From: Parafilimonas terrae
Lineage (GTDB): Bacteria > Bacteroidota > Bacteroidia > Chitinophagales > Chitinophagaceae
DNA: 64,000 nt
Direction of reading: 5' to 3'
Assembly (NCBI RefSeq): GCF_900115755.1
Contig: NZ_FOXQ01000005.1
Span: 124,001 to 188,000, forward strand
In this document: positions 1 to 64,000 of the stretch, piece by piece
Layout: each line of letters starts with the position of its first letter
Numbering within the stretch: position 1 is the stretch's first letter
Notes under the pieces: generated by a model
What the model was told of the DNA's origin: nothing
What the model saw: the letters and a program-made list of their open reading frames with translations, nothing else
The model's database searches: none
Translations under genes and position numbers: made by a program

Positions 1-2424
1 GAATTTAGAAATGTTATTATAAGAACAAACCCTTCAACCGGCGCCATTACTTATTTAAAAGATGTGGCAAGGGTGCAACTGGGTAAATTCAGCTATACCA
101 GTAATTCTTTTGTTGATGGAAAAAAGGCTTCTTATCTCCTGATTTACCAGGCGCCGGGCAGTAATGCGCTTGATGTGGCCGAAGGTATTACCAAACAAAT
201 GGAAGTATTGAAAAAATCATTCCCTTATGACGTTGATTATGTGGTTCCATTTGAATCGGTTTCCGTGGTTAAGGTTTCTATTGATGAAGTGGTTAAAACC
301 TTGCTGGAAGCATTGGCCCTGGTAACGTTAGTGGTGTTTTTATTTTTACAGAATTGGAGGGCAACCTTAATTCCCGTGCTTGCAATACCTGTTTCAATCA
401 TTGGCACATTTATATTCTTCATCCCGCTTGGATTTACCATTAATACACTAACCATGTTTGGTTTTGTACTGGCCATTGGCATAGTGGTGGATGATGCCAT
501 TGTGGTGGTGGAAGCAGTGCAGCATTATATTGATTCGGAAAAAATATCCGCTAAAGATGCCACCGCCAAAGCAATGCGGGATATATCGGGGCCGGTTGTG
601 GCAATAGCATTAATATTGGCTGCGGTGTTTGTGCCGGTAGGCTTTATACCGGGAATTGTGGGCCGGCTGTACCAGCAGTTTGCCATTACCATTGCCATTT
701 CAGTATTGATATCGGCATTTGTGGCTTTATCGCTCACACCAGCCTTGTGTTCAATAATGCTGAAACCTGAGCACCGGGAAGGCTCATCCCGAAATTGGTT
801 AAACAGGTTTTTTTACGGCTTTAATAACTGGTTTCAACGAACAACTTATAAGTATTCAAATGGCGTATTAAAATCAATTAAGTATTCACGTTATGTGATT
901 ATAATACTGGTTTGCGTTGCAGTTGGCACCGTATTGCTTTTCAAATCAAAACCCACAGGGTTTTTACCGCAGGAAGATGAAGGCCGTTTATACATTACTT
1001 ATGAATTGCCGGAAGCCTCTTCTACCGCCCGCAGCCTGGAAACATTACAGAAGATGATGGATATTGTTGGCTCCACGCCAGGCGTTGCCCACTTTGCAGC
1101 TTTGGGCGGTTTGAACGTGGTAACCTTTTCAAGCAAGAGTAACAGTGGCACCATCTTCACCCAGCTAAAACCCTGGGACACGAGAAAGGATAAGGCAGAA
1201 CAATTGAACGGCATTATAGCATCGCTGCAAAAACAATTTGCCGGAATTAAAGAAGCAAATATTGTTGTAATTCCACCCCCCGCAATCCCAGGCCTTGGCT
1301 CAACAGGCGGGTTTACTTTTGAATTGCAGCAACAGGAAAGTACAGACAGTATCAAGCAATTTGAACAAGTAGTGCAATCATTTGTAGGCGCATTGAACCA
1401 GCGCCCCGAAATAAGCCGTGCATTTAGCTTTTTTACGGCAAAAACACCCGGCTATCGCGTTAAGGTTGACCGGGAAAAATGCGAAAAGATGGGTATAAAT
1501 ATCTCAGATGTTTATAATACGCTTTCAACATTTTTGGGCAGCAGTTATATAAACGACTTTACCATCTATGGCAGGAATTTTCGTGTAATGGCCCAGGCCG
1601 ACAGCACGTACCGGGAAAATATTCAAAACCTTAATACCTATTATGTGCGCAACCAGCAGGGAACTATGGTGCCTTTAAGCACGTTAATTTCTTATAACAC
1701 GGTTGAAAATCCGCCGCTGATCTCGCATTTTAATATGTTCAGAACGGCTGAAATAAATGGCAATGCAGCGCCGGGATACAGCAGTGGTGATGCCATTACT
1801 GCTTTGCGGGAAACAGCCGATAAAGTTTTGCCGGCTGGCTATGGATACGAGTTTGGCGGTTTATCGAGAGAAGAAGTAAATGCAGGTAATCAGTCAACTT
1901 TAATATTTGCACTGTCAATAGTATTTGTATTTCTTTTCCTTGCCGCTTTATATGAAAGCTGGAGTGTACCATTTTCTGTATTGCTGGCAGTGCCGCTTGG
2001 CGCTTTTGGCGCTATACTTACATTAAAGTTTACACCAAGCCTTTCCAATAATGTGTATGCGCAGATCGGGTTGATAACGCTCATTGGCCTTGCTGCTAAA
2101 AATGCCATACTTATTGTTGAATTTGCCAAAGAACGTGTGGACAATGGAATGGAATTAGTTAAAGCAACCATTGAAGCGGTTCGGTTACGTTTGCGGCCAA
2201 TATTAATGACGTCCTTTGCATTTATTCTTGGTGTATTACCGCTTGCGTTGGCAAGCGGCGCCGGCGCACAGGCCCGTTCTACCATTGGGTTTACAGTATT
2301 AGGCGGTATGTTTTTTGCCACCTTGCTCGGTATTTTTATAATACCTGTATTATATGTGCTGATTACAAAAGTGGCTTACAGGAAGCGCTTAAAACAAAAG
2401 CGGGAAATAAGCTTAAGCGAGTAG
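1..2424 (+). CDS. RND (HAE1/AcrB-type) efflux pump, 5'-truncated by window edge
   Basis: Inner-membrane proton-driven drug efflux transporter of the HAE1 RND family. The reading frame is open from base 1, so about 807 C-terminal residues are visible. AcrB-like proteins are about 1040, so roughly 230-250 N-terminal residues lie outside. Visible hallmarks are the TM4 Asp pair (VVDDAIVVVE, near base 490), the TM10 Lys (GLAAKNAILIVEF, near base 2095) and two blocks of hydrophobic helices (about 300-770 and 1890-2370) enclosing the second periplasmic porter region. These are the proton-relay residues of the family. The tail is basic (RKRLKQKRE), as expected on the cytoplasmic side. Adaptor and outer-membrane factor genes are presumably upstream. 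Substrate cannot be told. Confidence 0.95.
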   Translation, partial: EFRNVIIRTNPSTGAITYLKDVARVQLGKFSYTSNSFVDGKKASYLLIYQAPGSNALDVAEGITKQMEVLKKSFPYDVDYVVPFESVSVVKVSIDEVVKTLLEALALVTLVVFLFLQNWRATLIPVLAIPVSIIGTFIFFIPLGFTINTLTMFGFVLAIGIVVDDAIVVVEAVQHYIDSEKISAKDATAKAMRDISGPVVAIALILAAVFVPVGFIPGIVGRLYQQFAITIAISVLISAFVALSLTPALCSIMLKPEHREGSSRNWLNRFFYGFNNWFQRTTYKYSNGVLKSIKYSRYVIIILVCVAVGTVLLFKSKPTGFLPQEDEGRLYITYELPEASSTARSLETLQKMMDIVGSTPGVAHFAALGGLNVVTFSSKSNSGTIFTQLKPWDTRKDKAEQLNGIIASLQKQFAGIKEANIVVIPPPAIPGLGSTGGFTFELQQQESTDSIKQFEQVVQSFVGALNQRPEISRAFSFFTAKTPGYRVKVDREKCEKMGINISDVYNTLSTFLGSSYINDFTIYGRNFRVMAQADSTYRENIQNLNTYYVRNQQGTMVPLSTLISYNTVENPPLISHFNMFRTAEINGNAAPGYSSGDAITALRETADKVLPAGYGYEFGGLSREEVNAGNQSTLIFALSIVFVFLFLAALYESWSVPFSVLLAVPLGAFGAILTLKFTPSLSNNVYAQIGLITLIGLAAKNAILIVEFAKERVDNGMELVKATIEAVRLRLRPILMTSFAFILGVLPLALASGAGAQARSTIGFTVLGGMFFATLLGIFIIPVLYVLITKVAYRKRLKQKREISLSE

Positions 2425-2487
2425 ATAAAAAGAAAGGACCAGGCTATAACTGTTACCCTGGTTTATCGCATAAAACAAGAGATTGTA

Positions 2488-2525
2488 TAAAGGAGAAAGC
2501 ATCCGACCGGATGCTTTCTCCTTTA
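2488..2525. terminator. Bidirectional hairpin terminator
   Basis: Perfect 17-bp inverted repeat (2488-2504 and 2509-2525) with a 4-nt loop. It sits between the convergent RND pump and S24 repressor genes. Runs of A at the left base and T at the right base fit intrinsic termination in both directions. Confidence 0.85.
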
Positions 2526-2566
2526 TATTTTGTTCAGGAAATTTATTAAACAGAACTTTTAATACG

Positions 2567-3322
2567 TTAATTCATTTTCTTTTTCAGGCTGCTAACCTGT
2601 TCCTGCAAATTGTTTACAAGGCCTGCAAGCTGGTTTACATCCCAGCGTTGCTGCGTATTGGCTTTTGTAATTACCATTTGAGCTTTCCAAACTTCAAGAA
2701 TATCATCTGGATTAACATGGTAAGGCTCGTATTGTGGGTTATCACTCACAAGCGTGAGCTTGTTTTTATAGCGGTTGTTTTTCATAATACGTTTATATAC
2801 GATGCCTTCATTTTTAGAAACAACTATATAAGTATTATTGGCCCTTATATCATCCATTGCAGCAACCCTTTCCCCAACAATTACGCTGCCGCTTGGCGTG
2901 GGCAGCATACTGTCGCCAATTATTTCAAAAGCCCGGTATTCGCCTGGTGCAAGCATAGGCAGCGTGAAAGTATTCAGCTCATCTATAAATTCCGGATCGG
3001 CATAACCGGCAAGATAACCGGCAGCAGCCTTAACCGGCACAAATTGTATTTCATTAATATCGCCCTGCAGTTTTAACTGGCGGCGTTTATCAATATAAGA
3101 GCCACCGCCTTTAAGCGCGGTGAGGTCTTTAAGCAGCAGTTCATCAAGGCTTAATTTAAAAATACTGCATAAATTTTCCAGTACGTCAAGCCTTGGTTCG
3201 GCCCGTTCTTCTTCATACGCGCCTACAAGCGAACGCTTGATTTTTAATTTATGCGCAAACTCTTCCTGCGTCCATCCGCGCAGCTTACGCAAATACTTCA
3301 GGTTTTTTCCGGCATAACTCAT
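2567..3322 (-). CDS. XRE-family transcriptional repressor with S24/LexA-like domain
   Basis: DNA-binding regulator with an N-terminal Cro/CI helix-turn-helix (about residues 5-60; WTQEEFAHKL then KRSLVGAYE) and a C-terminal S24 peptidase-like domain (about 105-210). The Ser/Lys dyad is present: Ser138 in GDSM and Lys177 in VYKRI. An Ala-Gly pair in AAAGYLAGY (about 101-102) is the kind of site cut in LexA/CI self-cleavage, so RecA-stimulated or stress-triggered inactivation is possible. The last 25 residues look like a short coiled coil. I chose the ATG at 3322 (MSYAGKN) over one at 3340, because family members start a few residues before the NLKYLR helix and a dyad occupies 3324-3338. It may repress itself. 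No phage genes are nearby. Confidence 0.88.
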   Translation of the reverse strand: MSYAGKNLKYLRKLRGWTQEEFAHKLKIKRSLVGAYEEERAEPRLDVLENLCSIFKLSLDELLLKDLTALKGGGSYIDKRRQLKLQGDINEIQFVPVKAAAGYLAGYADPEFIDELNTFTLPMLAPGEYRAFEIIGDSMLPTPSGSVIVGERVAAMDDIRANNTYIVVSKNEGIVYKRIMKNNRYKNKLTLVSDNPQYEPYHVNPDDILEVWKAQMVITKANTQQRWDVNQLAGLVNNLQEQVSSLKKKMN

Positions 3323-3323
3323 A

Positions 3324-3338
3324 GCTAATGCATTTAGC
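3324..3338. promoter_or_regulatory. Putative autoregulatory operator of the S24 repressor
   Basis: Perfect dyad GCTAA-N5-TTAGC directly upstream of the preferred start codon of the repressor, and overlapping an alternative start. Its place and symmetry suit a dimeric Cro/CI-type protein. Function is inferred. Confidence 0.35.
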
Positions 3339-3404
3339 ATGCAAAATACTAATTATTTTAGTTTGAATATTGTTTTTGATTAAAATTTTTCATACCCATC
3401 AAAG

Positions 3405-3446
3405 AAAACAAGCCACGCCGTAAAATAATACCGGCGCGGCTTGTTT
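3405..3446 (-). terminator. Hairpin terminator downstream of ssb
   Basis: Inverted repeat 3405-3420 / 3432-3446 (one internal mismatch, 11-nt loop). Read on the minus strand it is followed by a T-rich tract. It separates ssb from the co-directional repressor gene. Confidence 0.65.
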
Positions 3447-3460
3447 AGCGTTCACAGCAT

Positions 3461-3811
3461 TTAAGCTTTTGGTTGTTTCTTTTCGCCAAGCATTAATATT
3501 TCATTTACCTGAACTTCGGTAACGTACCGCTTGTTGCCATCTTTATCGGTATAGTTCCGGTTTACAAGCTTTCCTTCCAAAGCAATTTCACTGCCTTTAG
3601 ATAAAAATTGCTCGGCTATTTCTGCCACTTTTCCCCAGGCAATAATATTGTGCCATTGCGTTTCTGTAATCTTTTCACCTTTGGCGCTGCGGTAGGTTTC
3701 ATCGGTAGCAAGACTAAAACGGGCCATTTTTTTGCCGCTTTCTGTAGTGCGGATTTCGGGTTTATTACCAAGATTCCCAATAAGCTGGACTTTGTTTTTA
3801 AGTGCGTACAT
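3461..3811 (-). CDS. ssb: Single-stranded DNA-binding protein (short form)
   Basis: OB-fold ssDNA-binding protein acting in replication, recombination and repair. The start (YALKNKVQLIGNLG), the central RFSLAT and the WHNIIAWGKVAE segment are typical SSB motifs. At 116 residues it is essentially only the OB fold. The flexible tail and acidic DDDIPF-type tip that recruit partner proteins are missing; it ends GEKKQPKA. Bacteroidota often carry a longer housekeeping SSB elsewhere, so this may be a secondary copy. It is transcribed away from the zinc-ribbon gene and followed by its own terminator. Confidence 0.92.
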   Translation of the reverse strand: MYALKNKVQLIGNLGNKPEIRTTESGKKMARFSLATDETYRSAKGEKITETQWHNIIAWGKVAEIAEQFLSKGSEIALEGKLVNRNYTDKDGNKRYVTEVQVNEILMLGEKKQPKA

Positions 3812-3914
3812 AAAATAATTTTTACAGTTTTTTAATTTGTTATCTCAATCACCGGCGGCGCCTTGCCGGTTGACAACACAAAGATGAACCGGTGTGAAAG
3901 CCTTAGTCGTATTT

Positions 3915-3977
3915 TATTCGTTTACTCACGGATGTAACCGTTTGTAAACGTTTGTATGTATGAAGTGATTATCTTTA
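3915..3977. promoter_or_regulatory. Divergent control region between ssb and the zinc-ribbon gene
   Basis: The 182-bp divergent gap contains repeated GTTTGTA/CGTTTAC words, including the dyad CGTTT-GT-AAACG, and an imperfect -7 element (TATCTTTA, 3970-3977) 16 bp before the downstream ATG. No well-spaced -33 box is seen. The repeats could bind a regulator; none is identified. Confidence 0.3.
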
Positions 3978-3993
3978 TAATGAATGATTGTAT

Positions 3994-4359
3994 ATGGAAG
4001 AACCTAAAACCTGCCTTCATTGCGGTAAAACCGTAAGAGGCCGCTCTGATAAAAAATTCTGTGATGATTACTGCCGCAATAATTATAATAACCAGCTAAA
4101 AGCCTTATCCAATAATTATGTACGCAACATTAATAATGCGCTTGGCAAAAACCGGCGGATATTAGAATCATTTCTTAATGGTGCAGAAGAAACAGGCAAA
4201 ACCACCAAACAGCATTTACTGCAGCAAGGCTTTTCGTTTAAGTATATTACACATACATACGTAAACAAAAAAGGAAACACCTATTTTTTCTGTTACGATT
4301 ATGGCTACCTGCAGCTTGACAATGACTGGTATCTTATCGTGCACAGGAAGAATGAATAA
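3994..4359 (+). CDS. Small zinc-ribbon protein of unknown function
   Basis: A 121-residue protein starting at the ATG at 3994 (an in-frame TTG lies two codons earlier). The N-terminus has a four-Cys zinc ribbon: CLHCG, then KKFCDDYC about 12 residues later. It resembles the ribbons in DUF2116-type and other small nucleic-acid-associated proteins. The middle is Asn/Lys-rich and helical. The C-terminal half (FKYITHTYVNKKGNTYFFCYDYGYL) is aromatic and probably beta-rich. I do not recognise a named family for the whole protein. It is divergent from ssb, and nothing co-directional follows for 250 bp. Confidence 0.75.
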   Translation: MEEPKTCLHCGKTVRGRSDKKFCDDYCRNNYNNQLKALSNNYVRNINNALGKNRRILESFLNGAEETGKTTKQHLLQQGFSFKYITHTYVNKKGNTYFFCYDYGYLQLDNDWYLIVHRKNE

Positions 4360-4614
4360 TACAGATATGTGCTTACTGAAAATTTAGAAAATATCTTTCA
4401 ATCAATCCTCATAACCGGCCTTATAATTAATAATGCTGCTTCATCTTAATAGCAAGGCACAAAAAATTATGCTGAAACCGAAAATTGCAAATACATTATA
4501 GTCATTCGCTTACCTGTTTCAAAAATAATTTTTCTTATAAAGCTTGTTATTATTTAAAATGATAATATATTTAGTGTCTTCTTCTCCAATCTGTACAATT
4601 TTAAATACGGCCTT
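4360..4614. other. Intergenic region without recognisable gene
   Basis: 255 bp of AT-rich DNA between the zinc-ribbon gene and the ThDP enzyme gene. I see no convincing ORF, RNA fold or strong promoter match. The promoter of the downstream three-gene unit should lie here. Confidence 0.5.
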
Positions 4615-6414
4615 ATGGAAACTAATACCAATGCTCTTACTGTTGATGATTTAATCGTGCACTTCCTGAAACTGGAAGGCGTAAAATACATTTTCGGCGT
4701 GCCAGGCGGGGGGCTAATGAATATATTAAACACGCTAAAAAATAATGTGAGTGATCTTACATATTTTATTTGCCGGCATGAAACCGGCGCGGCTTATATG
4801 GCCGATGGCTATTACCGCGCAACGGGTAACCTGGGTGTTGTTATGGTAACAACGGGGCCCGGCGCAACCAATGCACTTACCGGGATAATGAATGCACAGG
4901 CAGATGGTTCAGCAGTATTATTAATTACCGGCGAAATAGACCAGCGATTTTATGGCATGGGTTATTTGCAGGAAGGCATTGATGCCTCACTGGATATTAA
5001 AGCCATTTATACGGCCGCTACGGGTTATAGCTCCATTATTACAAGCGGGTCGGATGCCGCAACTATTTTTAAGCAGGCCTTGCGTGATGCTTTATCAATT
5101 CCGGGGCAGGCAGCTCATGTAAGCCTTCCTGTAAATGTATCGCTTGAGCCTGTTTCAATTACATCGCTGCCAACTGCTGTCAGCGCTTACCGAACCAGCC
5201 CAAAAGGCACTCCTTTAGAAGATGTAAAAACAGCAATGGCATCCTTTCTTACTGCAAAAAAACCGTTATTACTATTGGGCAATGGCTGCAGGCAGGCGCT
5301 TTCAGATAATGCCACTTATAAAAGCCTTATACAATTTGTAGAAACTTACGGCATTCCTGTTATAACCACCGCCGATGGTAAAGGCGTTTTTTCTGAATTG
5401 CATGATCTTTCATTACGTGTATATGGCATTGCTGATTGCATGTGGCCATATTATTATTTTACGGATAAGGAAACACCATATGATGGCCTGATGGTGATTG
5501 GTTCTTCGCTTGGGGAATTATCTACAAATTCCTGGTCGCAAATCCTTGTTCCGCAGGTTGAAAATGCACCTTTTATACAGGTGGATATTAACCAGAAAAT
5601 AATTGCCCGTTCTTTTGAGGTAACACAAGGCATTGTGGGTGAAGCAGGCGCTTTTATCAATGACCTGGCCAGCTTAATTCCTCAATTTCCTCCCGATGAA
5701 GAAGCCGTAACATTAAGGAAGCAGATAATCTCCAACATAAAAAATACCCATTCGCCTTTTGTAGACCCCAGTTTTGATTATAATTCAAATGCGAGCCCCA
5801 TAAAACCTGCCGCATTAATGCGCGTGCTGCAATCAGGCTTGCCATCCGACAGTAAAATTTTTATAGACGCCGGTAATTGTGTTGGCTGGTCGGTTCATTT
5901 TCTTGCGATAGAACCGCCGGCTTCCATATTCACCGCACTTTCCATGGGCCCAATGGGATTTGCCGTGGGTGCTGTTGTGGGCGCTAAAATAGGCTGCCCA
6001 AATATTACCTGTGTAGGAATTGTTGGAGATGCAGCCATGCTGATGTTTGGTGCAGAAGTATCAACCGCAGCGCATTATAAAGCAGGCGCCATCTGGATTG
6101 TTCTTAACGATAATAACCTCAGTATGGTGAGCCAGGGCATGGAGCATTTTTATCCCGATAATACAAACCCCGGCGTCTGGACGGAATTATACGAATTAGG
6201 CAGTCCTGATATTGCAGGCTTTGCCAAAAGTCTTGGTGCAGAGGCCCATATTATTAATTCTCCGCAGGACCTTGAAAACATTCTGCCAACTGTATTAAGC
6301 AGGGCGAACAATGATGGCGTTCCACAGGTGATTGTTGCCAATATTGACAGGACAGCCATTCCGCCTTATTATAATGCCGAATACATCGTAACTGCATCTT
6401 CTCAAAATAATTAA
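4615..6414 (+). CDS. Thiamine diphosphate-dependent enzyme (acetolactate synthase/decarboxylase-like)
   Basis: A 599-residue member of the ThDP superfamily that includes acetolactate synthase, benzoylformate decarboxylase and indolepyruvate decarboxylase. The N-terminal PYR domain has the catalytic Glu56 in CRHETGAAYMADGY and the TGPGATN loop. A central domain spans about 200-350. The C-terminal PP domain has the Mg/ThDP motif GDAAM (about 470) followed about 27 residues later by NDNN. GDA replaces the usual GDG. Members decarboxylate 2-oxo acids or join them to a second carbonyl; the substrate here is unknown. There is no small regulatory subunit or other branched-chain amino acid gene nearby, so biosynthetic acetolactate synthase is unlikely. 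It is first of three genes, with 20 bp to the flavin oxidase. Confidence 0.88.
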   Translation: METNTNALTVDDLIVHFLKLEGVKYIFGVPGGGLMNILNTLKNNVSDLTYFICRHETGAAYMADGYYRATGNLGVVMVTTGPGATNALTGIMNAQADGSAVLLITGEIDQRFYGMGYLQEGIDASLDIKAIYTAATGYSSIITSGSDAATIFKQALRDALSIPGQAAHVSLPVNVSLEPVSITSLPTAVSAYRTSPKGTPLEDVKTAMASFLTAKKPLLLLGNGCRQALSDNATYKSLIQFVETYGIPVITTADGKGVFSELHDLSLRVYGIADCMWPYYYFTDKETPYDGLMVIGSSLGELSTNSWSQILVPQVENAPFIQVDINQKIIARSFEVTQGIVGEAGAFINDLASLIPQFPPDEEAVTLRKQIISNIKNTHSPFVDPSFDYNSNASPIKPAALMRVLQSGLPSDSKIFIDAGNCVGWSVHFLAIEPPASIFTALSMGPMGFAVGAVVGAKIGCPNITCVGIVGDAAMLMFGAEVSTAAHYKAGAIWIVLNDNNLSMVSQGMEHFYPDNTNPGVWTELYELGSPDIAGFAKSLGAEAHIINSPQDLENILPTVLSRANNDGVPQVIVANIDRTAIPPYYNAEYIVTASSQNN

Positions 6415-6434
6415 TCACTTCTCATTTTTAAAAC

Positions 6435-8120
6435 ATGACTACCAATTTACCTGATTATGATATTGCCATAGTTGGTGGCGGTACATCAGGAATTTACACT
6501 GCATGGCGCATGCTGCTTGAAGCAGACAGTTCACCAAAACTTAAGGGATGGAAAGAAAAACGTGGCCGGTTAAAGATTGGCATTTTTGAAAAAAGCAAAC
6601 GCATTGGCGGAAGAATTTTATCGGCAAAAGCGCCCGGCCTGCCGGATGTTGTATGCGAGATAGGAGGCATGCGTTTTGTTTCTTCACAACAGCTTGTGCA
6701 GGGGCTTGTTCAAAATAAACTTAAACTGCCGGTACATGAACAAACAGTTGATGATCCGCATAATATAATCCTGCTTCGGGGTAAATACCTGCGTGAAAGC
6801 CAGCTTTCAGATCCGGATGTATTGCCATACCAGTTCACCGATGAAGAAACACAATGGCTAAAAAGCGGCAATAATAATGCGGGGAGTAACTTTTTAGGTT
6901 ATGCCATCGAAAAACTATTACCTGATATTTTAAAACATATCGGTCCTGGTTTGCGCGATTATCTCGACGCACAGAAAATTGATGGCATTCCATTATACAA
7001 GCATGGCTTCTGGAATGTTATAGCGCCTTATTTAAGTCACGAAGCCTACCGGATAGCCGTAACTACTGTCGGTTACGATTGCCTTGGTTTTAACACCAAT
7101 GCGGTTGACGCTATTTGTGAATACTTCGATTTTACGCCGGGTGTAAAATATTATTTGCTGAATGAAGGATATGAATCTGTTTTCTGGACACTTCAAAAGC
7201 AATTTGTGCAGCATGGAGGAGAAGTAATCATGCAAAAATCTCTTACCAGTTTTAACAGCGCCGCCCTGGCTGATGGTTCCACCGGGGTATCCCTTCATTT
7301 TGAAAACGAAACACAACCGGTTTCAGCAAGGGCGGTTGTGCTTGCTATGCCGCGAAGAAGCCTGGAACTGCTGGAACAGAAAGGCCCTGTTTTAGATCCG
7401 CAGATTGCCCCGCATTTCCAGTTCCTGCTTAATTCGGTTGCACCCATTCACTTGTACAAAATGTTCATCGCATATAATGAGCCCTGGTGGGAAAAAGAAG
7501 GCGTTACTGCCGGACGTTCATTAACGGATATACCGATCAGGCAATGTTATTATTGGGGAACCGAAGGCAAACAGCAAGGCGCGGACCCTAATAATACAAA
7601 TGCCATTCTTATGGTGTATAATGATGCTTTGAGTTCTGATTTCTGGGGCGGGCTAAGGCATATACCGCTTGGCCCCGGCGATGCAAAACTTGAAGATTCT
7701 CCACTGGCTTTTAAGCCCAAAACCAATTTGCTTCATACAGCGGCAGTAAAGCAAAATGAATGGGATAACAGGCTTAATGCTAACTGGAAAAAATGTGTTG
7801 CCCCAAAAGCAATGGTAAAGGAAATGCACAGGCAGCTAATGATACTGCATAATGTAACCGATGCACCGGAACCGCTTGAAGCAGCATTTGTAGATTGGGG
7901 CGATGACCCGTTTGGCGGCGCCGTACATTTCTGGAACCCCGGCTATCAATCTTCAGAAATATTGCAGAAAATGATACAGCCGGTGGAAGATTTCCCCTGT
8001 TACATTTGTGGTGAAGCCTATTCCACCAATCAAACCTGGGTAGAAGGCGCACTTCAAACCGCAGAACTTGTTTTAAGAAAATTCGATATTTCCGAACCTG
8101 ACTGGATTACAAAATCATGA
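6435..8120 (+). CDS. FAD-dependent amine oxidase family protein
   Basis: A 561-residue flavoenzyme of the amine oxidase family (L-amino acid oxidase, monoamine oxidase and tryptophan 2-monooxygenase relatives). The N-terminal Rossmann motif is AIVGGGTSGIYTAW (residues 11-24). The ribose-binding Glu lies in IGIFEKSKRIGGR (about 51), and GGMRFV follows. The C-terminal FAD motif, CGEAYSTNQTWVEGAL near 525, is the family's second signature. No signal peptide is seen, so it is probably cytoplasmic. Between a ThDP enzyme and a KAS III-like protein it might supply a 2-oxo acid or imine from an amino acid; this is inference. Its stop overlaps the next start (ATGA), which implies translational coupling. 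Confidence 0.87.
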   Translation: MTTNLPDYDIAIVGGGTSGIYTAWRMLLEADSSPKLKGWKEKRGRLKIGIFEKSKRIGGRILSAKAPGLPDVVCEIGGMRFVSSQQLVQGLVQNKLKLPVHEQTVDDPHNIILLRGKYLRESQLSDPDVLPYQFTDEETQWLKSGNNNAGSNFLGYAIEKLLPDILKHIGPGLRDYLDAQKIDGIPLYKHGFWNVIAPYLSHEAYRIAVTTVGYDCLGFNTNAVDAICEYFDFTPGVKYYLLNEGYESVFWTLQKQFVQHGGEVIMQKSLTSFNSAALADGSTGVSLHFENETQPVSARAVVLAMPRRSLELLEQKGPVLDPQIAPHFQFLLNSVAPIHLYKMFIAYNEPWWEKEGVTAGRSLTDIPIRQCYYWGTEGKQQGADPNNTNAILMVYNDALSSDFWGGLRHIPLGPGDAKLEDSPLAFKPKTNLLHTAAVKQNEWDNRLNANWKKCVAPKAMVKEMHRQLMILHNVTDAPEPLEAAFVDWGDDPFGGAVHFWNPGYQSSEILQKMIQPVEDFPCYICGEAYSTNQTWVEGALQTAELVLRKFDISEPDWITKS

Positions 8121-9124
8121 GCACATTAATTCCCCGCATAACCGGCACAGGATGGTCTGTGCCTTCTGCCATACGAAAAAATGATGACCCTATTTTTGAC
8201 TGGCTGCGCAAAAATTTGCCTGATCAAAATATGTTTGAAGGCTATGATGAACGTCATGTGCTTCAGCCAAACGAAGGATTGATTGATATTATGTTGCCTG
8301 CAGCAATTATGGCACTTGAAAACGCCGGCAAAAAACCCTGTGACATTGATATACTGCTGGGCTTCGGCTCCATCAGCGAATACGTTCAGCCAAACATGCT
8401 TGTGCAGGTGCATAAAGAATTAGGCTTATCATCCAATACCTGGGTAATACCAATCGGAAATGATTATTCCAATTATGCTTCCTGTCTTTTATTGGCCGAT
8501 GCTTTGGTAAGGGCAGGAAGAGCGGCGAATATTCTTATCTGCCTTGGCGGTAACTGGACGAGGAATGTGGATTATCATACACCGCAATCCATAAGTGCAG
8601 CAGATGGCGCAGGCGCCGCCGTCGTAAGCTTAAGCGATGATGCTTCCAAATGGTTTGTGGCAGATTATTGCACGGTAACCAACAGCGCTAATTATGGAAC
8701 CATGTTTACAAAGGCTGCGGAATACACTGTTCCTGATTTAGTTGGCTATCCCAAAATATATTCCAATCATTTTTTCCAGATAACAAAAGAAGGGCTAAAG
8801 GATTTTGGCACATTCGGTATGCAGCAGGCCATTACATCCGTGCCTGAGCTTTTAAAGAAAAATAATCTTACCGGTGCTGATATAAGTTTTATGCCACATC
8901 AAACATCGCAGGTTTTAGTTGATTACTGGTTAAAGCAAATAGTGCCGCAGCCTGCACAATGTTTAAGCACCATAAAAGAATTTGCCAACGTAACTGTAGC
9001 AACACATGCTTTAAACCTTGCCTGGTTTGAAGAAAATAAATCAATAGAAAAAGACAATCTTGTGATGCTGGCATTAGGCCCTGATATGCACGCCAACGCG
9101 ATGCTGTTAAAAAGAAATGCTTAA
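8117..9124 (+). CDS. KAS III (FabH)-like ketosynthase/acyltransferase, probable catalytic Cys missing
   Basis: A 335-residue thiolase-fold protein of the 3-oxoacyl-ACP synthase III family. The C-terminal His261 (MPHQTSQ) and Asn291 (FANVTVAT) of the FabH triad are present, 30 residues apart exactly as in E. coli FabH (His244/Asn274). The nucleophile region is odd. Where FabH has Cys at the helix start, this protein reads GNDYSNYASC. Aligning the helix end (ADALVRAG with ADQYVKSG) puts Tyr117 on the Cys position, and the only Cys (123) is about six residues deeper in the helix. The protein may therefore be an acyltransferase-like or decarboxylative variant, or non-catalytic. It overlaps the oxidase gene by 4 bp and ends 5 bp from the convergent cyclase gene. 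Confidence 0.82.
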   Translation: MSTLIPRITGTGWSVPSAIRKNDDPIFDWLRKNLPDQNMFEGYDERHVLQPNEGLIDIMLPAAIMALENAGKKPCDIDILLGFGSISEYVQPNMLVQVHKELGLSSNTWVIPIGNDYSNYASCLLLADALVRAGRAANILICLGGNWTRNVDYHTPQSISAADGAGAAVVSLSDDASKWFVADYCTVTNSANYGTMFTKAAEYTVPDLVGYPKIYSNHFFQITKEGLKDFGTFGMQQAITSVPELLKKNNLTGADISFMPHQTSQVLVDYWLKQIVPQPAQCLSTIKEFANVTVATHALNLAWFEENKSIEKDNLVMLALGPDMHANAMLLKRNA

Positions 9125-9129
9125 ATGTT

Positions 9130-12100
9130 TTATACAGCAAACTCCTGTTGCAGGTATTTTACTTTTGCAGCGGCGCCCCAGTTTCCATAAGCTTTAAGGG
9201 CACGCTGCAAGCTTTTTTTATAATCAAGGTTATGTTTCTTTTGCATACGCATTAAATGCTCCCATGCCAATGCGCTGTCTTGTATAAATCCTGCTTTTTC
9301 TGCACTGGCTGCAGCATCGGCAAACATTTTTTCAGCTTCATTAAACTTATTATCTGCTGCAGCTTTTATAGCCTGTAATAATAATGCTTTATGCAAAAAA
9401 TTATCGGGGCAGTGCTTCATCCATGCATTAAATTTTTCAATGCTTTTATCCGCAACATCCATCATGGCAGCAGCACCTTCTTTACTATCCATTGCTATAT
9501 ATAAAATGGCTATTGCATAATATTGCTCCAGTTCCATATAACCCGGCTGGCTGAAAAATGCAGGTAATAATGGCAATGCCTTATTTCCCCATTCAATGGC
9601 TGCTGCCCAGTTGCCGGCATGCACATGCAACTTTAGTTTTGAAACATAGTAATAAGCTACCTGGTTAAACAAATCGGTTTCGCAAATGCTTGCAATATCT
9701 TTTTCTTCATCATACTTTTCATCAGTAAGCGATGTAAGTGAAGCGGTAAGCCCCTTAAAAGCTTTGGCCACCTGCTCTTCATGCTTAAGATGAAATGCTG
9801 CATTTACCACCATTTGGTTATTTCTTCCCGCATTATCAACAGCAGTTTTAATAATCTCATCCAGCGCAATGCCTGCTGTGCTTTTGAGCACAACAGTCAG
9901 CGATAAATTAAAGCAGGCATAAGTAATATCGCCTGATTTAAACCCTGCATCGGCGCCCTGCTGTGATTGAGAAATAAGCTCTTTTAATGGCCGCATCCAT
10001 AAAGCTATAAACCAGCAATGAATAAATGTAACTCTCGCCTGCAATGCAAAACCGCTTTTCTTATCAACTGCTATTGCCAGGTTGCTCCATGCAAAAGCAG
10101 TTTCGGTATCGCCTGTAATTACTTTATGGATGATGGAATACATGGAATAAACTTCCGCTGCTGCATCGCCGTTTCCATTTTCAAGCGTAAGCAATAAACA
10201 GGTTACAGATATAAGTGCAAATATTTCGGGCTGCTGGCCCTGATGCGCAAAAGGAGCCAGCTCTAAAAGCATCCTGATAATGGTTTCAACCCTTGTATTC
10301 CGCAGCTTGCGCAGGTTGGTTAAATCTTCAATCTTACGGTTGGTCATCAGGGCGCTTATAACATTTAGCAGCCTGCCTGTTTTTTGCGAAACTGCATCCT
10401 TGTCCCGTTCAAATTCCTGGCCAAGCAAGGCCACGCCTTCCAGGCCTATATCAAGCGCCTGTTTAACAAACCCAAGCCTGAATAAACGTATGGCTTCTTT
10501 CTCAAGATAAGTTGCTGCCTTTTCATTTTCATCTGCATTCATCCAGTGGTGCGCAACCTGAACATAAAAAAGATTAAGATTGGCTGAAAAATTTTTTTCA
10601 TACCATTCAGCGCATTTGCGATGAAGATGCCTGCGCTGTTCGCTCAGCGTCATTTCGTATGCCACTTCCGCTGCAACAGCATTATTAAAACTGTAGCCAT
10701 CAAGATTGTCGACTACTTCTTTATGCGTAAACCCAGACTCCATTACTTCATTTAAAAAAGAAGGCACTAATTTTTTTTCAGAAGCAATAGGATATATGCT
10801 GTTTATAATTTTCTCGCTGAAGCGAAACCCTGCAACACTGCCTGCTTTCATGGATAATTGCGAGCCCGGGTTAAGGCGGTCTATCTTCCTGCGCAACGCT
10901 CCTCTTACCGTTTCAGGCAATGATATTTTTTGCGTCGTTATATTTTTATTGATGCGGCAATTATCGTTTTCAATCGTTATTAATTCCTGCGTCCGCAACG
11001 AATCAGCAAGCTCAATACAAAAGAAAGGATTGCCTTTTGCGATAGCATGCACGCTATTAAAAACTTCTTCAGATATACCTGCAACGCCCAATCTTTCACA
11101 AATAAGTTTTGCTTCTTCTTCTTCAGACAAAGCATTTAACACAATTGTTTTACACCCTTTATTTCTTAATAATTCTGTTTGTGCATTACCTGCCGTTTTT
11201 TGAAAAGCGAGCACAACAAAACATTGGCGGAGATAATTATTAATGGATTCAATTAGCTGCCATGAATTTTCTTCAAGCCACTGCGCGTCATCAATAATAA
11301 TTATCAGAGGGTGCTCCTTCGCTTTTTCGTTCAGCAGTTCAAGCAAAAAATTATGTGTTGCTAAAACTCTCTGGCCGCCTGCCATAACCTGCACTTCATT
11401 ACTGTCTGGTATATTTAAAGGCAATATTGCATTCAGCAGGCAGGCGCGGTAACCATATTTATTTACAAGGTGATCAGCTGCGTCTTCCTGGTATGCATGT
11501 AAACCAAGTATGCTAAAAAAAATTTCACTTAGAGCGCCGTATGGTGTGTTGCGCGAAAGAAACTTGCCCGAAGCGGAAACAATATTTATACCCCGCGCTT
11601 GCATCCTGGTTTTAAAATCGTCCAGTAATTTCGACTTACCCATTCCGCTATCTCCTTCCACAATTAAAGTATTGCAGGAGGTGCCATTTAAAGCGTTTTC
11701 AAAAGCACCTGATAACGCTTCAAGTTCTTTATTTCGGCTAAAGGAGCTATAAACATTTATACCGGAAGATTTTTTTACATTATCATCGGGTTCATATAAT
11801 GCGGCTTTTTCACGGTGGCCTTTTAAGCTGTATAAAACAGGCGCCTTAAAGTTGATGGATTTGTTGGTTGAACTGTAGGTTAATTTATCACATAAAATTT
11901 TGTTTTTTGCTTTTTCTGCGAGACGTTCACTAAGGTTTACCACATCGCCTATAACGGTATATTGCCTTAAAAGATCATTACCAATTATACCGCAGTAAGC
12001 CATGCCTGTGCAAACGCCAATATTGTTTTCCATGTCTTCGTTTAAAAACAACTGGTTTATTTGCAATGAAAGGTTCACACCTCTTTCAGGATTATCATTA

Positions 12101-13077
12101 TGCGCCGAAGGTGGCGGGCCAAAGCAAATAAGCATGTTTGATTCTTTCTCATCCATCCAAACCTGGTTTAATAAAGCATCATATTCATGCACAAGGTTTG
12201 TTACCATGGCAACGGTGGTTAACAGTTTGCTGCGGTTTTCAGAAGAGTGCATGCTTTCGTTGGGAAGTTTTACAAAAACAATTGTAACAGGCCTTATTTC
12301 CGCTATCCATTTAAGGCGTTCCCTGGTAATTGGGAAGGTGAGCGTTTTAGGAACAAAAGCTTTCAGTTTATTAACGGCATCTGCTGTTAACTGCAATTCC
12401 TTTACCTGCGGTATAGAAAAACGTTTTGGAATTTCTTTAAGTATATAAGTGTTGTATTCAAGCGGAACAGTTTGTAAATTTTTATCCAGGCATGCAAGCG
12501 CTTTTTCAGAAATAAGTATTTCATCGGGCGCTTTATTATGAGATGATAATGTAAGGTCATCGAATACCTGGCCTGAAAAATTAAAGAGCCAGTTGCCATC
12601 CACACCTTCCAGCTCCGTCATTTGCCAGTAGCCTGCAGATATAACTGCATGAAGTGATAACAATTCATTACGCTCATTGCGGGTGCTTTTTTTATTGAGT
12701 ATTTCCTGTGCGCAGGCAGCCGCAACTGCAACGAATTTTTCTGCCTCCTCTTTATCGCCAAGCCACGCAGACATAAGCCCGTCTCCTGCAAAAAATAATG
12801 GCTGCCCGCCAAATTCAGTTATAATTTTAAGTAAGGATGAATAATGGTTTTGCAGTATGTCTGTAATGATCTCCACACCATGCAACTGGTCTTTCATAAG
12901 CTTGTTGCAAAGGCTTGAGAAATCGCAGATATCTATCCATAATAACGTTGCATAATTTTCAGTTGCAGGCGTTCCAAAATCCCGCAGCGGGTTTTCCGCA
13001 AATTGCTTTCGCAATATATAAGGCACAAAACTCACTGACAGCAAATCAGAACTATTCGATTCTTTGCTCTTCTTCAT
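9130..13077 (-). CDS. Soluble-adenylyl-cyclase-like protein: tandem class III cyclase domains, STAND-type NTPase, helical repeats
   Basis: A 1315-residue protein. Cyclase domain C1 (about 40-200) has both metal-binding Asp, Asp49 (WIDICDFS) and Asp99 (FAGDG), but lacks the transition-state Asn/Arg (Asp173 and Leu177 instead). C2 (about 260-430) lacks the metal Asp but has the Asn/Arg pair Asn381/Arg385 in GDVVNLSERL. One composite active site is therefore predicted, as in animal soluble adenylyl cyclase (ADCY10). An AAA/STAND NTPase follows, with Walker A GDSGMGKS (475-482) and Walker B LIIIIDDAQ (591-599). A long C-terminal alpha-helical region of TPR type runs from about 830 to 1315. There are no membrane segments. 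It probably makes cAMP and may respond to bicarbonate or nucleotide load, by family analogy. It converges on the three-gene metabolic unit. Confidence 0.85.
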   Translation of the reverse strand: MKKSKESNSSDLLSVSFVPYILRKQFAENPLRDFGTPATENYATLLWIDICDFSSLCNKLMKDQLHGVEIITDILQNHYSSLLKIITEFGGQPLFFAGDGLMSAWLGDKEEAEKFVAVAAACAQEILNKKSTRNERNELLSLHAVISAGYWQMTELEGVDGNWLFNFSGQVFDDLTLSSHNKAPDEILISEKALACLDKNLQTVPLEYNTYILKEIPKRFSIPQVKELQLTADAVNKLKAFVPKTLTFPITRERLKWIAEIRPVTIVFVKLPNESMHSSENRSKLLTTVAMVTNLVHEYDALLNQVWMDEKESNMLICFGPPPSAHNDNPERGVNLSLQINQLFLNEDMENNIGVCTGMAYCGIIGNDLLRQYTVIGDVVNLSERLAEKAKNKILCDKLTYSSTNKSINFKAPVLYSLKGHREKAALYEPDDNVKKSSGINVYSSFSRNKELEALSGAFENALNGTSCNTLIVEGDSGMGKSKLLDDFKTRMQARGINIVSASGKFLSRNTPYGALSEIFFSILGLHAYQEDAADHLVNKYGYRACLLNAILPLNIPDSNEVQVMAGGQRVLATHNFLLELLNEKAKEHPLIIIIDDAQWLEENSWQLIESINNYLRQCFVVLAFQKTAGNAQTELLRNKGCKTIVLNALSEEEEAKLICERLGVAGISEEVFNSVHAIAKGNPFFCIELADSLRTQELITIENDNCRINKNITTQKISLPETVRGALRRKIDRLNPGSQLSMKAGSVAGFRFSEKIINSIYPIASEKKLVPSFLNEVMESGFTHKEVVDNLDGYSFNNAVAAEVAYEMTLSEQRRHLHRKCAEWYEKNFSANLNLFYVQVAHHWMNADENEKAATYLEKEAIRLFRLGFVKQALDIGLEGVALLGQEFERDKDAVSQKTGRLLNVISALMTNRKIEDLTNLRKLRNTRVETIIRMLLELAPFAHQGQQPEIFALISVTCLLLTLENGNGDAAAEVYSMYSIIHKVITGDTETAFAWSNLAIAVDKKSGFALQARVTFIHCWFIALWMRPLKELISQSQQGADAGFKSGDITYACFNLSLTVVLKSTAGIALDEIIKTAVDNAGRNNQMVVNAAFHLKHEEQVAKAFKGLTASLTSLTDEKYDEEKDIASICETDLFNQVAYYYVSKLKLHVHAGNWAAAIEWGNKALPLLPAFFSQPGYMELEQYYAIAILYIAMDSKEGAAAMMDVADKSIEKFNAWMKHCPDNFLHKALLLQAIKAAADNKFNEAEKMFADAAASAEKAGFIQDSALAWEHLMRMQKKHNLDYKKSLQRALKAYGNWGAAAKVKYLQQEFAV

Positions 13078-13300
13078 TGTCGTGCACGATTTAAATTATT
13101 CTAATTATTAAGGGCATTTGACTTGAAACAGCCAGTTATACAATCATAAGCACTTTTTTTGATGAATAAATACCCTTGTTAGCTGGCAGGAAATAAAGCC
13201 ACACAATGTATAAAATTTAAAGCATACCTTATTATCATTTTTTATATTTATCCAATGCAGGAAAATGTTTTATTAACCGTCAATTGCGATACAATAAATT
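13078..13300. other. AT-rich intergenic region
   Basis: 223 bp between the cyclase gene and the FUSC gene, both on the minus strand. It should hold the cyclase promoter. I found no ORF, RNA fold or clear terminator. Confidence 0.4.
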
Positions 13301-15517
13301 TTATTGCATAATCCGCGTTGCAATCTTCACTTCATCGGCAACAATACTGTCAATCATTTCAAATTCGTCGGTTATGCTTTTTAGATTGCGCAGCGAAATA
13401 CGAACATCGCTTTGAACATCATATAAACCTTCATCAATTTCCTGCTGCCGCTGCTGCAATAGCTTCTGCACTTTATTAGTTATAGGTGCATTGCGGTTTG
13501 AGATAACGGTTTTCACAGGTTCTCCGTTTAAGATGCAAACAGTGCGCTTAAATTTTTCGTTTACATTATTTATCAAAGTGTCAAAATCGTCAGCCTTTAT
13601 ATCTTTTCCAAACCTGGTTATTAATGAAGATAAGGCTGCTATATGCGCCGTTAAAATATAACCGCTGGCAACAAACTGGTGATAAAACGAAAGCTTTGTG
13701 TCTCTTCTTTTTTCAGAAAGTATGCGCTGAAAATTATCGCTGAGGTTGGCAAGCGCCACAAAAGCTTCTTTTCGCACCGGCGTATAATTTGTTTTGAGCA
13801 CTTCGGGCTGCCTTAATAAACCTGCTGCAACATTGAAATATTTTTTATTGGCATCAACAAAATTTTTTATGAGGTCTTTTGTTTGCTCGTGCTCCCATAA
13901 AGGAAATATCATAAAAGATGCAATGAATGCAATTACACAACCAATAGCAGTATCAATAAGCCTGTCGGTAACAACTACATTGAAATCAGACTGGTTTAAA
14001 AAATGAAAGCTGATGATAACGTAAATGGTAATGCAGGTGCAGCTTATGTAATAGTTAAGTTTTAGCAGGCTGTAAGCTATTACCATGGTGCAAAGCAACA
14101 GCAGGAAGGCCAGCGTATTATTGTTAATAAAATAGATGAAGGCGAATGATATGATTACACCGGTTATGGTGCCCAGCAAACGTTGTTTATTGCGTGTGCG
14201 TGAAATGCTGTAGGCAGGTTTTAATATGGTGGCGATGGTTAATAAGATCCAGTAACCGTGACCGAGCGGGAAGAATAACGAAACAAAATAACCTATAAGC
14301 ATGGCGATGGTTACACGCAGTGCATGCCTGAACTGGCTTGATTTAAGCGATATATTTCCAATAAGCAGCGATGGAGATAATTCAGTATGTTTTACTTTAA
14401 GCTCTGCGCCCGGATAATCTTTATAATACCTTGTGGCAATGGTTTCGTAGCCCGAGAAATAATGAAGCCTTTTTATTCTTTCGCCCACATCCTGCACCGT
14501 AAAACGTATTTGCCGCAGTTTAATAAACAAAGGCAGCGTGTTTTTATTAAGCGCTTTCTTTCTTTGCAAAGCAAAAACATTAGAAAGCTTTTTTAGCTGC
14601 GCATTAATATCTGTATGTGCTTTTGATTGTTCATTAAACTGGATGGCATAGCCAATGCTGTTTAGCTCCTGGCTAAAAGCATGCAGCGAAGTTTCTATCT
14701 CCTGCAAAACTTCTGTATTATCAAAAGCTTTATGTATATCCTTATAATCCTGGTGCAGCGAAATAAGATGTTCAAACAGGTCTGCACTGTCGAGGAACAT
14801 CATCATTAGTATTCTTCCTTTGGCAGTGGAATCAATCACCATTTCTCTTGTGTTCAGCAGCATTTCACGCATGCTGTCCTGCTCCTGCTGAATAGTGATT
14901 TGTTTCAGGCTTAGTTTATTATACAAATATTCATCATCGCGTTTTACTTTAAACAAGGCTGCAAGCGTTTCCACATATTCGGCAATAGAGCGCAGGCTTT
15001 CGCCCAACTGTATTTGTATATAACGATATGGCCGCAGGCGGTGCAGCAATAAACTCATTAAAAAATAACACATACCGCCTGCTGTAAACATCAGCCCGTT
15101 AAGCCAGGGGCTGCCAAAGCTCGACCGGCTGTCGATATTAAAAATAAAAACCAGCAAGGCAACCAGGCCCACTGAATTGGCACGTTTGCCATAAATACCG
15201 ATAAGCGAAAAAAACAATCCAAACAATACTATAAAAATGGTTACAAGCACAGGATTGTGATGAAGTGAAATGGCAATTACAACCACTAAAAAATTAAGGC
15301 AGATGCTTGCAAGAATGGTATTACGGCGATGGGCAAACGGCCCGGGGCTGTCGGTTGATCCCACAACCAGTGCGCCAAGGGGAATGGCAGACAGCAGGCC
15401 CAGCATATCATATTGATATAAAATAAGGGCGGGAATAATGGCTGCCGCAGTTATGCGGATGCCCGTAAATAAATATTGGCTTGAAAATATTTTTTTGAAA
15501 GTAAGCTGGTAATCCAT
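13301..15517 (-). CDS. FUSC-family inner-membrane protein (YccS/aromatic acid exporter-like)
   Basis: A 738-residue membrane protein with the FUSC two-block layout. The first hydrophobic block, about residues 15-155, contains PLGALVVGSTDSPGP and GKRANSVGLVALLVF. It is followed by a long cytoplasmic helical region (about 160-390), a second block (about 390-530) with RKTRNKQRLLGT-type spacing (here TRNKQRLLGTITG), and a C-terminal helical tail. The family includes YccS, YhfK and the AaeB aromatic carboxylate exporter; the substrate is unknown. It is transcribed divergently from panD, with about 100 bp between. No AaeA-like adaptor is adjacent, so I favour the YccS-type label. Confidence 0.85.
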   Translation of the reverse strand: MDYQLTFKKIFSSQYLFTGIRITAAAIIPALILYQYDMLGLLSAIPLGALVVGSTDSPGPFAHRRNTILASICLNFLVVVIAISLHHNPVLVTIFIVLFGLFFSLIGIYGKRANSVGLVALLVFIFNIDSRSSFGSPWLNGLMFTAGGMCYFLMSLLLHRLRPYRYIQIQLGESLRSIAEYVETLAALFKVKRDDEYLYNKLSLKQITIQQEQDSMREMLLNTREMVIDSTAKGRILMMMFLDSADLFEHLISLHQDYKDIHKAFDNTEVLQEIETSLHAFSQELNSIGYAIQFNEQSKAHTDINAQLKKLSNVFALQRKKALNKNTLPLFIKLRQIRFTVQDVGERIKRLHYFSGYETIATRYYKDYPGAELKVKHTELSPSLLIGNISLKSSQFRHALRVTIAMLIGYFVSLFFPLGHGYWILLTIATILKPAYSISRTRNKQRLLGTITGVIISFAFIYFINNNTLAFLLLLCTMVIAYSLLKLNYYISCTCITIYVIISFHFLNQSDFNVVVTDRLIDTAIGCVIAFIASFMIFPLWEHEQTKDLIKNFVDANKKYFNVAAGLLRQPEVLKTNYTPVRKEAFVALANLSDNFQRILSEKRRDTKLSFYHQFVASGYILTAHIAALSSLITRFGKDIKADDFDTLINNVNEKFKRTVCILNGEPVKTVISNRNAPITNKVQKLLQQRQQEIDEGLYDVQSDVRISLRNLKSITDEFEMIDSIVADEVKIATRIMQ

Positions 15518-15578
15518 GCAGTTTGCAAACTTAAGAAAGTGCCAAAAACTTAAGTATTAAAGATAGCGCTAACAACTG

Positions 15579-15611
15579 TTTGAATTGATAAAATGAAGTT
15601 GTGTACATTTG
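15579..15611 (+). promoter_or_regulatory. Bacteroidota sigma-A promoter of panD
   Basis: TTTG at 15579-15582, a 21-bp spacer, then TACATTTG at 15604-15611. This is an exact match to the TTTG-N19-21-TAnnTTTG consensus. The start codon at 15620 lies only 8 bp after the -7 box, so the mRNA is nearly or fully leaderless. Confidence 0.8.
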
Positions 15612-15619
15612 CGCCCTCC

Positions 15620-15964
15620 ATGGAAATAGAAATATTAAAATCGAAAATTCACCGCGCCGTTATTACGGAAGCAAATTTACAATATGTAGGCAGCTTAACG
15701 CTGGATGAAGACCTGATGGATGCCGCCAATATTATTGAGAATGAAAAAGTGCAGGTGGTGAATGTGAACAACGGTTCCAGGCTGGAAACCTATATTATTA
15801 AAGGTAAGCGTGGCAGCGGCACCGTTTGTTTAAACGGCCCGGCGGCAAGACATGGCGCTGTAGGCGATATAATAATTGTAATTGCTTACGCCACCATGGA
15901 ATTTGAAGAAGCCAAAAAATTCAAACCCTGGCTTGTGTTTCCAAAGGAAGGAAACAGGTTGTAA
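15620..15964 (+). CDS. panD: Aspartate 1-decarboxylase precursor
   Basis: Pyruvoyl-dependent enzyme that converts L-aspartate to beta-alanine for pantothenate/CoA synthesis. It has 114 residues, the usual length. The self-cleavage site Gly24-Ser25 (QYVGSLTLD) yields the pyruvoyl group. The active-site Lys9 (SKIHRA), the conserved substrate-binding GSR-type element (NNGSRLETY) and the [12 protein letters not shown] loop are present. The ATG at 15620 is chosen over an in-frame upstream ATG at 15593 because it gives the standard [11 protein letters not shown] start and sits just behind a perfect promoter. coaE, also in the CoA pathway, lies far away at 59279. Confidence 0.96.
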
Positions 15965-16005
15965 GTTATTCAACCCGTAAATAAATCGATTTGAAAATTG
16001 ATTTT

Positions 16006-16332
16006 ATGGAACCAGCTATTATTAATTCAATTATAAGCATAACTTTTCTTATCGGATTATCAATATTGTATAATTATTTGGTTAATCGTAGAAAGGGGGT
16101 TTCAAAAAAAAATAAATTGATAATAATTGCTTGCACATTTTTGTTGGCATTCGTTATTCAGTTCTTCATAACAAGATTCATCTCTAACCAGGCAGTTCTA
16201 TTAATATTTTTCGTTTTAGCACCCTTATTAGCATGTTTGCTATTCTCTAAATTATTCCTGCGAAAAGGTATCTATAACAACATTAGGTTCATTAATTCTG
16301 TATTGAATGCTACGGCAATTGTTAAATTTTGA
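16006..16332 (+). CDS. Small hypothetical membrane protein
   Basis: A 108-residue AT-rich ORF with three predicted membrane helices: about 8-25, 38-60 and 64-82, separated by the basic loop NRRKGVSKKNK. I recognise no family. The ATG at 16006 is chosen; an in-frame TTG at 15991 would add five residues. It begins 41 bp after panD and may be co-transcribed with it. Its base composition is clearly more AT-rich than its neighbours, which could mean late acquisition or weak constraint. It could be non-functional. Confidence 0.55.
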   Translation: MEPAIINSIISITFLIGLSILYNYLVNRRKGVSKKNKLIIIACTFLLAFVIQFFITRFISNQAVLLIFFVLAPLLACLLFSKLFLRKGIYNNIRFINSVLNATAIVKF

Positions 16333-16404
16333 TTATTCATTTATAATAATCTAATACCATTGTCAAAACTCCCTATCTCGTAACCTTCTTTTAGCTGAAG
16401 CCGT

Positions 16405-16412
16405 TATTTTTG
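16405..16412 (+). promoter_or_regulatory. Likely -7 box upstream of feoB
   Basis: TATTTTTG matches TAnnTTTG and is followed by GCGCCC, like the panD promoter. No good TTTG is seen 19-21 bp upstream. The predicted start of transcription is about 25 bp before an ATG at 16445. Confidence 0.45.
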
Positions 16413-16458
16413 CGCCCAAAATTGAATAGTACTGGCGCGTAATAATGTTAATATAGCT

Positions 16459-18561
16459 TTGGTTGGTAACCCTAACAGCGGTAAATCCTCCTTATTTAAT
16501 GCATTAACCGGCCTTAATCAAAAAGTAGGCAATTTCCCGGGCGTTACTGTTGATAAAAAAACAGGCATATCTAATTTAGATGAAAATGCCTCGGCTACTA
16601 TTATTGACCTGCCCGGCACCTACAGCCTCTACCCGCGCCGCGACGATGAATGGGTAGCTTACAAGGTGCTGCTGCATGCTGATGAAAAAATTCATCCGGA
16701 AATAGTTTTACTCGTTGCCGATGCCAGTAACCTGAAACGTAATTTACTTTTCTGCAGCCAGGTGATCGATTTAAAATACCCCGTGGTAATTGCCCTTACC
16801 ATGATGGACCTTGCCCGCAAAAAAGGCATTGAAATAGATGTTGCCGGTCTTTCTACCGAATTGGGCGTACCCGTAATTGCGGTAAACCCAAGAAAAAATA
16901 AGGGTATAGGCGAGCTGAAAAAAGTGCTGGCGCAAACAGCAAAACTGCATCAGCAGCCAAATAAGAGAGATTTTATAGATAACCTTGCGCTGGCGCCTTC
17001 CGCTATTGAAAAAGTGAAGCAGACTTTGCCGGGGATCAGCAATTATGAAGGCATCCATTATCTCATCAACCATGAGAATTTCGGCTTGCCCGATACCGTG
17101 AACGAAGTAATTGAGCAGGCGGAAATGGACAATAATTTCAATCCATCCAAAACCCAGGCGGAGGAAATCCTGCAACGCTATACGCGCATTAAGCAGGTAA
17201 TGCAGCAAAACGTGGTAGAGCCCGATCCGCTGCAGCGCAAGTTATTTACGGAGCATCTTGATAATATTCTTTTAAACCGGATGTGGGGTTATATAATCCT
17301 GCTGGTGGTTTTATTCGTTTTGTTTCAGAGCATATTCTGGCTGGCGCAATACCCGATGGACTGGATTGACGGCGGCTTTGCGCAGTTGAATGGCTGGCTT
17401 AATAACACATTGCCTGCTGCATGGTGGAGCGACCTGCTTATAAACGGCCTGGTTGCGGGCCTTAACGGCATACTTGTTTTTGTGCCGCAGATAATGATAT
17501 TATTTGGGTTGATAACAATTTTGGAAGATACCGGCTACATGGCCCGCATAAGTTTTTTGAGCGATAAGCTCATGCGCAAAGTGGGCCTGAACGGGAAAAG
17601 CGTAATGCCCATGATCAGTGGCTTTGCCTGCGCCGTGCCGGCCATTATGAGCACAAGGAATATTGAAAATAAAAAGGAGCGGTTGCTCACCATACTGGTT
17701 ACGCCTTTAATGAGCTGCAGCGCCAGGCTACCGGTTTATACCATTCTTATTGCACTGGTAATTCCAAACACTTATTACTTAGGCTTTTTAAGCCTTCAGG
17801 GCCTGGTAATGATGGGGCTTTACCTTTTGGGAACAGTAATGGCATTAGTGGTGAGTTATGTGTTCAAGTTCATCATTAAAATGAAAGAGAAAAGCTATTT
17901 CATTTTAGAATTGCCCGTTTACCGTGCACCTCGCTGGAAAAATGTGGGCATTACCATGGTTGAAAAAGCCAAAATATTTGTGAGCGAAGCAGGAAGGGTA
18001 ATTCTTTTCATAAGCCTGATATTATGGTTTTTGAGCAGTTATGGCCCGCCTTCGCGCATGGATGCGGTGAATGAAAAATATACAGTGCAGTTGCAGCAGC
18101 AGCAAAATATAAGCAAAGATTCCGTTGCTGAAATTGAAAAGCAATATGCATCGGCAAAGCTGCAGAATTCTTTTGCAGGCATTTTGGGTAAAACAATAGA
18201 ACCTGTTATAAAGCCCCTGGGTTACGACTGGAAGATTGGTATTGCATTAATAACATCCTTTGCTGCACGGGAAGTTTTTGTTGGCACCATGGCAACCTTG
18301 TATAGTGTTGAAGATAAAGATAACAACACCCGCACGTTGCAGGAAAAAATGGAAAGCGCCGTGCATGAAGATGGCCGTAAGGTTTATACGCTGCCCGCAG
18401 CTTTATCGTTAATGGTGTTTTATGTTTTTGCCATGCAGTGCATGAGCACACTGGCGATTGTAAAAAGAGAAACCCGTACCTGGAAATGGCCGATTATTCA
18501 GTTTGTATATATGACAGGGCTTGCCTATTTAATGAGCCTTCTTGTTTATAACCTGTTTTAA
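16459..18561 (+). CDS. feoB: Ferrous iron transporter FeoB (start codon out of frame)
   Basis: GTP-gated Fe(II) permease of the inner membrane. The N-terminal G domain has G1 GNPNSGKS, G2 PGVT, G3 DLPG (50-53) and a G4 that reads TMMD (114-117) where NxxD is usual. The membrane part (about 270-700) holds Gate motifs, including GFACAVPAIM with the conserved Cys, and ends with a typical TM pair. The first in-frame start in the open frame is TTG at 16459, which would remove the first G-domain strand. Upstream in-frame codons read V-N-I-A-L-V-G-N-P, the normal FeoB start, but the only ATG (16445) is one base out of frame. A lost G (ATGGTT to ATGTT) explains this. No feoA is adjacent. Confidence 0.93.
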   Translation: MVGNPNSGKSSLFNALTGLNQKVGNFPGVTVDKKTGISNLDENASATIIDLPGTYSLYPRRDDEWVAYKVLLHADEKIHPEIVLLVADASNLKRNLLFCSQVIDLKYPVVIALTMMDLARKKGIEIDVAGLSTELGVPVIAVNPRKNKGIGELKKVLAQTAKLHQQPNKRDFIDNLALAPSAIEKVKQTLPGISNYEGIHYLINHENFGLPDTVNEVIEQAEMDNNFNPSKTQAEEILQRYTRIKQVMQQNVVEPDPLQRKLFTEHLDNILLNRMWGYIILLVVLFVLFQSIFWLAQYPMDWIDGGFAQLNGWLNNTLPAAWWSDLLINGLVAGLNGILVFVPQIMILFGLITILEDTGYMARISFLSDKLMRKVGLNGKSVMPMISGFACAVPAIMSTRNIENKKERLLTILVTPLMSCSARLPVYTILIALVIPNTYYLGFLSLQGLVMMGLYLLGTVMALVVSYVFKFIIKMKEKSYFILELPVYRAPRWKNVGITMVEKAKIFVSEAGRVILFISLILWFLSSYGPPSRMDAVNEKYTVQLQQQQNISKDSVAEIEKQYASAKLQNSFAGILGKTIEPVIKPLGYDWKIGIALITSFAAREVFVGTMATLYSVEDKDNNTRTLQEKMESAVHEDGRKVYTLPAALSLMVFYVFAMQCMSTLAIVKRETRTWKWPIIQFVYMTGLAYLMSLLVYNLF

Positions 18562-18563
18562 TT

Positions 18564-18824
18564 TCAGGGGTTTCTGAACAGCGCAATCAATATTAGATCT
18601 ACTATTAAAACAGCAACGATTATAATGCTAAGCCTGTTTTGCAATAGCTTGGCCTGCCTGCTTTTTTCACTTCTTGAATTATAAATATTATAATGACTGA
18701 AGTAAAACCATTTATACAAACTTTTATTAGATGTGCTTGAAGAAAACAGCACTGTTTTAAGTATAATTAAAATAAGCAGTATTGCAGTAACTGCATAAAT
18801 AATGTACTGATAGATCATAGCCAT
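18564..18824 (-). CDS. Small hypothetical membrane protein with two TM helices
   Basis: An 86-residue protein with hydrophobic helices at about 5-27 and 62-82, separated by a polar, Ser/Lys/Arg-rich loop (SSSTSNKSLYKWFY and EKSRQAKL). No family is recognised. The ATG at 18824 is used; an upstream in-frame ATG at 18872 would add a 16-residue polar stretch that looks unlikely. It ends 2 bp from the convergent feoB stop, and lies 86 bp downstream of the MFS exporter on the same strand, so it may be the last gene of that unit. Confidence 0.55.
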   Translation of the reverse strand: MAMIYQYIIYAVTAILLILIILKTVLFSSSTSNKSLYKWFYFSHYNIYNSRSEKSRQAKLLQNRLSIIIVAVLIVDLILIALFRNP

Positions 18825-18910
18825 TGAATTTTTTTGTTGCAATGGCAAGCAGGAAACCGAAGCAATATACAAAAACCTGCCTGCTTTAAGGGCCGTAAGC
18901 TTTCACAATA

Positions 18911-20173
18911 TCAATATTCCATTTTTCTTAATGTTGGCGCTTTGAACCAGGTTGCAATAACCACAGCTATCGTCATGCAGCCTCCAAAAATTACAGAAGG
19001 CACAACGCCTAATAGTTTAGCCATTAAACCGCTTTCAAACTGGCCAAATTCATTGCTGGAATTAATGAACATGGAGTTTACGCTCATTACGCGGCCACGC
19101 ATATCATCCGGCGTTTTTAGCTGCATAATGGTACCGCGCACAACAACGCTTATCCCATCAAGCATGCCACTTATGAGCAGGGCAATAAAAGAAAGCACAA
19201 ATAATTTTGATAAAGCAAAACATACAATGCAAACGCCAAAGCCAAACACGGCAAACAATAATTTATAGCCTTGCTTTTTCCGCATGGGAAATGCAGTAAG
19301 CAAAATAACGCTGCAAATAGAACCCATATCTGAAGCGCCGTTCAATATGCCAAAGCCTTCTGAACCAACCTTTAAAATATCGCGTGCAAAAACCGGGACC
19401 ATAGCAACAGCGCCGCCAAAAAGTACAGCGAATAAATCAAGTGATAATGCCCCTAAAATTACTTTGGTTTTAAAAACAAAATTCAACCCTTCTTTTACAC
19501 TCTCCCATGTTTTCTTTTCGGCCTTTTTATGCATAGGAGGCTTGGGCTTTATAAAAAAAAGAATAATAAATGCAATGATTATAAATGCTGCAATTACACC
19601 AAACGTACCGGTGTTACCCAGCATAGCAATTAAAAAACCACCCACCGCATGGCCGCTAACAGAAGCTGATAGATAAGCGCCCTGGTTCCAGGTAGTGGCA
19701 TTTTGCAAAACATTTTTAGGGACAACCTGCGCCAGTATTACATTAAACACCGGCCCCGCAAATGAACGCACAATGCCGGTGCCAAAAACAATTGAATAAA
19801 TTAAAACAGCAATAGTATGGTTTGTAAAAAACCCGCCTGCATGTCTTGTGGAAAGCAATAATAAGATTACTACTGCCAAAAAGTATAATGCTATGCCGCG
19901 CAACAGCAATTTTCGTTTTTCACTAAGGTCGATAACATGCCCTGCATACAAAGCCAGCGAAACTGCGGGCACTACTTCAGATAAACCTATTAAACCGATA
20001 GCGAAAGGCGCATTGGTTAAATTATAAATCCACCAGCCAAGCAATGTGGTGAGCATCCTTAAAGCCATTACAAAAGCAAACCTTCCCATTACAAGGTTTC
20101 GGAATTCGGGAATGCGTACAGCTATAAAAGCATCAGAAGATTCTTGTTTACTGCCGGTTGTTATTAAGCTCAT
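18911..20173 (-). CDS. MFS transporter, EntS/MFS_3-type exporter
   Basis: A 420-residue major facilitator protein with about 12 hydrophobic segments. Loop 2-3 carries the MFS motif A variant (AGHVIDLSEKRKLLLRG). A central basic loop (KPKPPMHKKAEKK) separates the two halves. TPDDMRGRVMSVNSMF near 355 is the conserved loop typical of EntS-like (enterobactin exporter) proteins. It probably exports a small molecule, siderophore or drug. The position beside feoB makes an iron role tempting, but no siderophore genes are visible. It follows the histidine kinase by 74 bp on the same strand and may be in the regulator operon. Confidence 0.85.
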   Translation of the reverse strand: MSLITTGSKQESSDAFIAVRIPEFRNLVMGRFAFVMALRMLTTLLGWWIYNLTNAPFAIGLIGLSEVVPAVSLALYAGHVIDLSEKRKLLLRGIALYFLAVVILLLLSTRHAGGFFTNHTIAVLIYSIVFGTGIVRSFAGPVFNVILAQVVPKNVLQNATTWNQGAYLSASVSGHAVGGFLIAMLGNTGTFGVIAAFIIIAFIILFFIKPKPPMHKKAEKKTWESVKEGLNFVFKTKVILGALSLDLFAVLFGGAVAMVPVFARDILKVGSEGFGILNGASDMGSICSVILLTAFPMRKKQGYKLLFAVFGFGVCIVCFALSKLFVLSFIALLISGMLDGISVVVRGTIMQLKTPDDMRGRVMSVNSMFINSSNEFGQFESGLMAKLLGVVPSVIFGGCMTIAVVIATWFKAPTLRKMEY

Positions 20174-20247
20174 GCGTAATTTAATAAAGCCGCAACGGCT
20201 TTAAAGCAGGCAAAAGTATTTTAAATTATAACAACCTGCCAGGTTCT

Positions 20248-21591
20248 TTAAAACTGCAGTATAAACGCAGTGCCTTCATCTTTTACACTATTCACATGAA
20301 TATTGCCTTTGTGCAGCATCATTATCTGCTTGCATAAACTTAAGCCAATGCCGCTGCCGCTTTTTTTGGTGCTGAAGAAAGGAATGAAAATCTTATCGAG
20401 CACTTCGTCTTCAATACCGCTGCCGTTATCAATAACTTTTACCGCAACGCGGTTATGATCGCCACGGCTTGCGGTAAGAATAATTTTTGGTTCCGGTGTT
20501 TCTTTCACCGCTTCCATAGCATTCAGTAAAAGATTAATGAGCACCTGTTCAATTAAGTTAATATCTGCCTCTACCTGCAGTTCCGGGTCTTTTAAAATTA
20601 TTTCAAGGTCAATATTCTTTTGCTGCAATGTTGGCTGCATTAAACGATGTTGCGTTTTAAATAAATCCTTCACATAAAACTTTTGCAAATTGGGCGCCGT
20701 TATCATGTTCAGGTTACGGTAGGTTTGCGCAAACTTCAATAAACCTTCGCTCCTGCGTTTAATGGTTTCCATGCCAAGTGAAAGATCTTCAAGTGTGCCC
20801 GTTTCATCATCTATTAATTCACTTGAATGTTGCAGCCTGTTTTTTAATGTATCGGCCAGCGATGAAATGGGCGCAACAGAGTTCATTATTTCATGCGTCA
20901 TTACACGCAATAATTTTTGCCAGGCTTTGCTTTCTGTTTCATCCAGCGCTTCATTCACATTTTGAAATGCAATGAGCTTATACCTTTTATTATTGGTTTG
21001 AAAAGCAGTTGCCGAAACAAGTATTTTAAGCGCGTTCCTGTCAATATGAATATCGGTAATAGCACTATCCCCGGGTTTAAGATCCACCACCTGTGCACAC
21101 AAAACCGCGTCGCGCTTGTCCAGGGATTGGATAGTTTTTAAATAAGGGATCTTTAAAAGTTTTTTCAGCGATTCATTCATCCACATTACGTTACCTGTTT
21201 CTATTTCATAAGAGAGGATGCCTGTATCCACCAGTTCCAGTATCTTTTGTAAATATTGATATTGCGTTTCCCGCTCATGGCTGATGAGCTTGAATGCTGA
21301 ATTAATATCATTAAAACCCTGCCGCAGGTTCTGCACCTCAGCAGGCGCATGCTTTACATCAAAATGCCTTGAAAAATCCCTGTACTGAACGCCCTCCACA
21401 AACTGCTGTACTTCAATCTGCGATTTTTTCAAGAATTCATACAACCCATAAGATACGTAAGCCGCACCCAGCAGCACAATAAAGCCAAACAAAAATTGTG
21501 ACTGCAACAGCAGGTAACAGGCTGCAAATATGAATGCTGAAAGCAGCGAAATGCGGATGATTAACCTTAATCCCGGTCTGTTATATATCAT
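20248..21591 (-). CDS. Sensor histidine kinase (NtrB-like partner of the sigma-54 regulator)
   Basis: A 447-residue membrane kinase. Two N-terminal helices (about 9-29 and 32-52) have almost no periplasmic loop, suggesting intramembrane or cytoplasmic sensing. A HAMP-like/PAS region spans about 60-215. The H box has His233 (MTHEIMNSVAPI), the N box Asn357 (LINLLLNAMEA), the G1 box DNGSGI (388-393) and the G2 box GSGIGLSL (412-419). It should autophosphorylate and pass phosphate to the response regulator encoded just upstream, whose gene overlaps it by 11 bp. This pair is divergent from the ABC permease array and is the best candidate to control it. Confidence 0.93.
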   Translation of the reverse strand: MIYNRPGLRLIIRISLLSAFIFAACYLLLQSQFLFGFIVLLGAAYVSYGLYEFLKKSQIEVQQFVEGVQYRDFSRHFDVKHAPAEVQNLRQGFNDINSAFKLISHERETQYQYLQKILELVDTGILSYEIETGNVMWMNESLKKLLKIPYLKTIQSLDKRDAVLCAQVVDLKPGDSAITDIHIDRNALKILVSATAFQTNNKRYKLIAFQNVNEALDETESKAWQKLLRVMTHEIMNSVAPISSLADTLKNRLQHSSELIDDETGTLEDLSLGMETIKRRSEGLLKFAQTYRNLNMITAPNLQKFYVKDLFKTQHRLMQPTLQQKNIDLEIILKDPELQVEADINLIEQVLINLLLNAMEAVKETPEPKIILTASRGDHNRVAVKVIDNGSGIEDEVLDKIFIPFFSTKKSGSGIGLSLCKQIMMLHKGNIHVNSVKDEGTAFILQF

Positions 21592-22942
21592 ATTTACTTA
21601 GCCTCCTGTATAATGCTGTTCTTGTTAAACCCAATTCTTTAGCTGCCTTTGTAATATTGCCATTATGTTTTTCAATAACATGCAGAATTGTATTTTTTTC
21701 TATGGTGCTTAATTTATTATCATCATGCTCCGGTGTTTGCGTTATGGCGCTTTCTATGGGTGAGAAAAGCAGGTCTCTTTCTGTAAGCACTTCGCCATCG
21801 CTCATAATTATAGCGCGTTCCATGGTATATTGAAGTTCGCGCACATTGCCGGGGAAAGGATACTTCATTAGTTTTTCCAGCGCTGATTTATCTAATTCAA
21901 TGGCAGCTTTCCTGTATTTGGCTGCATATTGTTTGGCAAAATGTTTGGCCAGTAAAATAATATCTTCTTTGCGCTGGCGCAAAGGTGGCAATGTTATTTC
22001 AACGGTGTTGATGCGATAGATCAAATCTTTCCTGAAACGGTTTTCATTTGCCAATTCCTGCAGCGGAACATTGGTAGCACATATCAGCCTTATATCTACA
22101 GGAATGGGCTGGTTTGTTCCCAAACGGGTAACCTGCCTGTTTTGCAAAACGGTTAGCAGTTTAGCCTGCTGCTGCAAGCTTATGTTGCCTATTTCATCCA
22201 AAAACAATGTGCCGCCGTTGGCTGCTTCAATGCGGCCAATACGGTCTTCCCGCGCATCGGTAAAAGCACCTTTTTTGTGACCGAACAATTCGCTTTCAAA
22301 TAAGGTTTCGGTTAAGGCGCCCACATCCACTTTTATAAATGGCTGTTTGGCCCTTAACGATTTTTGATGAATAGCTTTTGCCGTTAAATCTTTACCGGTA
22401 CCGTTCTCTCCCAAAATTAAAATATTGGCATCGGTGGGCGCTATTTTTTCAATCTTGAAAAAAATATTCTTCATGGCCTCGCTTTCAGCGAGCAGTTCTG
22501 TGCCAATTAAACTTTCTGCGCCTTCTTTATTAGCGGCTTCACCCGCGGCGCGTTTGGTTTTTTTAATGATGTCTGAAATGTTTGATATCAGCTTTTCATT
22601 ATGCCAGGGTTTTAAAATAAAATCTGAAGCGCCTTCTTTTAATGAACGAACCGCAAGGTCTATATCTCCGTAAGCTGTTATCATGATAACGCAAACTTCT
22701 TTGTTCAGTTCCTTAATTCTTTTAAGCCAATAAATGCCTTCATTGCCGGTGTTAATGGATGACTTAAAATTCATGTCGAGCAATACGAGGTCGAAAGTGT
22801 TTTCTCTTAAAAGGGCCGGAAGGTTTTCAGGGTTCTTTTCTGTTACCACCTTTTTCACTTCTGTTTTTAATAATAGCCTCACCGCAATTAAAACATCCGG
22901 GTCATCGTCAATTACAAGTATAGATGTATTTTTCAAGCTCAT
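21581..22942 (-). CDS. NtrC-family sigma-54-dependent response regulator
   Basis: A 453-residue three-domain activator. The receiver domain (1-120) has the acidic pocket Asp12-14, phosphoacceptor Asp56 (VLLDMNF) and Lys111. The AAA+ domain (about 148-385) has Walker A GENGTGKD (178-185), the sigma-54 contact loop GAFTDA (225-230; the canonical form is GAFTGA) and Walker B GTLFLDE. A Fis-type HTH closes the protein (NGNITKAAKELGLTRTALYRRL). It activates sigma-54 RNA polymerase from upstream sites when phosphorylated. TTGGCAC -24-like boxes with upstream CGGACAGT elements precede both ends of the neighbouring permease array, so that array is the likely target (inferred). Confidence 0.94.
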   Translation of the reverse strand: MSLKNTSILVIDDDPDVLIAVRLLLKTEVKKVVTEKNPENLPALLRENTFDLVLLDMNFKSSINTGNEGIYWLKRIKELNKEVCVIMITAYGDIDLAVRSLKEGASDFILKPWHNEKLISNISDIIKKTKRAAGEAANKEGAESLIGTELLAESEAMKNIFFKIEKIAPTDANILILGENGTGKDLTAKAIHQKSLRAKQPFIKVDVGALTETLFESELFGHKKGAFTDAREDRIGRIEAANGGTLFLDEIGNISLQQQAKLLTVLQNRQVTRLGTNQPIPVDIRLICATNVPLQELANENRFRKDLIYRINTVEITLPPLRQRKEDIILLAKHFAKQYAAKYRKAAIELDKSALEKLMKYPFPGNVRELQYTMERAIIMSDGEVLTERDLLFSPIESAITQTPEHDDNKLSTIEKNTILHVIEKHNGNITKAAKELGLTRTALYRRLSKYDI

Positions 22943-23089
22943 TTTCCTGGTGCAATTTTTAAATTAATTAAAGTAGGGACTGTAAAAATTTATTTTACTG
23001 CGGCATTTAAAACATTTGGCATACCACAACGCTAAAATATTGGTTTTTAACTACTGACTGATTTTTAGCGATTTTTTGCCTGTATCAAA

Positions 23090-23099
23090 ACCGGACAGT
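23090..23099 (+). promoter_or_regulatory. Putative enhancer (UAS) element for the NtrC-type regulator
   Basis: ACCGGACAGT, 73 bp upstream of the TTGGCAC box at 23173. The same 10-mer recurs at 36034, and its 8-bp inverse ACTGTCCG lies at 35896, 83 bp upstream of the second TTGGCAC box. The place, spacing and recurrence suit an enhancer; binding is inferred. Confidence 0.45.
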
Positions 23100-23172
23100 T
23101 TTTGTGTCACAAGCGAACAACAGCTTTAAAACAGTTTGGTGTAAGGTGTTGTTTTTCAACGGGATTTTAAAA

Positions 23173-23188
23173 TTGGCACTTCGCTTTC
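23173..23188 (+). promoter_or_regulatory. Possible sigma-54 promoter of the adaptor/ABC operon
   Basis: A perfect -24 half (TTGGCAC, 23173-23179) with the proper 5-bp gap to TTTC (consensus TTGC). One mismatch falls in the critical G of the -12 box. Transcription would start near 23200, just before the small ORF. A second TTGGCAC at 23196 has a worse -12. Confidence 0.4.
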
Positions 23189-23213
23189 TTTGCTATTGGC
23201 ACAAAGATTTTTT

Positions 23214-23402
23214 ATGCAACCTAAAAAAGAAAATTATTGGTTTATGTTCAGGTGGCTATTGTTGCTGAATGTGGTTTTAATAACTGCCATTGTGCTGGCG
23301 CACCCGGCTAAAAATAATACCGTGAAAAACGATGAGCCTTGTTGCAATTCAAAAAAAATAAAGGCTGAAGTGCTTAATGCAATAACCGTAAGATTAATGT
23401 AA
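23214..23402 (+). CDS. Small single-pass membrane protein at the head of the ABC operon
   Basis: A 62-residue ORF from the ATG at 23214 (MQPKKENYW); an in-frame start at 23190 lies inside the promoter region. One hydrophobic helix (about 11-29, FRWLLLLNVVLITAIVLA) is followed by a short extracytoplasmic tail with a Cys pair (EPCCNSKK). I recognise no family. It stands 16 bp before the adaptor gene and right after the predicted promoter, so it is probably the first gene of the operon. The vicinal cysteines could bind metal or thiols, but this is speculation. Confidence 0.55.
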   Translation: MQPKKENYWFMFRWLLLLNVVLITAIVLAHPAKNNTVKNDEPCCNSKKIKAEVLNAITVRLM

Positions 23403-23418
23403 TAAAATAATTTTTAAA

Positions 23419-24678
23419 GTGGACAGAGTTATACAAAAGAAAAAATGGACAACGAAGAGAATTCTCACCATTGCGGGAATTGCAGCCATTGTACTATTAA
23501 TTGCAGGCAGCATTTATTTTACCAGCGGCGGCAATAAATTAAATGTTGACACAGAACGCATTACTATAAGCGAGGTTACTAAAGGCAAGTTTCAGGAAAA
23601 TATACCGGTTAATGGCGTGGTGCTGCCACAAACAACTATTTATTTGGACGCAGTTGAAGGCGGCCGCGTTGAAGAGAAATATGTGGACGACGGCGCCATG
23701 ATGAAGAAAGGCGAACCTATTCTGCGTTTATCCAACACCGATTTGATGATGAACATGATGACCCAGCAAAACCAGGTGTATAATACCTTAACCCAAATGC
23801 AGATTAACAATAATGCGGCTCTCCAAAATACAGTGGGCAAACAAACGGCCATGGCTGATGTGGAAAGCCAGTTTAAAGAAGCCGAACGCATTTATAACCT
23901 GAATAAAGACCTGTATGCTAAAAAAGCAATAGGCTACCAGGAATATAAGAAATCGGAAAATGATTATAATTATTACCTGCAAAAGAAAAGGCTTTCCGAA
24001 CAGATATTACAGCAGGATTCTGCTTACAGGCAGCAACAGGCAAAACAAGACAGGCAATCTTACCAGGGCTCGCAGGAAGCTTTGGAAATAATGCAAAAAA
24101 AGGTGGGCGATTTAATTGTGCGTGCCCCGGTTGATGGTCAGTTAACATCTCTCGATGCAGAAGTGGGCCAGAATAAAAACAAGGGCGAACGTTTGGGGCA
24201 AATAGATGTAATGGGCGGTTATAAAGTGCGTGTGGATGTGGACGAACATTATATTTCGAGGATTTATACCGGCCTGCGCGGCACCTTCACTTTTGCTGAC
24301 AGCAATTATGTGCTTGAAATAAAGAAAGTTTATACACAGGTAACGAATGGCCGCTTCCAGGTGGATATGGAATTTGTGGGCAAAGTGCCAAAGGGCATTC
24401 GCCGCGGCCAGACCCTGCAGATATTACTGGCATTAAGCGATGAACGCACAGCAATACTGCTGCCACAAGGCGGCTTCTACCAGCAAACCGGCGGCAACTG
24501 GATATTTAAAGTGAGTGAGGATGGCAGCAGGGCTTACCGCGTGGACATTCAGTTAGGCAATAAAAACACAGACTATTATGAAGTGTTAAGCGGTTTACAG
24601 CCCGGCGACAAAGTGGTTACATCAAGCTATGAGAATTATGGCACAGATATGCAGGAGCTGGTGCTGAAGGGGAAATAG
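23419..24678 (+). CDS. Periplasmic adaptor (HlyD/MacA-like membrane fusion protein)
   Basis: A 419-residue membrane-fusion protein. It has a cytoplasmic basic start (VIQKKKWTTKR) and one N-terminal TM (about 15-32). A biotinyl/lipoyl-like half (VEEKYVDDGAMMKKGEPILRL, about 78-100) precedes a long helical hairpin (about 105-235, Gln-rich). The second lipoyl half is VRAPVDGQLTSLDAEVGQNKNKGERLGQI, and beta-barrel and membrane-proximal domains follow. It links an inner-membrane ABC transporter to an outer-membrane channel, as MacA does. The start is GTG at 23419. No TolC-like gene is in the window. The ATPase gene follows after an inserted four-helix-bundle gene. Confidence 0.9.
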   Translation: MDRVIQKKKWTTKRILTIAGIAAIVLLIAGSIYFTSGGNKLNVDTERITISEVTKGKFQENIPVNGVVLPQTTIYLDAVEGGRVEEKYVDDGAMMKKGEPILRLSNTDLMMNMMTQQNQVYNTLTQMQINNNAALQNTVGKQTAMADVESQFKEAERIYNLNKDLYAKKAIGYQEYKKSENDYNYYLQKKRLSEQILQQDSAYRQQQAKQDRQSYQGSQEALEIMQKKVGDLIVRAPVDGQLTSLDAEVGQNKNKGERLGQIDVMGGYKVRVDVDEHYISRIYTGLRGTFTFADSNYVLEIKKVYTQVTNGRFQVDMEFVGKVPKGIRRGQTLQILLALSDERTAILLPQGGFYQQTGGNWIFKVSEDGSRAYRVDIQLGNKNTDYYEVLSGLQPGDKVVTSSYENYGTDMQELVLKGK

Positions 24679-24690
24679 CTTGGGGCTGCG

Positions 24691-24723
24691 AGGTATGGGG
24701 TTTCAGGTATGGGGTTTCAGGTA
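24691..24723 (+). repeat. Left flanking repeat of the four-helix-bundle gene
   Basis: A 14-bp unit, AGGTATGGGGTTTC, occurs twice in tandem (24691-24718), with a third partial copy to 24723. The inverse of the unit flanks the other side of the gene at 25126-25153. The stop codon of the enclosed gene lies inside this repeat. Confidence 0.8.
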
Positions 24724-25073
24724 GACGACATTCTTTCAATAAAGGCATAGATCATTTTTCTGATAGTAATAATCTCTTGCTGAAGTTCTTTGAATAGATT
24801 TTCAGGAATATAGTTTAAATCTTTCGACAGGATGAATTGATATTCTAACTCTGAACACGAACCTGCTGCAATGAATAAATATCGCTTCATTTCAGCGTTT
24901 GAACTTTTGCCGCATCCTTCTGCTATATTAGTTGGAATAGAAGATGAAGATCGGCGCATTTGTGAGGTAAGTGTATAAATTTCCTGTTGCGGAAAAGAAG
25001 CCGTGATTGTATAAACTGTAAGAGTGAGTTGATGACTTCTTTGCCAAATATTAAGTTCCTGGAAATCTCTCAT
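24717..25073 (-). CDS. Four-helix-bundle protein (23S rRNA IVP / S23-like)
   Basis: A 118-residue all-helical protein of the S23/23S-IVP family, related in fold to the Avd accessory proteins of diversity-generating retroelements. Typical features are the start MRDFQELNIWQRSHQL, the RRSSSSIP segment, the NIAEGCGK signature (49-56) and a C-terminal helix pair. The cellular function of the family is unknown. It is on the opposite strand to the surrounding ABC operon and separates adaptor from ATPase. It is bracketed by inverted copies of a 14-bp repeat. The last codons and stop come from the left repeat. This looks like an inserted unit. No reverse transcriptase or variable repeat is nearby. Confidence 0.88.
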   Translation of the reverse strand: MRDFQELNIWQRSHQLTLTVYTITASFPQQEIYTLTSQMRRSSSSIPTNIAEGCGKSSNAEMKRYLFIAAGSCSELEYQFILSKDLNYIPENLFKELQQEIITIRKMIYAFIERMSST

Positions 25074-25125
25074 AATGACGTAAGTTAATTATTTGTATAT
25101 TATACAACCAAAGTCAGAAGCTGGC

Positions 25126-25153
25126 TGAAACCTCATGCCTGAAACCTGACACC
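25126..25153 (-). repeat. Right flanking repeat of the four-helix-bundle gene
   Basis: Two 14-bp units (TGAAACCTCATGCC, TGAAACCTGACACC), the inverse complement of the left repeat unit with 2-4 differences. It ends 19 bp before the ABC ATPase start. Confidence 0.75.
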
Positions 25154-25172
25154 AAATAAAAAACAACCAAAC

Positions 25173-25850
25173 ATGATAAAGATTTCAGATCTCGAAAAAG
25201 TTTATCGCACCGAAGAAGTAGAAACCGTTGCGCTGAATAAATTATCCTTCGAAGTAAAGGATGGAGAATTTGTTGCCGTAATGGGCCCGTCCGGCTGCGG
25301 AAAATCTACGCTGCTTAACATTCTTGGCCTGCTCGATGATCCTGATGCCGGCAGCTTTTTATTTAACCAGATTGAAGTGGCACATTTTAATGAACGCAAA
25401 CGCGCCGACCTGCGCAAGCACAACATCGGCTTCGTATTCCAGAGCTTTAATTTGATTGACGAATTAACCGTATTTGAAAACGTTGAATTGCCATTGATTT
25501 ATACCGGCGTTAAAACTGCAGAAAGAAAAAAACGTGTGGAAGAAGTGCTGGATAAAGTACAGATCATGCACCGCCGCAACCACTATCCGCAGCAATTATC
25601 GGGTGGCCAGCAGCAGCGTGTGGCCGTAGCAAGGGCTGTTGTAAACCATCCCAAATTAATATTGGCAGATGAACCTACCGGTAATCTCGATTCTAATAAT
25701 GGTAACGAAGTAATGCAACTGCTTACGGAATTAAATGAGCAAGGCACTACCATCGTAATGGTTACGCACAGCGAGCACGATGCACGTTACAGCCACCGCA
25801 TCATCCGCATGCTGGACGGACAAACGGTTACGGAGAATATATTGATATAG
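25173..25850 (+). CDS. ABC transporter ATPase (MacB/LolD/YbbA type)
   Basis: A 225-residue nucleotide-binding subunit. Motifs in order are the A-loop region YRTEEV, Walker A GPSGCGKST (38-46), Q-loop Gln90, signature LSGGQQQR (142-149), Walker B LILADEP (162-168), D-loop NLDS and switch His199 (MVTHSEHD). It belongs to the type VII (mechanotransmission) group that powers FtsX/MacB-like permeases. It is the only ATPase in the region. Ten separate permease genes follow on the same strand, so one ATPase dimer probably serves all of them in turn (inference). Confidence 0.96.
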   Translation: MIKISDLEKVYRTEEVETVALNKLSFEVKDGEFVAVMGPSGCGKSTLLNILGLLDDPDAGSFLFNQIEVAHFNERKRADLRKHNIGFVFQSFNLIDELTVFENVELPLIYTGVKTAERKKRVEEVLDKVQIMHRRNHYPQQLSGGQQQRVAVARAVVNHPKLILADEPTGNLDSNNGNEVMQLLTELNEQGTTIVMVTHSEHDARYSHRIIRMLDGQTVTENILI

Positions 25851-25891
25851 CCTTCAGCAGTCAGCTATCAGCAATATGTCTTACTGAAGGC
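25849..25891 (+). repeat. Hairpin-forming inverted repeat after the ATPase gene
   Basis: AGCCTTCAG at 25849-25857 pairs with CTGAAGGCT at 25883-25891 around a 25-nt loop, at the stop of the ATPase gene. It could weaken read-through into the permease genes, or simply stabilise the mRNA end. There is no U-tract. Confidence 0.4.
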
Positions 25892-25953
25892 TGTTTCTGG
25901 TTGCAGAAAGCTTGTGTTTATATCAGCCATCATCATATCAGAAATTAATTGCC

Positions 25954-28302
25954 ATGTTCAGAAACTATTTTAAAATAGCCTGGCGCAATTTATGGCGCAG
26001 CAAAGGTTTTACGGTTATTAATATCCTTGGGCTTACCATTGGTATTACCTGCACTATACTTATTTTATTGTGGGTGCAGAATGAACTTACATACGATAAG
26101 TTTCAAAAGAACTATAATAATATTTACCAGGTAATTGCCAACCGTGATTTTAATAACCAGGTTTTTACTGACAGAAACATGGCGCTGCCGCTTGCTGATG
26201 CACTTGAAAAAAACCTGTCGCAGATAAAACATGCTGTAGTCACTACACACCGTCAGCAAAACCTGCTTGCATATAACAACAATAAAATAAAGAAAGAGGG
26301 TTACTATGTAAGCGATCATTTTTTTGATATTTTTTCATGGCACTTTGTAAAAGGCAATGCTGCAGCCTTAAAAGACCCCAACTCTATTATACTTACTGAA
26401 GATGCCGCAAAGGCATTTTTCGGAGACGCTGATCCTATTAATAAACTGCTTACCATTGATAATAGCCAGTCGGTTAAAGTGGCTGCAGTAGTTAAGCAAG
26501 CTCCTGATAATTCTACTTTCCAGTTCGACTGGATAATGCCTTTCAATTATAACGACCCCGGCACGAAAGCTTCTATGAATGAATGGGTAAATTCTTCATG
26601 GAATGTATTTATACAGGCAGTACCTGGCGCCGATACGGCTTTATTGAACAAGGACATCACTAAAATAAAAAGGTCGCATGGTCATGATGAAATCAGCAGC
26701 TACTTTGTTTTTCCCATGAGCCGCTGGCATTTATACAGCGATTTTGAAAACGGCAAAAACACGGGCGGCATGATTGAGTATGTTCGGTTGTTTTCTATTA
26801 TTGCTGTTATTATTCTATTGATTGCCTGTATTAATTTCATGAACCTCTCTACTGCAAGAAGCGAAAAGCGTGCAAAGGAAGTTGGCATAAGGAAAACCCT
26901 GGGCTCAAACAGGAAACAATTAATTTCCCAATTTTACTGCGAGTCATTTATTTTAACACTGATTGCCTTTGTTCTTGCAATTATTGCCGTTGTTTTATTG
27001 CTGCCATCATTCAACTTAATGGTTGATAAACATCTTTCTTTAAATATAATGCAGCCTTCATTCTGGATAACGGCTTTTAGTATTGTTTTGCTTACGGCAT
27101 TTGTTGCCGGCAATTATCCTGCATTGTATCTTTCTTCATTCAATCCTGTAAAAGTTTTAAAAGGAACAATTATTTCCGGTAAAAAAACAATCTTGCCAAG
27201 GCATATACTCGTTGTCTCCCAGTTTGTAATTTCTATATTGCTCATATCTGCAACCATTATTGTTTACCAGCAAATACAACATACAAAAGACCGCGATATG
27301 GGTTATAATCCCAACGGCCTTGTAATGATTCCGTCCACACCCGATGTTGATAAAAACTTTACTGTTATAAAACAACAGTTACTTGCATCGGGCATTATTA
27401 GCAGCGTTACGAGAACATCATCGCCAATTACTGAAGTTTGGTGGAATACAGGAGCGCCGGACTATGATGGGAAACCTGCAAATACAAATATTATTATGGG
27501 TGGATTAGCCACTGATGTAGATTTTGCAAAAACGATGAATGTAAAATTATTGCAGGGGCACGATTTTACGGGCACTCCCTCCGATTCAACCTCTATGATG
27601 TTGAACAAAGCGGCAGTAGATGCAATGAAGCTGAAAAACCCGGTTGGCATGCAAATGCGCTATGGCAAAACCTATACGGTAATTGGCGTAACTGATAACG
27701 TAATTATGACATCACCGTTTGAACCGGCGTATCCAATGCTAATGGTTTATGATGGAAGCAGCTCCGGCATGGCTACAATGCGTATAAAAAGCGGCGTGCC
27801 TGCACAAAAGGCAATTACATTGTTAGAAGTAGTGTTCAAAAAATATAACCCGTCAGTACCTTTTGAATACCAGTTTGTGGACCAGGAGTTTCAAAAGAAA
27901 TTTATAACTGAAGAATTAATCGGAAAGCTCACGAATATTTTTTCTGTACTGGCAATTTTTATTTGCTGTCTTGGCCTTGCAGGGCTGGCCTCGTTTACCA
28001 TAGAAAAACGTTTCCGCGAAATAGGCGTACGCAAAGTGCTTGGGGCAAGCGTTCAGCAATTGCTGGTTCTTATTTCAAAAGAGTTTTTAAAGCTTGTTGT
28101 AATTGCTTTTATAATTGCCGCACCACTTACCTATTGGCTAATGAACAACTGGCTGCATAATTATAATTATCGCATTACTATACACCTGTGGCTTTTTGCT
28201 GTTGTAGGAGTTGCTATGCTAATATTAACCTTAATTGTGGTGAGCTTAAATACAATAAAAGCTGCAATAACTAACCCTGTAAAGAGTTTGAGAACGGAAT
28301 AA
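25954..28302 (+). CDS. FtsX/MacB-type ABC permease, copy 1 of 10
   Basis: A 782-residue permease made of two FtsX modules. TM1 (about 21-42) and a MacB-like periplasmic domain (about 45-275) are followed by TM2-4 (about 277-390). TM5 (about 416-438), a second periplasmic domain (about 440-655) and TM6-8 (about 660-775) make up the second module. The two coupling helices read RAKEVGIRKTLGS (near 305) and RFREIGVRKVLGA (near 690). It ends TNPVKSLRTE. There is no ATPase domain, so it should pair with the neighbouring 225-residue ATPase. The ATG at 25954 gives the standard MFRNYFKIAWRNL start. Substrate unknown. Confidence 0.92.
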   Translation: MFRNYFKIAWRNLWRSKGFTVINILGLTIGITCTILILLWVQNELTYDKFQKNYNNIYQVIANRDFNNQVFTDRNMALPLADALEKNLSQIKHAVVTTHRQQNLLAYNNNKIKKEGYYVSDHFFDIFSWHFVKGNAAALKDPNSIILTEDAAKAFFGDADPINKLLTIDNSQSVKVAAVVKQAPDNSTFQFDWIMPFNYNDPGTKASMNEWVNSSWNVFIQAVPGADTALLNKDITKIKRSHGHDEISSYFVFPMSRWHLYSDFENGKNTGGMIEYVRLFSIIAVIILLIACINFMNLSTARSEKRAKEVGIRKTLGSNRKQLISQFYCESFILTLIAFVLAIIAVVLLLPSFNLMVDKHLSLNIMQPSFWITAFSIVLLTAFVAGNYPALYLSSFNPVKVLKGTIISGKKTILPRHILVVSQFVISILLISATIIVYQQIQHTKDRDMGYNPNGLVMIPSTPDVDKNFTVIKQQLLASGIISSVTRTSSPITEVWWNTGAPDYDGKPANTNIIMGGLATDVDFAKTMNVKLLQGHDFTGTPSDSTSMMLNKAAVDAMKLKNPVGMQMRYGKTYTVIGVTDNVIMTSPFEPAYPMLMVYDGSSSGMATMRIKSGVPAQKAITLLEVVFKKYNPSVPFEYQFVDQEFQKKFITEELIGKLTNIFSVLAIFICCLGLAGLASFTIEKRFREIGVRKVLGASVQQLLVLISKEFLKLVVIAFIIAAPLTYWLMNNWLHNYNYRITIHLWLFAVVGVAMLILTLIVVSLNTIKAAITNPVKSLRTE

Positions 28303-28305
28303 ACC

Positions 28306-28319
28306 GGTCAACGGTCAAC
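28306..28319 (+). repeat. GGTCAAC tandem repeat, 2 copies
   Basis: Two head-to-tail GGTCAAC units in the 54-bp spacer after permease copy 1, followed by a CATCAAAAAATCA segment. Related spacers lie after the remnant (39445) and after copies 7 and 8. Confidence 0.6.
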
Positions 28320-28356
28320 GGTAATCCTGGCATCAAAAAATCAGAAACGACTAAAA

Positions 28357-30726
28357 ATGCTAAACAACTTTTTTAAAATCGCATTCAGGAACCTTTGGAA
28401 AAATAAAGGCTTTTCATTTATCAATATTGCCGGGCTTGCAGTGGGCATGGCCAGCGCCATCCTCATTTTATTATGGATACAAAATGAAATGAGCCATGAT
28501 AAATTCTATGCAAAATCAGACAGGATTTATACCCTTAATAACCGCGATAAATTTAATGGCGAATTATGGGCATGGAACTCAACCCCGAAAATTTTAGCGC
28601 CTACTATAAAACATGAATTTCCAGATGTGGAAGAAGCGGTGCGTTATAACGATGCTACTTTTTTGTTTACGGTGGGCGAAAAACATTTGAATGTAGCCGG
28701 CGGCTTTAGCGATTCGGGTTTCTTCCGTGTATTTGATTTTCCTTTTATAAAAGGCAATCCTAATACGGCTTTGGATAAAATAAACAGCATTGTTATTACA
28801 GAAGATCTTTCCAAAAAACTATTTGGCAACGATGATGCTTTGGGCAAGGTTATTAAAATTGACAGCGCTGATTATTTTACCGTAACCGGTGTTTTAAAAA
28901 GCCTGCCGAATAATACAATTTTTGGTTTTGAATATTTATTGCCCTGGTCTTACATGAAAAAAATTGGATGGGATGATGAATACTGGGGCAATAATTCCGT
29001 AAGAAGTTATGTGCTGCTTAAGCCCAACGTAAAGCAGGCTGACTTTGACAGGAAGATAAAAAATGTAACCATCGATCATACTAAAAATGGCGAAGACCCT
29101 TCTACCACGCAGGTGTTTACGCAATTGTTCAGGGACCGCTGGCTATATTCCAAATCAGTAAACGGCCAGTATGTTGGCGGCCGCATTGAAACCGTAAAAC
29201 TCTTCTTCATAATTGCTGCATTCATTCTTTTAATTGCCTGCATCAACTTTATGAATTTAAGCACGGCGCGCAGTGAAAAGCGTGCAAAAGAAGTAGGCAT
29301 ACGCAAGGTGGCTGGCGCGTATAAATCATCGCTGGTAAGCCAGTTCATCGGCGAAAGCATATTGCTTGCTTTTCTTGCCTTCCTGTTAGCAATTATAATT
29401 GTTGAAATAAGTTTACCAGGCTTCAACCACCTGGTTGATAAAAAACTTTACATCGATTTTGGTAATCCTTCTTTCTGGTTGTTTGCCATCGGCTTTGTTG
29501 TATTTACCGGCGTACTGGCAGGCAGCTACCCTGCATTTTATCTTTCTTCATTCAAACCGGTAAGTGTATTAAAAGGCACTTTCAAAGCAAGCCATGCATT
29601 GGTAACGCCAAGAAAAGTATTGGTTGTTTTGCAGTTCACTTTTGCCATAGCATTAATAATATGCACCATTATTGTTGGCAGGCAGATTAATTATGCGCAA
29701 GCACGCGATGCAGGTTATGTGCGTGATAAACTGGTGTACACTTACATACAGGGCGATGTGAACAGGCATTATGATTTAATAAGAAATGATTTGCTGGGCA
29801 GCGGCGCCGCTGTAGCCGTTACAAAATCTATGAGCCCCATCACACAGCGCTGGAGCGATAGCTGGGGCTGGGAATGGGATGGCTCTACAGGCGCAGATGA
29901 TAAAACAGATTTTGTGATGATGGCCGCCGATGCAGATTTTGCAAAAACGATGGGCATTAAATTGGTGGAAGGCAGGGATATAGATGTATATAAATATGCC
30001 ACTGATTCCACTGCCGCATTGCTTAATGAATCTGCGGTTAAAATAATGCGCTTAAAACATCCGGTAGGCGCTGTAATTAAAGGCCAGGGCGTTGACTGGC
30101 ATGTGGTAGGCGTTATGAAAGATTTTATTTATGAATCGCCTTATGAAAAGGTAAACCAGTTAATTGTGATGGGCCCTAAATCGTGGTTTAATATCATTCA
30201 TTTTAAATTGAACCCTGCTAATTCAACAGAGAAAAACCTAAAGCTTGCAGAAGGTGTATTTAAAAAATATAACCCGCAATATCCTGCAACATTCAACTTT
30301 GCCGATGAAGGATATGCTTTAAAATTCCAGGAAGAAAAACGTATTGGTACATTGGCGGCTTTATTTGCTGCATTAACCATTTTCATTTCATGCCTGGGCT
30401 TATTCGGGCTGGCTACTTACATGGCAGAAAACCGTATAAAAGAAATTGGCGTGCGCAAGGTATTAGGCGCATCTGTAGCAAGCATCACCACTTTATTATC
30501 CAAAGATTTTTTGAAGCTGGTAATTATTTCTATTGTTATAGCCACACCGGTTGCATGGTGGGCCATGTATGAATGGCTGAGCAATTACACCTATAAAATT
30601 GGCATTGAATGGTGGGTATTTATTGCAGCAGGTTTATTATCGGTTGCCATTGCATTGCTCACGGTAAGCTACCAGGCAATAAAAGCAGCAATTGCAAATC
30701 CATCAAAATCGCTGCGTACAGAGTAG
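28357..30726 (+). CDS. FtsX/MacB-type ABC permease, copy 2 of 10
   Basis: A 789-residue two-module permease. The start MLNNFFKIAFRNLWKNKG is the usual short cytoplasmic helix before TM1. Coupling helix 1 is RAKEVGIRKVAGA, where the final residues differ from the LGS/IGS of most copies. Coupling helix 2 is RIKEIGVRKVLGA. The periplasmic domain of module 2 has a Trp-rich patch (WSDSWGWEWDG) also seen in weaker form in copy 1. It ends ANPSKSLRTE. It starts 54 bp after copy 1, across a GGTCAAC-repeat spacer. Confidence 0.92.
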   Translation: MLNNFFKIAFRNLWKNKGFSFINIAGLAVGMASAILILLWIQNEMSHDKFYAKSDRIYTLNNRDKFNGELWAWNSTPKILAPTIKHEFPDVEEAVRYNDATFLFTVGEKHLNVAGGFSDSGFFRVFDFPFIKGNPNTALDKINSIVITEDLSKKLFGNDDALGKVIKIDSADYFTVTGVLKSLPNNTIFGFEYLLPWSYMKKIGWDDEYWGNNSVRSYVLLKPNVKQADFDRKIKNVTIDHTKNGEDPSTTQVFTQLFRDRWLYSKSVNGQYVGGRIETVKLFFIIAAFILLIACINFMNLSTARSEKRAKEVGIRKVAGAYKSSLVSQFIGESILLAFLAFLLAIIIVEISLPGFNHLVDKKLYIDFGNPSFWLFAIGFVVFTGVLAGSYPAFYLSSFKPVSVLKGTFKASHALVTPRKVLVVLQFTFAIALIICTIIVGRQINYAQARDAGYVRDKLVYTYIQGDVNRHYDLIRNDLLGSGAAVAVTKSMSPITQRWSDSWGWEWDGSTGADDKTDFVMMAADADFAKTMGIKLVEGRDIDVYKYATDSTAALLNESAVKIMRLKHPVGAVIKGQGVDWHVVGVMKDFIYESPYEKVNQLIVMGPKSWFNIIHFKLNPANSTEKNLKLAEGVFKKYNPQYPATFNFADEGYALKFQEEKRIGTLAALFAALTIFISCLGLFGLATYMAENRIKEIGVRKVLGASVASITTLLSKDFLKLVIISIVIATPVAWWAMYEWLSNYTYKIGIEWWVFIAAGLLSVAIALLTVSYQAIKAAIANPSKSLRTE

Positions 30727-30823
30727 TAAAAAAAGAAGCGTATAGCTTCCCGTAAAATTAAAATTCAAAATAGTCGTCCCGCCTTGACTTTTGATTTTTG
30801 ATTTACAATTTAAAACTGCCTTT

Positions 30824-33217
30824 ATGTTTAAAAACTATCTCACGATTGCATGGCGCAACTTAAAGCGCAATAAAATTTATGCTTTTATCAACATTGCTGG
30901 TTTAAGCATTGGCCTGGCCTGCGCCATGCTTATTTTATTGTATGTAAAAGATGAAGTAAGCTTTGACAGGTTTCATAATAATGTTGGTAATATTTATCGC
31001 ATCGTATCAAAAAACAAGTATAACGGCCAGGAATATAAAAGCACCAATACGGGCTTTTTGCAAGGCTCGCGCTTTACACAAAATGTGCCTGGCATAAAAA
31101 CGTTTGTGCGTGTGCAAAGCGGGGCTGAAGATATAAAAACCGGCACCGATGTGCAATCGCAGGACCTGCTGTATGTTGATTCAAGCTTCTTTAATGTATT
31201 TACGTTTCCGTTAATTGCCGGCAACCCGCAAACCTGTTTAAAAGAGCCGCGTTCCATTGTAATAAGTGAGGATATGGCGAAGAAACAATTTGGCACAACA
31301 GATGCCGTTGGCAAAGTAATAATGATTAAGGAAGACAGCGCTTTTCAGCCGTATAAAGTAACTGCCGTTGCCAGGCGCAGCCCGCAAAATTCATCCATTC
31401 GCTTTGAAGCGTTATTGCCTTTTAAAGAATCGGCGGACGATGCAAGGAACAATGACAACTGGTATAACTTCTTTTTGAACACATTTGTGGTGCTGCAACC
31501 CAGTGCCAATCTTAATACAGTAAATACGGAAATACAAAAGTTTTACGTTCGCGATGCCGGCCAGACTTTTAAGGAAATGACAGAAAAATATGGCGGTGGC
31601 GGCACCATGGGCGAATATTTTTTGCAGCCCTATATTGATATACACATGAACCCTGAACTGGGCGCGCAGAATGGAATGGTTAACGGCAGCAACCCAACAT
31701 ACGCTTATATTCTTTCAGGTATTGCCTTATTTGTGTTATTGATTGCATGCATCAATTTCATTAATCTTACGGTAGCGCGTTCAGTAAAGCGCGCAAAAGA
31801 AATTGGTATAAGAAAAGTGGTGGGCGGCGAAAGAAAGCAACTCATTCTGCAGTTCCTGGGTGAATCATTTTTGTTGTGCACCATTTCCTTTTTAATGGCC
31901 ATCTGGCTGGTAATATTGGTATTGCCATTATTCAATAATCTTGCTAACAAAGCGCTTGCCATCAGCTATTTGCTTGATGCAAAACTGGTAGGCGGTTATA
32001 TAATTCTTTATTTGCTTACAGGCATTTTAGCGGGCTTTTACCCTGCCCTGGTTTTATCGGGTTATAAACCGGTGGATACTTTATATAGCCGCTTTAATAT
32101 TAAAGGCAAAAACTATTTACAAAAGTCGCTTGTTGTGTTGCAGTTTACGCTGGCGTCGTTCCTCATTATTGCCACATTTACTATTTATACGCAGTTTAAT
32201 TATTTAACTACGGAAGATTTGGGTTATGATGACAGCAACCTTGTAATACTGCATAAAGACAGGCTTAAACATACGGATGCGGCTTTGTTTAAAAATGAGT
32301 TGCTGAAAAATTCAAACATACTTGGCGTTAGCGCAAAAAACGGCGGGCAATGGGGAACGGCTGCAAGAAACGCTATTGATACTACCATTCAATTTGCTTA
32401 TGAAACGGTGGATGAGCATTACATTCCTTTATTAAAAATTCCATTGTTGCAGGGCCGTAATTTTTCTAAAGATTTTCCGGCAGATTCCACCCAATCTGTT
32501 ATCGTAAATGAATCTTTTGTAAAGAAAGCCGGATGGAAAACGCCTATCGGGCAAACCGTAAACTTCTGGTACAACAACAATGAAACTTATACAGTAATTG
32601 GCGTGGTAAAAGATTATCATTTTGCCTCGCTTAATCAAAAAATAGGGCCGCAACTGTTTACTATGAAGAATGATAATATGTACGGCGATTATTATGTAAA
32701 GATTAAACCCGGTTCGGCAACAGCAAGCTTAAAATGGTTACGCAGTAAGTTTAAAGAATTTTACCCGCTAAGCCCATATACCTATAAATTTAAAGATGAT
32801 GATAACAAGCGTGCCTACGATGATGTTGCCAAATGGAAACAGATAATGTTATTCAGCGCATTCCTTACCATATTTATTTCCTGCATTGGTTTATTTGGAT
32901 TAAGCGTATTGTCGGCCGAAAAACGTACAAAAGAAATTGGTATAAGAAAAGTATTGGGCGCATCTGTAAATAACGTAGCTGCCATTCTTTCAAAAGATTT
33001 TTTAAAGCTGGTAGCCATTGCATTAATTGTTGCTGTTCCTGCGGCATATATGGCCGGTGATAAATGGCTGCAGAATTATCCTTACCGTATTACACAAAGC
33101 TGGTGGTTGTTTGCAGGCGCCGCGTTGCTTGTAATAATGATAGCATTAATAACGGTAAGTTTCCAGGCCATAAAAGCGGCGATGGCTAACCCGGTGAAGA
33201 GCCTGCGGACAGAATGA
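30824..33217 (+). CDS. FtsX/MacB-type ABC permease, copy 3 of 10
   Basis: A 797-residue permease starting at the ATG at 30824 (MFKNYLTIAWRNLKRNK); the longer frame to 30791 adds a non-family sequence. Coupling helices are RAKEIGIRKVVGG and RTKEIGIRKVLGA. Its first periplasmic domain contains a Gly-rich loop (KYGGGGTMGEYF) absent from copies 1 and 2. It ends ANPVKSLRTE. The 97-bp spacer before it contains a small GAAGC/GCTTC hairpin but no strong promoter match. Confidence 0.92.
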   Translation: MFKNYLTIAWRNLKRNKIYAFINIAGLSIGLACAMLILLYVKDEVSFDRFHNNVGNIYRIVSKNKYNGQEYKSTNTGFLQGSRFTQNVPGIKTFVRVQSGAEDIKTGTDVQSQDLLYVDSSFFNVFTFPLIAGNPQTCLKEPRSIVISEDMAKKQFGTTDAVGKVIMIKEDSAFQPYKVTAVARRSPQNSSIRFEALLPFKESADDARNNDNWYNFFLNTFVVLQPSANLNTVNTEIQKFYVRDAGQTFKEMTEKYGGGGTMGEYFLQPYIDIHMNPELGAQNGMVNGSNPTYAYILSGIALFVLLIACINFINLTVARSVKRAKEIGIRKVVGGERKQLILQFLGESFLLCTISFLMAIWLVILVLPLFNNLANKALAISYLLDAKLVGGYIILYLLTGILAGFYPALVLSGYKPVDTLYSRFNIKGKNYLQKSLVVLQFTLASFLIIATFTIYTQFNYLTTEDLGYDDSNLVILHKDRLKHTDAALFKNELLKNSNILGVSAKNGGQWGTAARNAIDTTIQFAYETVDEHYIPLLKIPLLQGRNFSKDFPADSTQSVIVNESFVKKAGWKTPIGQTVNFWYNNNETYTVIGVVKDYHFASLNQKIGPQLFTMKNDNMYGDYYVKIKPGSATASLKWLRSKFKEFYPLSPYTYKFKDDDNKRAYDDVAKWKQIMLFSAFLTIFISCIGLFGLSVLSAEKRTKEIGIRKVLGASVNNVAAILSKDFLKLVAIALIVAVPAAYMAGDKWLQNYPYRITQSWWLFAGAALLVIMIALITVSFQAIKAAMANPVKSLRTE

Positions 33218-33250
33218 TAGGATCGTCGGAGATGATAGAATAAAATTGCA

Positions 33251-33264
33251 AGGCGAAAACGCCT
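33251..33264. repeat. Small AGGCG-AAAA-CGCCT hairpin
   Basis: A perfect 5-bp stem with an AAAA loop inside the 198-bp spacer between permease copies 3 and 4. There is no T-tract, so it is a weak candidate for termination. The rest of the spacer holds no gene that I can see. Confidence 0.35.
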
Positions 33265-33415
33265 CGCAGAGCAGATTATAAGGATTGCACAACCAGTGAA
33301 CTGAAGGTATTGAAAGATTTAAAGCTAACCTATGTTATGGATATTGCTGATGGCAAGATTACTGGCTGTTATCCGGGATAATAAAAAACATAGAAAAACA
33401 CCAAATATATTTTCC

Positions 33416-35866
33416 ATGCTTAGTAATTATATTAAAACCACCGTTCGCAACCTGCGGCGCAATAAAGTAAACACGCTGATAAATATTACAGGGCTTACAG
33501 TAAGCATAGCCTGTTGTATTGTTGTATATGTATTTATAAAGAATGAAAAGACATTCGATAATTTTCATTCCAAAGCCAGCCGCACGTACAGGATTGTATT
33601 TGATGATAAAACCGGTAATAATATTGAACATGGTGGTTATGTAAGCTTTCCTGTTGCAAAAGCGCTGCGTATCGATTTTCCGCAACTGGAAAATGTTACA
33701 CAGGTATATGTACGCAACTATGGCGTAATTCAGATTCCATCTGCAAACGATACACGTAAATTATTTGATGAGCAGGAAATAACGTATGCCGACGAATATT
33801 TCTTCAAAACCTTCGATTTTCAATTGCTCGCAGGCAATAAGGATAATATTTTAAAATCCCCGGATGAAGTAGTGCTTACAAAAAGGCTTGCTGATAAATT
33901 TTTCGGAAAAGAATATGCGGATGCATATAACAGGGTTATTGGTAAAACCATCATCATCAATAAAAAGCCTTACCGTATTTCTGGCGTGCTGAAAGATATG
34001 CCGCGTAACAGCAACATTGCCTGCAATATGCTACTGCCATTTAAAGATTTTGAAAGGAATAATGCTGCCACCATGCAGAATTGGATCGACACCTATTCTG
34101 AACATTACGTGTTTGTAACGCTGCCTGAAAATTATACCCCGCAACAATTTGATAAAGCGCTTATTGGTTTCAAAAATAAACACCTGCCGGGTGAATATGC
34201 AAAGCGTATAACCTGGCATCCGCAGCTATTAACAAAAGTGCATACAGATGAAATGTATGGCGGCACTTATTATGCCACACCGTCTGTTTTAATTATAGCA
34301 TTTATAACAATGGGCATAATTGTATTGCTTACAGCGTGTATTAATTTCATTAACCTGGCAACCGTGCAATCTTTAAAACGTGCAAAGGAGGTTGGTATAA
34401 GAAAAACGCTGGGCAGCAGGAAATACCAGCTCAGGCTGCAGTTTATGATTGAAACTTTTGTGCTTGTATTAATGGCATCAGCTTTTGCCGTGCTGCTGGC
34501 CAATTGGTTCCTGCAGCAGTTCAACCAATACCTTTTGTTTATTGTTGATCTTGGTTTGCATATTGATTTCAGCATTATTTTATTTCTTGCTATACTTGGT
34601 TTGATTATTACATTTTTTGCGGGATATTATCCTGCAAAAGTTTTATCGGGCTATGAACCGGCGAAAGCATTAAAGGGCGGCATACAAGCAAAATATACAA
34701 GTTTTAAAAGCAGGTTCTCCCTGCGCAAAGTATTGGTGGTAACGCAGTTTGTGGTAACGCAATTACTCATCATCGGCACTATAGTAGTTGCATCGCAAAT
34801 AAAATATTTTTACAGTAAGGATTTGGGTTACGACAAAACAGGCGTATTAAACGTTGAAATGCCTGGCAATGATGAACAGAAGCTGGAACTTTTCAGGCAA
34901 ACAATTGTGCGTAACGCTAACGTGCGTGACGTGTCGTTTAGTTCGGGCCCGCCAACATCTGCCGGTAACGGCTTTGGAAATATACGCTTGCCGGAAGCGC
35001 CTGCGGCAGATAATATTACTATGGAAAGAAAATTTACAGATAACAATTATCTTAAAACATATAAAATTCAATTGCTGGCAGGCAGGGATTTGTGGGAGAA
35101 TGATAAGGTAACCTTAAGCGACAGTGCTGCCCGCTATAATATTTTAATCAATAATAAAGCTGTTACAGCATTAGGGTTTGCTTCGCCTGAAAAAGCTATA
35201 GGTAAAAATATAATTATTAATGACAGGGATGTGGCAACCATTGTTGGAGTTACGAAAGATTTTAATAATGCTGCTTTGCAAAATGAAGTCGCTCCCTGCG
35301 TGTTGTTTTATGGCACTAACTGGGTTAGCACAGCAGGTATAAGAATGAACAGGATAAATGATGCTGCAACAAATGATTTCATTCAGAAAGCCTGGGAAGC
35401 GGTTTATCCTGACAATATCTATAAATCAATGCCGCTTGATGAATATATGCATAAAAAGGCGTTCTATGTATTGGAAGATATAATGTACAAAGGATTTAAG
35501 ATTTTTGTTGTGCTTTCCATTATTATCGGCTGCATGGGTTTGTATGGATTGATTGGTTTCCTGGCTGTACAGCGGCAAAAAGAAATAAGCATACGTAAAG
35601 TGCTGGGCGCTTCTGCCAAAAAGATTGTTTATATGTTTTCAATAGAATTTTTATGGCTGATAGGCATTGCATTTTTGGTGGCTGCACCACTTGGCTACCT
35701 GGCTATGACGTCGTGGCTGCAAGGCTTTGCCTACAGGATAAACTTAAGCCCCGTTTATTTTATAGCAGCCTTTCTTATCTCATTACTCATTGCAACGTTT
35801 ACGGTAAGCTTTCAATCAATAAAGGCGGCGGTGGCAAACCCTGTGAAGAGTTTACGGAATGAATGA
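33416..35866 (+). CDS. FtsX/MacB-type ABC permease, copy 4 of 10
   Basis: An 816-residue permease, the longest and one of the most divergent copies. The ATG at 33416 gives MLSNYIKTTVRNLRRNK; 28 codons of upstream frame to 33332 are not family-like. Coupling helix 1 is RAKEVGIRKTLGS; helix 2 is RQKEISIRKVLGA. It ends NPVKSLRNE, the only copy with RNE instead of RTE. Its module-2 TM6 starts with a distinct CMGLYGLIGFL. It is the last gene before a 197-bp gap with promoter-like elements, so it may end the first transcription unit. Confidence 0.91.
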   Translation: MLSNYIKTTVRNLRRNKVNTLINITGLTVSIACCIVVYVFIKNEKTFDNFHSKASRTYRIVFDDKTGNNIEHGGYVSFPVAKALRIDFPQLENVTQVYVRNYGVIQIPSANDTRKLFDEQEITYADEYFFKTFDFQLLAGNKDNILKSPDEVVLTKRLADKFFGKEYADAYNRVIGKTIIINKKPYRISGVLKDMPRNSNIACNMLLPFKDFERNNAATMQNWIDTYSEHYVFVTLPENYTPQQFDKALIGFKNKHLPGEYAKRITWHPQLLTKVHTDEMYGGTYYATPSVLIIAFITMGIIVLLTACINFINLATVQSLKRAKEVGIRKTLGSRKYQLRLQFMIETFVLVLMASAFAVLLANWFLQQFNQYLLFIVDLGLHIDFSIILFLAILGLIITFFAGYYPAKVLSGYEPAKALKGGIQAKYTSFKSRFSLRKVLVVTQFVVTQLLIIGTIVVASQIKYFYSKDLGYDKTGVLNVEMPGNDEQKLELFRQTIVRNANVRDVSFSSGPPTSAGNGFGNIRLPEAPAADNITMERKFTDNNYLKTYKIQLLAGRDLWENDKVTLSDSAARYNILINNKAVTALGFASPEKAIGKNIIINDRDVATIVGVTKDFNNAALQNEVAPCVLFYGTNWVSTAGIRMNRINDAATNDFIQKAWEAVYPDNIYKSMPLDEYMHKKAFYVLEDIMYKGFKIFVVLSIIIGCMGLYGLIGFLAVQRQKEISIRKVLGASAKKIVYMFSIEFLWLIGIAFLVAAPLGYLAMTSWLQGFAYRINLSPVYFIAAFLISLLIATFTVSFQSIKAAVANPVKSLRNE

Positions 35867-35895
35867 ACCGGGCGTGAAGGTTCCGGGGCCGTTTT

Positions 35896-35937
35896 ACTGT
35901 CCGCTCATAAGATTGCAACCGTACGGTATCGCACAGT
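35896..35937. promoter_or_regulatory. Putative enhancer dyad upstream of permease copy 5
   Basis: ACTGTCCG (35896-35903) and CGCACAGT (35930-35937) form an inverted pair; a perfect palindrome, ACCGTACGGT, lies between at 35918-35927. The left half is the inverse of the CGGACAGT upstream of the adaptor operon. It is 83 bp before the TTGGCAC box, a normal sigma-54 enhancer distance. Confidence 0.4.
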
Positions 35938-35986
35938 TTTTATGCCGAATTGTATTTCAACTGATTGAAAATTAATTCTTTATCCC

Positions 35987-36002
35987 TTGGCACAGCTGTT
36001 GA
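35987..36002 (+). promoter_or_regulatory. Sigma-54-like promoter upstream of permease copy 5
   Basis: TTGGCAC-N5-TTGA (consensus TTGGCAC-N5-TTGC), one mismatch in the -12 GC. It lies 61 bp before the ATG at 36064. It suggests that copies 5-10 form a second unit controlled by the same NtrC-type activator. Confidence 0.45.
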
Positions 36003-36014
36003 AAGCTGAATAAG

Positions 36015-36043
36015 ACTGTTTGGGAAATTTCATACCGGACAGT
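36015..36043. promoter_or_regulatory. ACTGTTTG-N13-CGGACAGT inverted pair
   Basis: The right half is part of ACCGGACAGT (36034-36043), identical over 10 bp to 23090-23099. It lies between the sigma-54-like promoter and the gene, so it could be a second activator site or a repressing one. Confidence 0.35.
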
Positions 36044-36063
36044 AATCAGCAAATCCCAACATC

Positions 36064-38481
36064 ATGCTACAGCATTATTTCCCTGTGCGACACTTCGTAA
36101 GGACTGCCTGGCGAAACCTTGCCCGCAACAAGGTTTATTCATTCATCAATATTACAGGTATTGCTATTGGCCTTGCCACTTTTTGGCTAATTGCTTTATA
36201 CGTGGGTGATGAACTGAGTTACGACCACCCGTTTACCAATGCTGACCGTATTTACCGCATAGCACAACATGCCAATTGGGAAGGCGGCAGCATGAACCTT
36301 GCTTTAAACCCGCCGCCACTTGCCCCTGCCCTGGCAGAAAAATTTCCGGAGGTTGAACAGGTTGTACGCATAGATGCTGAAGGCGGCGGCGTTATAAAAT
36401 TTAATAAAGAAGCTCTTAAACAAAACGATATTTTCTTTGCCGATAACAGCTTCTTTAAAATATTCGATTATACATTTTTATATGGCAATGCAGCTTCTGC
36501 TTTGTCTCAGCCTAATTCAACAGTTATAACAGAAAGCCTCGCCAAAAAAATATTTGGGGATGTATCCGGAGCCTATAATCAAACTATCTATTTCGACGAT
36601 AGCGGGCCTGTAAAAATTACGGGTGTTATAAAAGATGTTCCGCAGAATTCACACCTGCAGTTCAGCGGCGCCCGCTCTATGTATGCTATTCCAAACGATC
36701 AGAACACCTGGCAAAACCTTTACATGTATGATTATATTCTTTTAAAGAAAGGCGTTGATGTAAATGCGTTTGAAAAAAAGCTGAATGCTTTTGGCATGCA
36801 GACGATTGCCAAAGAAATGGGTATTAAGGATTATCGCATGGAACTGCAGCCATTAACTTCTATTCACCTGCACTCTAACCTTCAATATGAGTTTGGCAGC
36901 AACAGCAGCATAACCCGCATATATATTTTTATAGCCATCGGTTTTTTGATACTGCTGATTGCCCTCATCAATTATATGAACCTTTCTACGGCGCGTTCAT
37001 CAACCCGTGTAAAAGAAATAGGGATAAGAAAAGTTATCGGCTCATCCCGCGGCAACCTGGTCGGTTTGTTTATTGCAGAAGCTTTGCTTGTAACATTTAT
37101 TGCTGCTTTTATTGCAGTCTTTATTGTTGAGGCAAGCATGCCTTTCTTCAACCAGGTATCGGGAAAACAGTTGGACCTGTGGCGCTTTGGCACATTTTAT
37201 ACCATTGCTTTTGTGGGGGCATTTGCATTAATCGCCGGTTTTATCAGCGGCAGTTACCCGGCATTATTTCTCTCTCACTTTAAAACTATCCCATCTTTAA
37301 AAGGCCAGTTAGGCAATATGCAAACAAGTGCGCTGCTGCGTAAATCGCTTGTAGTATTTCAATTTGTAATAGCGGTATTTCTTATAAGCGGTTCTTTTAT
37401 TATTTATAAGCAAATGCAGTATGTAAATAATAAAGACCTTGGCTTTAATAAAGCGCAGGTATTAACCTTTCATATTGATGATATGAAAGTGCGCAACGAA
37501 ATTCCTGCTTTAAAAAATGCATTACTTCAAAGCCCGTTTATTGAAGATGTGGCAGTTGCCGGAAATGCTATTGGCGATAACTATCTCGGTGGCCACGATT
37601 TTGCATTTGAAAAGAATGGCGCGATGCAATCATCATCCACCATGGCAAAGCAATTATATGTGGATGATGATTTTTTGAAAACAATGAACATTCAATTATT
37701 ACAGGGCCGTAATTTTTCAAAAGATATGCAGACCGATCAATACGGCGCCATGCTTATTAATGAAACATTAATGAAGCAACTGGGTTATACAAATGCTATT
37801 GGAAAAAAATCTGAATTCCGGGTAAACCAGTTTGCAGATATGAGCCATCGAAATATTATAGGCGTTGTAAAAGACTTTCATTTTTCATCATTGCAGCACA
37901 AAATAGAACCGATGGTATTAATGCTGCCGCCGGCAGCAAATGAACAGGATAATCTTTATGTAAAAATTGCAAAAGGTAAAATTGCGGAAGGCCTCGGTTA
38001 TCTCAAAAAAACATACACCAAATTCGACAGCCAGAATACCACCGATTTTAATTTTCTTGATGAAGCTTTTGCTAAACAATATGCTGCGGAACAAAAGCAG
38101 GAACAACTTTCATTTGTATTTACCATGCTTGCTTTTATAATAGCCTGCCTGGGTTTAACGGGCCTTGTAATGTTTACGGTGTCACAGCGCATAAAAGAAA
38201 TTGGCATAAGAAAAGTGCTGGGCGCATCTGTTGGTTCGGTAACCATGATGCTGGGTAAAAGTTTTATGCAACTGGTGTTAATAGCAACTGTAATAGCCAT
38301 GCCGGTTGCCTGGTTTGCCATGCATAAATGGCTGCAGGATTTTGCTTATAGAATTGATATTAAATGGTGGATGTTTTTAATACCCGGTTTGATGGCAATA
38401 TGTGTGGCGCTGGTTACGGTTTGCACACAAGCGGTAAAAGCAGCTTTGGCAAACCCGGTGAAAAGCTTGAGAACAGAATGA
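36064..38481 (+). CDS. FtsX/MacB-type ABC permease, copy 5 of 10
   Basis: An 805-residue permease with a variant N-terminus, MLQHYFPVRHFVRTAWRNLARNK. The decayed remnant at 39277 shares this style of start (YFPAQHLVKT), so the two were probably paralogous neighbours. Coupling helices are RVKEIGIRKVIGS and RIKEIGIRKVLGA. The first module uses ALINYMNLSTARSS where most copies have ACINFMNLSTAR. It ends ANPVKSLRTE. It is preceded by its own sigma-54-like promoter, and is probably first in the second transcription unit. Confidence 0.92.
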   Translation: MLQHYFPVRHFVRTAWRNLARNKVYSFINITGIAIGLATFWLIALYVGDELSYDHPFTNADRIYRIAQHANWEGGSMNLALNPPPLAPALAEKFPEVEQVVRIDAEGGGVIKFNKEALKQNDIFFADNSFFKIFDYTFLYGNAASALSQPNSTVITESLAKKIFGDVSGAYNQTIYFDDSGPVKITGVIKDVPQNSHLQFSGARSMYAIPNDQNTWQNLYMYDYILLKKGVDVNAFEKKLNAFGMQTIAKEMGIKDYRMELQPLTSIHLHSNLQYEFGSNSSITRIYIFIAIGFLILLIALINYMNLSTARSSTRVKEIGIRKVIGSSRGNLVGLFIAEALLVTFIAAFIAVFIVEASMPFFNQVSGKQLDLWRFGTFYTIAFVGAFALIAGFISGSYPALFLSHFKTIPSLKGQLGNMQTSALLRKSLVVFQFVIAVFLISGSFIIYKQMQYVNNKDLGFNKAQVLTFHIDDMKVRNEIPALKNALLQSPFIEDVAVAGNAIGDNYLGGHDFAFEKNGAMQSSSTMAKQLYVDDDFLKTMNIQLLQGRNFSKDMQTDQYGAMLINETLMKQLGYTNAIGKKSEFRVNQFADMSHRNIIGVVKDFHFSSLQHKIEPMVLMLPPAANEQDNLYVKIAKGKIAEGLGYLKKTYTKFDSQNTTDFNFLDEAFAKQYAAEQKQEQLSFVFTMLAFIIACLGLTGLVMFTVSQRIKEIGIRKVLGASVGSVTMMLGKSFMQLVLIATVIAMPVAWFAMHKWLQDFAYRIDIKWWMFLIPGLMAICVALVTVCTQAVKAALANPVKSLRTE

Positions 38482-38605
38482 TGAGGGTGAATGATAAAGA
38501 AATAAATAATCTGTAATTAGTGATAAATAATGAGAACAATAAAATAAATAATGCGAAGTTAAAAGCCTTCAACTTGTAGCATGATAAAAAATAACTTTCC
38601 ATGTA
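38482..38605. other. AT-rich spacer with repeated ATAAATAAT words
   Basis: 124 bp between permease copy 5 and the convergent toxin gene. GATAAATAAT/AAATAAATAAT words recur several times. No gene or clear terminator is seen. Confidence 0.4.
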
Positions 38606-39016
38606 TCAAAACACATTCAAAAAATCCGCAGCATTTAAAATGGGTATCCCGCGAAAAGGGTTAAGCTCAAGCAGGTCTTTATCGCCGGTAATGATGCAAG
38701 ATGCGTTTATTGCTATGGCAAGCTCAAGAAATTTATTGTCTTCCGGGTCGCGGCAGGCAGTAATAGTTTCAGATATTTCAGAAAAAACAGCAATTTCCCC
38801 GTATCCTTCTAAAATGTCTAATCTTGTTTCCAGGGAAATATATTTATCGAATTTATCTCTGATAAATGTGTCACAAAATTCATTATACGTTTCAATGCTT
38901 GCTGATACCTTTCCTATCTGTTTCACCCTTTCATACGCAAGCACCGGTTTTGACTGTTGTGAAAGAAATGCACTTATCAGTGTATTTGTATCAATAACAA
39001 AAAAACTATTTCTCAT
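38606..39016 (-). CDS. PIN-domain toxin of a type II toxin-antitoxin pair
   Basis: A 136-residue PIN-fold ribonuclease of the group annotated as 'putative toxin component, PIN family'. Acidic metal ligands are visible: Asp9 (VIDTNTLISA), Glu46 (ETYNEF), Asp90/Asp93 (CRDPEDNKFLELA) and Asp112 (ITGDKDLL). VapC-like toxins cut RNA to arrest growth until the antitoxin binds. It overlaps the upstream antitoxin gene by 11 bp and is antisense to the permease array, between copy 5 and the remnant. Confidence 0.88.
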   Translation of the reverse strand: MRNSFFVIDTNTLISAFLSQQSKPVLAYERVKQIGKVSASIETYNEFCDTFIRDKFDKYISLETRLDILEGYGEIAVFSEISETITACRDPEDNKFLELAIAINASCIITGDKDLLELNPFRGIPILNAADFLNVF

Positions 39017-39254
39017 TCAGCAATTGTTGAAGAATTTCTTCTGTAAGCCCGTTCCTGGCAGCTTCTGCCCTTGCTTTAGTCAAAAGTTCTTCAAACCACG
39101 CTTCTTTATCAATTTGAGAAACAATTTCTATTTGTTTCTCAAAACTTTTTTCAAGCCGCTTTTTAATTTCAGTGGAAGATTTCCGCCATTTTCTGGCTGC
39201 AGCATCATCCACTTCAAGCACTATTCTTTCCATTTTGATAAATTTTACTTCCAT
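39006..39254 (-). CDS. Antitoxin partner of the PIN toxin
   Basis: An 82-residue, charged, mostly helical protein. A short beta-like start (MERIVLEVDDAAARKW) is followed by amphipathic helices and a Leu-rich end (LTEEILQQLLNEK). Translation may begin at 39254 or at an in-frame ATG at 39233. Identification rests mainly on its place directly upstream of, and overlapping, the PIN toxin gene. The N-terminal part may bind DNA for autoregulation. Its start lies 22 bp from the permease remnant, which is transcribed divergently. Confidence 0.75.
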   Translation of the reverse strand: MEVKFIKMERIVLEVDDAAARKWRKSSTEIKKRLEKSFEKQIEIVSQIDKEAWFEELLTKARAEAARNGLTEEILQQLLNEK

Positions 39255-39276
39255 TCAAATTTACAAACTACTTGTT

Positions 39277-39441
39277 ATGTTTAGAAACTATTTCCCTGCA
39301 CAACACTTAGTGAAAACCACCCGGCGCTGTTTGTGGAAAAATAAGAATACCGCTGCTGTTATAATTGCATTGGCAACAATCAGTTCCCAGGCCTTAAAAG
39401 CAGCTTTGGCAAACCCGGTGAAGAGTTTGAGAACAGAATGA
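39277..39441 (+). pseudogene. Internally deleted remnant of an FtsX-type permease
   Basis: A 54-codon reading frame joins a permease N-terminus (MFRNYFPAQHLVKTTRRCLWKNKN) directly to a permease C-terminus (SSQALKAALANPVKSLRTE). About 730 residues with all periplasmic domains and nearly all TM segments are missing. The frame remains open, so a short peptide with one hydrophobic stretch (AAVIIALATI) could still be made. The 3' end is nearly identical to the end of copy 5. The simplest origin is an internal deletion between paralogues, next to the TA insertion. Confidence 0.85.
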
Positions 39442-39444
39442 ATC

Positions 39445-39479
39445 GGTCAACAGTCAACGGTCAACAGTCAACAGTCAAC
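39445..39479 (+). repeat. RGTCAAC tandem repeat, 5 x 7 bp
   Basis: Five contiguous heptamers (GGTCAAC or AGTCAAC) right after the remnant's stop codon. They are followed by CCGTAAATCAGACATCA, a spacer sequence also found before copies 8 and 9. Confidence 0.8.
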
Positions 39480-39508
39480 CGTAAATCAGACATCAGAAAT
39501 CTTCTTTT

Positions 39509-41872
39509 ATGTTTAAAAATTATTTCAAAATCATCCGCCGCAGCATGGCCCGCAACAAGGCCATAACTTTTATCAATATTGCAGGGCTCGCATTGGGAAT
39601 GGCTGTAACCGTTATTATAAGCTTATGGATATGGCGCGAATTGTCGTTCAACAAAAACTTTTCTAACTATAAAAGCATTTCGCAGGTTATGCTTACCGGC
39701 ACTTTCAGTGGTGAAGTAAGCACAGATGCAGGATGTTCAATACCATTGGCTGCCGAACTGAAGAACAGGTTTGGTTCAGACTTTAAGCAGGTGGTGCTTA
39801 CTTCAAAAACAGAAGATCATATTCTTGCAATCAGTGATGTGAAACTCAGCGCCAATGGCATTTTTGCCCAGCCGGGGTTTATTGATATGCTTGGCTTTCC
39901 GGCCATGAAAGGTTCCGTAAAAACACTGGATGATCCGTCATCAATTATCATCAGCGCTTCGCTTGCAAAAGCTTTGTTTGGCAATAAAGATGCTGTTGGA
40001 AAAATTATTAAAATAGATAATAAGGATAACCTGAAAATAACAGGTATTTATAATGATTTTTCTTCAAACTCTTCTTTTGCCAATCTGCAATATATCGGGT
40101 CATGGAATTATTTCATGCCAAAGAATGATGAGAAAAATAATGCCTGGAATGTTTGCTGGTATAATTTATATGTGCAGCTGAATAATGGTATTCATAACGA
40201 TGATGTATCGCAAAAAATAGCTGGTTTAATGAGCGAACATCTTACAGATATAAAACCTGTGTTATTGCTTCACCCAATGGAAAAATGGCATCTGTATTCA
40301 ACCTTTACAAATGGTGCAAATACAGGCGGCCAGGTTCAGTATGTATGGATGTTTGGGCTGATAGGATTTTTTGTGTTACTGCTGGCATGCATCAATTTTA
40401 TGAATCTTTCCACAGCACGCAGCAGCAAGCGGGCAAAGGAAATAAGCATTTTAAAAACAATTGGTTCGCCAAGAAAACAACTGGTACTCCGCTTTATTGG
40501 CGAATCAGTTATTACAACAATTATTGCATTTATTATAAGCCTGGTTTTAGTACAGGTTAGTTTGCCCTGGTTCAATACACTTATCAGCGCTGATATTACA
40601 ATACCATTCAATAATATTTATTTCTGCACTGCCAGCATTTTATTTGTGTTAGCCACAGGTATTGCTGCGGGTTTATATCCTGCATTTTATCTTTCTTCTT
40701 TCAAGCCTGTTAAAGTATTGAAAGGTGGCTTCCAGGCCGGAAAAGCTGCAGCAGTTTCACGAAAAGCATTGGTAATCGTGCAATTCTTTACTTCCATCTT
40801 TTTAATAACCTCAACGCTAATTGTTTTAAAGCAGTTGAATTATGCCAGGAACAGGCCTTTGGGTTATTCAGCAAATGGTTTAATAAATATTGCAATTAAA
40901 ACACCTGAATTGCAAACGCATTATAATGCTTTCAGAAATGACCTATTGCAGTCAGGCGCTGATGTTAATGTTGCAGCATCTTCAGCGCCTGTAAACCAGT
41001 TAAAATTATCAGCAGGCGGATATTCATGGGATGGATTAGACCCTAATGTGCAGCCAGTTTTCGGGACTGTATCGGTTACAGAAGATTTTGCCAATACGGT
41101 ACAATGGCGTTTTATAAAAGGCCGCAATTTTTCACGCAGTTTTATTACAGATTCATCGGGTGTTATATTGAATAAAAAAGCGCTGGATTATATGAACATT
41201 CACGACGCCGTTGGAAAGCAACTCGATTTCCGGGGCAATACTTTTACTATACTCGGCGTAATTGATGATGCCATAATGGGCTCCCCGTTTTCTTCAGTTG
41301 TTCCTACTGCTTTCTTTCTTGCGCAGCAGCCGATGAGCTATATAACGGTGAAGCTTTCTCCTTCAATAAGTGCACAACAGGCATTGCAAAAAGTGGAGAA
41401 GGTTTTTAAACAATATAGCCCTGCAGTGCCATTTGCATACAGTTTTGTTGATGATGATTATGCCAAACAGTTTCATGCTGTTGAAACAACGGCAACGCTT
41501 GCTACGGTGTTTGCTGTGCTGGCGATAACTATATCCTGCCTTGGTTTATATGCGCTGGCTTCATTCATGGCCGAACAGCGCATAAAAGAAATAGGCATCC
41601 GCAAAGTGCTGGGCGCATCGGTTACAGGTTTATGGAAATTGCTTACCGGCGAATTTGTTGTGCTGAACATCATTGCCTTTGTACTTGCAGTGCCGGTAGT
41701 TTGGTGGAGCATGAATGCATGGCTGAATGGTTATGTATATAGAACAACAATATCGTGGCAGGTGTTTGCTTTTGCAGCTGCTATAACGGTTGTAATAACA
41801 TTGTTTACAGTAAGCTTCCAGGCAATAAAAGCTGCACTGGCAAACCCGGTAAAAAGTTTGAGAACGGAATAA
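39509..41872 (+). CDS. FtsX/MacB-type ABC permease, copy 6 of 10
   Basis: A 787-residue permease (MFKNYFKIIRRSMARNKA). Coupling helix 1 is RAKEISILKTIGS, with ISILK replacing the nearly invariant VGIRK. Loss of that Arg could alter contact with the ATPase. Helix 2 is normal (RIKEIGIRKVLGA). The N-terminal module lacks the VQNEL/YDKF motif after TM1, reading WRELSFNKNF instead. It ends ANPVKSLRTE. Its last 66 coding bases (41805-41870) are identical to the end of copy 7. The stop is 11 bp from the start of copy 7, the tightest junction in the array. Confidence 0.92.
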   Translation: MFKNYFKIIRRSMARNKAITFINIAGLALGMAVTVIISLWIWRELSFNKNFSNYKSISQVMLTGTFSGEVSTDAGCSIPLAAELKNRFGSDFKQVVLTSKTEDHILAISDVKLSANGIFAQPGFIDMLGFPAMKGSVKTLDDPSSIIISASLAKALFGNKDAVGKIIKIDNKDNLKITGIYNDFSSNSSFANLQYIGSWNYFMPKNDEKNNAWNVCWYNLYVQLNNGIHNDDVSQKIAGLMSEHLTDIKPVLLLHPMEKWHLYSTFTNGANTGGQVQYVWMFGLIGFFVLLLACINFMNLSTARSSKRAKEISILKTIGSPRKQLVLRFIGESVITTIIAFIISLVLVQVSLPWFNTLISADITIPFNNIYFCTASILFVLATGIAAGLYPAFYLSSFKPVKVLKGGFQAGKAAAVSRKALVIVQFFTSIFLITSTLIVLKQLNYARNRPLGYSANGLINIAIKTPELQTHYNAFRNDLLQSGADVNVAASSAPVNQLKLSAGGYSWDGLDPNVQPVFGTVSVTEDFANTVQWRFIKGRNFSRSFITDSSGVILNKKALDYMNIHDAVGKQLDFRGNTFTILGVIDDAIMGSPFSSVVPTAFFLAQQPMSYITVKLSPSISAQQALQKVEKVFKQYSPAVPFAYSFVDDDYAKQFHAVETTATLATVFAVLAITISCLGLYALASFMAEQRIKEIGIRKVLGASVTGLWKLLTGEFVVLNIIAFVLAVPVVWWSMNAWLNGYVYRTTISWQVFAFAAAITVVITLFTVSFQAIKAALANPVKSLRTE

Positions 41873-41883
41873 AAAATAAAATC

Positions 41884-44235
41884 ATGTTTAAACCCTATTT
41901 AAAAATTGCGTGGCGTAATCTTTTAAAAAATAAAAGTTTTTCGGCTGTAAATATTATTGGCCTTACCATTGGCATGGCTGCTGTATTATTAATATGGGCC
42001 TGGGTGCAGAATGAATTGAATTATGACAGGTTTTATAGCAATAGCAACGATTTATACAAGCTGTATAATAAATATGCCGATAATAATAATATTAATGTTT
42101 GGGACGTAACGGCAGGCCCAGCAGCAGCCGCTTTAAAACAAAATTATCCTGAAGTAAAGAATGCAGCCCGCATGTACTGGCCGATAGAAAGATTATTTAC
42201 TTATGGCGATAAGCGCATCAAATCTTCGGGCAACGATGTAGATGCGCCATTTCTTTCCATGTTTGATTTTCCTTTGGTTGAAGGCAGCAGGAATAATTTG
42301 CTTAATGATGGAAATAACATAGTGCTTACGGCAAGCCTCGCTAAAAAGATTTTTGGGGCGGAAGACCCGTTAAATAAAATTATTACAGTAGATGATAAAG
42401 AACCTTATAAAGTAACGGGTGTTATAAAAGACCTGCCGGCTAATACCGATTTTAATTTCACTTATCTTATTCCTTTAACCAAAGCAGAGCTTTATTCAAA
42501 CACCTGGAATTCTTATAGCTATTACAGTTATGTGCAATTGCAGCCCGGCACCGCAGTTAATAGTTTTAATAAAAAGCTGGAAAGTTTTGTAAAGAAATTT
42601 GTACCGGATGCAAAAACATCGCTCTTTGTTTATCCTATGTCTCAAATGCACCTGTATTCAAGGTTTGAAAACGGTGTGCCCGTTGGCGGTAAAATTGAAG
42701 AAGTGCGGCTGGTGGTTTTTATCGGCCTCATTATTTTACTTATTGCCTGTATCAATTTTATAAACTTAAGCACTGCCCGCAGCCAGAAACGTGCAAAAGA
42801 AGTGGGCGTAAGAAAAGTGATTGGCGCAAACCGGCAAAGCCTTGTGATGCAGTTTTTATCTGAATCAATTTTGCTTTCTTTTTTTGCTGGCCTCTTCGCA
42901 ATAATTATTGTAAAGCTTACACTGCCTGCATTTAGCAATATTATAGGCAAACATTTTACCCTTAATTTTTTTGATCCTATTTTATGGGTTAGTCTCTTTT
43001 GTTTCATAGTTCTTACAGGAATGCTTGCCGGCATTTATCCTGCTATTTTTCTTTCTGCATTTAAACCGGTAAACATTTTAAAAAGCGCTTTAAGCGCCGG
43101 CAAGCGATCATTCAATCCAAGAAAAGTATTGGTGGTGGCGCAGTTTTCTACAGCCATTATTCTTATTGTATCAACCATTATTGTTTACCGGCAAATACAG
43201 TACGTTCAAAAAAGGAATATAGGGTACAACATTAACCGTTTAATAGAAGTGCCTGTTGAAGGTGATATAGATAAAAATTATCAGGTTATAAAAACGGAAT
43301 TGATTAACAGCGGTGTTGTACAATCCGTTAGCCGGACGGGTTGGGGCATTACCATCGATGGTTCAAATTCAAGCGGCTTTGAATGGGGGAATACAACAGC
43401 ACAACAAAACAATATTAATTTTTCGCTGGCGCGTACCGAAAACGATTTTATAAAAACACTGGGTTTAACATTGGTTGAGGGGCGTGATATTGATTATGTG
43501 CGGTTCCCTTCCGATAGCAATGCGGTGCTGCTAAACGAAACCGCGATAAAGGCAATGGGCTTAAAAAACCCTGTGGGAAAGCATATTAAGCAGGGCAATA
43601 AAACTTATATTATTACAGGTGTATTTAAAGATTTTATCGTGGGATCGCCTTATAACGATATTGGCCCTATGATGGTATTTGCGTCAAAGCATTGGCTGTT
43701 GAATATGATACTTCGTTTCAATGCTGATAAAAACATACAGCAATGCCTTCAAACAACTGAAACCATATTAAAGAAATATAATCCTGCCTACCCGTTTTCT
43801 TACCAGTTTGTTGACCAGGAATACCAGCAAAAATTTACGGATCAACAACAAACGGCTGCTTTGGCAGCATTGTTTTCAGGGCTCGCCATTTTTATTTCCT
43901 GCCTGGGATTATTAGGGCTTGCTTCCTATATGGCAGAAACAAGAATAAAAGAAATAGGCATCAGAAAAGTGCTTGGTGCAAGCGCTGTAAGTATAGCGGA
44001 ATTGTTTTCAACGGAATTTATCACACTGATTGGAATTGCCATAATAATTGCTACACCGGTAACATGGTGGCTGATGAAAAACTGGCTGAATGATTTTACG
44101 TACAGAACCGATATTAAATGGTGGTATTTTCTGTTTGCCGGCATGGGCACGCTTATTCTTGCATTGCTTACAGTAAGCTTCCAGGCAATAAAAGCTGCAC
44201 TGGCAAACCCGGTAAAAAGTTTGAGAACGGAATGA
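41884..44235 (+). CDS. FtsX/MacB-type ABC permease, copy 7 of 10
   Basis: A 783-residue permease; the ATG at 41884 (MFKPYLKIAWRNLLKNK) is chosen, because the 43 upstream in-frame codons overlap copy 6 and are not family-like. Coupling helices are RAKEVGVRKVIGA and RIKEIGIRKVLGA. Segments such as SFQAIKAALANPVKSLRTE are shared at DNA level with copy 6. The module-2 periplasmic domain keeps the VDQEYQQKF end seen in copy 1. It was probably formed or corrected by recombination with copy 6. Confidence 0.92.
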   Translation: MFKPYLKIAWRNLLKNKSFSAVNIIGLTIGMAAVLLIWAWVQNELNYDRFYSNSNDLYKLYNKYADNNNINVWDVTAGPAAAALKQNYPEVKNAARMYWPIERLFTYGDKRIKSSGNDVDAPFLSMFDFPLVEGSRNNLLNDGNNIVLTASLAKKIFGAEDPLNKIITVDDKEPYKVTGVIKDLPANTDFNFTYLIPLTKAELYSNTWNSYSYYSYVQLQPGTAVNSFNKKLESFVKKFVPDAKTSLFVYPMSQMHLYSRFENGVPVGGKIEEVRLVVFIGLIILLIACINFINLSTARSQKRAKEVGVRKVIGANRQSLVMQFLSESILLSFFAGLFAIIIVKLTLPAFSNIIGKHFTLNFFDPILWVSLFCFIVLTGMLAGIYPAIFLSAFKPVNILKSALSAGKRSFNPRKVLVVAQFSTAIILIVSTIIVYRQIQYVQKRNIGYNINRLIEVPVEGDIDKNYQVIKTELINSGVVQSVSRTGWGITIDGSNSSGFEWGNTTAQQNNINFSLARTENDFIKTLGLTLVEGRDIDYVRFPSDSNAVLLNETAIKAMGLKNPVGKHIKQGNKTYIITGVFKDFIVGSPYNDIGPMMVFASKHWLLNMILRFNADKNIQQCLQTTETILKKYNPAYPFSYQFVDQEYQQKFTDQQQTAALAALFSGLAIFISCLGLLGLASYMAETRIKEIGIRKVLGASAVSIAELFSTEFITLIGIAIIIATPVTWWLMKNWLNDFTYRTDIKWWYFLFAGMGTLILALLTVSFQAIKAALANPVKSLRTE

Positions 44236-44309
44236 GGCAGCCAACATCAGCAGTTGACGGTCAACCATAAATCAGACATCAAAAAATCAAACATCACAAA
44301 TCAACTTTT

Positions 44310-46688
44310 ATGTTTAAAAATTATCTCAAAACTGCCTGGCGCAATTTGATGAAGAACAAAGCTTTTTCACTCATTAATATTTCGGGCTTAACCATTGGCA
44401 TAACTGTTTGCATGATGATATTTCTTTTCATCATGAACGAGTTTAGTGTTGATAATTTTCATAAAGACGGCAGCCGCATTTACCGCGTAATGCGCGGCTT
44501 TAAAAATGAAGATAAAGTTCAACGCGTAGCCTATTTATCCGGCATGTATGCACCGGCTATCTTAAACGATTTTAAAGGCCAGGTTGAAAGTGCGGTGCGC
44601 ATAAGCCAGAATGACAATTTATTTACGGTTGGCAATAAATCTTTTCATGAAAAGAAAGTGATTAATGCAGACAGTAACTTCTTCACCTTCTTTTCATTCC
44701 CTTTGGTAAAAGGCAATGCAACAACTGCTTTGCAGGATTTGCATAGTATTGTTTTAACTGAAACAAGCGCCAGGAAATATTTTGGAAGCGTTGATAATGC
44801 TGTTGGAAAAATTATCATGCTTGATAAGGGCACACCTTTAAAAGTTACAGGCATTGCAAAAGATGTTCCTTCCAATTCGCATATTGATTTTGACATGGTA
44901 GTGCCGCTTGAAAATTATAAAGACAGGAGTTGGATGACTGTTTGGATAAACAACGCGGTTTATACGTATATAAAGCTTGCGCCCAATACAAACCCTGCAC
45001 AAATTGAAAAACAGTTTCCGCAGTTTATGGAAAAATATATGGGCAGCGATATGCGTAAATATGGCTTTCACCCAATGCTTTCATTAACTGCTTTAAAAGA
45101 TGTTTATTTTGATAACGCCGCATTCGATTCAGCAAAACATGACGATAAAACCGTTGTATATATTTTTCTTTCCATTGCCGTTTTAATATTGCTGATAGCC
45201 TGCATTAATTTTATGAACCTTTCTACCATTCGTGCGGCAGAACGTTCAAAAGAAGTTGGCTTACGCAAAGTATTGGGCGCACTGCGCAATAACCTTGTTT
45301 GGCAGTTTATAGGCGAATCTGTTTTAATCACCGCTATTTCCTGCATCATATCCTTAGCGTTATTGCTGGTTGTATTGCCGTGGTATAACCAGCTGCTTGG
45401 TTATTCATTAATTGTTTCATTAAACACGTGGCCGCTGTATTTATTTCTTATTGGTGTAATTATAGTGGTTGGCTTTTTAGCGGGCAGTTACCCTGCATTC
45501 TTCTTATCAGCATTCTCGCCCATACAGGCATTAAAAGGCAAACTGCGCCTGGGCAAAGGCGGCTCCAGCTTCAGGCAGGCATTGGTTGTGGTTCAATTCA
45601 GCATATCGGTTTTTTTAATTGTCGGCACAATCATTATAACCAAACAAATGAGCTTTGTAAAAAACAAACAGCTTGGTTATAATAAAGAACAAACTGTTAT
45701 TGTGCGCATAGACAATAATGATATTTATAATAACATAAATGCATTTAAAAACAATCTTCAAAACAATAGCAACGTTCAGTCAGTATCGGCAATGTCTGGC
45801 GAACCAGGCGGCTTTTTTGATGGTTATGCTTTTGACCTGGAAGGGCACAGCGAACGCATAAATGCAAGAACAGAGTTTGCCGATTTTGAGTTTGCAAAAA
45901 CATTAGGTTTAAAAGTAATTGCGGGCAGGGATTTTTCAGCGCAATTTCCAACAGATACAGCCAGCGCTGTTTTGATAAATAGAACAGCGGCAACAAAATT
46001 TGGATGGACACCTGAACAGGCTATTGGCAAGTGGATAAAAAATACAGTGCGTGATGATGCAAACAGGAAAATTGTTGGTGTGGTTGATGACTTCAATTTT
46101 CAATCATTAAAAGAAAATATAGATGCGCTGGTAATTTCACCTGCCGAAGACAGGCGCGTTGTACTAATAAAATTAAAGGCCGGTAATTTACAACAGGGTA
46201 TAGCGCTTGTAAAAGATGCATACACAAAACTTGTTCCTGCTTATCCTTTTGAATACACATTTCTTGATGAACAGTTTAATGATTTATACAAGAAAGACAT
46301 TCGCCAGCAAACCATCTTAACTGTATTTGCCATGCTGGCAATTTTTGTTGCGTGCCTTGGTTTGTTTGGGCTTGCTTCATTCACTGCCACAAAACGGTTT
46401 AAAGAAATTGGTGTACGAAAAGTGCTGGGATCATCCGTCCAAAACATAGTTGTATTACTTTCAAAAGACTTATTAAAACCCGTATTGATTGCCACCTGCA
46501 TTGCATTGCCGGTTGGGTATTGGGCGATGAATAAATGGCTGCAAAGCTTTGCATATAAAACTTCGGTGAACTGGTGGGTATTCCTGGCAGCGGCGGCAAT
46601 CACATTTGGCATTGCCTTTATCACAGTAAGTTTTAAAGCAATAAAGGCAGCAACGGTGAACCCGGTTAAGAGTTTGAGAACGGAATGA
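44310..46688 (+). CDS. FtsX/MacB-type ABC permease, copy 8 of 10
   Basis: A 792-residue permease (MFKNYLKTAWRNLMKNKA). TM1 differs from its sisters by a Met/Phe-rich core (CMMIFLFIMNEFS). Coupling helices are RSKEVGLRKVLGA and RFKEIGVRKVLGS. Module 1 uses STIRAAERS in place of STARSEKR. It ends VNPVKSLRTE. The upstream 74-bp spacer contains GACGGTCAAC and CATAAATCAGACATCAAAAAATCAAACATCA-type sequence shared with the spacer before copy 9. Confidence 0.92.
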   Translation: MFKNYLKTAWRNLMKNKAFSLINISGLTIGITVCMMIFLFIMNEFSVDNFHKDGSRIYRVMRGFKNEDKVQRVAYLSGMYAPAILNDFKGQVESAVRISQNDNLFTVGNKSFHEKKVINADSNFFTFFSFPLVKGNATTALQDLHSIVLTETSARKYFGSVDNAVGKIIMLDKGTPLKVTGIAKDVPSNSHIDFDMVVPLENYKDRSWMTVWINNAVYTYIKLAPNTNPAQIEKQFPQFMEKYMGSDMRKYGFHPMLSLTALKDVYFDNAAFDSAKHDDKTVVYIFLSIAVLILLIACINFMNLSTIRAAERSKEVGLRKVLGALRNNLVWQFIGESVLITAISCIISLALLLVVLPWYNQLLGYSLIVSLNTWPLYLFLIGVIIVVGFLAGSYPAFFLSAFSPIQALKGKLRLGKGGSSFRQALVVVQFSISVFLIVGTIIITKQMSFVKNKQLGYNKEQTVIVRIDNNDIYNNINAFKNNLQNNSNVQSVSAMSGEPGGFFDGYAFDLEGHSERINARTEFADFEFAKTLGLKVIAGRDFSAQFPTDTASAVLINRTAATKFGWTPEQAIGKWIKNTVRDDANRKIVGVVDDFNFQSLKENIDALVISPAEDRRVVLIKLKAGNLQQGIALVKDAYTKLVPAYPFEYTFLDEQFNDLYKKDIRQQTILTVFAMLAIFVACLGLFGLASFTATKRFKEIGVRKVLGSSVQNIVVLLSKDLLKPVLIATCIALPVGYWAMNKWLQSFAYKTSVNWWVFLAAAAITFGIAFITVSFKAIKAATVNPVKSLRTE

Positions 46689-46697
46689 GGCAGTCAA

Positions 46698-46709
46698 CGG
46701 TAAACCGTA
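46698..46709. repeat. ACGGT-AA-ACCGT dyad in shared spacer
   Basis: A small perfect inverted repeat in the 62-bp spacer between copies 8 and 9, derived from the same GTCAAC-rich spacer family. No function can be assigned. Confidence 0.4.
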
Positions 46710-46750
46710 AATCAGGCATCAAAAAATCAAACATCATAAAATCAACTTGT

Positions 46751-49126
46751 ATGTTTAAAAACTATCTCAAAACCGCATGGCGCAGTTTATGGAAAAATAA
46801 GTTTTATACCGCCATCAACATTCTTGGTTTGTCCATAGGGTTAACCACTGCCATTTTATTACTGTTATGGATACAGGATGAAAACAGCTATGATAAATTC
46901 AATAAAGATTATAACAGGATTTATAACCTGAGCGCCCACTTTGATGCCAACGGCAAGGAACAGGTTTGGGGTGGCGTGCCCGGGCCTTTGTATAAATATG
47001 CGCGTGCATTAGCACCTGTGGAAGCCGTTACGCGGGTAAATAGTGATTGGGGGGTAACATTTCATCAGCCAAATGATAAAAAGCTTATTTCAGGCCTTCA
47101 TATAGCTTATGTGGACAGCAGCTTTTTTTCAATTTTTAATTTTAATACCATTAAAGGTGCGGCCAATAATTTGTTTACCGCTACCAATAATATCTTGCTT
47201 ACAGAAAGGACAGCGAAAAAAATTTTTGGAACGGATGATGTTGTTGGCAAAGTGGTAAGCTGGGATACGGCAAACTTTATTGTTACAGGTGTGTTGCGCG
47301 ACTTCCCGCAAAATTCTTCCCTGCGTTTTGATGCGGTATTCCCCATGAGTTTATATGCAAAAATGTTCACAGCTTGGGGCGGCAATGGCGACTGGAAAAC
47401 CATCGATGAAGATCTTGGTAATTATGCTTATGATACATATGTAAAGCTGCAGCCCAACACCAATTTTGCAACCATTGAAAGCGCTTTAACCAAAGCTTAT
47501 AAAGATGCACGCAACGGCGACAGCCAAACCAAATTTATGCTGCAGCCCCTGGCTGAAAAACATTTAATATCAGCCGATGGCAATAAATCTGGATTGCGCA
47601 TTGTACAGGTATTCACCATTATCACCATTTTATTGCTGGCTATTGCTGCCGTTAATTATGTAAACCTGTCAACTGCACGGGCAATAGCAAGGGCCAGGGA
47701 AGTAAGTGTGCGCAAAATAATCGGTGCCAATAAATGGCAGCTATTCCTGCAGTTTGTTGCAGAAACAATTATCATATTCATTATTGCCGCAGCATTGGCG
47801 CTTGTTTTTGCAGGGCTGCTTATACCTGCTTATAATAATTTATCCGGCAAGTCACTGGAATTTTCGCTTGCCAATCCTTCTGTGTGGATGCTGGTGGGTA
47901 TTGCCGTTGCAGGCACTTTAATTTTAGCAGGCGTTTACCCGGCTATTCATCTTTCTTCATTCGATCCCATCAATTCATTAAAAGGAAAATTAAACCAAAG
48001 CATTGGCAACATTTTATTAAGAAAAATATTGGTGGTTTTCCAGTTCGCTATTTCCGTAATACTAATCATCTGCACGTTGGTCATCGGCCGGCAAATGCAA
48101 TATATAAGTAAAGTAAACCTGGGGTATAATAAAGAATATGTTTTTACCGTGCCGCTCAGCGATGAAGCGGTTAATCATATTGATGCTGTTAAAGCGGAGC
48201 TGAATAAAACACCTGTTATATCATCCACTTCTTTATCGAATGTTTATAATATAGCCGATTACGGCAGCTCAACCGGCGATATAGACTGGCCCGGAAAATC
48301 AAAAGACAACAGCATGATTGTAAGCAGCGCCAATGTTGACAAAGATTTTCTTCCTCTGATGAACTTTACATTCATTGAAGGTGGAAACTTTACGGGTACA
48401 CCCTCTGATACATCTGCTTATGTTGTTAATGAAACCATGGTAAAACAAATGGGCATTAAGCCACCGTATGTAGGCCAGCAAATGAGCCTGCATGATGTGC
48501 CCGGCACAATAATCGGTGTAGTAAAAGATTTTCATTTTAAATCTTTAAAAGATAAAATCAGCCCGTTTGTTTTCTGGACACAACGTTGGAAAAGTTTTTT
48601 ATATGTAAAAACTACTGCAACCGGCGCACAACGGGCGATAAAAGCAGTAGAGAAAATCTATAATAAATATCCCGGTGTAAATCCTTTCACTTACAGTTTT
48701 GTTGATTCAAAATTTGATGAGTTGTATAAAAGCGATAACCGCACCAAACTGCTGTTCAACATTTTTGCAGGCATAGCCATATTTATTTCATGTTTGGGTT
48801 TACTGGCGCTGGCAACTTATTCGGCACAACTACGCACCAAAGAAATTGGTGTAAGAAAAGTATTAGGCGCAAGTGCTGCAAATATTGTAAGCCTTTTGGG
48901 TAAAGATTTTATTGTGTTGGTGATTATAGCTATCGTTATAGCCATTCCGGTTGCCGCTTACAGTATGAATAAATGGCTGGAAAATTTTGCTTACAAAACG
49001 GATATAAGTTTCTGGCTGTTTGTAGTGGCGAGTTGTATTGCAGTAGGCATAGCTTTATTAACTATCGGCTTCCAGGCAATAAAAGCAGCGCTGGCAAACC
49101 CGGTGAAAAGTTTGCGAACGGAGTGA
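46751..49126 (+). CDS. FtsX/MacB-type ABC permease, copy 9 of 10
   Basis: A 791-residue permease; the ATG at 46751 (MFKNYLKTAWRSLWKNK) is used, not the frame opening at 46685 that overlaps copy 8. Coupling helix 1 is RAREVSVRKIIGA and helix 2 RTKEIGVRKVLGA. The TM2 region reads AAVNYVNLSTARAIA, a divergent form. The first 40 bases and the upstream spacer resemble those of copy 8, so gene plus spacer seem to have duplicated together. It ends ANPVKSLRTE. Confidence 0.92.
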   Translation: MFKNYLKTAWRSLWKNKFYTAINILGLSIGLTTAILLLLWIQDENSYDKFNKDYNRIYNLSAHFDANGKEQVWGGVPGPLYKYARALAPVEAVTRVNSDWGVTFHQPNDKKLISGLHIAYVDSSFFSIFNFNTIKGAANNLFTATNNILLTERTAKKIFGTDDVVGKVVSWDTANFIVTGVLRDFPQNSSLRFDAVFPMSLYAKMFTAWGGNGDWKTIDEDLGNYAYDTYVKLQPNTNFATIESALTKAYKDARNGDSQTKFMLQPLAEKHLISADGNKSGLRIVQVFTIITILLLAIAAVNYVNLSTARAIARAREVSVRKIIGANKWQLFLQFVAETIIIFIIAAALALVFAGLLIPAYNNLSGKSLEFSLANPSVWMLVGIAVAGTLILAGVYPAIHLSSFDPINSLKGKLNQSIGNILLRKILVVFQFAISVILIICTLVIGRQMQYISKVNLGYNKEYVFTVPLSDEAVNHIDAVKAELNKTPVISSTSLSNVYNIADYGSSTGDIDWPGKSKDNSMIVSSANVDKDFLPLMNFTFIEGGNFTGTPSDTSAYVVNETMVKQMGIKPPYVGQQMSLHDVPGTIIGVVKDFHFKSLKDKISPFVFWTQRWKSFLYVKTTATGAQRAIKAVEKIYNKYPGVNPFTYSFVDSKFDELYKSDNRTKLLFNIFAGIAIFISCLGLLALATYSAQLRTKEIGVRKVLGASAANIVSLLGKDFIVLVIIAIVIAIPVAAYSMNKWLENFAYKTDISFWLFVVASCIAVGIALLTIGFQAIKAALANPVKSLRTE

Positions 49127-49149
49127 CAGCCCATCCAAACCTTCCTGAA

Positions 49150-49221
49150 GGGAAGGCTTATAAACAGTTTGATTAAATGAAATAAATTAAATTATTAAAC
49201 ATTCTAAAAGGTCTTCTCCTT
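49150..49221. other. Spacer with two small hairpins between copies 9 and 10
   Basis: The 108-bp gap contains a CCTTCC/GGAAGG stem just before 49160 and a CTCCTTAGGAG stem near 49216, next to the start of copy 10. Neither has a clear U-tract; the second might mask or present the ribosome-binding region. Confidence 0.3.
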
Positions 49222-49234
49222 AGGAGAGGATTTT

Positions 49235-51673
49235 ATGTTTAAAAACTATCTTAAAACTGCATGGCGAACTATTTCGCACAACAAAATTTATTCAGCCATA
49301 AACATACTTGGTTTAACAATAGGTTTATGCGCCTGCATGCTGGTGGCTACTGTTATGCTGGATGACTTGTCGTATGATAAACAATGGAGCCGGAGCAACG
49401 ACCTCTACCGCATTATTTCAATAAATAAAATGGGCGATGGATTGTATGACCGTTCTTCATCCTCTTTAACAGGGCTGGTAACGGCATTGAAAAATAACTT
49501 TCCTGAAGTGGAAGCCGCCGCAGGTATCAGGAATACAGATACAAGATTAAAACTTGATAACAGTGATGCAAACGGCATTGAAGTAACCGCATTATCAGCC
49601 GACACTACTGTATGGCAAATGCTGGATTTACATGTGCTTGCCGGCAACCCGCGGCAATACATTGCCGGCGATAACAGGAACCTCATCATCACCGAAAGCT
49701 TCCGCAAAAAATTCTTTCCAAATGAAGACCCTGTTGGCAAAACTGTTTACAGCGTGCCGGTATATTCTGATAAATCAAATCCATATATTATTACAGGCGT
49801 AATTAAAAACCTGCCCGTAAATTCTGTGATGCGTGCCGAAGCTATTGAGATACACAAACCGAGCAATGATGAATTATACAAAAAACAATATGGTACTTTT
49901 TCTGAAAACTATATTTTATTAAAACCAGGCACAAACATTAAGCAATTCACTGCTAAAGTAAATAAATGGTATGCAGGTTTTGTAACAGTTAAAAAACCTT
50001 ACCAGCATGAGTTTCAGCCCATACAAAATGTTTATCTGCATTCAGATTTTTCAGGTTATCAAACTATAAAAGGCGATTATAAAAACATCTACATTCTTTC
50101 AGGCGTAGCTATTTTATTGTTAGTAATTGCCTGCGTGAATTTTGTGAACCTTAGCACCGCAAGGGCATTGCAGCGTTTAAAAGAAACTGGTGTAAGAAAA
50201 ATATTAGGCGCACAGCGAAAGCAACTGGTGTTTCAATTTCTCATGGAATCTTTCCTGTATTTTTTAATTGCTACAGCGCTGGCAACTATCATTTACCAGG
50301 TTTCATTGCCTTCGCTTGAACATTTCATTGGCCACAAGCTTGCACAAACATTCACCGCTTCTTATCATTTATTCCTGTATTGTTATGGCGGCGTGTTGTT
50401 CGTAAGCATTATAACAGGCATTTATCCTGCGTTGGTTTTATCTGCATTTAATCCTGCAGCCACTATAAAAGGCGAGTTGCTAAGCAATAGCCGCGGCAGC
50501 CAGAACATGGTAAGGAAAAGCCTTGTGGTATTGCAGTTTTCCATGTCTGTTATAGTATTGATTGCTTTGATCGTGGTGCAGCAGCAGGTTTCATTTTTAA
50601 AAAATAAAGATGTTGGGTATGATACGCACAACCTGTTAAGCATCGGCCAGGTTTCATGGGCAGGCAAAGGTGAATCATTTAAGAATGAGTTGCTGCAAAA
50701 CCCGAATGTAGAAGCTGCAAGTATTACCTCATGGTTGCCTACGTTGGGCGCCGGATTCATGAGCTCGGAAATTGATGACCCAAATCATGCAGGTAATAAA
50801 CTTAAAGTATGGTATATTAATGGCGATGTTGATTTAGATAAGGTGATGGGGCTTCGTTTAATAAAAGGCCGCCTGCTCGATAAAACATACAGCGCAGATA
50901 TTTTTAACCCCGATTCACTGATGAGCATAAGCGACTCTGCAACGTATGCAAATGCAGCAAATCAGCAATCTTCATTAATTACCGCTTATACAGCAAAAGT
51001 ATTGCAGGTTAAAGATTTGGGTATGCCGATAAGGCAGGCACACACAACGCCGGTGGGCATTATAAAAGATTTTAATAATGAATCGCTGAAAGAACCTATA
51101 AAACCCACTATCATTATTGCAGGCCCATCACCCAACTACGGCGGCATGTTGATAAAAGTAAAGCCGGGGCAGGAAAAAAAGGTAGCGGTGTCTGTTTCAA
51201 AACTATGGCGGCAATTTTATCCAAATAAATTACTGGAAATAAAATGGGTGGATGATATGCTGGCTGCGCAATACAAGACGGAAAGCAGGCTGCAACAACT
51301 CTTTTCATTCTTTAGCGGGCTAAGCATGTTCCTTGCAGCATTGGGTGTTTTGGGATTGATAATACAGGCCACTGCTCAACGCAAAAAAGAGATAGGGGTT
51401 CGTAAAGTTTTGGGCGCTTCCGTTACATCCATTGTTCGATTGTTTTCCATTGATTTTGTAAAGCTGGTTTTAATTGCTGTGCTTATTGCATCACCGGTGG
51501 CTTGGTGGCTGATGAATAAATGGTTGCTTGACTTTGCTTATCGCATACACATCAGCGGATGGGTTTTTATAATAGCAGGCGCTATTGCAGTTATAATTGC
51601 TTTATTAACTATCAGTATTCAATCCATAAAAGCAGCAATGGCTAATCCAATCAAAAGTTTAAGAACGGAATGA
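49235..51673 (+). CDS. FtsX/MacB-type ABC permease, copy 10 of 10
   Basis: An 812-residue permease closing the array. Coupling helices are RLKETGVRKILGA and RKKEIGVRKVLGA. The second periplasmic domain has an extra stretch of about 20 residues (ISDSATYANAANQQ region) where the other copies have a short loop before the NPVG-type turn. TM6 reads FLAALGVLGLIIQATAQ, distinct from the ISCLGL version elsewhere. It ends ANPIKSLRTE. No further permease follows; 245 bp later lies an unrelated gene on the other strand. Confidence 0.92.
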   Translation: MFKNYLKTAWRTISHNKIYSAINILGLTIGLCACMLVATVMLDDLSYDKQWSRSNDLYRIISINKMGDGLYDRSSSSLTGLVTALKNNFPEVEAAAGIRNTDTRLKLDNSDANGIEVTALSADTTVWQMLDLHVLAGNPRQYIAGDNRNLIITESFRKKFFPNEDPVGKTVYSVPVYSDKSNPYIITGVIKNLPVNSVMRAEAIEIHKPSNDELYKKQYGTFSENYILLKPGTNIKQFTAKVNKWYAGFVTVKKPYQHEFQPIQNVYLHSDFSGYQTIKGDYKNIYILSGVAILLLVIACVNFVNLSTARALQRLKETGVRKILGAQRKQLVFQFLMESFLYFLIATALATIIYQVSLPSLEHFIGHKLAQTFTASYHLFLYCYGGVLFVSIITGIYPALVLSAFNPAATIKGELLSNSRGSQNMVRKSLVVLQFSMSVIVLIALIVVQQQVSFLKNKDVGYDTHNLLSIGQVSWAGKGESFKNELLQNPNVEAASITSWLPTLGAGFMSSEIDDPNHAGNKLKVWYINGDVDLDKVMGLRLIKGRLLDKTYSADIFNPDSLMSISDSATYANAANQQSSLITAYTAKVLQVKDLGMPIRQAHTTPVGIIKDFNNESLKEPIKPTIIIAGPSPNYGGMLIKVKPGQEKKVAVSVSKLWRQFYPNKLLEIKWVDDMLAAQYKTESRLQQLFSFFSGLSMFLAALGVLGLIIQATAQRKKEIGVRKVLGASVTSIVRLFSIDFVKLVLIAVLIASPVAWWLMNKWLLDFAYRIHISGWVFIIAGAIAVIIALLTISIQSIKAAMANPIKSLRTE

Positions 51674-51735
51674 TGAGATGAATGCACAGATGCATAATGA
51701 ATTAATGTCGTTGATTTAAGAAAATACTCAATATT

Positions 51736-51762
51736 CCCGCCTGACCGAATCAGTCGGGCAGG
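51736..51762. repeat. Imperfect hairpin in the region after the permease array
   Basis: CCCGCCTGAC (51736-51745) and GTCGGGCAGG (51753-51762) pair with two G-T type mismatches around a 7-nt loop. It could be a terminator-like or REP-type element in the 246-bp gap. A perfect 12-bp palindrome, AAGCTCGAGCTT, lies further on at 51904-51915. Confidence 0.45.
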
Positions 51763-51919
51763 AACAAAACAATACGCAATGTTCAATTATAAAAACTCTC
51801 GCAAATTGAACATTGGTTATTGTATATTTCAAAAATTAAACCTTAAGTAACGACATTGGATGATGATAAATTAAATAACGTGAAGCTCAAAGCTCACAGC
51901 CTGAAGCTCGAGCTTACAA

Positions 51920-52930
51920 CTAAAATACAATCACCGTTTTACCAATGGCTTTCCCGCTTTCCTGCAAGCGATGCGCTGCTTTAAGGTTATCAGCGTTTAA
52001 ACCATGCAATGTTTTATTCAGTGTTGTTTTCAATGTGCCATTATCAAACAACGCCGCAGCCTTATTAAGAATGTTATGCTGTTCTGTCATATCACCTGTT
52101 TGAAAAGTAGAACGCGTGAACATTAGCTCCCAGCTAAAGGTTACGCTTTTCCCTTTTAATTTATTTAAAGCAACCGGCTCTGCAGAACCCGTGATGGAAG
52201 CAATGTGGCCCTGCGGTTTTATAAGTTCCGCCATAGCATCCCAATAGGTATTGGTATTAACAAAATCGAGGATAAAATCAACATATTTAAAGCCTGCTTT
52301 TTGCACTTCGCTCACAAGGTCTTTATGGTTCACTACAATGTCTGCGCCCTGCTGTTTGCACCACTCAACCGTTTCAGGGCGTGAGGCTGTTGCAATCACC
52401 TTCAAACCTGCCACCTTCTTTGCTATTTGTATAGCAATAGAACCAACACCGCCGGCGCCACCGATTATTAAAATGCTTTTGTCTTTATCGCTTTCATTAA
52501 TATGCATGCGGTCAAACATTACTTCCCAGGCTGTAAGCGTTGTAAGCGGCATGGCTGCGGCTTCTGCATCACTTAACCTGGCTGGCTTATTACCGGCAAT
52601 CCTTTCATCTATTAACTGATATGCTGCATTACTGCCGGGTTTATTAATATCACCTGCATAGTAAACTTCATCGCCCTTTTTAAATAATGTAACTTCATTG
52701 CCCACAGCTTCCACAACACCCACAGCATCCCAGCCAATTATCTTTGGTGCATCAAGCACTTTATCCTTTGCACTGTTCTGTCTGATTTTAAAGTCAATCG
52801 GGTTTACGCTCACGGCTTTTATTTTTACCAGCAGGTCATGTTCCGCCGGTATGGGGATTGATGTTTCAAAATCAATAAAACTATCTGCCGCTTCTATTGG
52901 TAATGATGTTGTAAAGCCAACTGCTTTCAT
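51920..52930 (-). CDS. Zinc-type alcohol dehydrogenase / quinone oxidoreductase family protein (MDR)
   Basis: A 336-residue NADPH-dependent oxidoreductase of the medium-chain dehydrogenase superfamily. It has a GroES-like N-terminal domain (PAEHDLLVKIKAVSVNPIDFKIR) and a Rossmann domain with IIGGAGGVGSIAIQIAK (about 154-170). The catalytic-zinc Cys/His ligands and the structural-zinc Cys cluster of true ADHs are missing, as in the ZADH1/quinone reductase branch. It probably reduces quinones, enones or aldehydes. It stands alone, convergent with the permease array. Confidence 0.9.
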   Translation of the reverse strand: MKAVGFTTSLPIEAADSFIDFETSIPIPAEHDLLVKIKAVSVNPIDFKIRQNSAKDKVLDAPKIIGWDAVGVVEAVGNEVTLFKKGDEVYYAGDINKPGSNAAYQLIDERIAGNKPARLSDAEAAAMPLTTLTAWEVMFDRMHINESDKDKSILIIGGAGGVGSIAIQIAKKVAGLKVIATASRPETVEWCKQQGADIVVNHKDLVSEVQKAGFKYVDFILDFVNTNTYWDAMAELIKPQGHIASITGSAEPVALNKLKGKSVTFSWELMFTRSTFQTGDMTEQHNILNKAAALFDNGTLKTTLNKTLHGLNADNLKAAHRLQESGKAIGKTVIVF

Positions 52931-53096
52931 GTTGATATATTTTTTTAAAATGATAATACTTGTTGCTTATATAGCACCTCAAATATAACGGCTGAAGTTT
53001 ATTTATTTTTTACTTAAGCTGCTGCCGGTTACAGTTGTAACAAGCACGCATTTTTATGCAATAGCTTAACTTTCGTTTTTTAAAAAAAGAAGCACT

Positions 53097-53447
53097 ATGC
53101 AAAAAAAGGTTCAGCGTTATGCATCAATTACAGGTTTAAAAAAAGAAGACATAGCTTATTACAAAGAATTGCATGTTGCCGTTTGGCCCGGTGTTTTAAA
53201 ACAGATAAAGCAAAGCAACATTCAAAACTATTCCATTTACCTGCAGGAAATTGATGGCAAACATTTTCTCTTTAGTTATTTTGAATATACAGGCGATGAT
53301 TATGATGCGGATATGAAAAGAATGGCGGAAGACCCGGAAACACAGCGCTGGTGGAAAGAAACTGATCCCACGCAAATACCGTTACCTGACGCCGCAGCCA
53401 AAGGGCAGATATGGAGTTTTATGGAAGAAGTTTTTCACGAGGATTGA
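53097..53447 (+). CDS. L-rhamnose/L-fucose mutarotase family protein (RhaM, DUF718)
   Basis: A 116-residue ferredoxin-like-fold enzyme that interconverts alpha and beta anomers of a deoxy-sugar. Active-site residues by RhaM homology are visible: Tyr22 and His26 in YYKELHVAVWPGV, and the Trp pair in RWWKETDP. Family members act on L-rhamnose; some are found in L-fucose utilisation loci. An alpha-L-fucosidase gene lies 1 kb downstream on the other strand, so L-fucose is a reasonable substrate here. That is inference. Confidence 0.88.
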   Translation: MQKKVQRYASITGLKKEDIAYYKELHVAVWPGVLKQIKQSNIQNYSIYLQEIDGKHFLFSYFEYTGDDYDADMKRMAEDPETQRWWKETDPTQIPLPDAAAKGQIWSFMEEVFHED

Positions 53448-53551
53448 TTTGTTTTTTAATATCCTTAATTAAAAACGGGCCTTTGCAATCTTAAAAAGAG
53501 GACTTGATAAAAAAAATTGTACGAACTTTGATATAGCTCAAACAATATATT

Positions 53552-53722
53552 ATGGTTATTGAAGCTAAAAAGAAAACAGCAAAAGCTAAAAATAAAAGCA
53601 GCAAAGCAAACTTTGCAAAGCGCTCTCATTTTAGAGTAGTGCAAGAGTCTCCGGCAGTTACCAAAATAAATAAAGAAACTATCACTGAGGCTGTTAGAAA
53701 AGCCCTTGAAAAAGCTTCATAA
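53552..53722 (+). CDS. Small basic protein of unknown function
   Basis: A 56-residue ORF, ATG at 53552, rich in Lys and Ala (AKKKTAKAKNKSSKANFAKR). A short C-terminal helix (ETITEAVRKALEKA) follows. The first half is likely disordered and could bind nucleic acid or acidic protein. It ends 17 bp before the next gene on the same strand, so the two are probably co-transcribed. No family is recognised. The length is modest, but the reading frame, start and spacing support a real gene. Confidence 0.55.
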   Translation: MVIEAKKKTAKAKNKSSKANFAKRSHFRVVQESPAVTKINKETITEAVRKALEKAS

Positions 53723-53739
53723 TAAAAGTAATTGTTTGC

Positions 53740-54384
53740 GTGCCTAAACAACCGGCTATACCCTGCGAATCACATGTTTTTATCAATTTCCCTTTTGATG
53801 AAGAATATAAGCCTCTTTATAAAGCATTGATTTTTGCAATTCACGACTGTGGTTTTGTTGCAAGATGCGCTCTTGAAACTATTGGTGCAGAAGAAGTAAG
53901 ATTAAACAAGCTGTTTCGGATTATTAATGAATGTCAATATGGAATTCATGATATTTCGAGAGTGGAATTAGGCATGAAAAATAACCTGCCTCGCTTCAAT
54001 ATGCCTTTCGAAGCCGGCATATTTTGGGGCTGCCTTCAATATGGAAACCGAAGGCAAAAAGTAAAAAGAATTATGATAATAGATAGCATTGCTGCACGCT
54101 ACAAAGATTCTCTGAGTGATATATCGGGCCAGGATATAAAAATTCATAAAGATGAGCCTGAAGAATTAATAAAAATCGTTCGTTCATGGCTCGGAAATAA
54201 AACAAATAAAATCCTGCCCGGCGGAACTGAAATGTGGAAGCATTACCAGGAATTTGAAGCAGCATTGCCAACTATTTGTAAGAACCTTTTCATAACACTT
54301 GAGGAGATTATCTCAGATGATTACTTTTCAACTTATATAAAGGTAATTGCTGACTGGCTGCGAGAAAAGAAGTATTCAATGTAA
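53740..54384 (+). CDS. Uncharacterised protein with predicted Rossmann/TIR-like N-terminal domain
   Basis: A 214-residue protein starting with GTG at 53740. The first half has the alternating strand-helix pattern of nucleoside-deoxyribosyltransferase/TIR-like folds: HVFINFPFDEEYKPLYKAL, then ALETIGAEEVRLNKLFRII, YGIHDISRVEL and the conserved-looking FNMPFEAGIFWGC. Glu91 in the last motif sits where such folds place their catalytic Glu, and Asp71 precedes it. The C-terminal third is helical. I recall similar unnamed proteins in other bacteria but no function. A nucleotide-cleaving or defence role is a guess. It follows the small basic protein by 17 bp. Confidence 0.75.
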   Translation: MPKQPAIPCESHVFINFPFDEEYKPLYKALIFAIHDCGFVARCALETIGAEEVRLNKLFRIINECQYGIHDISRVELGMKNNLPRFNMPFEAGIFWGCLQYGNRRQKVKRIMIIDSIAARYKDSLSDISGQDIKIHKDEPEELIKIVRSWLGNKTNKILPGGTEMWKHYQEFEAALPTICKNLFITLEEIISDDYFSTYIKVIADWLREKKYSM

Positions 54385-54442
54385 CCATATATGGAATTGT
54401 TTTACACTTTTCCATCACCCTGCTTTCGAAAACCTCAGGATT

Positions 54443-55891
54443 TTACAGCATTATCTTAAACGCCACCGCATATTTACCAACAGCTTTATGCTGAAGTGAA
54501 GAAGGTACACTTAATGTTGTTGCATCGCCTTCTGTTTTGTATTTGATCTTTTCTTTCGGTGCATCCAGCAAAACAATTTTGCTCTTTTTATTCAATGCAA
54601 TGCCTTTTAAATTGATGGCTGATGGCAACACAACATCATCAGCTTTATCATCACTCAACACATACACATACACCGTTTTTTTATCTTTCGATTGCAGGTA
54701 TAAAATATTACCATCTTCATAAGGCGCCAATGGTTTTGTAGCATACACAGCTTCTCCATGCACCTTCATCCAGGCGCCGATTTCTTTTAAACGGCTGTAT
54801 GCTGTATCGCTGTAATCGCCCAGCGGCGAAGGCCCAATGTTCAGCAACAAATTCCCGCCTCTTGATACAATGCGCAGCAATAAATGAATAATGGTATTAG
54901 TGGATTTATAATGATCATTCGGCACATAACTCCATGAATTGCCCATGGTAATACAGCTTTCCCAGGGATAAGGTAACGGCTCTTTAGGAACGGTTTGTTC
55001 AGGCGTAAGATAATTTTCAAATTCGCCGCTTACAGTCCTGTCAACCACTAATAAACCCGGCTGATGGCTGCGGGCCATTTTAGCAATGCGTGCCATATCA
55101 ATATCCTGGTTATACCGGATGCCACGCTGCCAGTCAACATTCCTGTCAACAGTTTTTAAAGGCCTTACCCAGCCGCCATCAAGCCAAAGCACATCCACTT
55201 TTCCGTAGCCCGTCATTAATTCTTCAATCTGGTTATAGGTATAATCTTTAAACGCGTTCCATTTATCAGGATGTTTCGCCGGATCATAATTTACATTCCT
55301 GTCTTTTGGCGGAAAATAAGGCCACCAGTAATCGGGCGAATGCCAGTCTGGCTTGGAAAAATAAGCGCCCGTTAAGAAACCATCTTTGCGAAATGCCTCA
55401 AATATTTCCCTGGTTACATTAGCCCTTGCGTTTGATGAAAAAGGTGTTTTGGATGATGTGATCTTATAATCGGTTTGCTTTGTATCAAACATGCAAAAAC
55501 CATCGTGATGTTTAGTGGTAAATATAACATACTTCATGCCCGCATCTTTTGCTGCCGCCGCCCATTTATCAGGATTAAAATTTACCGGGTTGAATGTGGT
55601 TTGCAGGTTTTCGTAAGCTTTTTTATATTCAAAATAGTCTTTTGAATACGGGCCGCGGCGCTGCGTCCAGCCTTCATCTTCCGGGCAAATGCTCCAGCTT
55701 TCCACCACGCCCCACTGGCTGTAAGTGCCCCAGTGCATGAATAAACCAAACTTTAAATCCTGCCATTCTTCTATCTTTTTTTCAACCAGCGTATCTGCCG
55801 GCTTCACATATTTTGTATTGAAATTATGTTCCTGCGCATTGACGGCAAACGCAAACAACAGCAGGCAGGCAAACGAAAATAATTTTCTCAT
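54443..55891 (-). CDS. Alpha-L-fucosidase, GH29, secreted
   Basis: A 482-residue glycoside hydrolase that removes alpha-linked L-fucose from glycans. The signal peptide covers residues 1-20 (MRKLFSFACLLLFAFAVNAQ). Catalytic-domain hallmarks are KFGLFMHWGTYSQWG (47-61), TTKHHDGFCMFD (125-136) and VDVLWLDGGW (232-241), with Asp238 as the nucleophile. A C-terminal beta domain spans about 395-482. It probably works in the periplasm. The nearby mutarotase gene could help process the released sugar. No SusCD pair or fucose kinase is in view, so this is not a full utilisation locus. Confidence 0.95.
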   Translation of the reverse strand: MRKLFSFACLLLFAFAVNAQEHNFNTKYVKPADTLVEKKIEEWQDLKFGLFMHWGTYSQWGVVESWSICPEDEGWTQRRGPYSKDYFEYKKAYENLQTTFNPVNFNPDKWAAAAKDAGMKYVIFTTKHHDGFCMFDTKQTDYKITSSKTPFSSNARANVTREIFEAFRKDGFLTGAYFSKPDWHSPDYWWPYFPPKDRNVNYDPAKHPDKWNAFKDYTYNQIEELMTGYGKVDVLWLDGGWVRPLKTVDRNVDWQRGIRYNQDIDMARIAKMARSHQPGLLVVDRTVSGEFENYLTPEQTVPKEPLPYPWESCITMGNSWSYVPNDHYKSTNTIIHLLLRIVSRGGNLLLNIGPSPLGDYSDTAYSRLKEIGAWMKVHGEAVYATKPLAPYEDGNILYLQSKDKKTVYVYVLSDDKADDVVLPSAINLKGIALNKKSKIVLLDAPKEKIKYKTEGDATTLSVPSSLQHKAVGKYAVAFKIML

Positions 55892-56102
55892 AATGAATAA
55901 AATTTGAAACGCTAAATTATAACTGGCCAGATTTAAACAGGTGTATCAAGAGCCTCTTTTGCTTCTCAAACAACTTAATGTTTTTCTGCCGGAAATATAC
56001 AGTTTAAAAATTTTTAACGCTTACGATTAAGCTATACAAGCCTAATATTTTTTACTTAATACAGAGTTGCCGATATTCGCAGTTAGAATCAGCTCTTCGT
56101 TT

Positions 56103-57332
56103 ATGCGTCTTTCTTTCAACAATACAGAAACAGCATTTGCTTATAAATCCAATAAAGAATTGCAGGCCAGCCGTTTTCTTTTCGGCACTATGAACTACCC
56201 CTGGTTTTCTGCACTTGGTGTGAGGGTTACACCCTTTTTAATGAAAACAGGCCTGCCTGTTCATGGTATTATCCGCAAAACCATATTTAAGCAGTTTGTA
56301 GGCGGTGAAACGCTGGAACAAACGGCAGATGTTGCAAGAAGATTGGGCGAATATGGCGTTCAGGTAATCCTGGACTATGGCGTTGAAGCAAAAGAAGGCG
56401 AAGAAAATTTTGACCATGCAAGAGATGAATTTATCCGCGTTATTAATTATGCGGCCACGCAGCCAAATATTCCTTATATCAGTGTAAAAATTACCGGTAT
56501 TGCCCGCTTTGAATTATTAAAAATAATGAACTCTGCCCCACGTTTGCGCAGCGGCATTCACGATCATGAGGAAGAAGGCGCTGAATGGGAAAGGGTGCGG
56601 GAACGCATGTATGACATTTGTGAAGTGGCAGCAGAAAAAAATGTAGGCGTTTTAATTGATGCAGAAGAAAGCTGGATACAGGACCCCATCGACCGGCTTT
56701 CTGTAGAAATGATGGAGATATTCAACCGCGAAAAATGTATTGTGTATAATACCATTCAGCTTTACCGGCACGACAGGCTTAACTTCCTGAGAATGTACCA
56801 CAGCATTGCAAAGCAAAGAGGTTTTATACTCGGTGTAAAAATTGTTCGCGGTGCTTACATGGAAAAGGAAAGAACGAGGGCGCAGCTAATGGGCTATCCT
56901 TCACCTATTCAGCAGGATAAATCCTTCACCGATGGCGACTACAATACAGCCGTTGAATATTGCATTGATAATATCAACGATATAGCCACTATTATAGCCA
57001 CACATAACGAATACAGCAACCTGCGCGCCGCAGAATTACTGGACGAAAAAGGTATTCCGCATAATCATAAGCATATACATTTTTCACAGCTTTATGGCAT
57101 GAGCGATAATATAACTTTCAACCTCGCCAAAGCCGGTTATTCTGTGAGTAAATACCTGCCGTTTGGCCCCATTCGTGATGTAATTCCTTACCTTATGCGC
57201 CGGGCCCAGGAAAACAGCAGCATTAATGGCCAAACCAGCCGCGAAGTAATTTTAACACGCACAGAATTAAGACGCCGGGCAAAAGCGGCCAAGGCAGCCA
57301 AACATGCCGCTAAAGCGAAACCTGCGGTGTAG
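56103..57332 (+). CDS. Proline dehydrogenase
   Basis: A 409-residue FAD-dependent monofunctional enzyme oxidising L-proline to delta-1-pyrroline-5-carboxylate. Barrel motifs include VQVILDYGVEAKEGEE, VSVKITGIARF, VGVLIDAEESWIQD, GVKIVRGAYMEKER and ATHNEYS. The C-terminal RRAQENSSINGQTSRE carries the substrate-carboxylate Arg pair of the family. The ATG at 56103 is preferred; the frame extends upstream to a TTG at 56067 without family-like sequence. The C-terminal tail is Ala/Lys-rich. It is divergent from the fucosidase; the P5C dehydrogenase gene is elsewhere. Confidence 0.94.
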   Translation: MRLSFNNTETAFAYKSNKELQASRFLFGTMNYPWFSALGVRVTPFLMKTGLPVHGIIRKTIFKQFVGGETLEQTADVARRLGEYGVQVILDYGVEAKEGEENFDHARDEFIRVINYAATQPNIPYISVKITGIARFELLKIMNSAPRLRSGIHDHEEEGAEWERVRERMYDICEVAAEKNVGVLIDAEESWIQDPIDRLSVEMMEIFNREKCIVYNTIQLYRHDRLNFLRMYHSIAKQRGFILGVKIVRGAYMEKERTRAQLMGYPSPIQQDKSFTDGDYNTAVEYCIDNINDIATIIATHNEYSNLRAAELLDEKGIPHNHKHIHFSQLYGMSDNITFNLAKAGYSVSKYLPFGPIRDVIPYLMRRAQENSSINGQTSREVILTRTELRRRAKAAKAAKHAAKAKPAV

Positions 57333-57420
57333 GAAGCTTCTTAACAATTTCAAATGATAATTCTTTATTCTAATTACAAAGGGCCAATTATCTTCGCGCC
57401 CAATAAAGTTCTTGGAAAGG

Positions 57421-58353
57421 ATGATTACGAGAAGAAATATCAGGGTTAAAGTAATGCAGGTTTTATACCAGCTCGACAGCACAGGTAATATTTCAGATAA
57501 TGAAGCTGTGAAAATTCTTGATACACGGCTCGATCAAACACCCCGCCTCTTTACCTATCTCATTTATTTTCTTACCGAAGTTGCCCGTTACGCAGAAAAA
57601 GATGCGGCTATGAGGGCGTCCAAACATCTTGCTACCGCAGAAGATAAAAATGTAAATACAAAGCTTTCCGGCAATACGGTATTGTGGACCATACTGGAAA
57701 ACCATTCTTACATACAGGCAATGGCTAAATACAAGTTTAGCTTTGATTCTACGGAAGAATTTGTGCGCAGCACGTATGAAACGCTGGTTTCAACAGAAAC
57801 ATATAAAGCATACATTCATTTGCAAAGCAGGGATATTAAAAGTGAAAGGGATATGCTTGCCTATATTTTTTCTGACCTGATGCTGCCCGAAGAAAGCTTT
57901 GTGGCGCACATAGAAGAAATTTTCAGCAATTGGGATGATGATGCAGAAATGCTTAACACACTTATGTTAAGCCTGCTGCAAAAACCTTCCGGGTTAAGCC
58001 TGCAGCAAATGCCTGATGCAGAAAAGAAAATATTTGCAAAAGAATTACTTCAAACAGCTATCAATAAAAACGATTATATCTCCGGTTTAATTAAAGCCCG
58101 GCTGAAAAACTGGGACCCGGAACGCATTGCTGTACTGGACATGATATTGATGCAAATGGGCGTTTGCGAGTTTTTATACTTTCCCACCATTCCACCAAAA
58201 GTTACCATTAACGAATATATCGATCTTGCAAAAGATTACAGCACCGCGCAGAGCGGCCATTTTGTAAACGGCATTTTAGATGGCATTCATAAAGACCTGT
58301 TGGCGCAAAACAAGATTTTTAAAACAGATTTTAAATCAAAAAAGGCAAATTGA
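57421..58353 (+). CDS. nusB: Transcription antitermination factor NusB (long Bacteroidota form)
   Basis: A 310-residue NusB, twice the E. coli length. The typical NusB start (MITRRNIRVKVMQVLYQLDSTG) is followed by a long lineage-specific middle. The C-terminal NusB core lies near 215-300 (WDPERIAVLDMILMQMGVCEF, then KVTINEYIDLAKDYS and HFVNGILDGI). It binds boxA with NusE/S10 in rRNA antitermination complexes. The ATG at 57421 is chosen over an upstream TTG at 57412. A -7-like TATCTTCG lies at 57389. The DUF1573, yajC and coaE genes follow in the same direction. Confidence 0.95.
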   Translation: MITRRNIRVKVMQVLYQLDSTGNISDNEAVKILDTRLDQTPRLFTYLIYFLTEVARYAEKDAAMRASKHLATAEDKNVNTKLSGNTVLWTILENHSYIQAMAKYKFSFDSTEEFVRSTYETLVSTETYKAYIHLQSRDIKSERDMLAYIFSDLMLPEESFVAHIEEIFSNWDDDAEMLNTLMLSLLQKPSGLSLQQMPDAEKKIFAKELLQTAINKNDYISGLIKARLKNWDPERIAVLDMILMQMGVCEFLYFPTIPPKVTINEYIDLAKDYSTAQSGHFVNGILDGIHKDLLAQNKIFKTDFKSKKAN

Positions 58354-58361
58354 GAAAGCAG

Positions 58362-58369
58362 TACATTTG
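58362..58369 (+). promoter_or_regulatory. -7 box (TACATTTG) upstream of the DUF1573 gene
   Basis: Exact TAnnTTTG match, 9 bp before the ATG at 58379, followed by GCCC as at panD. No TTTG at the right distance upstream, so the promoter may be weak or internal to the nusB operon. Confidence 0.45.
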
Positions 58370-58378
58370 CCCTTTAAT

Positions 58379-58825
58379 ATGAAATATTTATTTTTTCTTA
58401 TTATAACAGGCGTTGCCATTGCATCGTGCAACAGCGCTGCAGAAAGCAGCTCAAAAAACCTGGAAGCTTTGCTGAAAGATTCTTCAAAGTTTACCAGCAT
58501 TCAATGGCAGGACACTGCTATTGATTTTGGCGCGAAGAAGATGGGCGAGGTGGTGAATATTACTTTCACCTGCAAAAACACCGGCGATAAACCCTTGTAT
58601 TTAATTACGGTGCGCCCAAGCTGCGGCTGCACGGTGGCCGATTATACAAAGGAGCCAATAGCGCCGGGCAAGGAAGGAAAAATTGATGCACAATTCGACA
58701 CAAAAAAGAGCCATCCGGGCGATGTGCGCAAAACAATATTCATAACGGCAAACAACAGTAACCGTGCACCGCAGTTCCTCGCATTTACAGGCACCATACT
58801 GGCCGATTCTTCAGCAAATAAATAA
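58379..58825 (+). CDS. DUF1573 domain lipoprotein
   Basis: A 148-residue exported protein. The signal peptide ends in a lipobox (AIASC, Cys17), so it is predicted to be lipidated and periplasmic or outer-membrane facing. The mature part is a single Ig-like DUF1573 domain with the characteristic IDFGAKKMGEVVNITFTCKNTG and VRPSCGCTVADYTKEPIAPGKEG motifs. DUF1573 proteins are abundant in Bacteroidota and their function is unknown. It lies between nusB and yajC, 25 bp after nusB and 30 bp before yajC. Confidence 0.92.
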   Translation: MKYLFFLIITGVAIASCNSAAESSSKNLEALLKDSSKFTSIQWQDTAIDFGAKKMGEVVNITFTCKNTGDKPLYLITVRPSCGCTVADYTKEPIAPGKEGKIDAQFDTKKSHPGDVRKTIFITANNSNRAPQFLAFTGTILADSSANK

Positions 58826-58855
58826 TCTCAATTTTTTAATTAATAATTCCGAACA

Positions 58856-59206
58856 ATGACACAAATGCTTACTGTTTTTTTAATGGCTTCGCCAGATGGC
58901 GGCCAGCCAAATTCAAGTTTTTCTTTAATAATGATGGGCGCTATTATCCTGGTGTTCTGGTTGTTTATGATCCGCCCACAGGCTAAAAAAGCAAAAGATC
59001 AGAAGAAATTTATAGAAAACCTTCAGAAAGGAGATAAAATTGTAACTATAGCAGGCATTCATGGCACGATAAATAAAATAAATGAAGACAACACTTTGCA
59101 GCTTGAAACCAGCCCCGGCAGTTATATGAAGATTGAAAGATCTGCTATCAGCATGGAATGGACTGCGCAGATAAATAAATCAACAGCGGACGCAGATAAA
59201 AAATAA
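58856..59206 (+). CDS. yajC: Preprotein translocase subunit YajC
   Basis: A 116-residue single-pass inner-membrane protein of the SecDF-YajC accessory complex. The TM is at about 22-39 (FSLIMMGAIILVFWLFM), followed by the family motif IRPQAKKAKDQKKFIENLQKGDKIVT and a beta-rich cytoplasmic domain (GIHGTINKINEDNTLQLE). Length and layout are normal for Bacteroidota. It is followed by a terminator-like hairpin. Confidence 0.95.
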   Translation: MTQMLTVFLMASPDGGQPNSSFSLIMMGAIILVFWLFMIRPQAKKAKDQKKFIENLQKGDKIVTIAGIHGTINKINEDNTLQLETSPGSYMKIERSAISMEWTAQINKSTADADKK

Positions 59207-59226
59207 ATTAAGATATTTGCCTTTTT

Positions 59227-59260
59227 AAATCCGGGGTTTGTAAAAATTCCGGATTTTTTA
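59227..59260 (+). terminator. Intrinsic terminator after yajC
   Basis: AAATCCGG (59227-59234) pairs with CCGGATTT (59249-59256), followed by TTTTATTTTC. It lies 20 bp downstream of the yajC stop and 19 bp before coaE, so coaE may be expressed partly by read-through or from its own promoter. Confidence 0.6.
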
Positions 59261-59278
59261 TTTTCATAAAAAACATGC

Positions 59279-59866
59279 ATGCTTAAAATAGGATTAACCG
59301 GCGGAATGGGCAGCGGCAAAACAACTGTATCAAAAATATTCAGCGTATTGGGTATTCCTGTTTTTTATGCTGATGAAGCAGCCAAAAACATTATGAATGA
59401 AAATGCCGCTTTAAAAAAAGGCATTATTAATTTGTTTGGCAAAGAGGCTTACGTTAATAACATGCTGAACAGGAAGTACATTGCTGATGTTGTTTTTAAT
59501 GATAAGTTTAAACTCGATCAATTGAATGCACTTGTTCATCCTGTAACTATTGCTGCAGCTGATGAATGGGCAAACGCACAATCATCTGCTTATGTAATTA
59601 AAGAAGCAGCTTTAATGTTTGAATCGCCTGCTGCAGCCAGCCTTGATTATATTATTGGCGTATATGCACCACAGCATTTGCGTTTGCAAAGAGTGATGAA
59701 CCGGGATAATGTTTCGCGGGAAGCAGTGCTTGCCCGCATGAATAACCAGCTTGACGAAACTATTAAAATGAAGCTCTGTGATTTTGTTATCGTTAATGAC
59801 GAACAAACTGCTGTGCTGCCGCAGGTGCTGGATTTGCATAAGAAGCTTTTGGAGATGGCAGGGTGA
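59279..59866 (+). CDS. coaE: Dephospho-CoA kinase
   Basis: A 195-residue P-loop kinase that catalyses the last step of CoA synthesis, phosphorylating the 3'-hydroxyl of dephospho-CoA. Features are the Walker A GLTGGMGSGKTT (5-16), PVFYADEAAK, the LNALVHPVT motif of the CoA domain, KEAALMFES and the lid-type RVMNRDNVSREAVLARMNNQ. The length is standard. It converges on the dipeptidase gene with a 9-bp gap. Confidence 0.95.
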   Translation: MLKIGLTGGMGSGKTTVSKIFSVLGIPVFYADEAAKNIMNENAALKKGIINLFGKEAYVNNMLNRKYIADVVFNDKFKLDQLNALVHPVTIAAADEWANAQSSAYVIKEAALMFESPAAASLDYIIGVYAPQHLRLQRVMNRDNVSREAVLARMNNQLDETIKMKLCDFVIVNDEQTAVLPQVLDLHKKLLEMAG

Positions 59867-59875
59867 AGATTACCC

Positions 59876-60526
59876 CTAATGAATCTCTGAAAACGGTACA
59901 TCGGCAATCGCATATTCTTTCCAGTCTTTATAATCAAAATGCCACCATTCATATTCATATACTTTAAACCCTTCGGCTTCCATTTTTGAGCGCAGCAGAT
60001 CCCGCATTTTTCGCTGCACTGCTGTGCCACCGGTATAATCAGCGTAAGAACGCTCCGTCATCTCATCATAATTGCCCGTCATTTCAATTTCTTTTCCGGT
60101 TTTAAGATCATATAAACTTAAGTCAACAGCACAGCCGCGGTTATGCCTTGAACCGTTTTTGGGATTGGCAACAAATTTCTTTTTATCTGCAGGCGTTACA
60201 TCCCAAAAAAGTTTGGTAATGCTCCAGGGCCTGTAGCCGTCAAACACAACGAGGCCATAACCCAATGGCTTCAGTGCTGCATTTACCCGCACCAATGCTT
60301 CAGCGGCCGGTCTTTGCAAAAAAGCCCTTGCTTCTTTATACATAGGCCTTCCAACAAAATTATTGCTGGTGGCATAGCGTATATCCAGATGAATGGTTGG
60401 GTCTAACTTAATCAGCTCAACTAAATCAGCCGGCCTGAAATTGCCTGCTTCCTGTGGCGGCTTTGTATGGCAGCTTTCAGCAGAAAATGATACCACGCAT
60501 ATAAACGCTATAAAAATAAATTTCAT
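59876..60526 (-). CDS. D-alanyl-D-alanine dipeptidase (VanX/DdpX family)
   Basis: A 216-residue zinc peptidase that hydrolyses D-Ala-D-Ala. Ligands His128 (SRHNRG), Asp135 (AVDLSL) and His196 (EWWHFDY), with catalytic Glu193, keep exactly the VanX spacing (His116, Asp123, Glu181, His184). Arg in FDGYRP (about 99) matches the transition-state Arg. The N-terminus from the ATG at 60526 is a signal peptide with a possible lipobox (AESC, Cys19). It is therefore exported and more likely recycles peptidoglycan peptides than confers glycopeptide resistance. No vanHA genes are present. An upstream in-frame ATG at 60577 would spoil the signal peptide. Confidence 0.93.
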   Translation of the reverse strand: MKFIFIAFICVVSFSAESCHTKPPQEAGNFRPADLVELIKLDPTIHLDIRYATSNNFVGRPMYKEARAFLQRPAAEALVRVNAALKPLGYGLVVFDGYRPWSITKLFWDVTPADKKKFVANPKNGSRHNRGCAVDLSLYDLKTGKEIEMTGNYDEMTERSYADYTGGTAVQRKMRDLLRSKMEAEGFKVYEYEWWHFDYKDWKEYAIADVPFSEIH

Positions 60527-60827
60527 CTGTATATATTTTATTTTTTGATTTGGCCGGACGGAACTCCGCATATACATTCCTCTATGTGAGAAAAATTTAT
60601 CTGCTCCGCTTCATACGAATAATTAAACAGCTGACAACTGTGCCCTGATTTAAAAACATCAGTAACAAAGATGCTTACAAAAGAACAGTTTTTCTTATAA
60701 ATAGAATTGTGGCATGTTTTTTAAACTATCGCTGTCAGAAATGTCTGCGAATAATAGCGGCGATGTTAATATTTATATGCAGATGGCAGCTTCTGTATAT
60801 TTTTGGCAATTGTAATTAAACTGGCTT
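60527..60827. other. Divergent intergenic region, dipeptidase / aldo-keto reductase
   Basis: About 300 bp of mainly AT-rich DNA. The only clear element is a TATTTTTG -7 box at 60798-60805 for the reductase gene, 22 bp before its ATG; its -33 partner is poor. I see no ORF or RNA gene. Confidence 0.45.
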
Positions 60828-61778
60828 ATGCTTTATATTCCTTCTGCGGGGCGGTATGAAAATATGCAATATAACAGGTGTGGCAAAAGCGGAATATTGC
60901 TGCCAGCTATTTCATTAAGCCTTTCGCACAATTTTGGCACCATTGATATTTTTGAAGACGGCAGGAAGATCGTTCACCATGCTTTTGATAATGGCATTAC
61001 ACATTTTGACCTTTCCAATAACTATGGCCCTGCTGCCGGCAGTGCCGAAGAAAATTTTGGAAGAATACTGAAGCAGGATTTTACAGGCAATCTGCGCGAT
61101 GAACTGTTTATATCTACCAAAGCCGGGTATGCTATGTGGGAAGGGCCTTATGGCAACTGGGGCTCCCGTAAGCATTTAATGGCAAGCTGCCATCACAGCT
61201 TAAAAAGAATGGGGCTTGAATATGTTGATATATTTTATTCTCACCGGCCCGATCCGGAAACTCCGGTTGAGGAAACGATGATGGCATTAGATTACATTGT
61301 GAGAAGTGGCAAAGCTTTGTATGCGGGCATTTGCAATTATGATGCTGAACAGGCAAAACAGGCTATTGACATATTAAAAAGCCTGGGCACGCCGTGTTTA
61401 ATTCACCAGTCTGAGTGCTCTATGTTTATGCGTTGGAATGAAACGCACCTGCCGGAAGTGCTGGAAACAAATGGTGTAGGGCGCATCGCATCTTCATCCA
61501 AAGGATTGCTTGCGCACAGAAATTTACAGGGTATTTCTGCAGCTGCTGATAGGGCAAAACCCACTAATTTTTATATTAAAAAGCTAAACGAAATTGCGAG
61601 AAAACGCAATCAGTCGCTGGCGCAAATGTCGCTGGCCTGGCTGCTGAAAGATAAAAAAATAACGAGTGCGCTGATCAATGTAAACTCGAAAGAACAGTTG
61701 AACGATAATCTTTCAGCCCTCAATAACCTCCGGTTTGCTGAGGAAGAACTTGAGGCCATAGAAAAGGTGTTGGATTAG
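60828..61778 (+). CDS. Aldo/keto reductase, YghZ (Gpr)-like
   Basis: A 316-residue NADPH-dependent TIM-barrel oxidoreductase. The catalytic tetrad is Asp61, Tyr66 (FDLSNNYG), Lys98 (ISTKAGY) and His139 (YSHRPDP). The start MLYIPSAGRYENMQYNRCGKSG resembles the extended start of E. coli YghZ (L-glyceraldehyde 3-phosphate reductase), which supports the chosen ATG. The C-terminal cofactor loop reads KITSALINVNSKEQLNDNL. It probably detoxifies aldehydes or methylglyoxal-like compounds. It starts a same-strand run with the serine hydrolase 29 bp downstream. Confidence 0.93.
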   Translation: MLYIPSAGRYENMQYNRCGKSGILLPAISLSLSHNFGTIDIFEDGRKIVHHAFDNGITHFDLSNNYGPAAGSAEENFGRILKQDFTGNLRDELFISTKAGYAMWEGPYGNWGSRKHLMASCHHSLKRMGLEYVDIFYSHRPDPETPVEETMMALDYIVRSGKALYAGICNYDAEQAKQAIDILKSLGTPCLIHQSECSMFMRWNETHLPEVLETNGVGRIASSSKGLLAHRNLQGISAAADRAKPTNFYIKKLNEIARKRNQSLAQMSLAWLLKDKKITSALINVNSKEQLNDNLSALNNLRFAEEELEAIEKVLD

Positions 61779-61807
61779 CCTGATGCTGCATTTATATTAA
61801 CGCCTAT

Positions 61808-62929
61808 ATGAAGATATTCGCAACGTTTATTCTTAGCTGCTTTCCTGCCTTTGCATTAATGGCACAGCAGCCTGTATTTAATCTTAATGAACAGAAAATA
61901 GATTCGCTCCTAAGCAAAACTTACCCTGCACATTTACCAGGTATTTCAATTGGTATTGTTGATAATGGTAAAATAGTTTATAATAAAAGTTATGGTATCA
62001 GCAGTATAAGCACCGGCAACAAACTCACAGCTTCTTCCAATTTCAACATCTGTTCCTTAACCAAACAATTTACCGCAATAGCCATACTGCAACTGCAGCA
62101 AAAACATTTACTTTCTTTAAATGATAAGATCAGCAGGTTTTTCCCTGGTATGAATAAAAAGCTTGCAGACGTTATTACCATTAAACAATTACTAACGCAC
62201 ACTTCGGGCATCCCGGACCATTACGCTTACATTAATACAAGCGGCATGCAGCATGCGTATAATATTGATGTATATAACGCTGTTAAACATGCTGACAGCA
62301 CATATTTTATGCCGGGCACAAAATTCCGTTACAGCAATACTGCCTATTGTTTGCTTGCACTGATAATAGAAAAATTAAGCGGCAAAACTTATAATGATTA
62401 TATGGCTGAATATGTATTTAAACCCGCAGGCATGCAGCATACGATTATTTGGAATGAGCAGGCAACAATACAAAACGAAGTAACGGGTTATGAACGCGAC
62501 AGCCTTGACAATTTAATTCAATCAGGACCTGGTGAACATATATTTTTTTCAACCGAAGGTGATGGTGGCATTTATACTTCTGTTACTGATTATATTAAAT
62601 GGTTTAAAGCTTTGCAATCCGGCAAAGTATTCAGTAAAACAATTGTTGATGAAGCACGCAACCTTGAATTTATAATAGACAGAAATAAAAAAAACGGCTA
62701 TGGTTTTGGCTGGTTTATTGATGAGCAGGATGCAGTGCGCAAAGTATATCACAGCGGCGATAACGGCGGTTTCAGAACCTATAGTTTCAGCATACCATCT
62801 TTAAATTACCTTGTTGTAATTTTTGCCAACCGCAACGATGTGAATGTTGAACAAATCGTTCAGCAAATTATAAACATGCAGTTTCCTTCATTAAAAAACT
62901 TTACACCCATTGAGGTGCTTACTTCATAA
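61808..62929 (+). CDS. Secreted serine hydrolase, class C beta-lactamase family
   Basis: A 373-residue penicillin-binding-protein-like hydrolase with a signal peptide (about 1-20, cleaved near ALMAQ). The SxxK motif is Ser83-L-T-Lys86 (NICSLTKQF), the YxN motif Tyr175-S-Asn177 (FRYSNTAY), and the third motif HSGDNGG replaces KTG. This suits D-aminopeptidase/esterase-type members more than true beta-lactamases. The natural substrate is unknown; hydrolysis of D-amino-acid peptides or esters is likely. It follows the reductase by 29 bp. Confidence 0.9.
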   Translation: MKIFATFILSCFPAFALMAQQPVFNLNEQKIDSLLSKTYPAHLPGISIGIVDNGKIVYNKSYGISSISTGNKLTASSNFNICSLTKQFTAIAILQLQQKHLLSLNDKISRFFPGMNKKLADVITIKQLLTHTSGIPDHYAYINTSGMQHAYNIDVYNAVKHADSTYFMPGTKFRYSNTAYCLLALIIEKLSGKTYNDYMAEYVFKPAGMQHTIIWNEQATIQNEVTGYERDSLDNLIQSGPGEHIFFSTEGDGGIYTSVTDYIKWFKALQSGKVFSKTIVDEARNLEFIIDRNKKNGYGFGWFIDEQDAVRKVYHSGDNGGFRTYSFSIPSLNYLVVIFANRNDVNVEQIVQQIINMQFPSLKNFTPIEVLTS

Positions 62930-62968
62930 AGCGCACAGTTTAAATTTAATCGCCGCACCATTTTCCCG

Positions 62969-63001
62969 TTTTGCCTCATTATTTCCGTGTTTTGCCTCAT
63001 T
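62969..63001 (+). promoter_or_regulatory. Direct repeat resembling a LytTR-regulator binding site
   Basis: TTTTGCCTCATT occurs at 62969-62980 and again at 62990-63001, a 21-bp (two-turn) period, 43 bp before the LytS-type kinase gene. LytTR proteins typically bind two direct repeats with this period, so autoregulation by the partner regulator is likely. Confidence 0.5.
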
Positions 63002-63043
63002 GTTACCATAACTTACAGCTTTAAGTTTTTAATTTGATCATCG

Positions 63044-64000
63044 ATGGTGAACAAACGATCACTAACGGTTTTACTGCATATAATTGGATGTATAGTTTTT
63101 TTAGCGTTACCGGTTTTTCTAACTCCGGATTTTCCGCGTTCGCTTAATATTTTTAGCAACAGGCCTACACAAAGAGACCTTATTGCGTATGCATTAATGG
63201 TCTCTTTTTTTTACCTGAATTTTTTTGTGCTTATACCAAAGCTGTACGTTACAAAAAAATACGTTTCTTTTTTCAGCATTGTGCTTTTGTGCTTCCTCAT
63301 TATTTCGCTTACGCCGTCCCTATTCATACCTGATAACAGGAGGCCGGAAGAAAATTTTCAACCCATGCCGCCACCTGCTGTTAATAATCCCAATAATACA
63401 TCGCCCGGGCCGCAAGATTCTTTAAGAAGAATGCCACCTGAAGAAATGCGCAGGATGCCGCCGCCCCAGCAGTTTAACCGTTATCTTTTTGGCGTTCTTC
63501 ACTACCTCTTCATTTTTATTGCCATTGTTTTTTTCACACTTATACTAACTATTAACAACAGGCTTAAACAGTCAGAAAAAGAAAAGCTGCAGGCTGAGCT
63601 GCGTTATTTAAAGGCACAGATCAACCCGCATTTTTTGTTCAATACACTTAATACTATTTATTCATTTGCCATTGAAAGATCAGCTGCTACAGCAACAGCA
63701 GTTGTTAAGCTTTCTGCTATGATGCGCTATATAATTAATGACTCTGGTAAAGATTTTGTTTTGCTTGAACAGGAAGTAAATTATATAAACGATTATATTG
63801 AATTACAAAGAATGCGTTTTGGAAATTCTATTGATCTTAATTTCAATATCAAGGGCAATACTTCGGGCAAAATGATTGCGCCGCTGATATTGATCCCTTT
63901 TATTGAAAACGCATTTAAATACGGCATAAATGCAGAAGAAGTTTCACTGATAAATATTGATGTAAATATTGATGATAACCAGTTGCAGATGATTGTTGAA
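63044..64000 (+). CDS. LytS-type sensor histidine kinase, 3'-truncated by window edge
   Basis: 319 residues are visible from the ATG at 63044; the frame is open to the last base. TM helices lie at about 8-27, 47-65, 72-92 and 148-172. A Pro/Met-rich loop (MPPPAVNNP, then MPPEEMRRMPPPQQ) between the third and fourth is unusual. The His_kinase (PF06580) domain follows, with the phosphoacceptor His196 in INPHFLFNTLN and the N box at Asn289 (IPFIENAFKYG). The partner is normally a LytTR response regulator, expected just outside the window. It belongs to the LytS/YehU class rather than the NtrB class seen at 20248. Confidence 0.9.
   Translation, partial: MVNKRSLTVLLHIIGCIVFLALPVFLTPDFPRSLNIFSNRPTQRDLIAYALMVSFFYLNFFVLIPKLYVTKKYVSFFSIVLLCFLIISLTPSLFIPDNRRPEENFQPMPPPAVNNPNNTSPGPQDSLRRMPPEEMRRMPPPQQFNRYLFGVLHYLFIFIAIVFFTLILTINNRLKQSEKEKLQAELRYLKAQINPHFLFNTLNTIYSFAIERSAATATAVVKLSAMMRYIINDSGKDFVLLEQEVNYINDYIELQRMRFGNSIDLNFNIKGNTSGKMIAPLILIPFIENAFKYGINAEEVSLINIDVNIDDNQLQMIVE

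Follow-up and report, generated by a model that had tools for sequence, protein, structure and literature searches.

The locus at positions 24,691 to 25,153 of the window (the whole stretch analysed, 64,000 nucleotides of a Parafilimonas terrae contig) is probably an S23 element, a mobile unit devoid of transposase whose S23 protein binds its own heptads. The layout, one S23 gene between inverted arrays of short repeats, is found in many phyla with a period of 7 bp (sometimes 8 bp), and the repeats co-vary with the protein. In addition, solo arrays match the S23 genes of their own genome, and orthologous sites occur with and without the unit, two of them with an exact 5-bp duplication. A protein-repeat pair travelling as a unit is the most economical account.

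The S23/IVP gene of the window (24717..25073, minus strand) codes for 118 aa and matches PF05635 (E 7.7e-39, 132.6 bits against a curated cut-off of 33.8) and TIGR02436 (E 9.8e-38, 128.7 bits against 24) over nearly the full length. It lies antisense between two plus-strand protein genes of the host operon that are outside the element, an upstream HlyD/RND-type periplasmic adaptor (23419..24678; PF13437, E 1.1e-12; NF038010, E 1.2e-48 and yet under the cut-off of that model) and a downstream ABC transporter ATPase (25173..25850; PF00005, E 4.8e-37). The ORF map and both S23 profiles thus agree with the initial annotation, which had placed an S23/IVP gene antisense between adaptor and ATPase, with its stop codon in the left repeat; this codon (24717-24719) is indeed inside the left array. 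The latter (24691..24723, plus strand) was detected by TRF as AGGTATGGGGTTTC repeated 2.4 times with a period of 14 and 100% matches, and by its inverted match to the right arm. It reads AGGTATG and GGGTTTC, both once more in the same order, and then AGGTA, with the G-rich strand directed into the element. The right array (25122..25153, minus strand; GGTGTCA, GGTTTCA, GGCATGA, GGTTTCA) is an imperfect reverse complement of the left one, the arms 24692-24720 and 25125-25153 being 83% complementary over 29 nt with a spacer of 404 nt. Therefore, of the flanking repeats annotated at the outset the left one stands as described, while the right one is not made of exact inverse units. The proposed 14-bp unit has to be replaced by one of 7 bp, since the 14-mer consists of two heptads (AGGTATG/GGGTTTC). 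The S23 gene is the sole ORF of at least 70 aa between the arms.

Among 12 compared genomes the site between adaptor and ATPase carries an S23 gene in three, P. terrae itself (G000), G002 and G011, and no S23 was found at the site in the nine others that have the adaptor. The empty site that had been suggested as a check exists in congeners, with just ~30-45 bp separating the adaptor and ATPase genes in G003, G004, G006 and G007, which are too diverged for a target duplication to be readable there. The G002 protein is 92% identical to that of the window, and the other side of its locus falls off the contig. Between these two genes 33 codons are changed synonymously against 8 amino-acid changes over 95 codons, indicating purifying selection on S23. 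In G011, which belongs to another genus, the S23 at the orthologous site (L030/L113, C1:4455942-4456286) is interrupted by an in-frame stop, and its heptads differ and are locally inverted. Since the window unit is common to G002 and broken by the in-frame stop in G011, its insertion into the operon is old and tolerated, and nothing suggests that it has moved recently. The idea of a small mobile unit without transposase, already present in the initial annotation, draws its support from comparative evidence (empty sites and two 5-bp duplications, see below) and not from recent movement at the window locus.

The AF2 model of the window S23 (pLDDT 95.7) is a four-helix bundle as in 2gsc and 2rld, with a Foldseek TMq of 0.92 to PDB 2gsc. 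The predicted fold is also that of 2rld and of Avd (4dwl, Foldseek TMq 0.81), so that the relationship of fold between S23 and Avd stated beforehand is recovered on the predicted model. Avd assembles as a pentamer, and the solved S23 structures 2gsc and 2rld contain five chains each. The S23p of Xanthomonas is described as a homopentamer (PMC4990558). Fold and pentameric assembly are thus as in the Avd of diversity-generating retroelements. Unlike Avd, the window protein is far below the cut-off of the Avd model NF033474 (25.4 bits against 80) and neither of its two adjoining genes, the adaptor and the ATPase, is a reverse transcriptase. No bAvd above the cut-off was found in the genome of P. 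terrae, and no S23 match in phages at E 1e-5. To our knowledge S23 has no catalytic or nuclease motif.

We have compared the flanks of S23 genes by taking 200 bp on each side and aligning the left one, without gaps and with +1/-1 scoring, to the reverse complement of the right one, with a threshold of at least 16. A search with the window protein in 28 relatives plus the own genome gave 83 S23 places in 22 of the 29 genomes, and 78 were usable after dropping five at contig ends. In this relatives set the threshold was reached by 48 of 78 loci in inverted orientation, against 2.0% when left and right flanks came from different loci, and by only six in direct orientation. A wide set was formed by the best 80 of at least 551 genome-contig relatives of the Xanthomonas protein XCC0516 and by 17 out of 29 S23-matching plasmid records (95 usable, two of 97 dropped at contig ends); many are MAGs and some are congeneric, so these loci are not all independent. 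Here 61 of 95 reached 16 inverted, against 3.9% of swapped pairs, and 17 of 95 direct. A third set, fetched for another purpose (45 of 50 loci used, leaving out four near contig ends and one duplicate), gave 30 of 45 against 2.1% swapped. Over the three sets, the wide one limited to the best 80 of at least 551 and the plasmids, 79 of 218 usable loci, about a third, stayed below the threshold. In 464 kb of the own genome eight of 351 ORFs reached 16, and these include the only two S23 genes of that stretch, leaving 6 of 349 non-S23 ORFs. Judging by record titles, and with many MAGs among them, the loci reaching 16 belong to Pseudomonadota, Bacteroidota, Cyanobacteriota, Nitrospirota, Planctomycetota, Acidobacteriota, Verrucomicrobiota, Cloacimonadota, Gemmatimonadota and Desulfobacterota-type bacteria.

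The protein search found seven S23 genes in the genome of P. terrae, with inverted heptad arrays whose sequences differ between genes, and the profile search raised this to 12 places, 11 of them over the cut-off. Eleven of the 12 reach a flank score of 16, some of these being irregular (as L284) or having arrays distant from the gene (as L286); the twelfth (L005) scores 13 and has visible AGTCCG-type heptads. Three cyanobacterial plasmids carry S23 genes with different heptads inside cas neighbourhoods (L196, L207, L203), in two cases between cas6 and cas4 and in the third between cas10 and a cmr3-type gene.

The 7-bp period is a general property of these arrays. Over 109 matched loci (relatives set plus the best 80 of at least 551 and the plasmids) the fraction of matching bases was 0.653 at lag 7 and 0.638 at lag 14, against 0.373 at lag 8 and 0.26-0.28 at the other lags from 3 to 13. 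When periods of 5 to 11 were tried, 7 was the best in 85 of 106 matched loci and 8 in the remaining 21; examples of this 8-bp minority are L189, L175, L141, L212, L135 and L182. The strand reading into the element is the G-rich one in 99 of the 108 matched loci with any skew, and arrays contain four units in 91 cases out of 224 and five in 59. A first register test and the null for arm identity were both biased by the choice of the best register, and they are not relied on here.

Protein and heptad change together. With pairs of similar flanking proteins removed, S23 identity correlated with array similarity at 51 loci (Mantel r 0.25, reached by 0 of 2000 permutations) and at 109 loci that include the best 80 of at least 551 (r 0.20, 0 of 5000). 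Array similarity exceeded 0.6 in 43% of the 23 pairs with more than 60% protein identity, compared with ~1% of the pairs below 40%. The effect is moderate and counter-pairs exist, S23 proteins more than 60% identical with unlike arrays, such as L073/L074. Looking for copies of the window array itself, as had been recommended, proved a poor question given the differing heptads of S23 families: a search with one 14-mer would miss the link between repeat and S23. A 16-base unit pattern with up to two mismatches occurs at 21 genome places against six for the reversed pattern, and four of the 21, including both exact matches, are the two arrays of the window locus.

Heptad arrays are also scattered through the genome. 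In 400 kb we found 25 lag-7 arrays with a score of at least 14, against none at lags 5, 6, 9, 10, 12 and 13, five at lag 8, one at lag 11 and 10 at lag 14. Mostly intergenic are 23 of the 25, while intergenic DNA makes up 10.7% by a simple ORF mask. No lag-7 arrays were found in 560 kb from two genomes of the same family lacking S23 hits. Over nine genomes the densities of S23 and arrays were not significantly correlated (rho 0.32, p 0.40), and some S23-bearing genomes are poor in arrays, with one in 100 kb of G016 (seven S23 hits) and none in G019 (five). Two solo arrays, neither assigned a strand, are found in the window: one at 30784..30815, best matching the flanks of the own S23 gene L288 (score 16), and one of GTCAACA/GTCAACG heptads at 39446..39501 (4.9 copies by TRF over 39446-39479), whose best match is to the flanks of the own gene L004 (score 17). 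A gene reading by eye as rpoA on another stretch of this genome (L257, C32:41188-42186) has inverted GCT-type heptad arrays around it and no S23.

We compared 28 solo arrays (scores of at least 14 on contig C32 and at least 12 in the window) with the flanks of all 12 S23 places of this genome. The mean best score was 18.6; when 12 S23 loci were drawn at random from other genomes of the order, 2000 such sets averaged 14.2 with a maximum of 17.1. With the whole 200-bp flanks, 0 of 2000 sets reached the own value, both against the same order and against the wide set (best 80 of at least 551), in a test that was run after noticing that the added S23 genes matched left-over arrays. An earlier version with seven S23 loci and selected arms had given 0.34 against the same order, which is not significant, and 0.03 against the wide set. 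Random pieces of the own genome gave a mean of 10.8 and a maximum of 16.1 against 18.8, a control that used the first 12 arrays and one strand and is indicative only. Dispersed arrays of this genome are therefore a repeat class matched to resident proteins, as known for RAYT/REP. The initial annotation regarded repeats unlinked to S23 genes, together with a gene kept at the same place in all relatives, as evidence against a mobile unit, and what was found lies in between: the gene is at the site in three of 12 genomes, and the dispersed arrays match own S23 genes although many have none adjacent.

Heptads published as repeats in their own right were found beside S23 genes. GGGAATC is a dispersed heptad of Xanthomonas, for which 186 arrays were counted in X. 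campestris and convergent pairs in 70 cases, and GGGGA(C/T)T is a heptad of Nostoc (PMC4692102). TAACTGA heptads of Beggiatoaceae and others were described without a partner, and a post-transcriptional role was suggested for them (PMC4679880). The term 's23' is absent from the main texts of both papers, which describe the repeats alone. Among the best 80 of at least 551 relatives of XCC0516, four Xanthomonas orthologues 86-89% identical to it (L116-L119), all from outside X. campestris, have GGGAATC-type flanks with scores of 14-16, and so do homologues in Lysobacter (L122, 20) and Solimonas (L124, 18); a fifth Xanthomonas locus (L120) scores 11. Three perfect TAACTGA units occur in 18 of 395 Bacteroidota genomes, 15 of which have PF05635 hits (13 over the cut-off). 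The other three gave no PF05635 hit, nor one to TIGR02436 in a scan that matched nothing anywhere. Of the 85 S23 places in the 18 TAACTGA genomes, about 50 were read. An S23 gene of G154 lies between TCAGTTA-like units and six TAACTGA units, and one of G338 is flanked by nine TCAGTTA units at one end and by degenerate ones at the other end. Long TAACTGA arrays were seen in G131 and G115 (L406, L407), where PF05635 and TIGR02436 hits are absent; there the array may persist after its S23 gene is lost, or a different partner may exist.

Presence and absence of the unit could be followed best on Nostocales plasmids, in which the junctions of six sites were compared by eye. At the first site the unit is present in Trichormus (L199) and Scytonema (L198), absent from Nostoc linckia (L213) and Aulosira (L214), and decayed in Nostoc C052 (L215); GTAAT stands on both sides, an exact 5-bp duplication. 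A second one is filled in L205 and L219 and empty in L216-L218; ATTCT stands on both sides in L219 (exact, 5 bp) and with one mismatch in L205. At the third (L211) ATG is duplicated exactly and four of five positions agree at 5 bp. No duplication was seen at the fourth (L202), which shows an 8-bp difference, and the last two (L201, L209) were too diverged to read. Inverted terminal arrays are hence accompanied by an exact 5-bp duplication at two of the six sites, and the empty alleles at the two readable ones contain no array.

Furthermore, the S23 gene of L219 (Nostoc plasmid pNPM1) is itself interrupted, at ~780-965, by an element of ~0.2 kb without S23, with the same heptad arrays and an internal hairpin-like stretch. 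Used as a query it was matched at 55 places distributed over 34 plasmid records. Coverage was at least 80% in 14 of these records, and among the partial matches are arms of S23 elements. Near full-length copies end in TTGAAGAAG...GTTTGATAAA. Their ends are conserved outside the heptads, so these S23-less elements may move in a different way. A first parse of a target duplication around the one in L219 was dropped, the supposed duplicate being part of the element itself.

The sense RNA of the window element folds with the arms paired (MFE -112.6 kcal/mol, z -4.2), so that its terminal inverted repeats can form an RNA stem like those of a 23S IVS. This agrees with an RNA element of the 23S IVS kind, here free-standing, from which RNase III would excise the array hairpin with S23 as a minor passenger, as suggested for Coxiella, whose IVS is processed by RNase III and contains inverted repeats of 28 bp as well as tandem heptamers ahead of the S23 ORF (PMC4990558). 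We consider such an element unlikely. Shuffling the unit order in one arm at 90 loci reached the real score in 44% of the shuffles, the real score still being above the shuffle mean in 67 of the 90; the arms thus match mainly as arrays of one motif and not unit by unit, which weakens a strict stem model. Arrays of binding sites fit this result better than a strictly kept stem, though a hairpin may form as well. Besides, a pure stem leaves unexplained the co-variation of heptad and protein, the solo arrays and the purifying selection on S23. Rfam gave no hits in 20 loci of the wide set, mostly poor in arrays. The location of the solo arrays, chiefly intergenic (23 of 25) and some beside housekeeping genes (rpoA), would suit an immobile unit in which S23, as a resident regulator acting on DNA structure or on RNA, binds heptads in many UTRs while the arrays spread as slippage-prone repeats, and so would the post-transcriptional role proposed for TAACTGA arrays (PMC4679880). 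This account is improbable in view of the whole units present or absent at orthologous sites with two exact 5-bp duplications, the decayed copy of L215, the element with the same heptads inside the S23 gene of L219, and the 12 S23 places of a single genome, 11 over the cut-off.

Classical transposition would be involved if the unit were a MITE with a cargo gene, the non-autonomous derivative of a transposon whose transposase reads the arrays. Although the 5-bp duplications at two sites and the short S23-less elements with the same arrays (55 places, 34 plasmid records) are what a MITE would produce, the cargo would have to be S23 in every lineage, no other ORF of at least 70 aa exists between the window arms, and one transposase family is unlikely to read so many heptads that track S23; a MITE therefore seems quite unlikely to us. 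The heptad arrays could also be independent simple repeats in or near which S23 genes just insert, considering that heptad repeats are widespread and that three of the 18 TAACTGA genomes had no S23 hit. Insertion into an array would yield direct and not inverted copies, and yet 109 of 173 loci (relatives set plus the best 80 of at least 551 and the plasmids) reached 16 inverted against 23 of 173 direct. Neither does it predict the co-variation between heptad and protein, and there is no array in the empty allele of the two readable plasmid sites, all of which makes independent repeats very improbable.

The S23 element that we favour would be a unit of ~0.45 kb in which two inverted arrays of ~4-5 heptads, pointing inwards, enclose a single S23 gene. 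S23, a four-helix bundle whose solved relatives are pentameric, would serve the heptads of its own element as their dedicated partner, most likely by binding them as DNA or RNA, which would make protein and heptad change together. S23 may in addition take part in the movement or copying of the arrays. As it has no known nuclease motif, the chemistry of movement would be performed in trans by an enzyme encoded elsewhere, either a transposase or a reverse transcriptase. The unit and its S23-less derivatives with the same arrays would spread in intergenic DNA leaving solo arrays behind, similarly to RAYT/REP. A more daring and rather doubtful version, based on analogy with Avd and its reverse transcriptase, is that S23 proteins might form a family of repeat-array proteins across phyla, in which each S23 subfamily would bind one heptad along one strand as a readable code, perhaps wrapping one array unit per pentamer subunit, and move its unit by an RNA-templated route. 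If this were true, S23 would both produce and target the heptanucleotide repeats long known from cyanobacteria, xanthomonads, Beggiatoaceae and Bacteroidota.

We know of no role for free-standing S23 genes, no accepted origin for the rRNA IVS and no partner protein for heptameric repeats. One rule joins all three: inverted arrays of a family-specific heptad enclose an S23 gene, and the same heptads are scattered in the genome. The role of S23, the origin of the IVS and the partner of the heptads could all be tested with one binding assay, for which this family of small proteins offers many natural, tabulated candidate target sequences. In the open-licence papers of PMC, preprints being outside the search, the link between S23 and heptads was not found stated. 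Judged by these papers, what appears to be new is this rule at the level of the system; the S23-encoding IVS, the dispersed heptads and the logic of RAYT/REP were known.

By anatomy the nearest known system is the S23-encoding IVS of 23S rRNA, as in Coxiella burnetii and Leptospira, which also has the S23 ORF within inverted repeats able to form a stem. Unlike it, the window unit is not within an rRNA gene but antisense to the adaptor and ATPase genes that surround it, and the genome has 12 S23 places in all, whose heptads differ. In length of the unit, intergenic bias and preference for about four units, the arrays resemble the published heptads GGGAATC, GGGGA(C/T)T and TAACTGA, and convergent pairs are frequent for the GGGAATC of Xanthomonas, as in S23 elements. 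The published work describes the repeats alone, whereas here GGGAATC- and TAACTGA-type arrays stand beside S23 genes. By logic the nearest system is RAYT/REP. In RAYT (TnpA-REP)/REP/REPIN systems (see PMC2817692, PMC3116915) one protein gene is likewise associated with inverted copies of a short repeat scattered genome-wide, and protein and repeat class are paired. The differences are that S23 is a four-helix bundle and not an HUH nuclease, no HUH (Y1) transposase being encoded between the repeats of the window element, where S23 is the sole ORF of at least 70 aa, and that the repeat is a tandem array of heptads and not a palindrome. S23 elements are therefore outside both classes, by their location in the case of the 23S IVS and by the nuclease in that of RAYT/REP.
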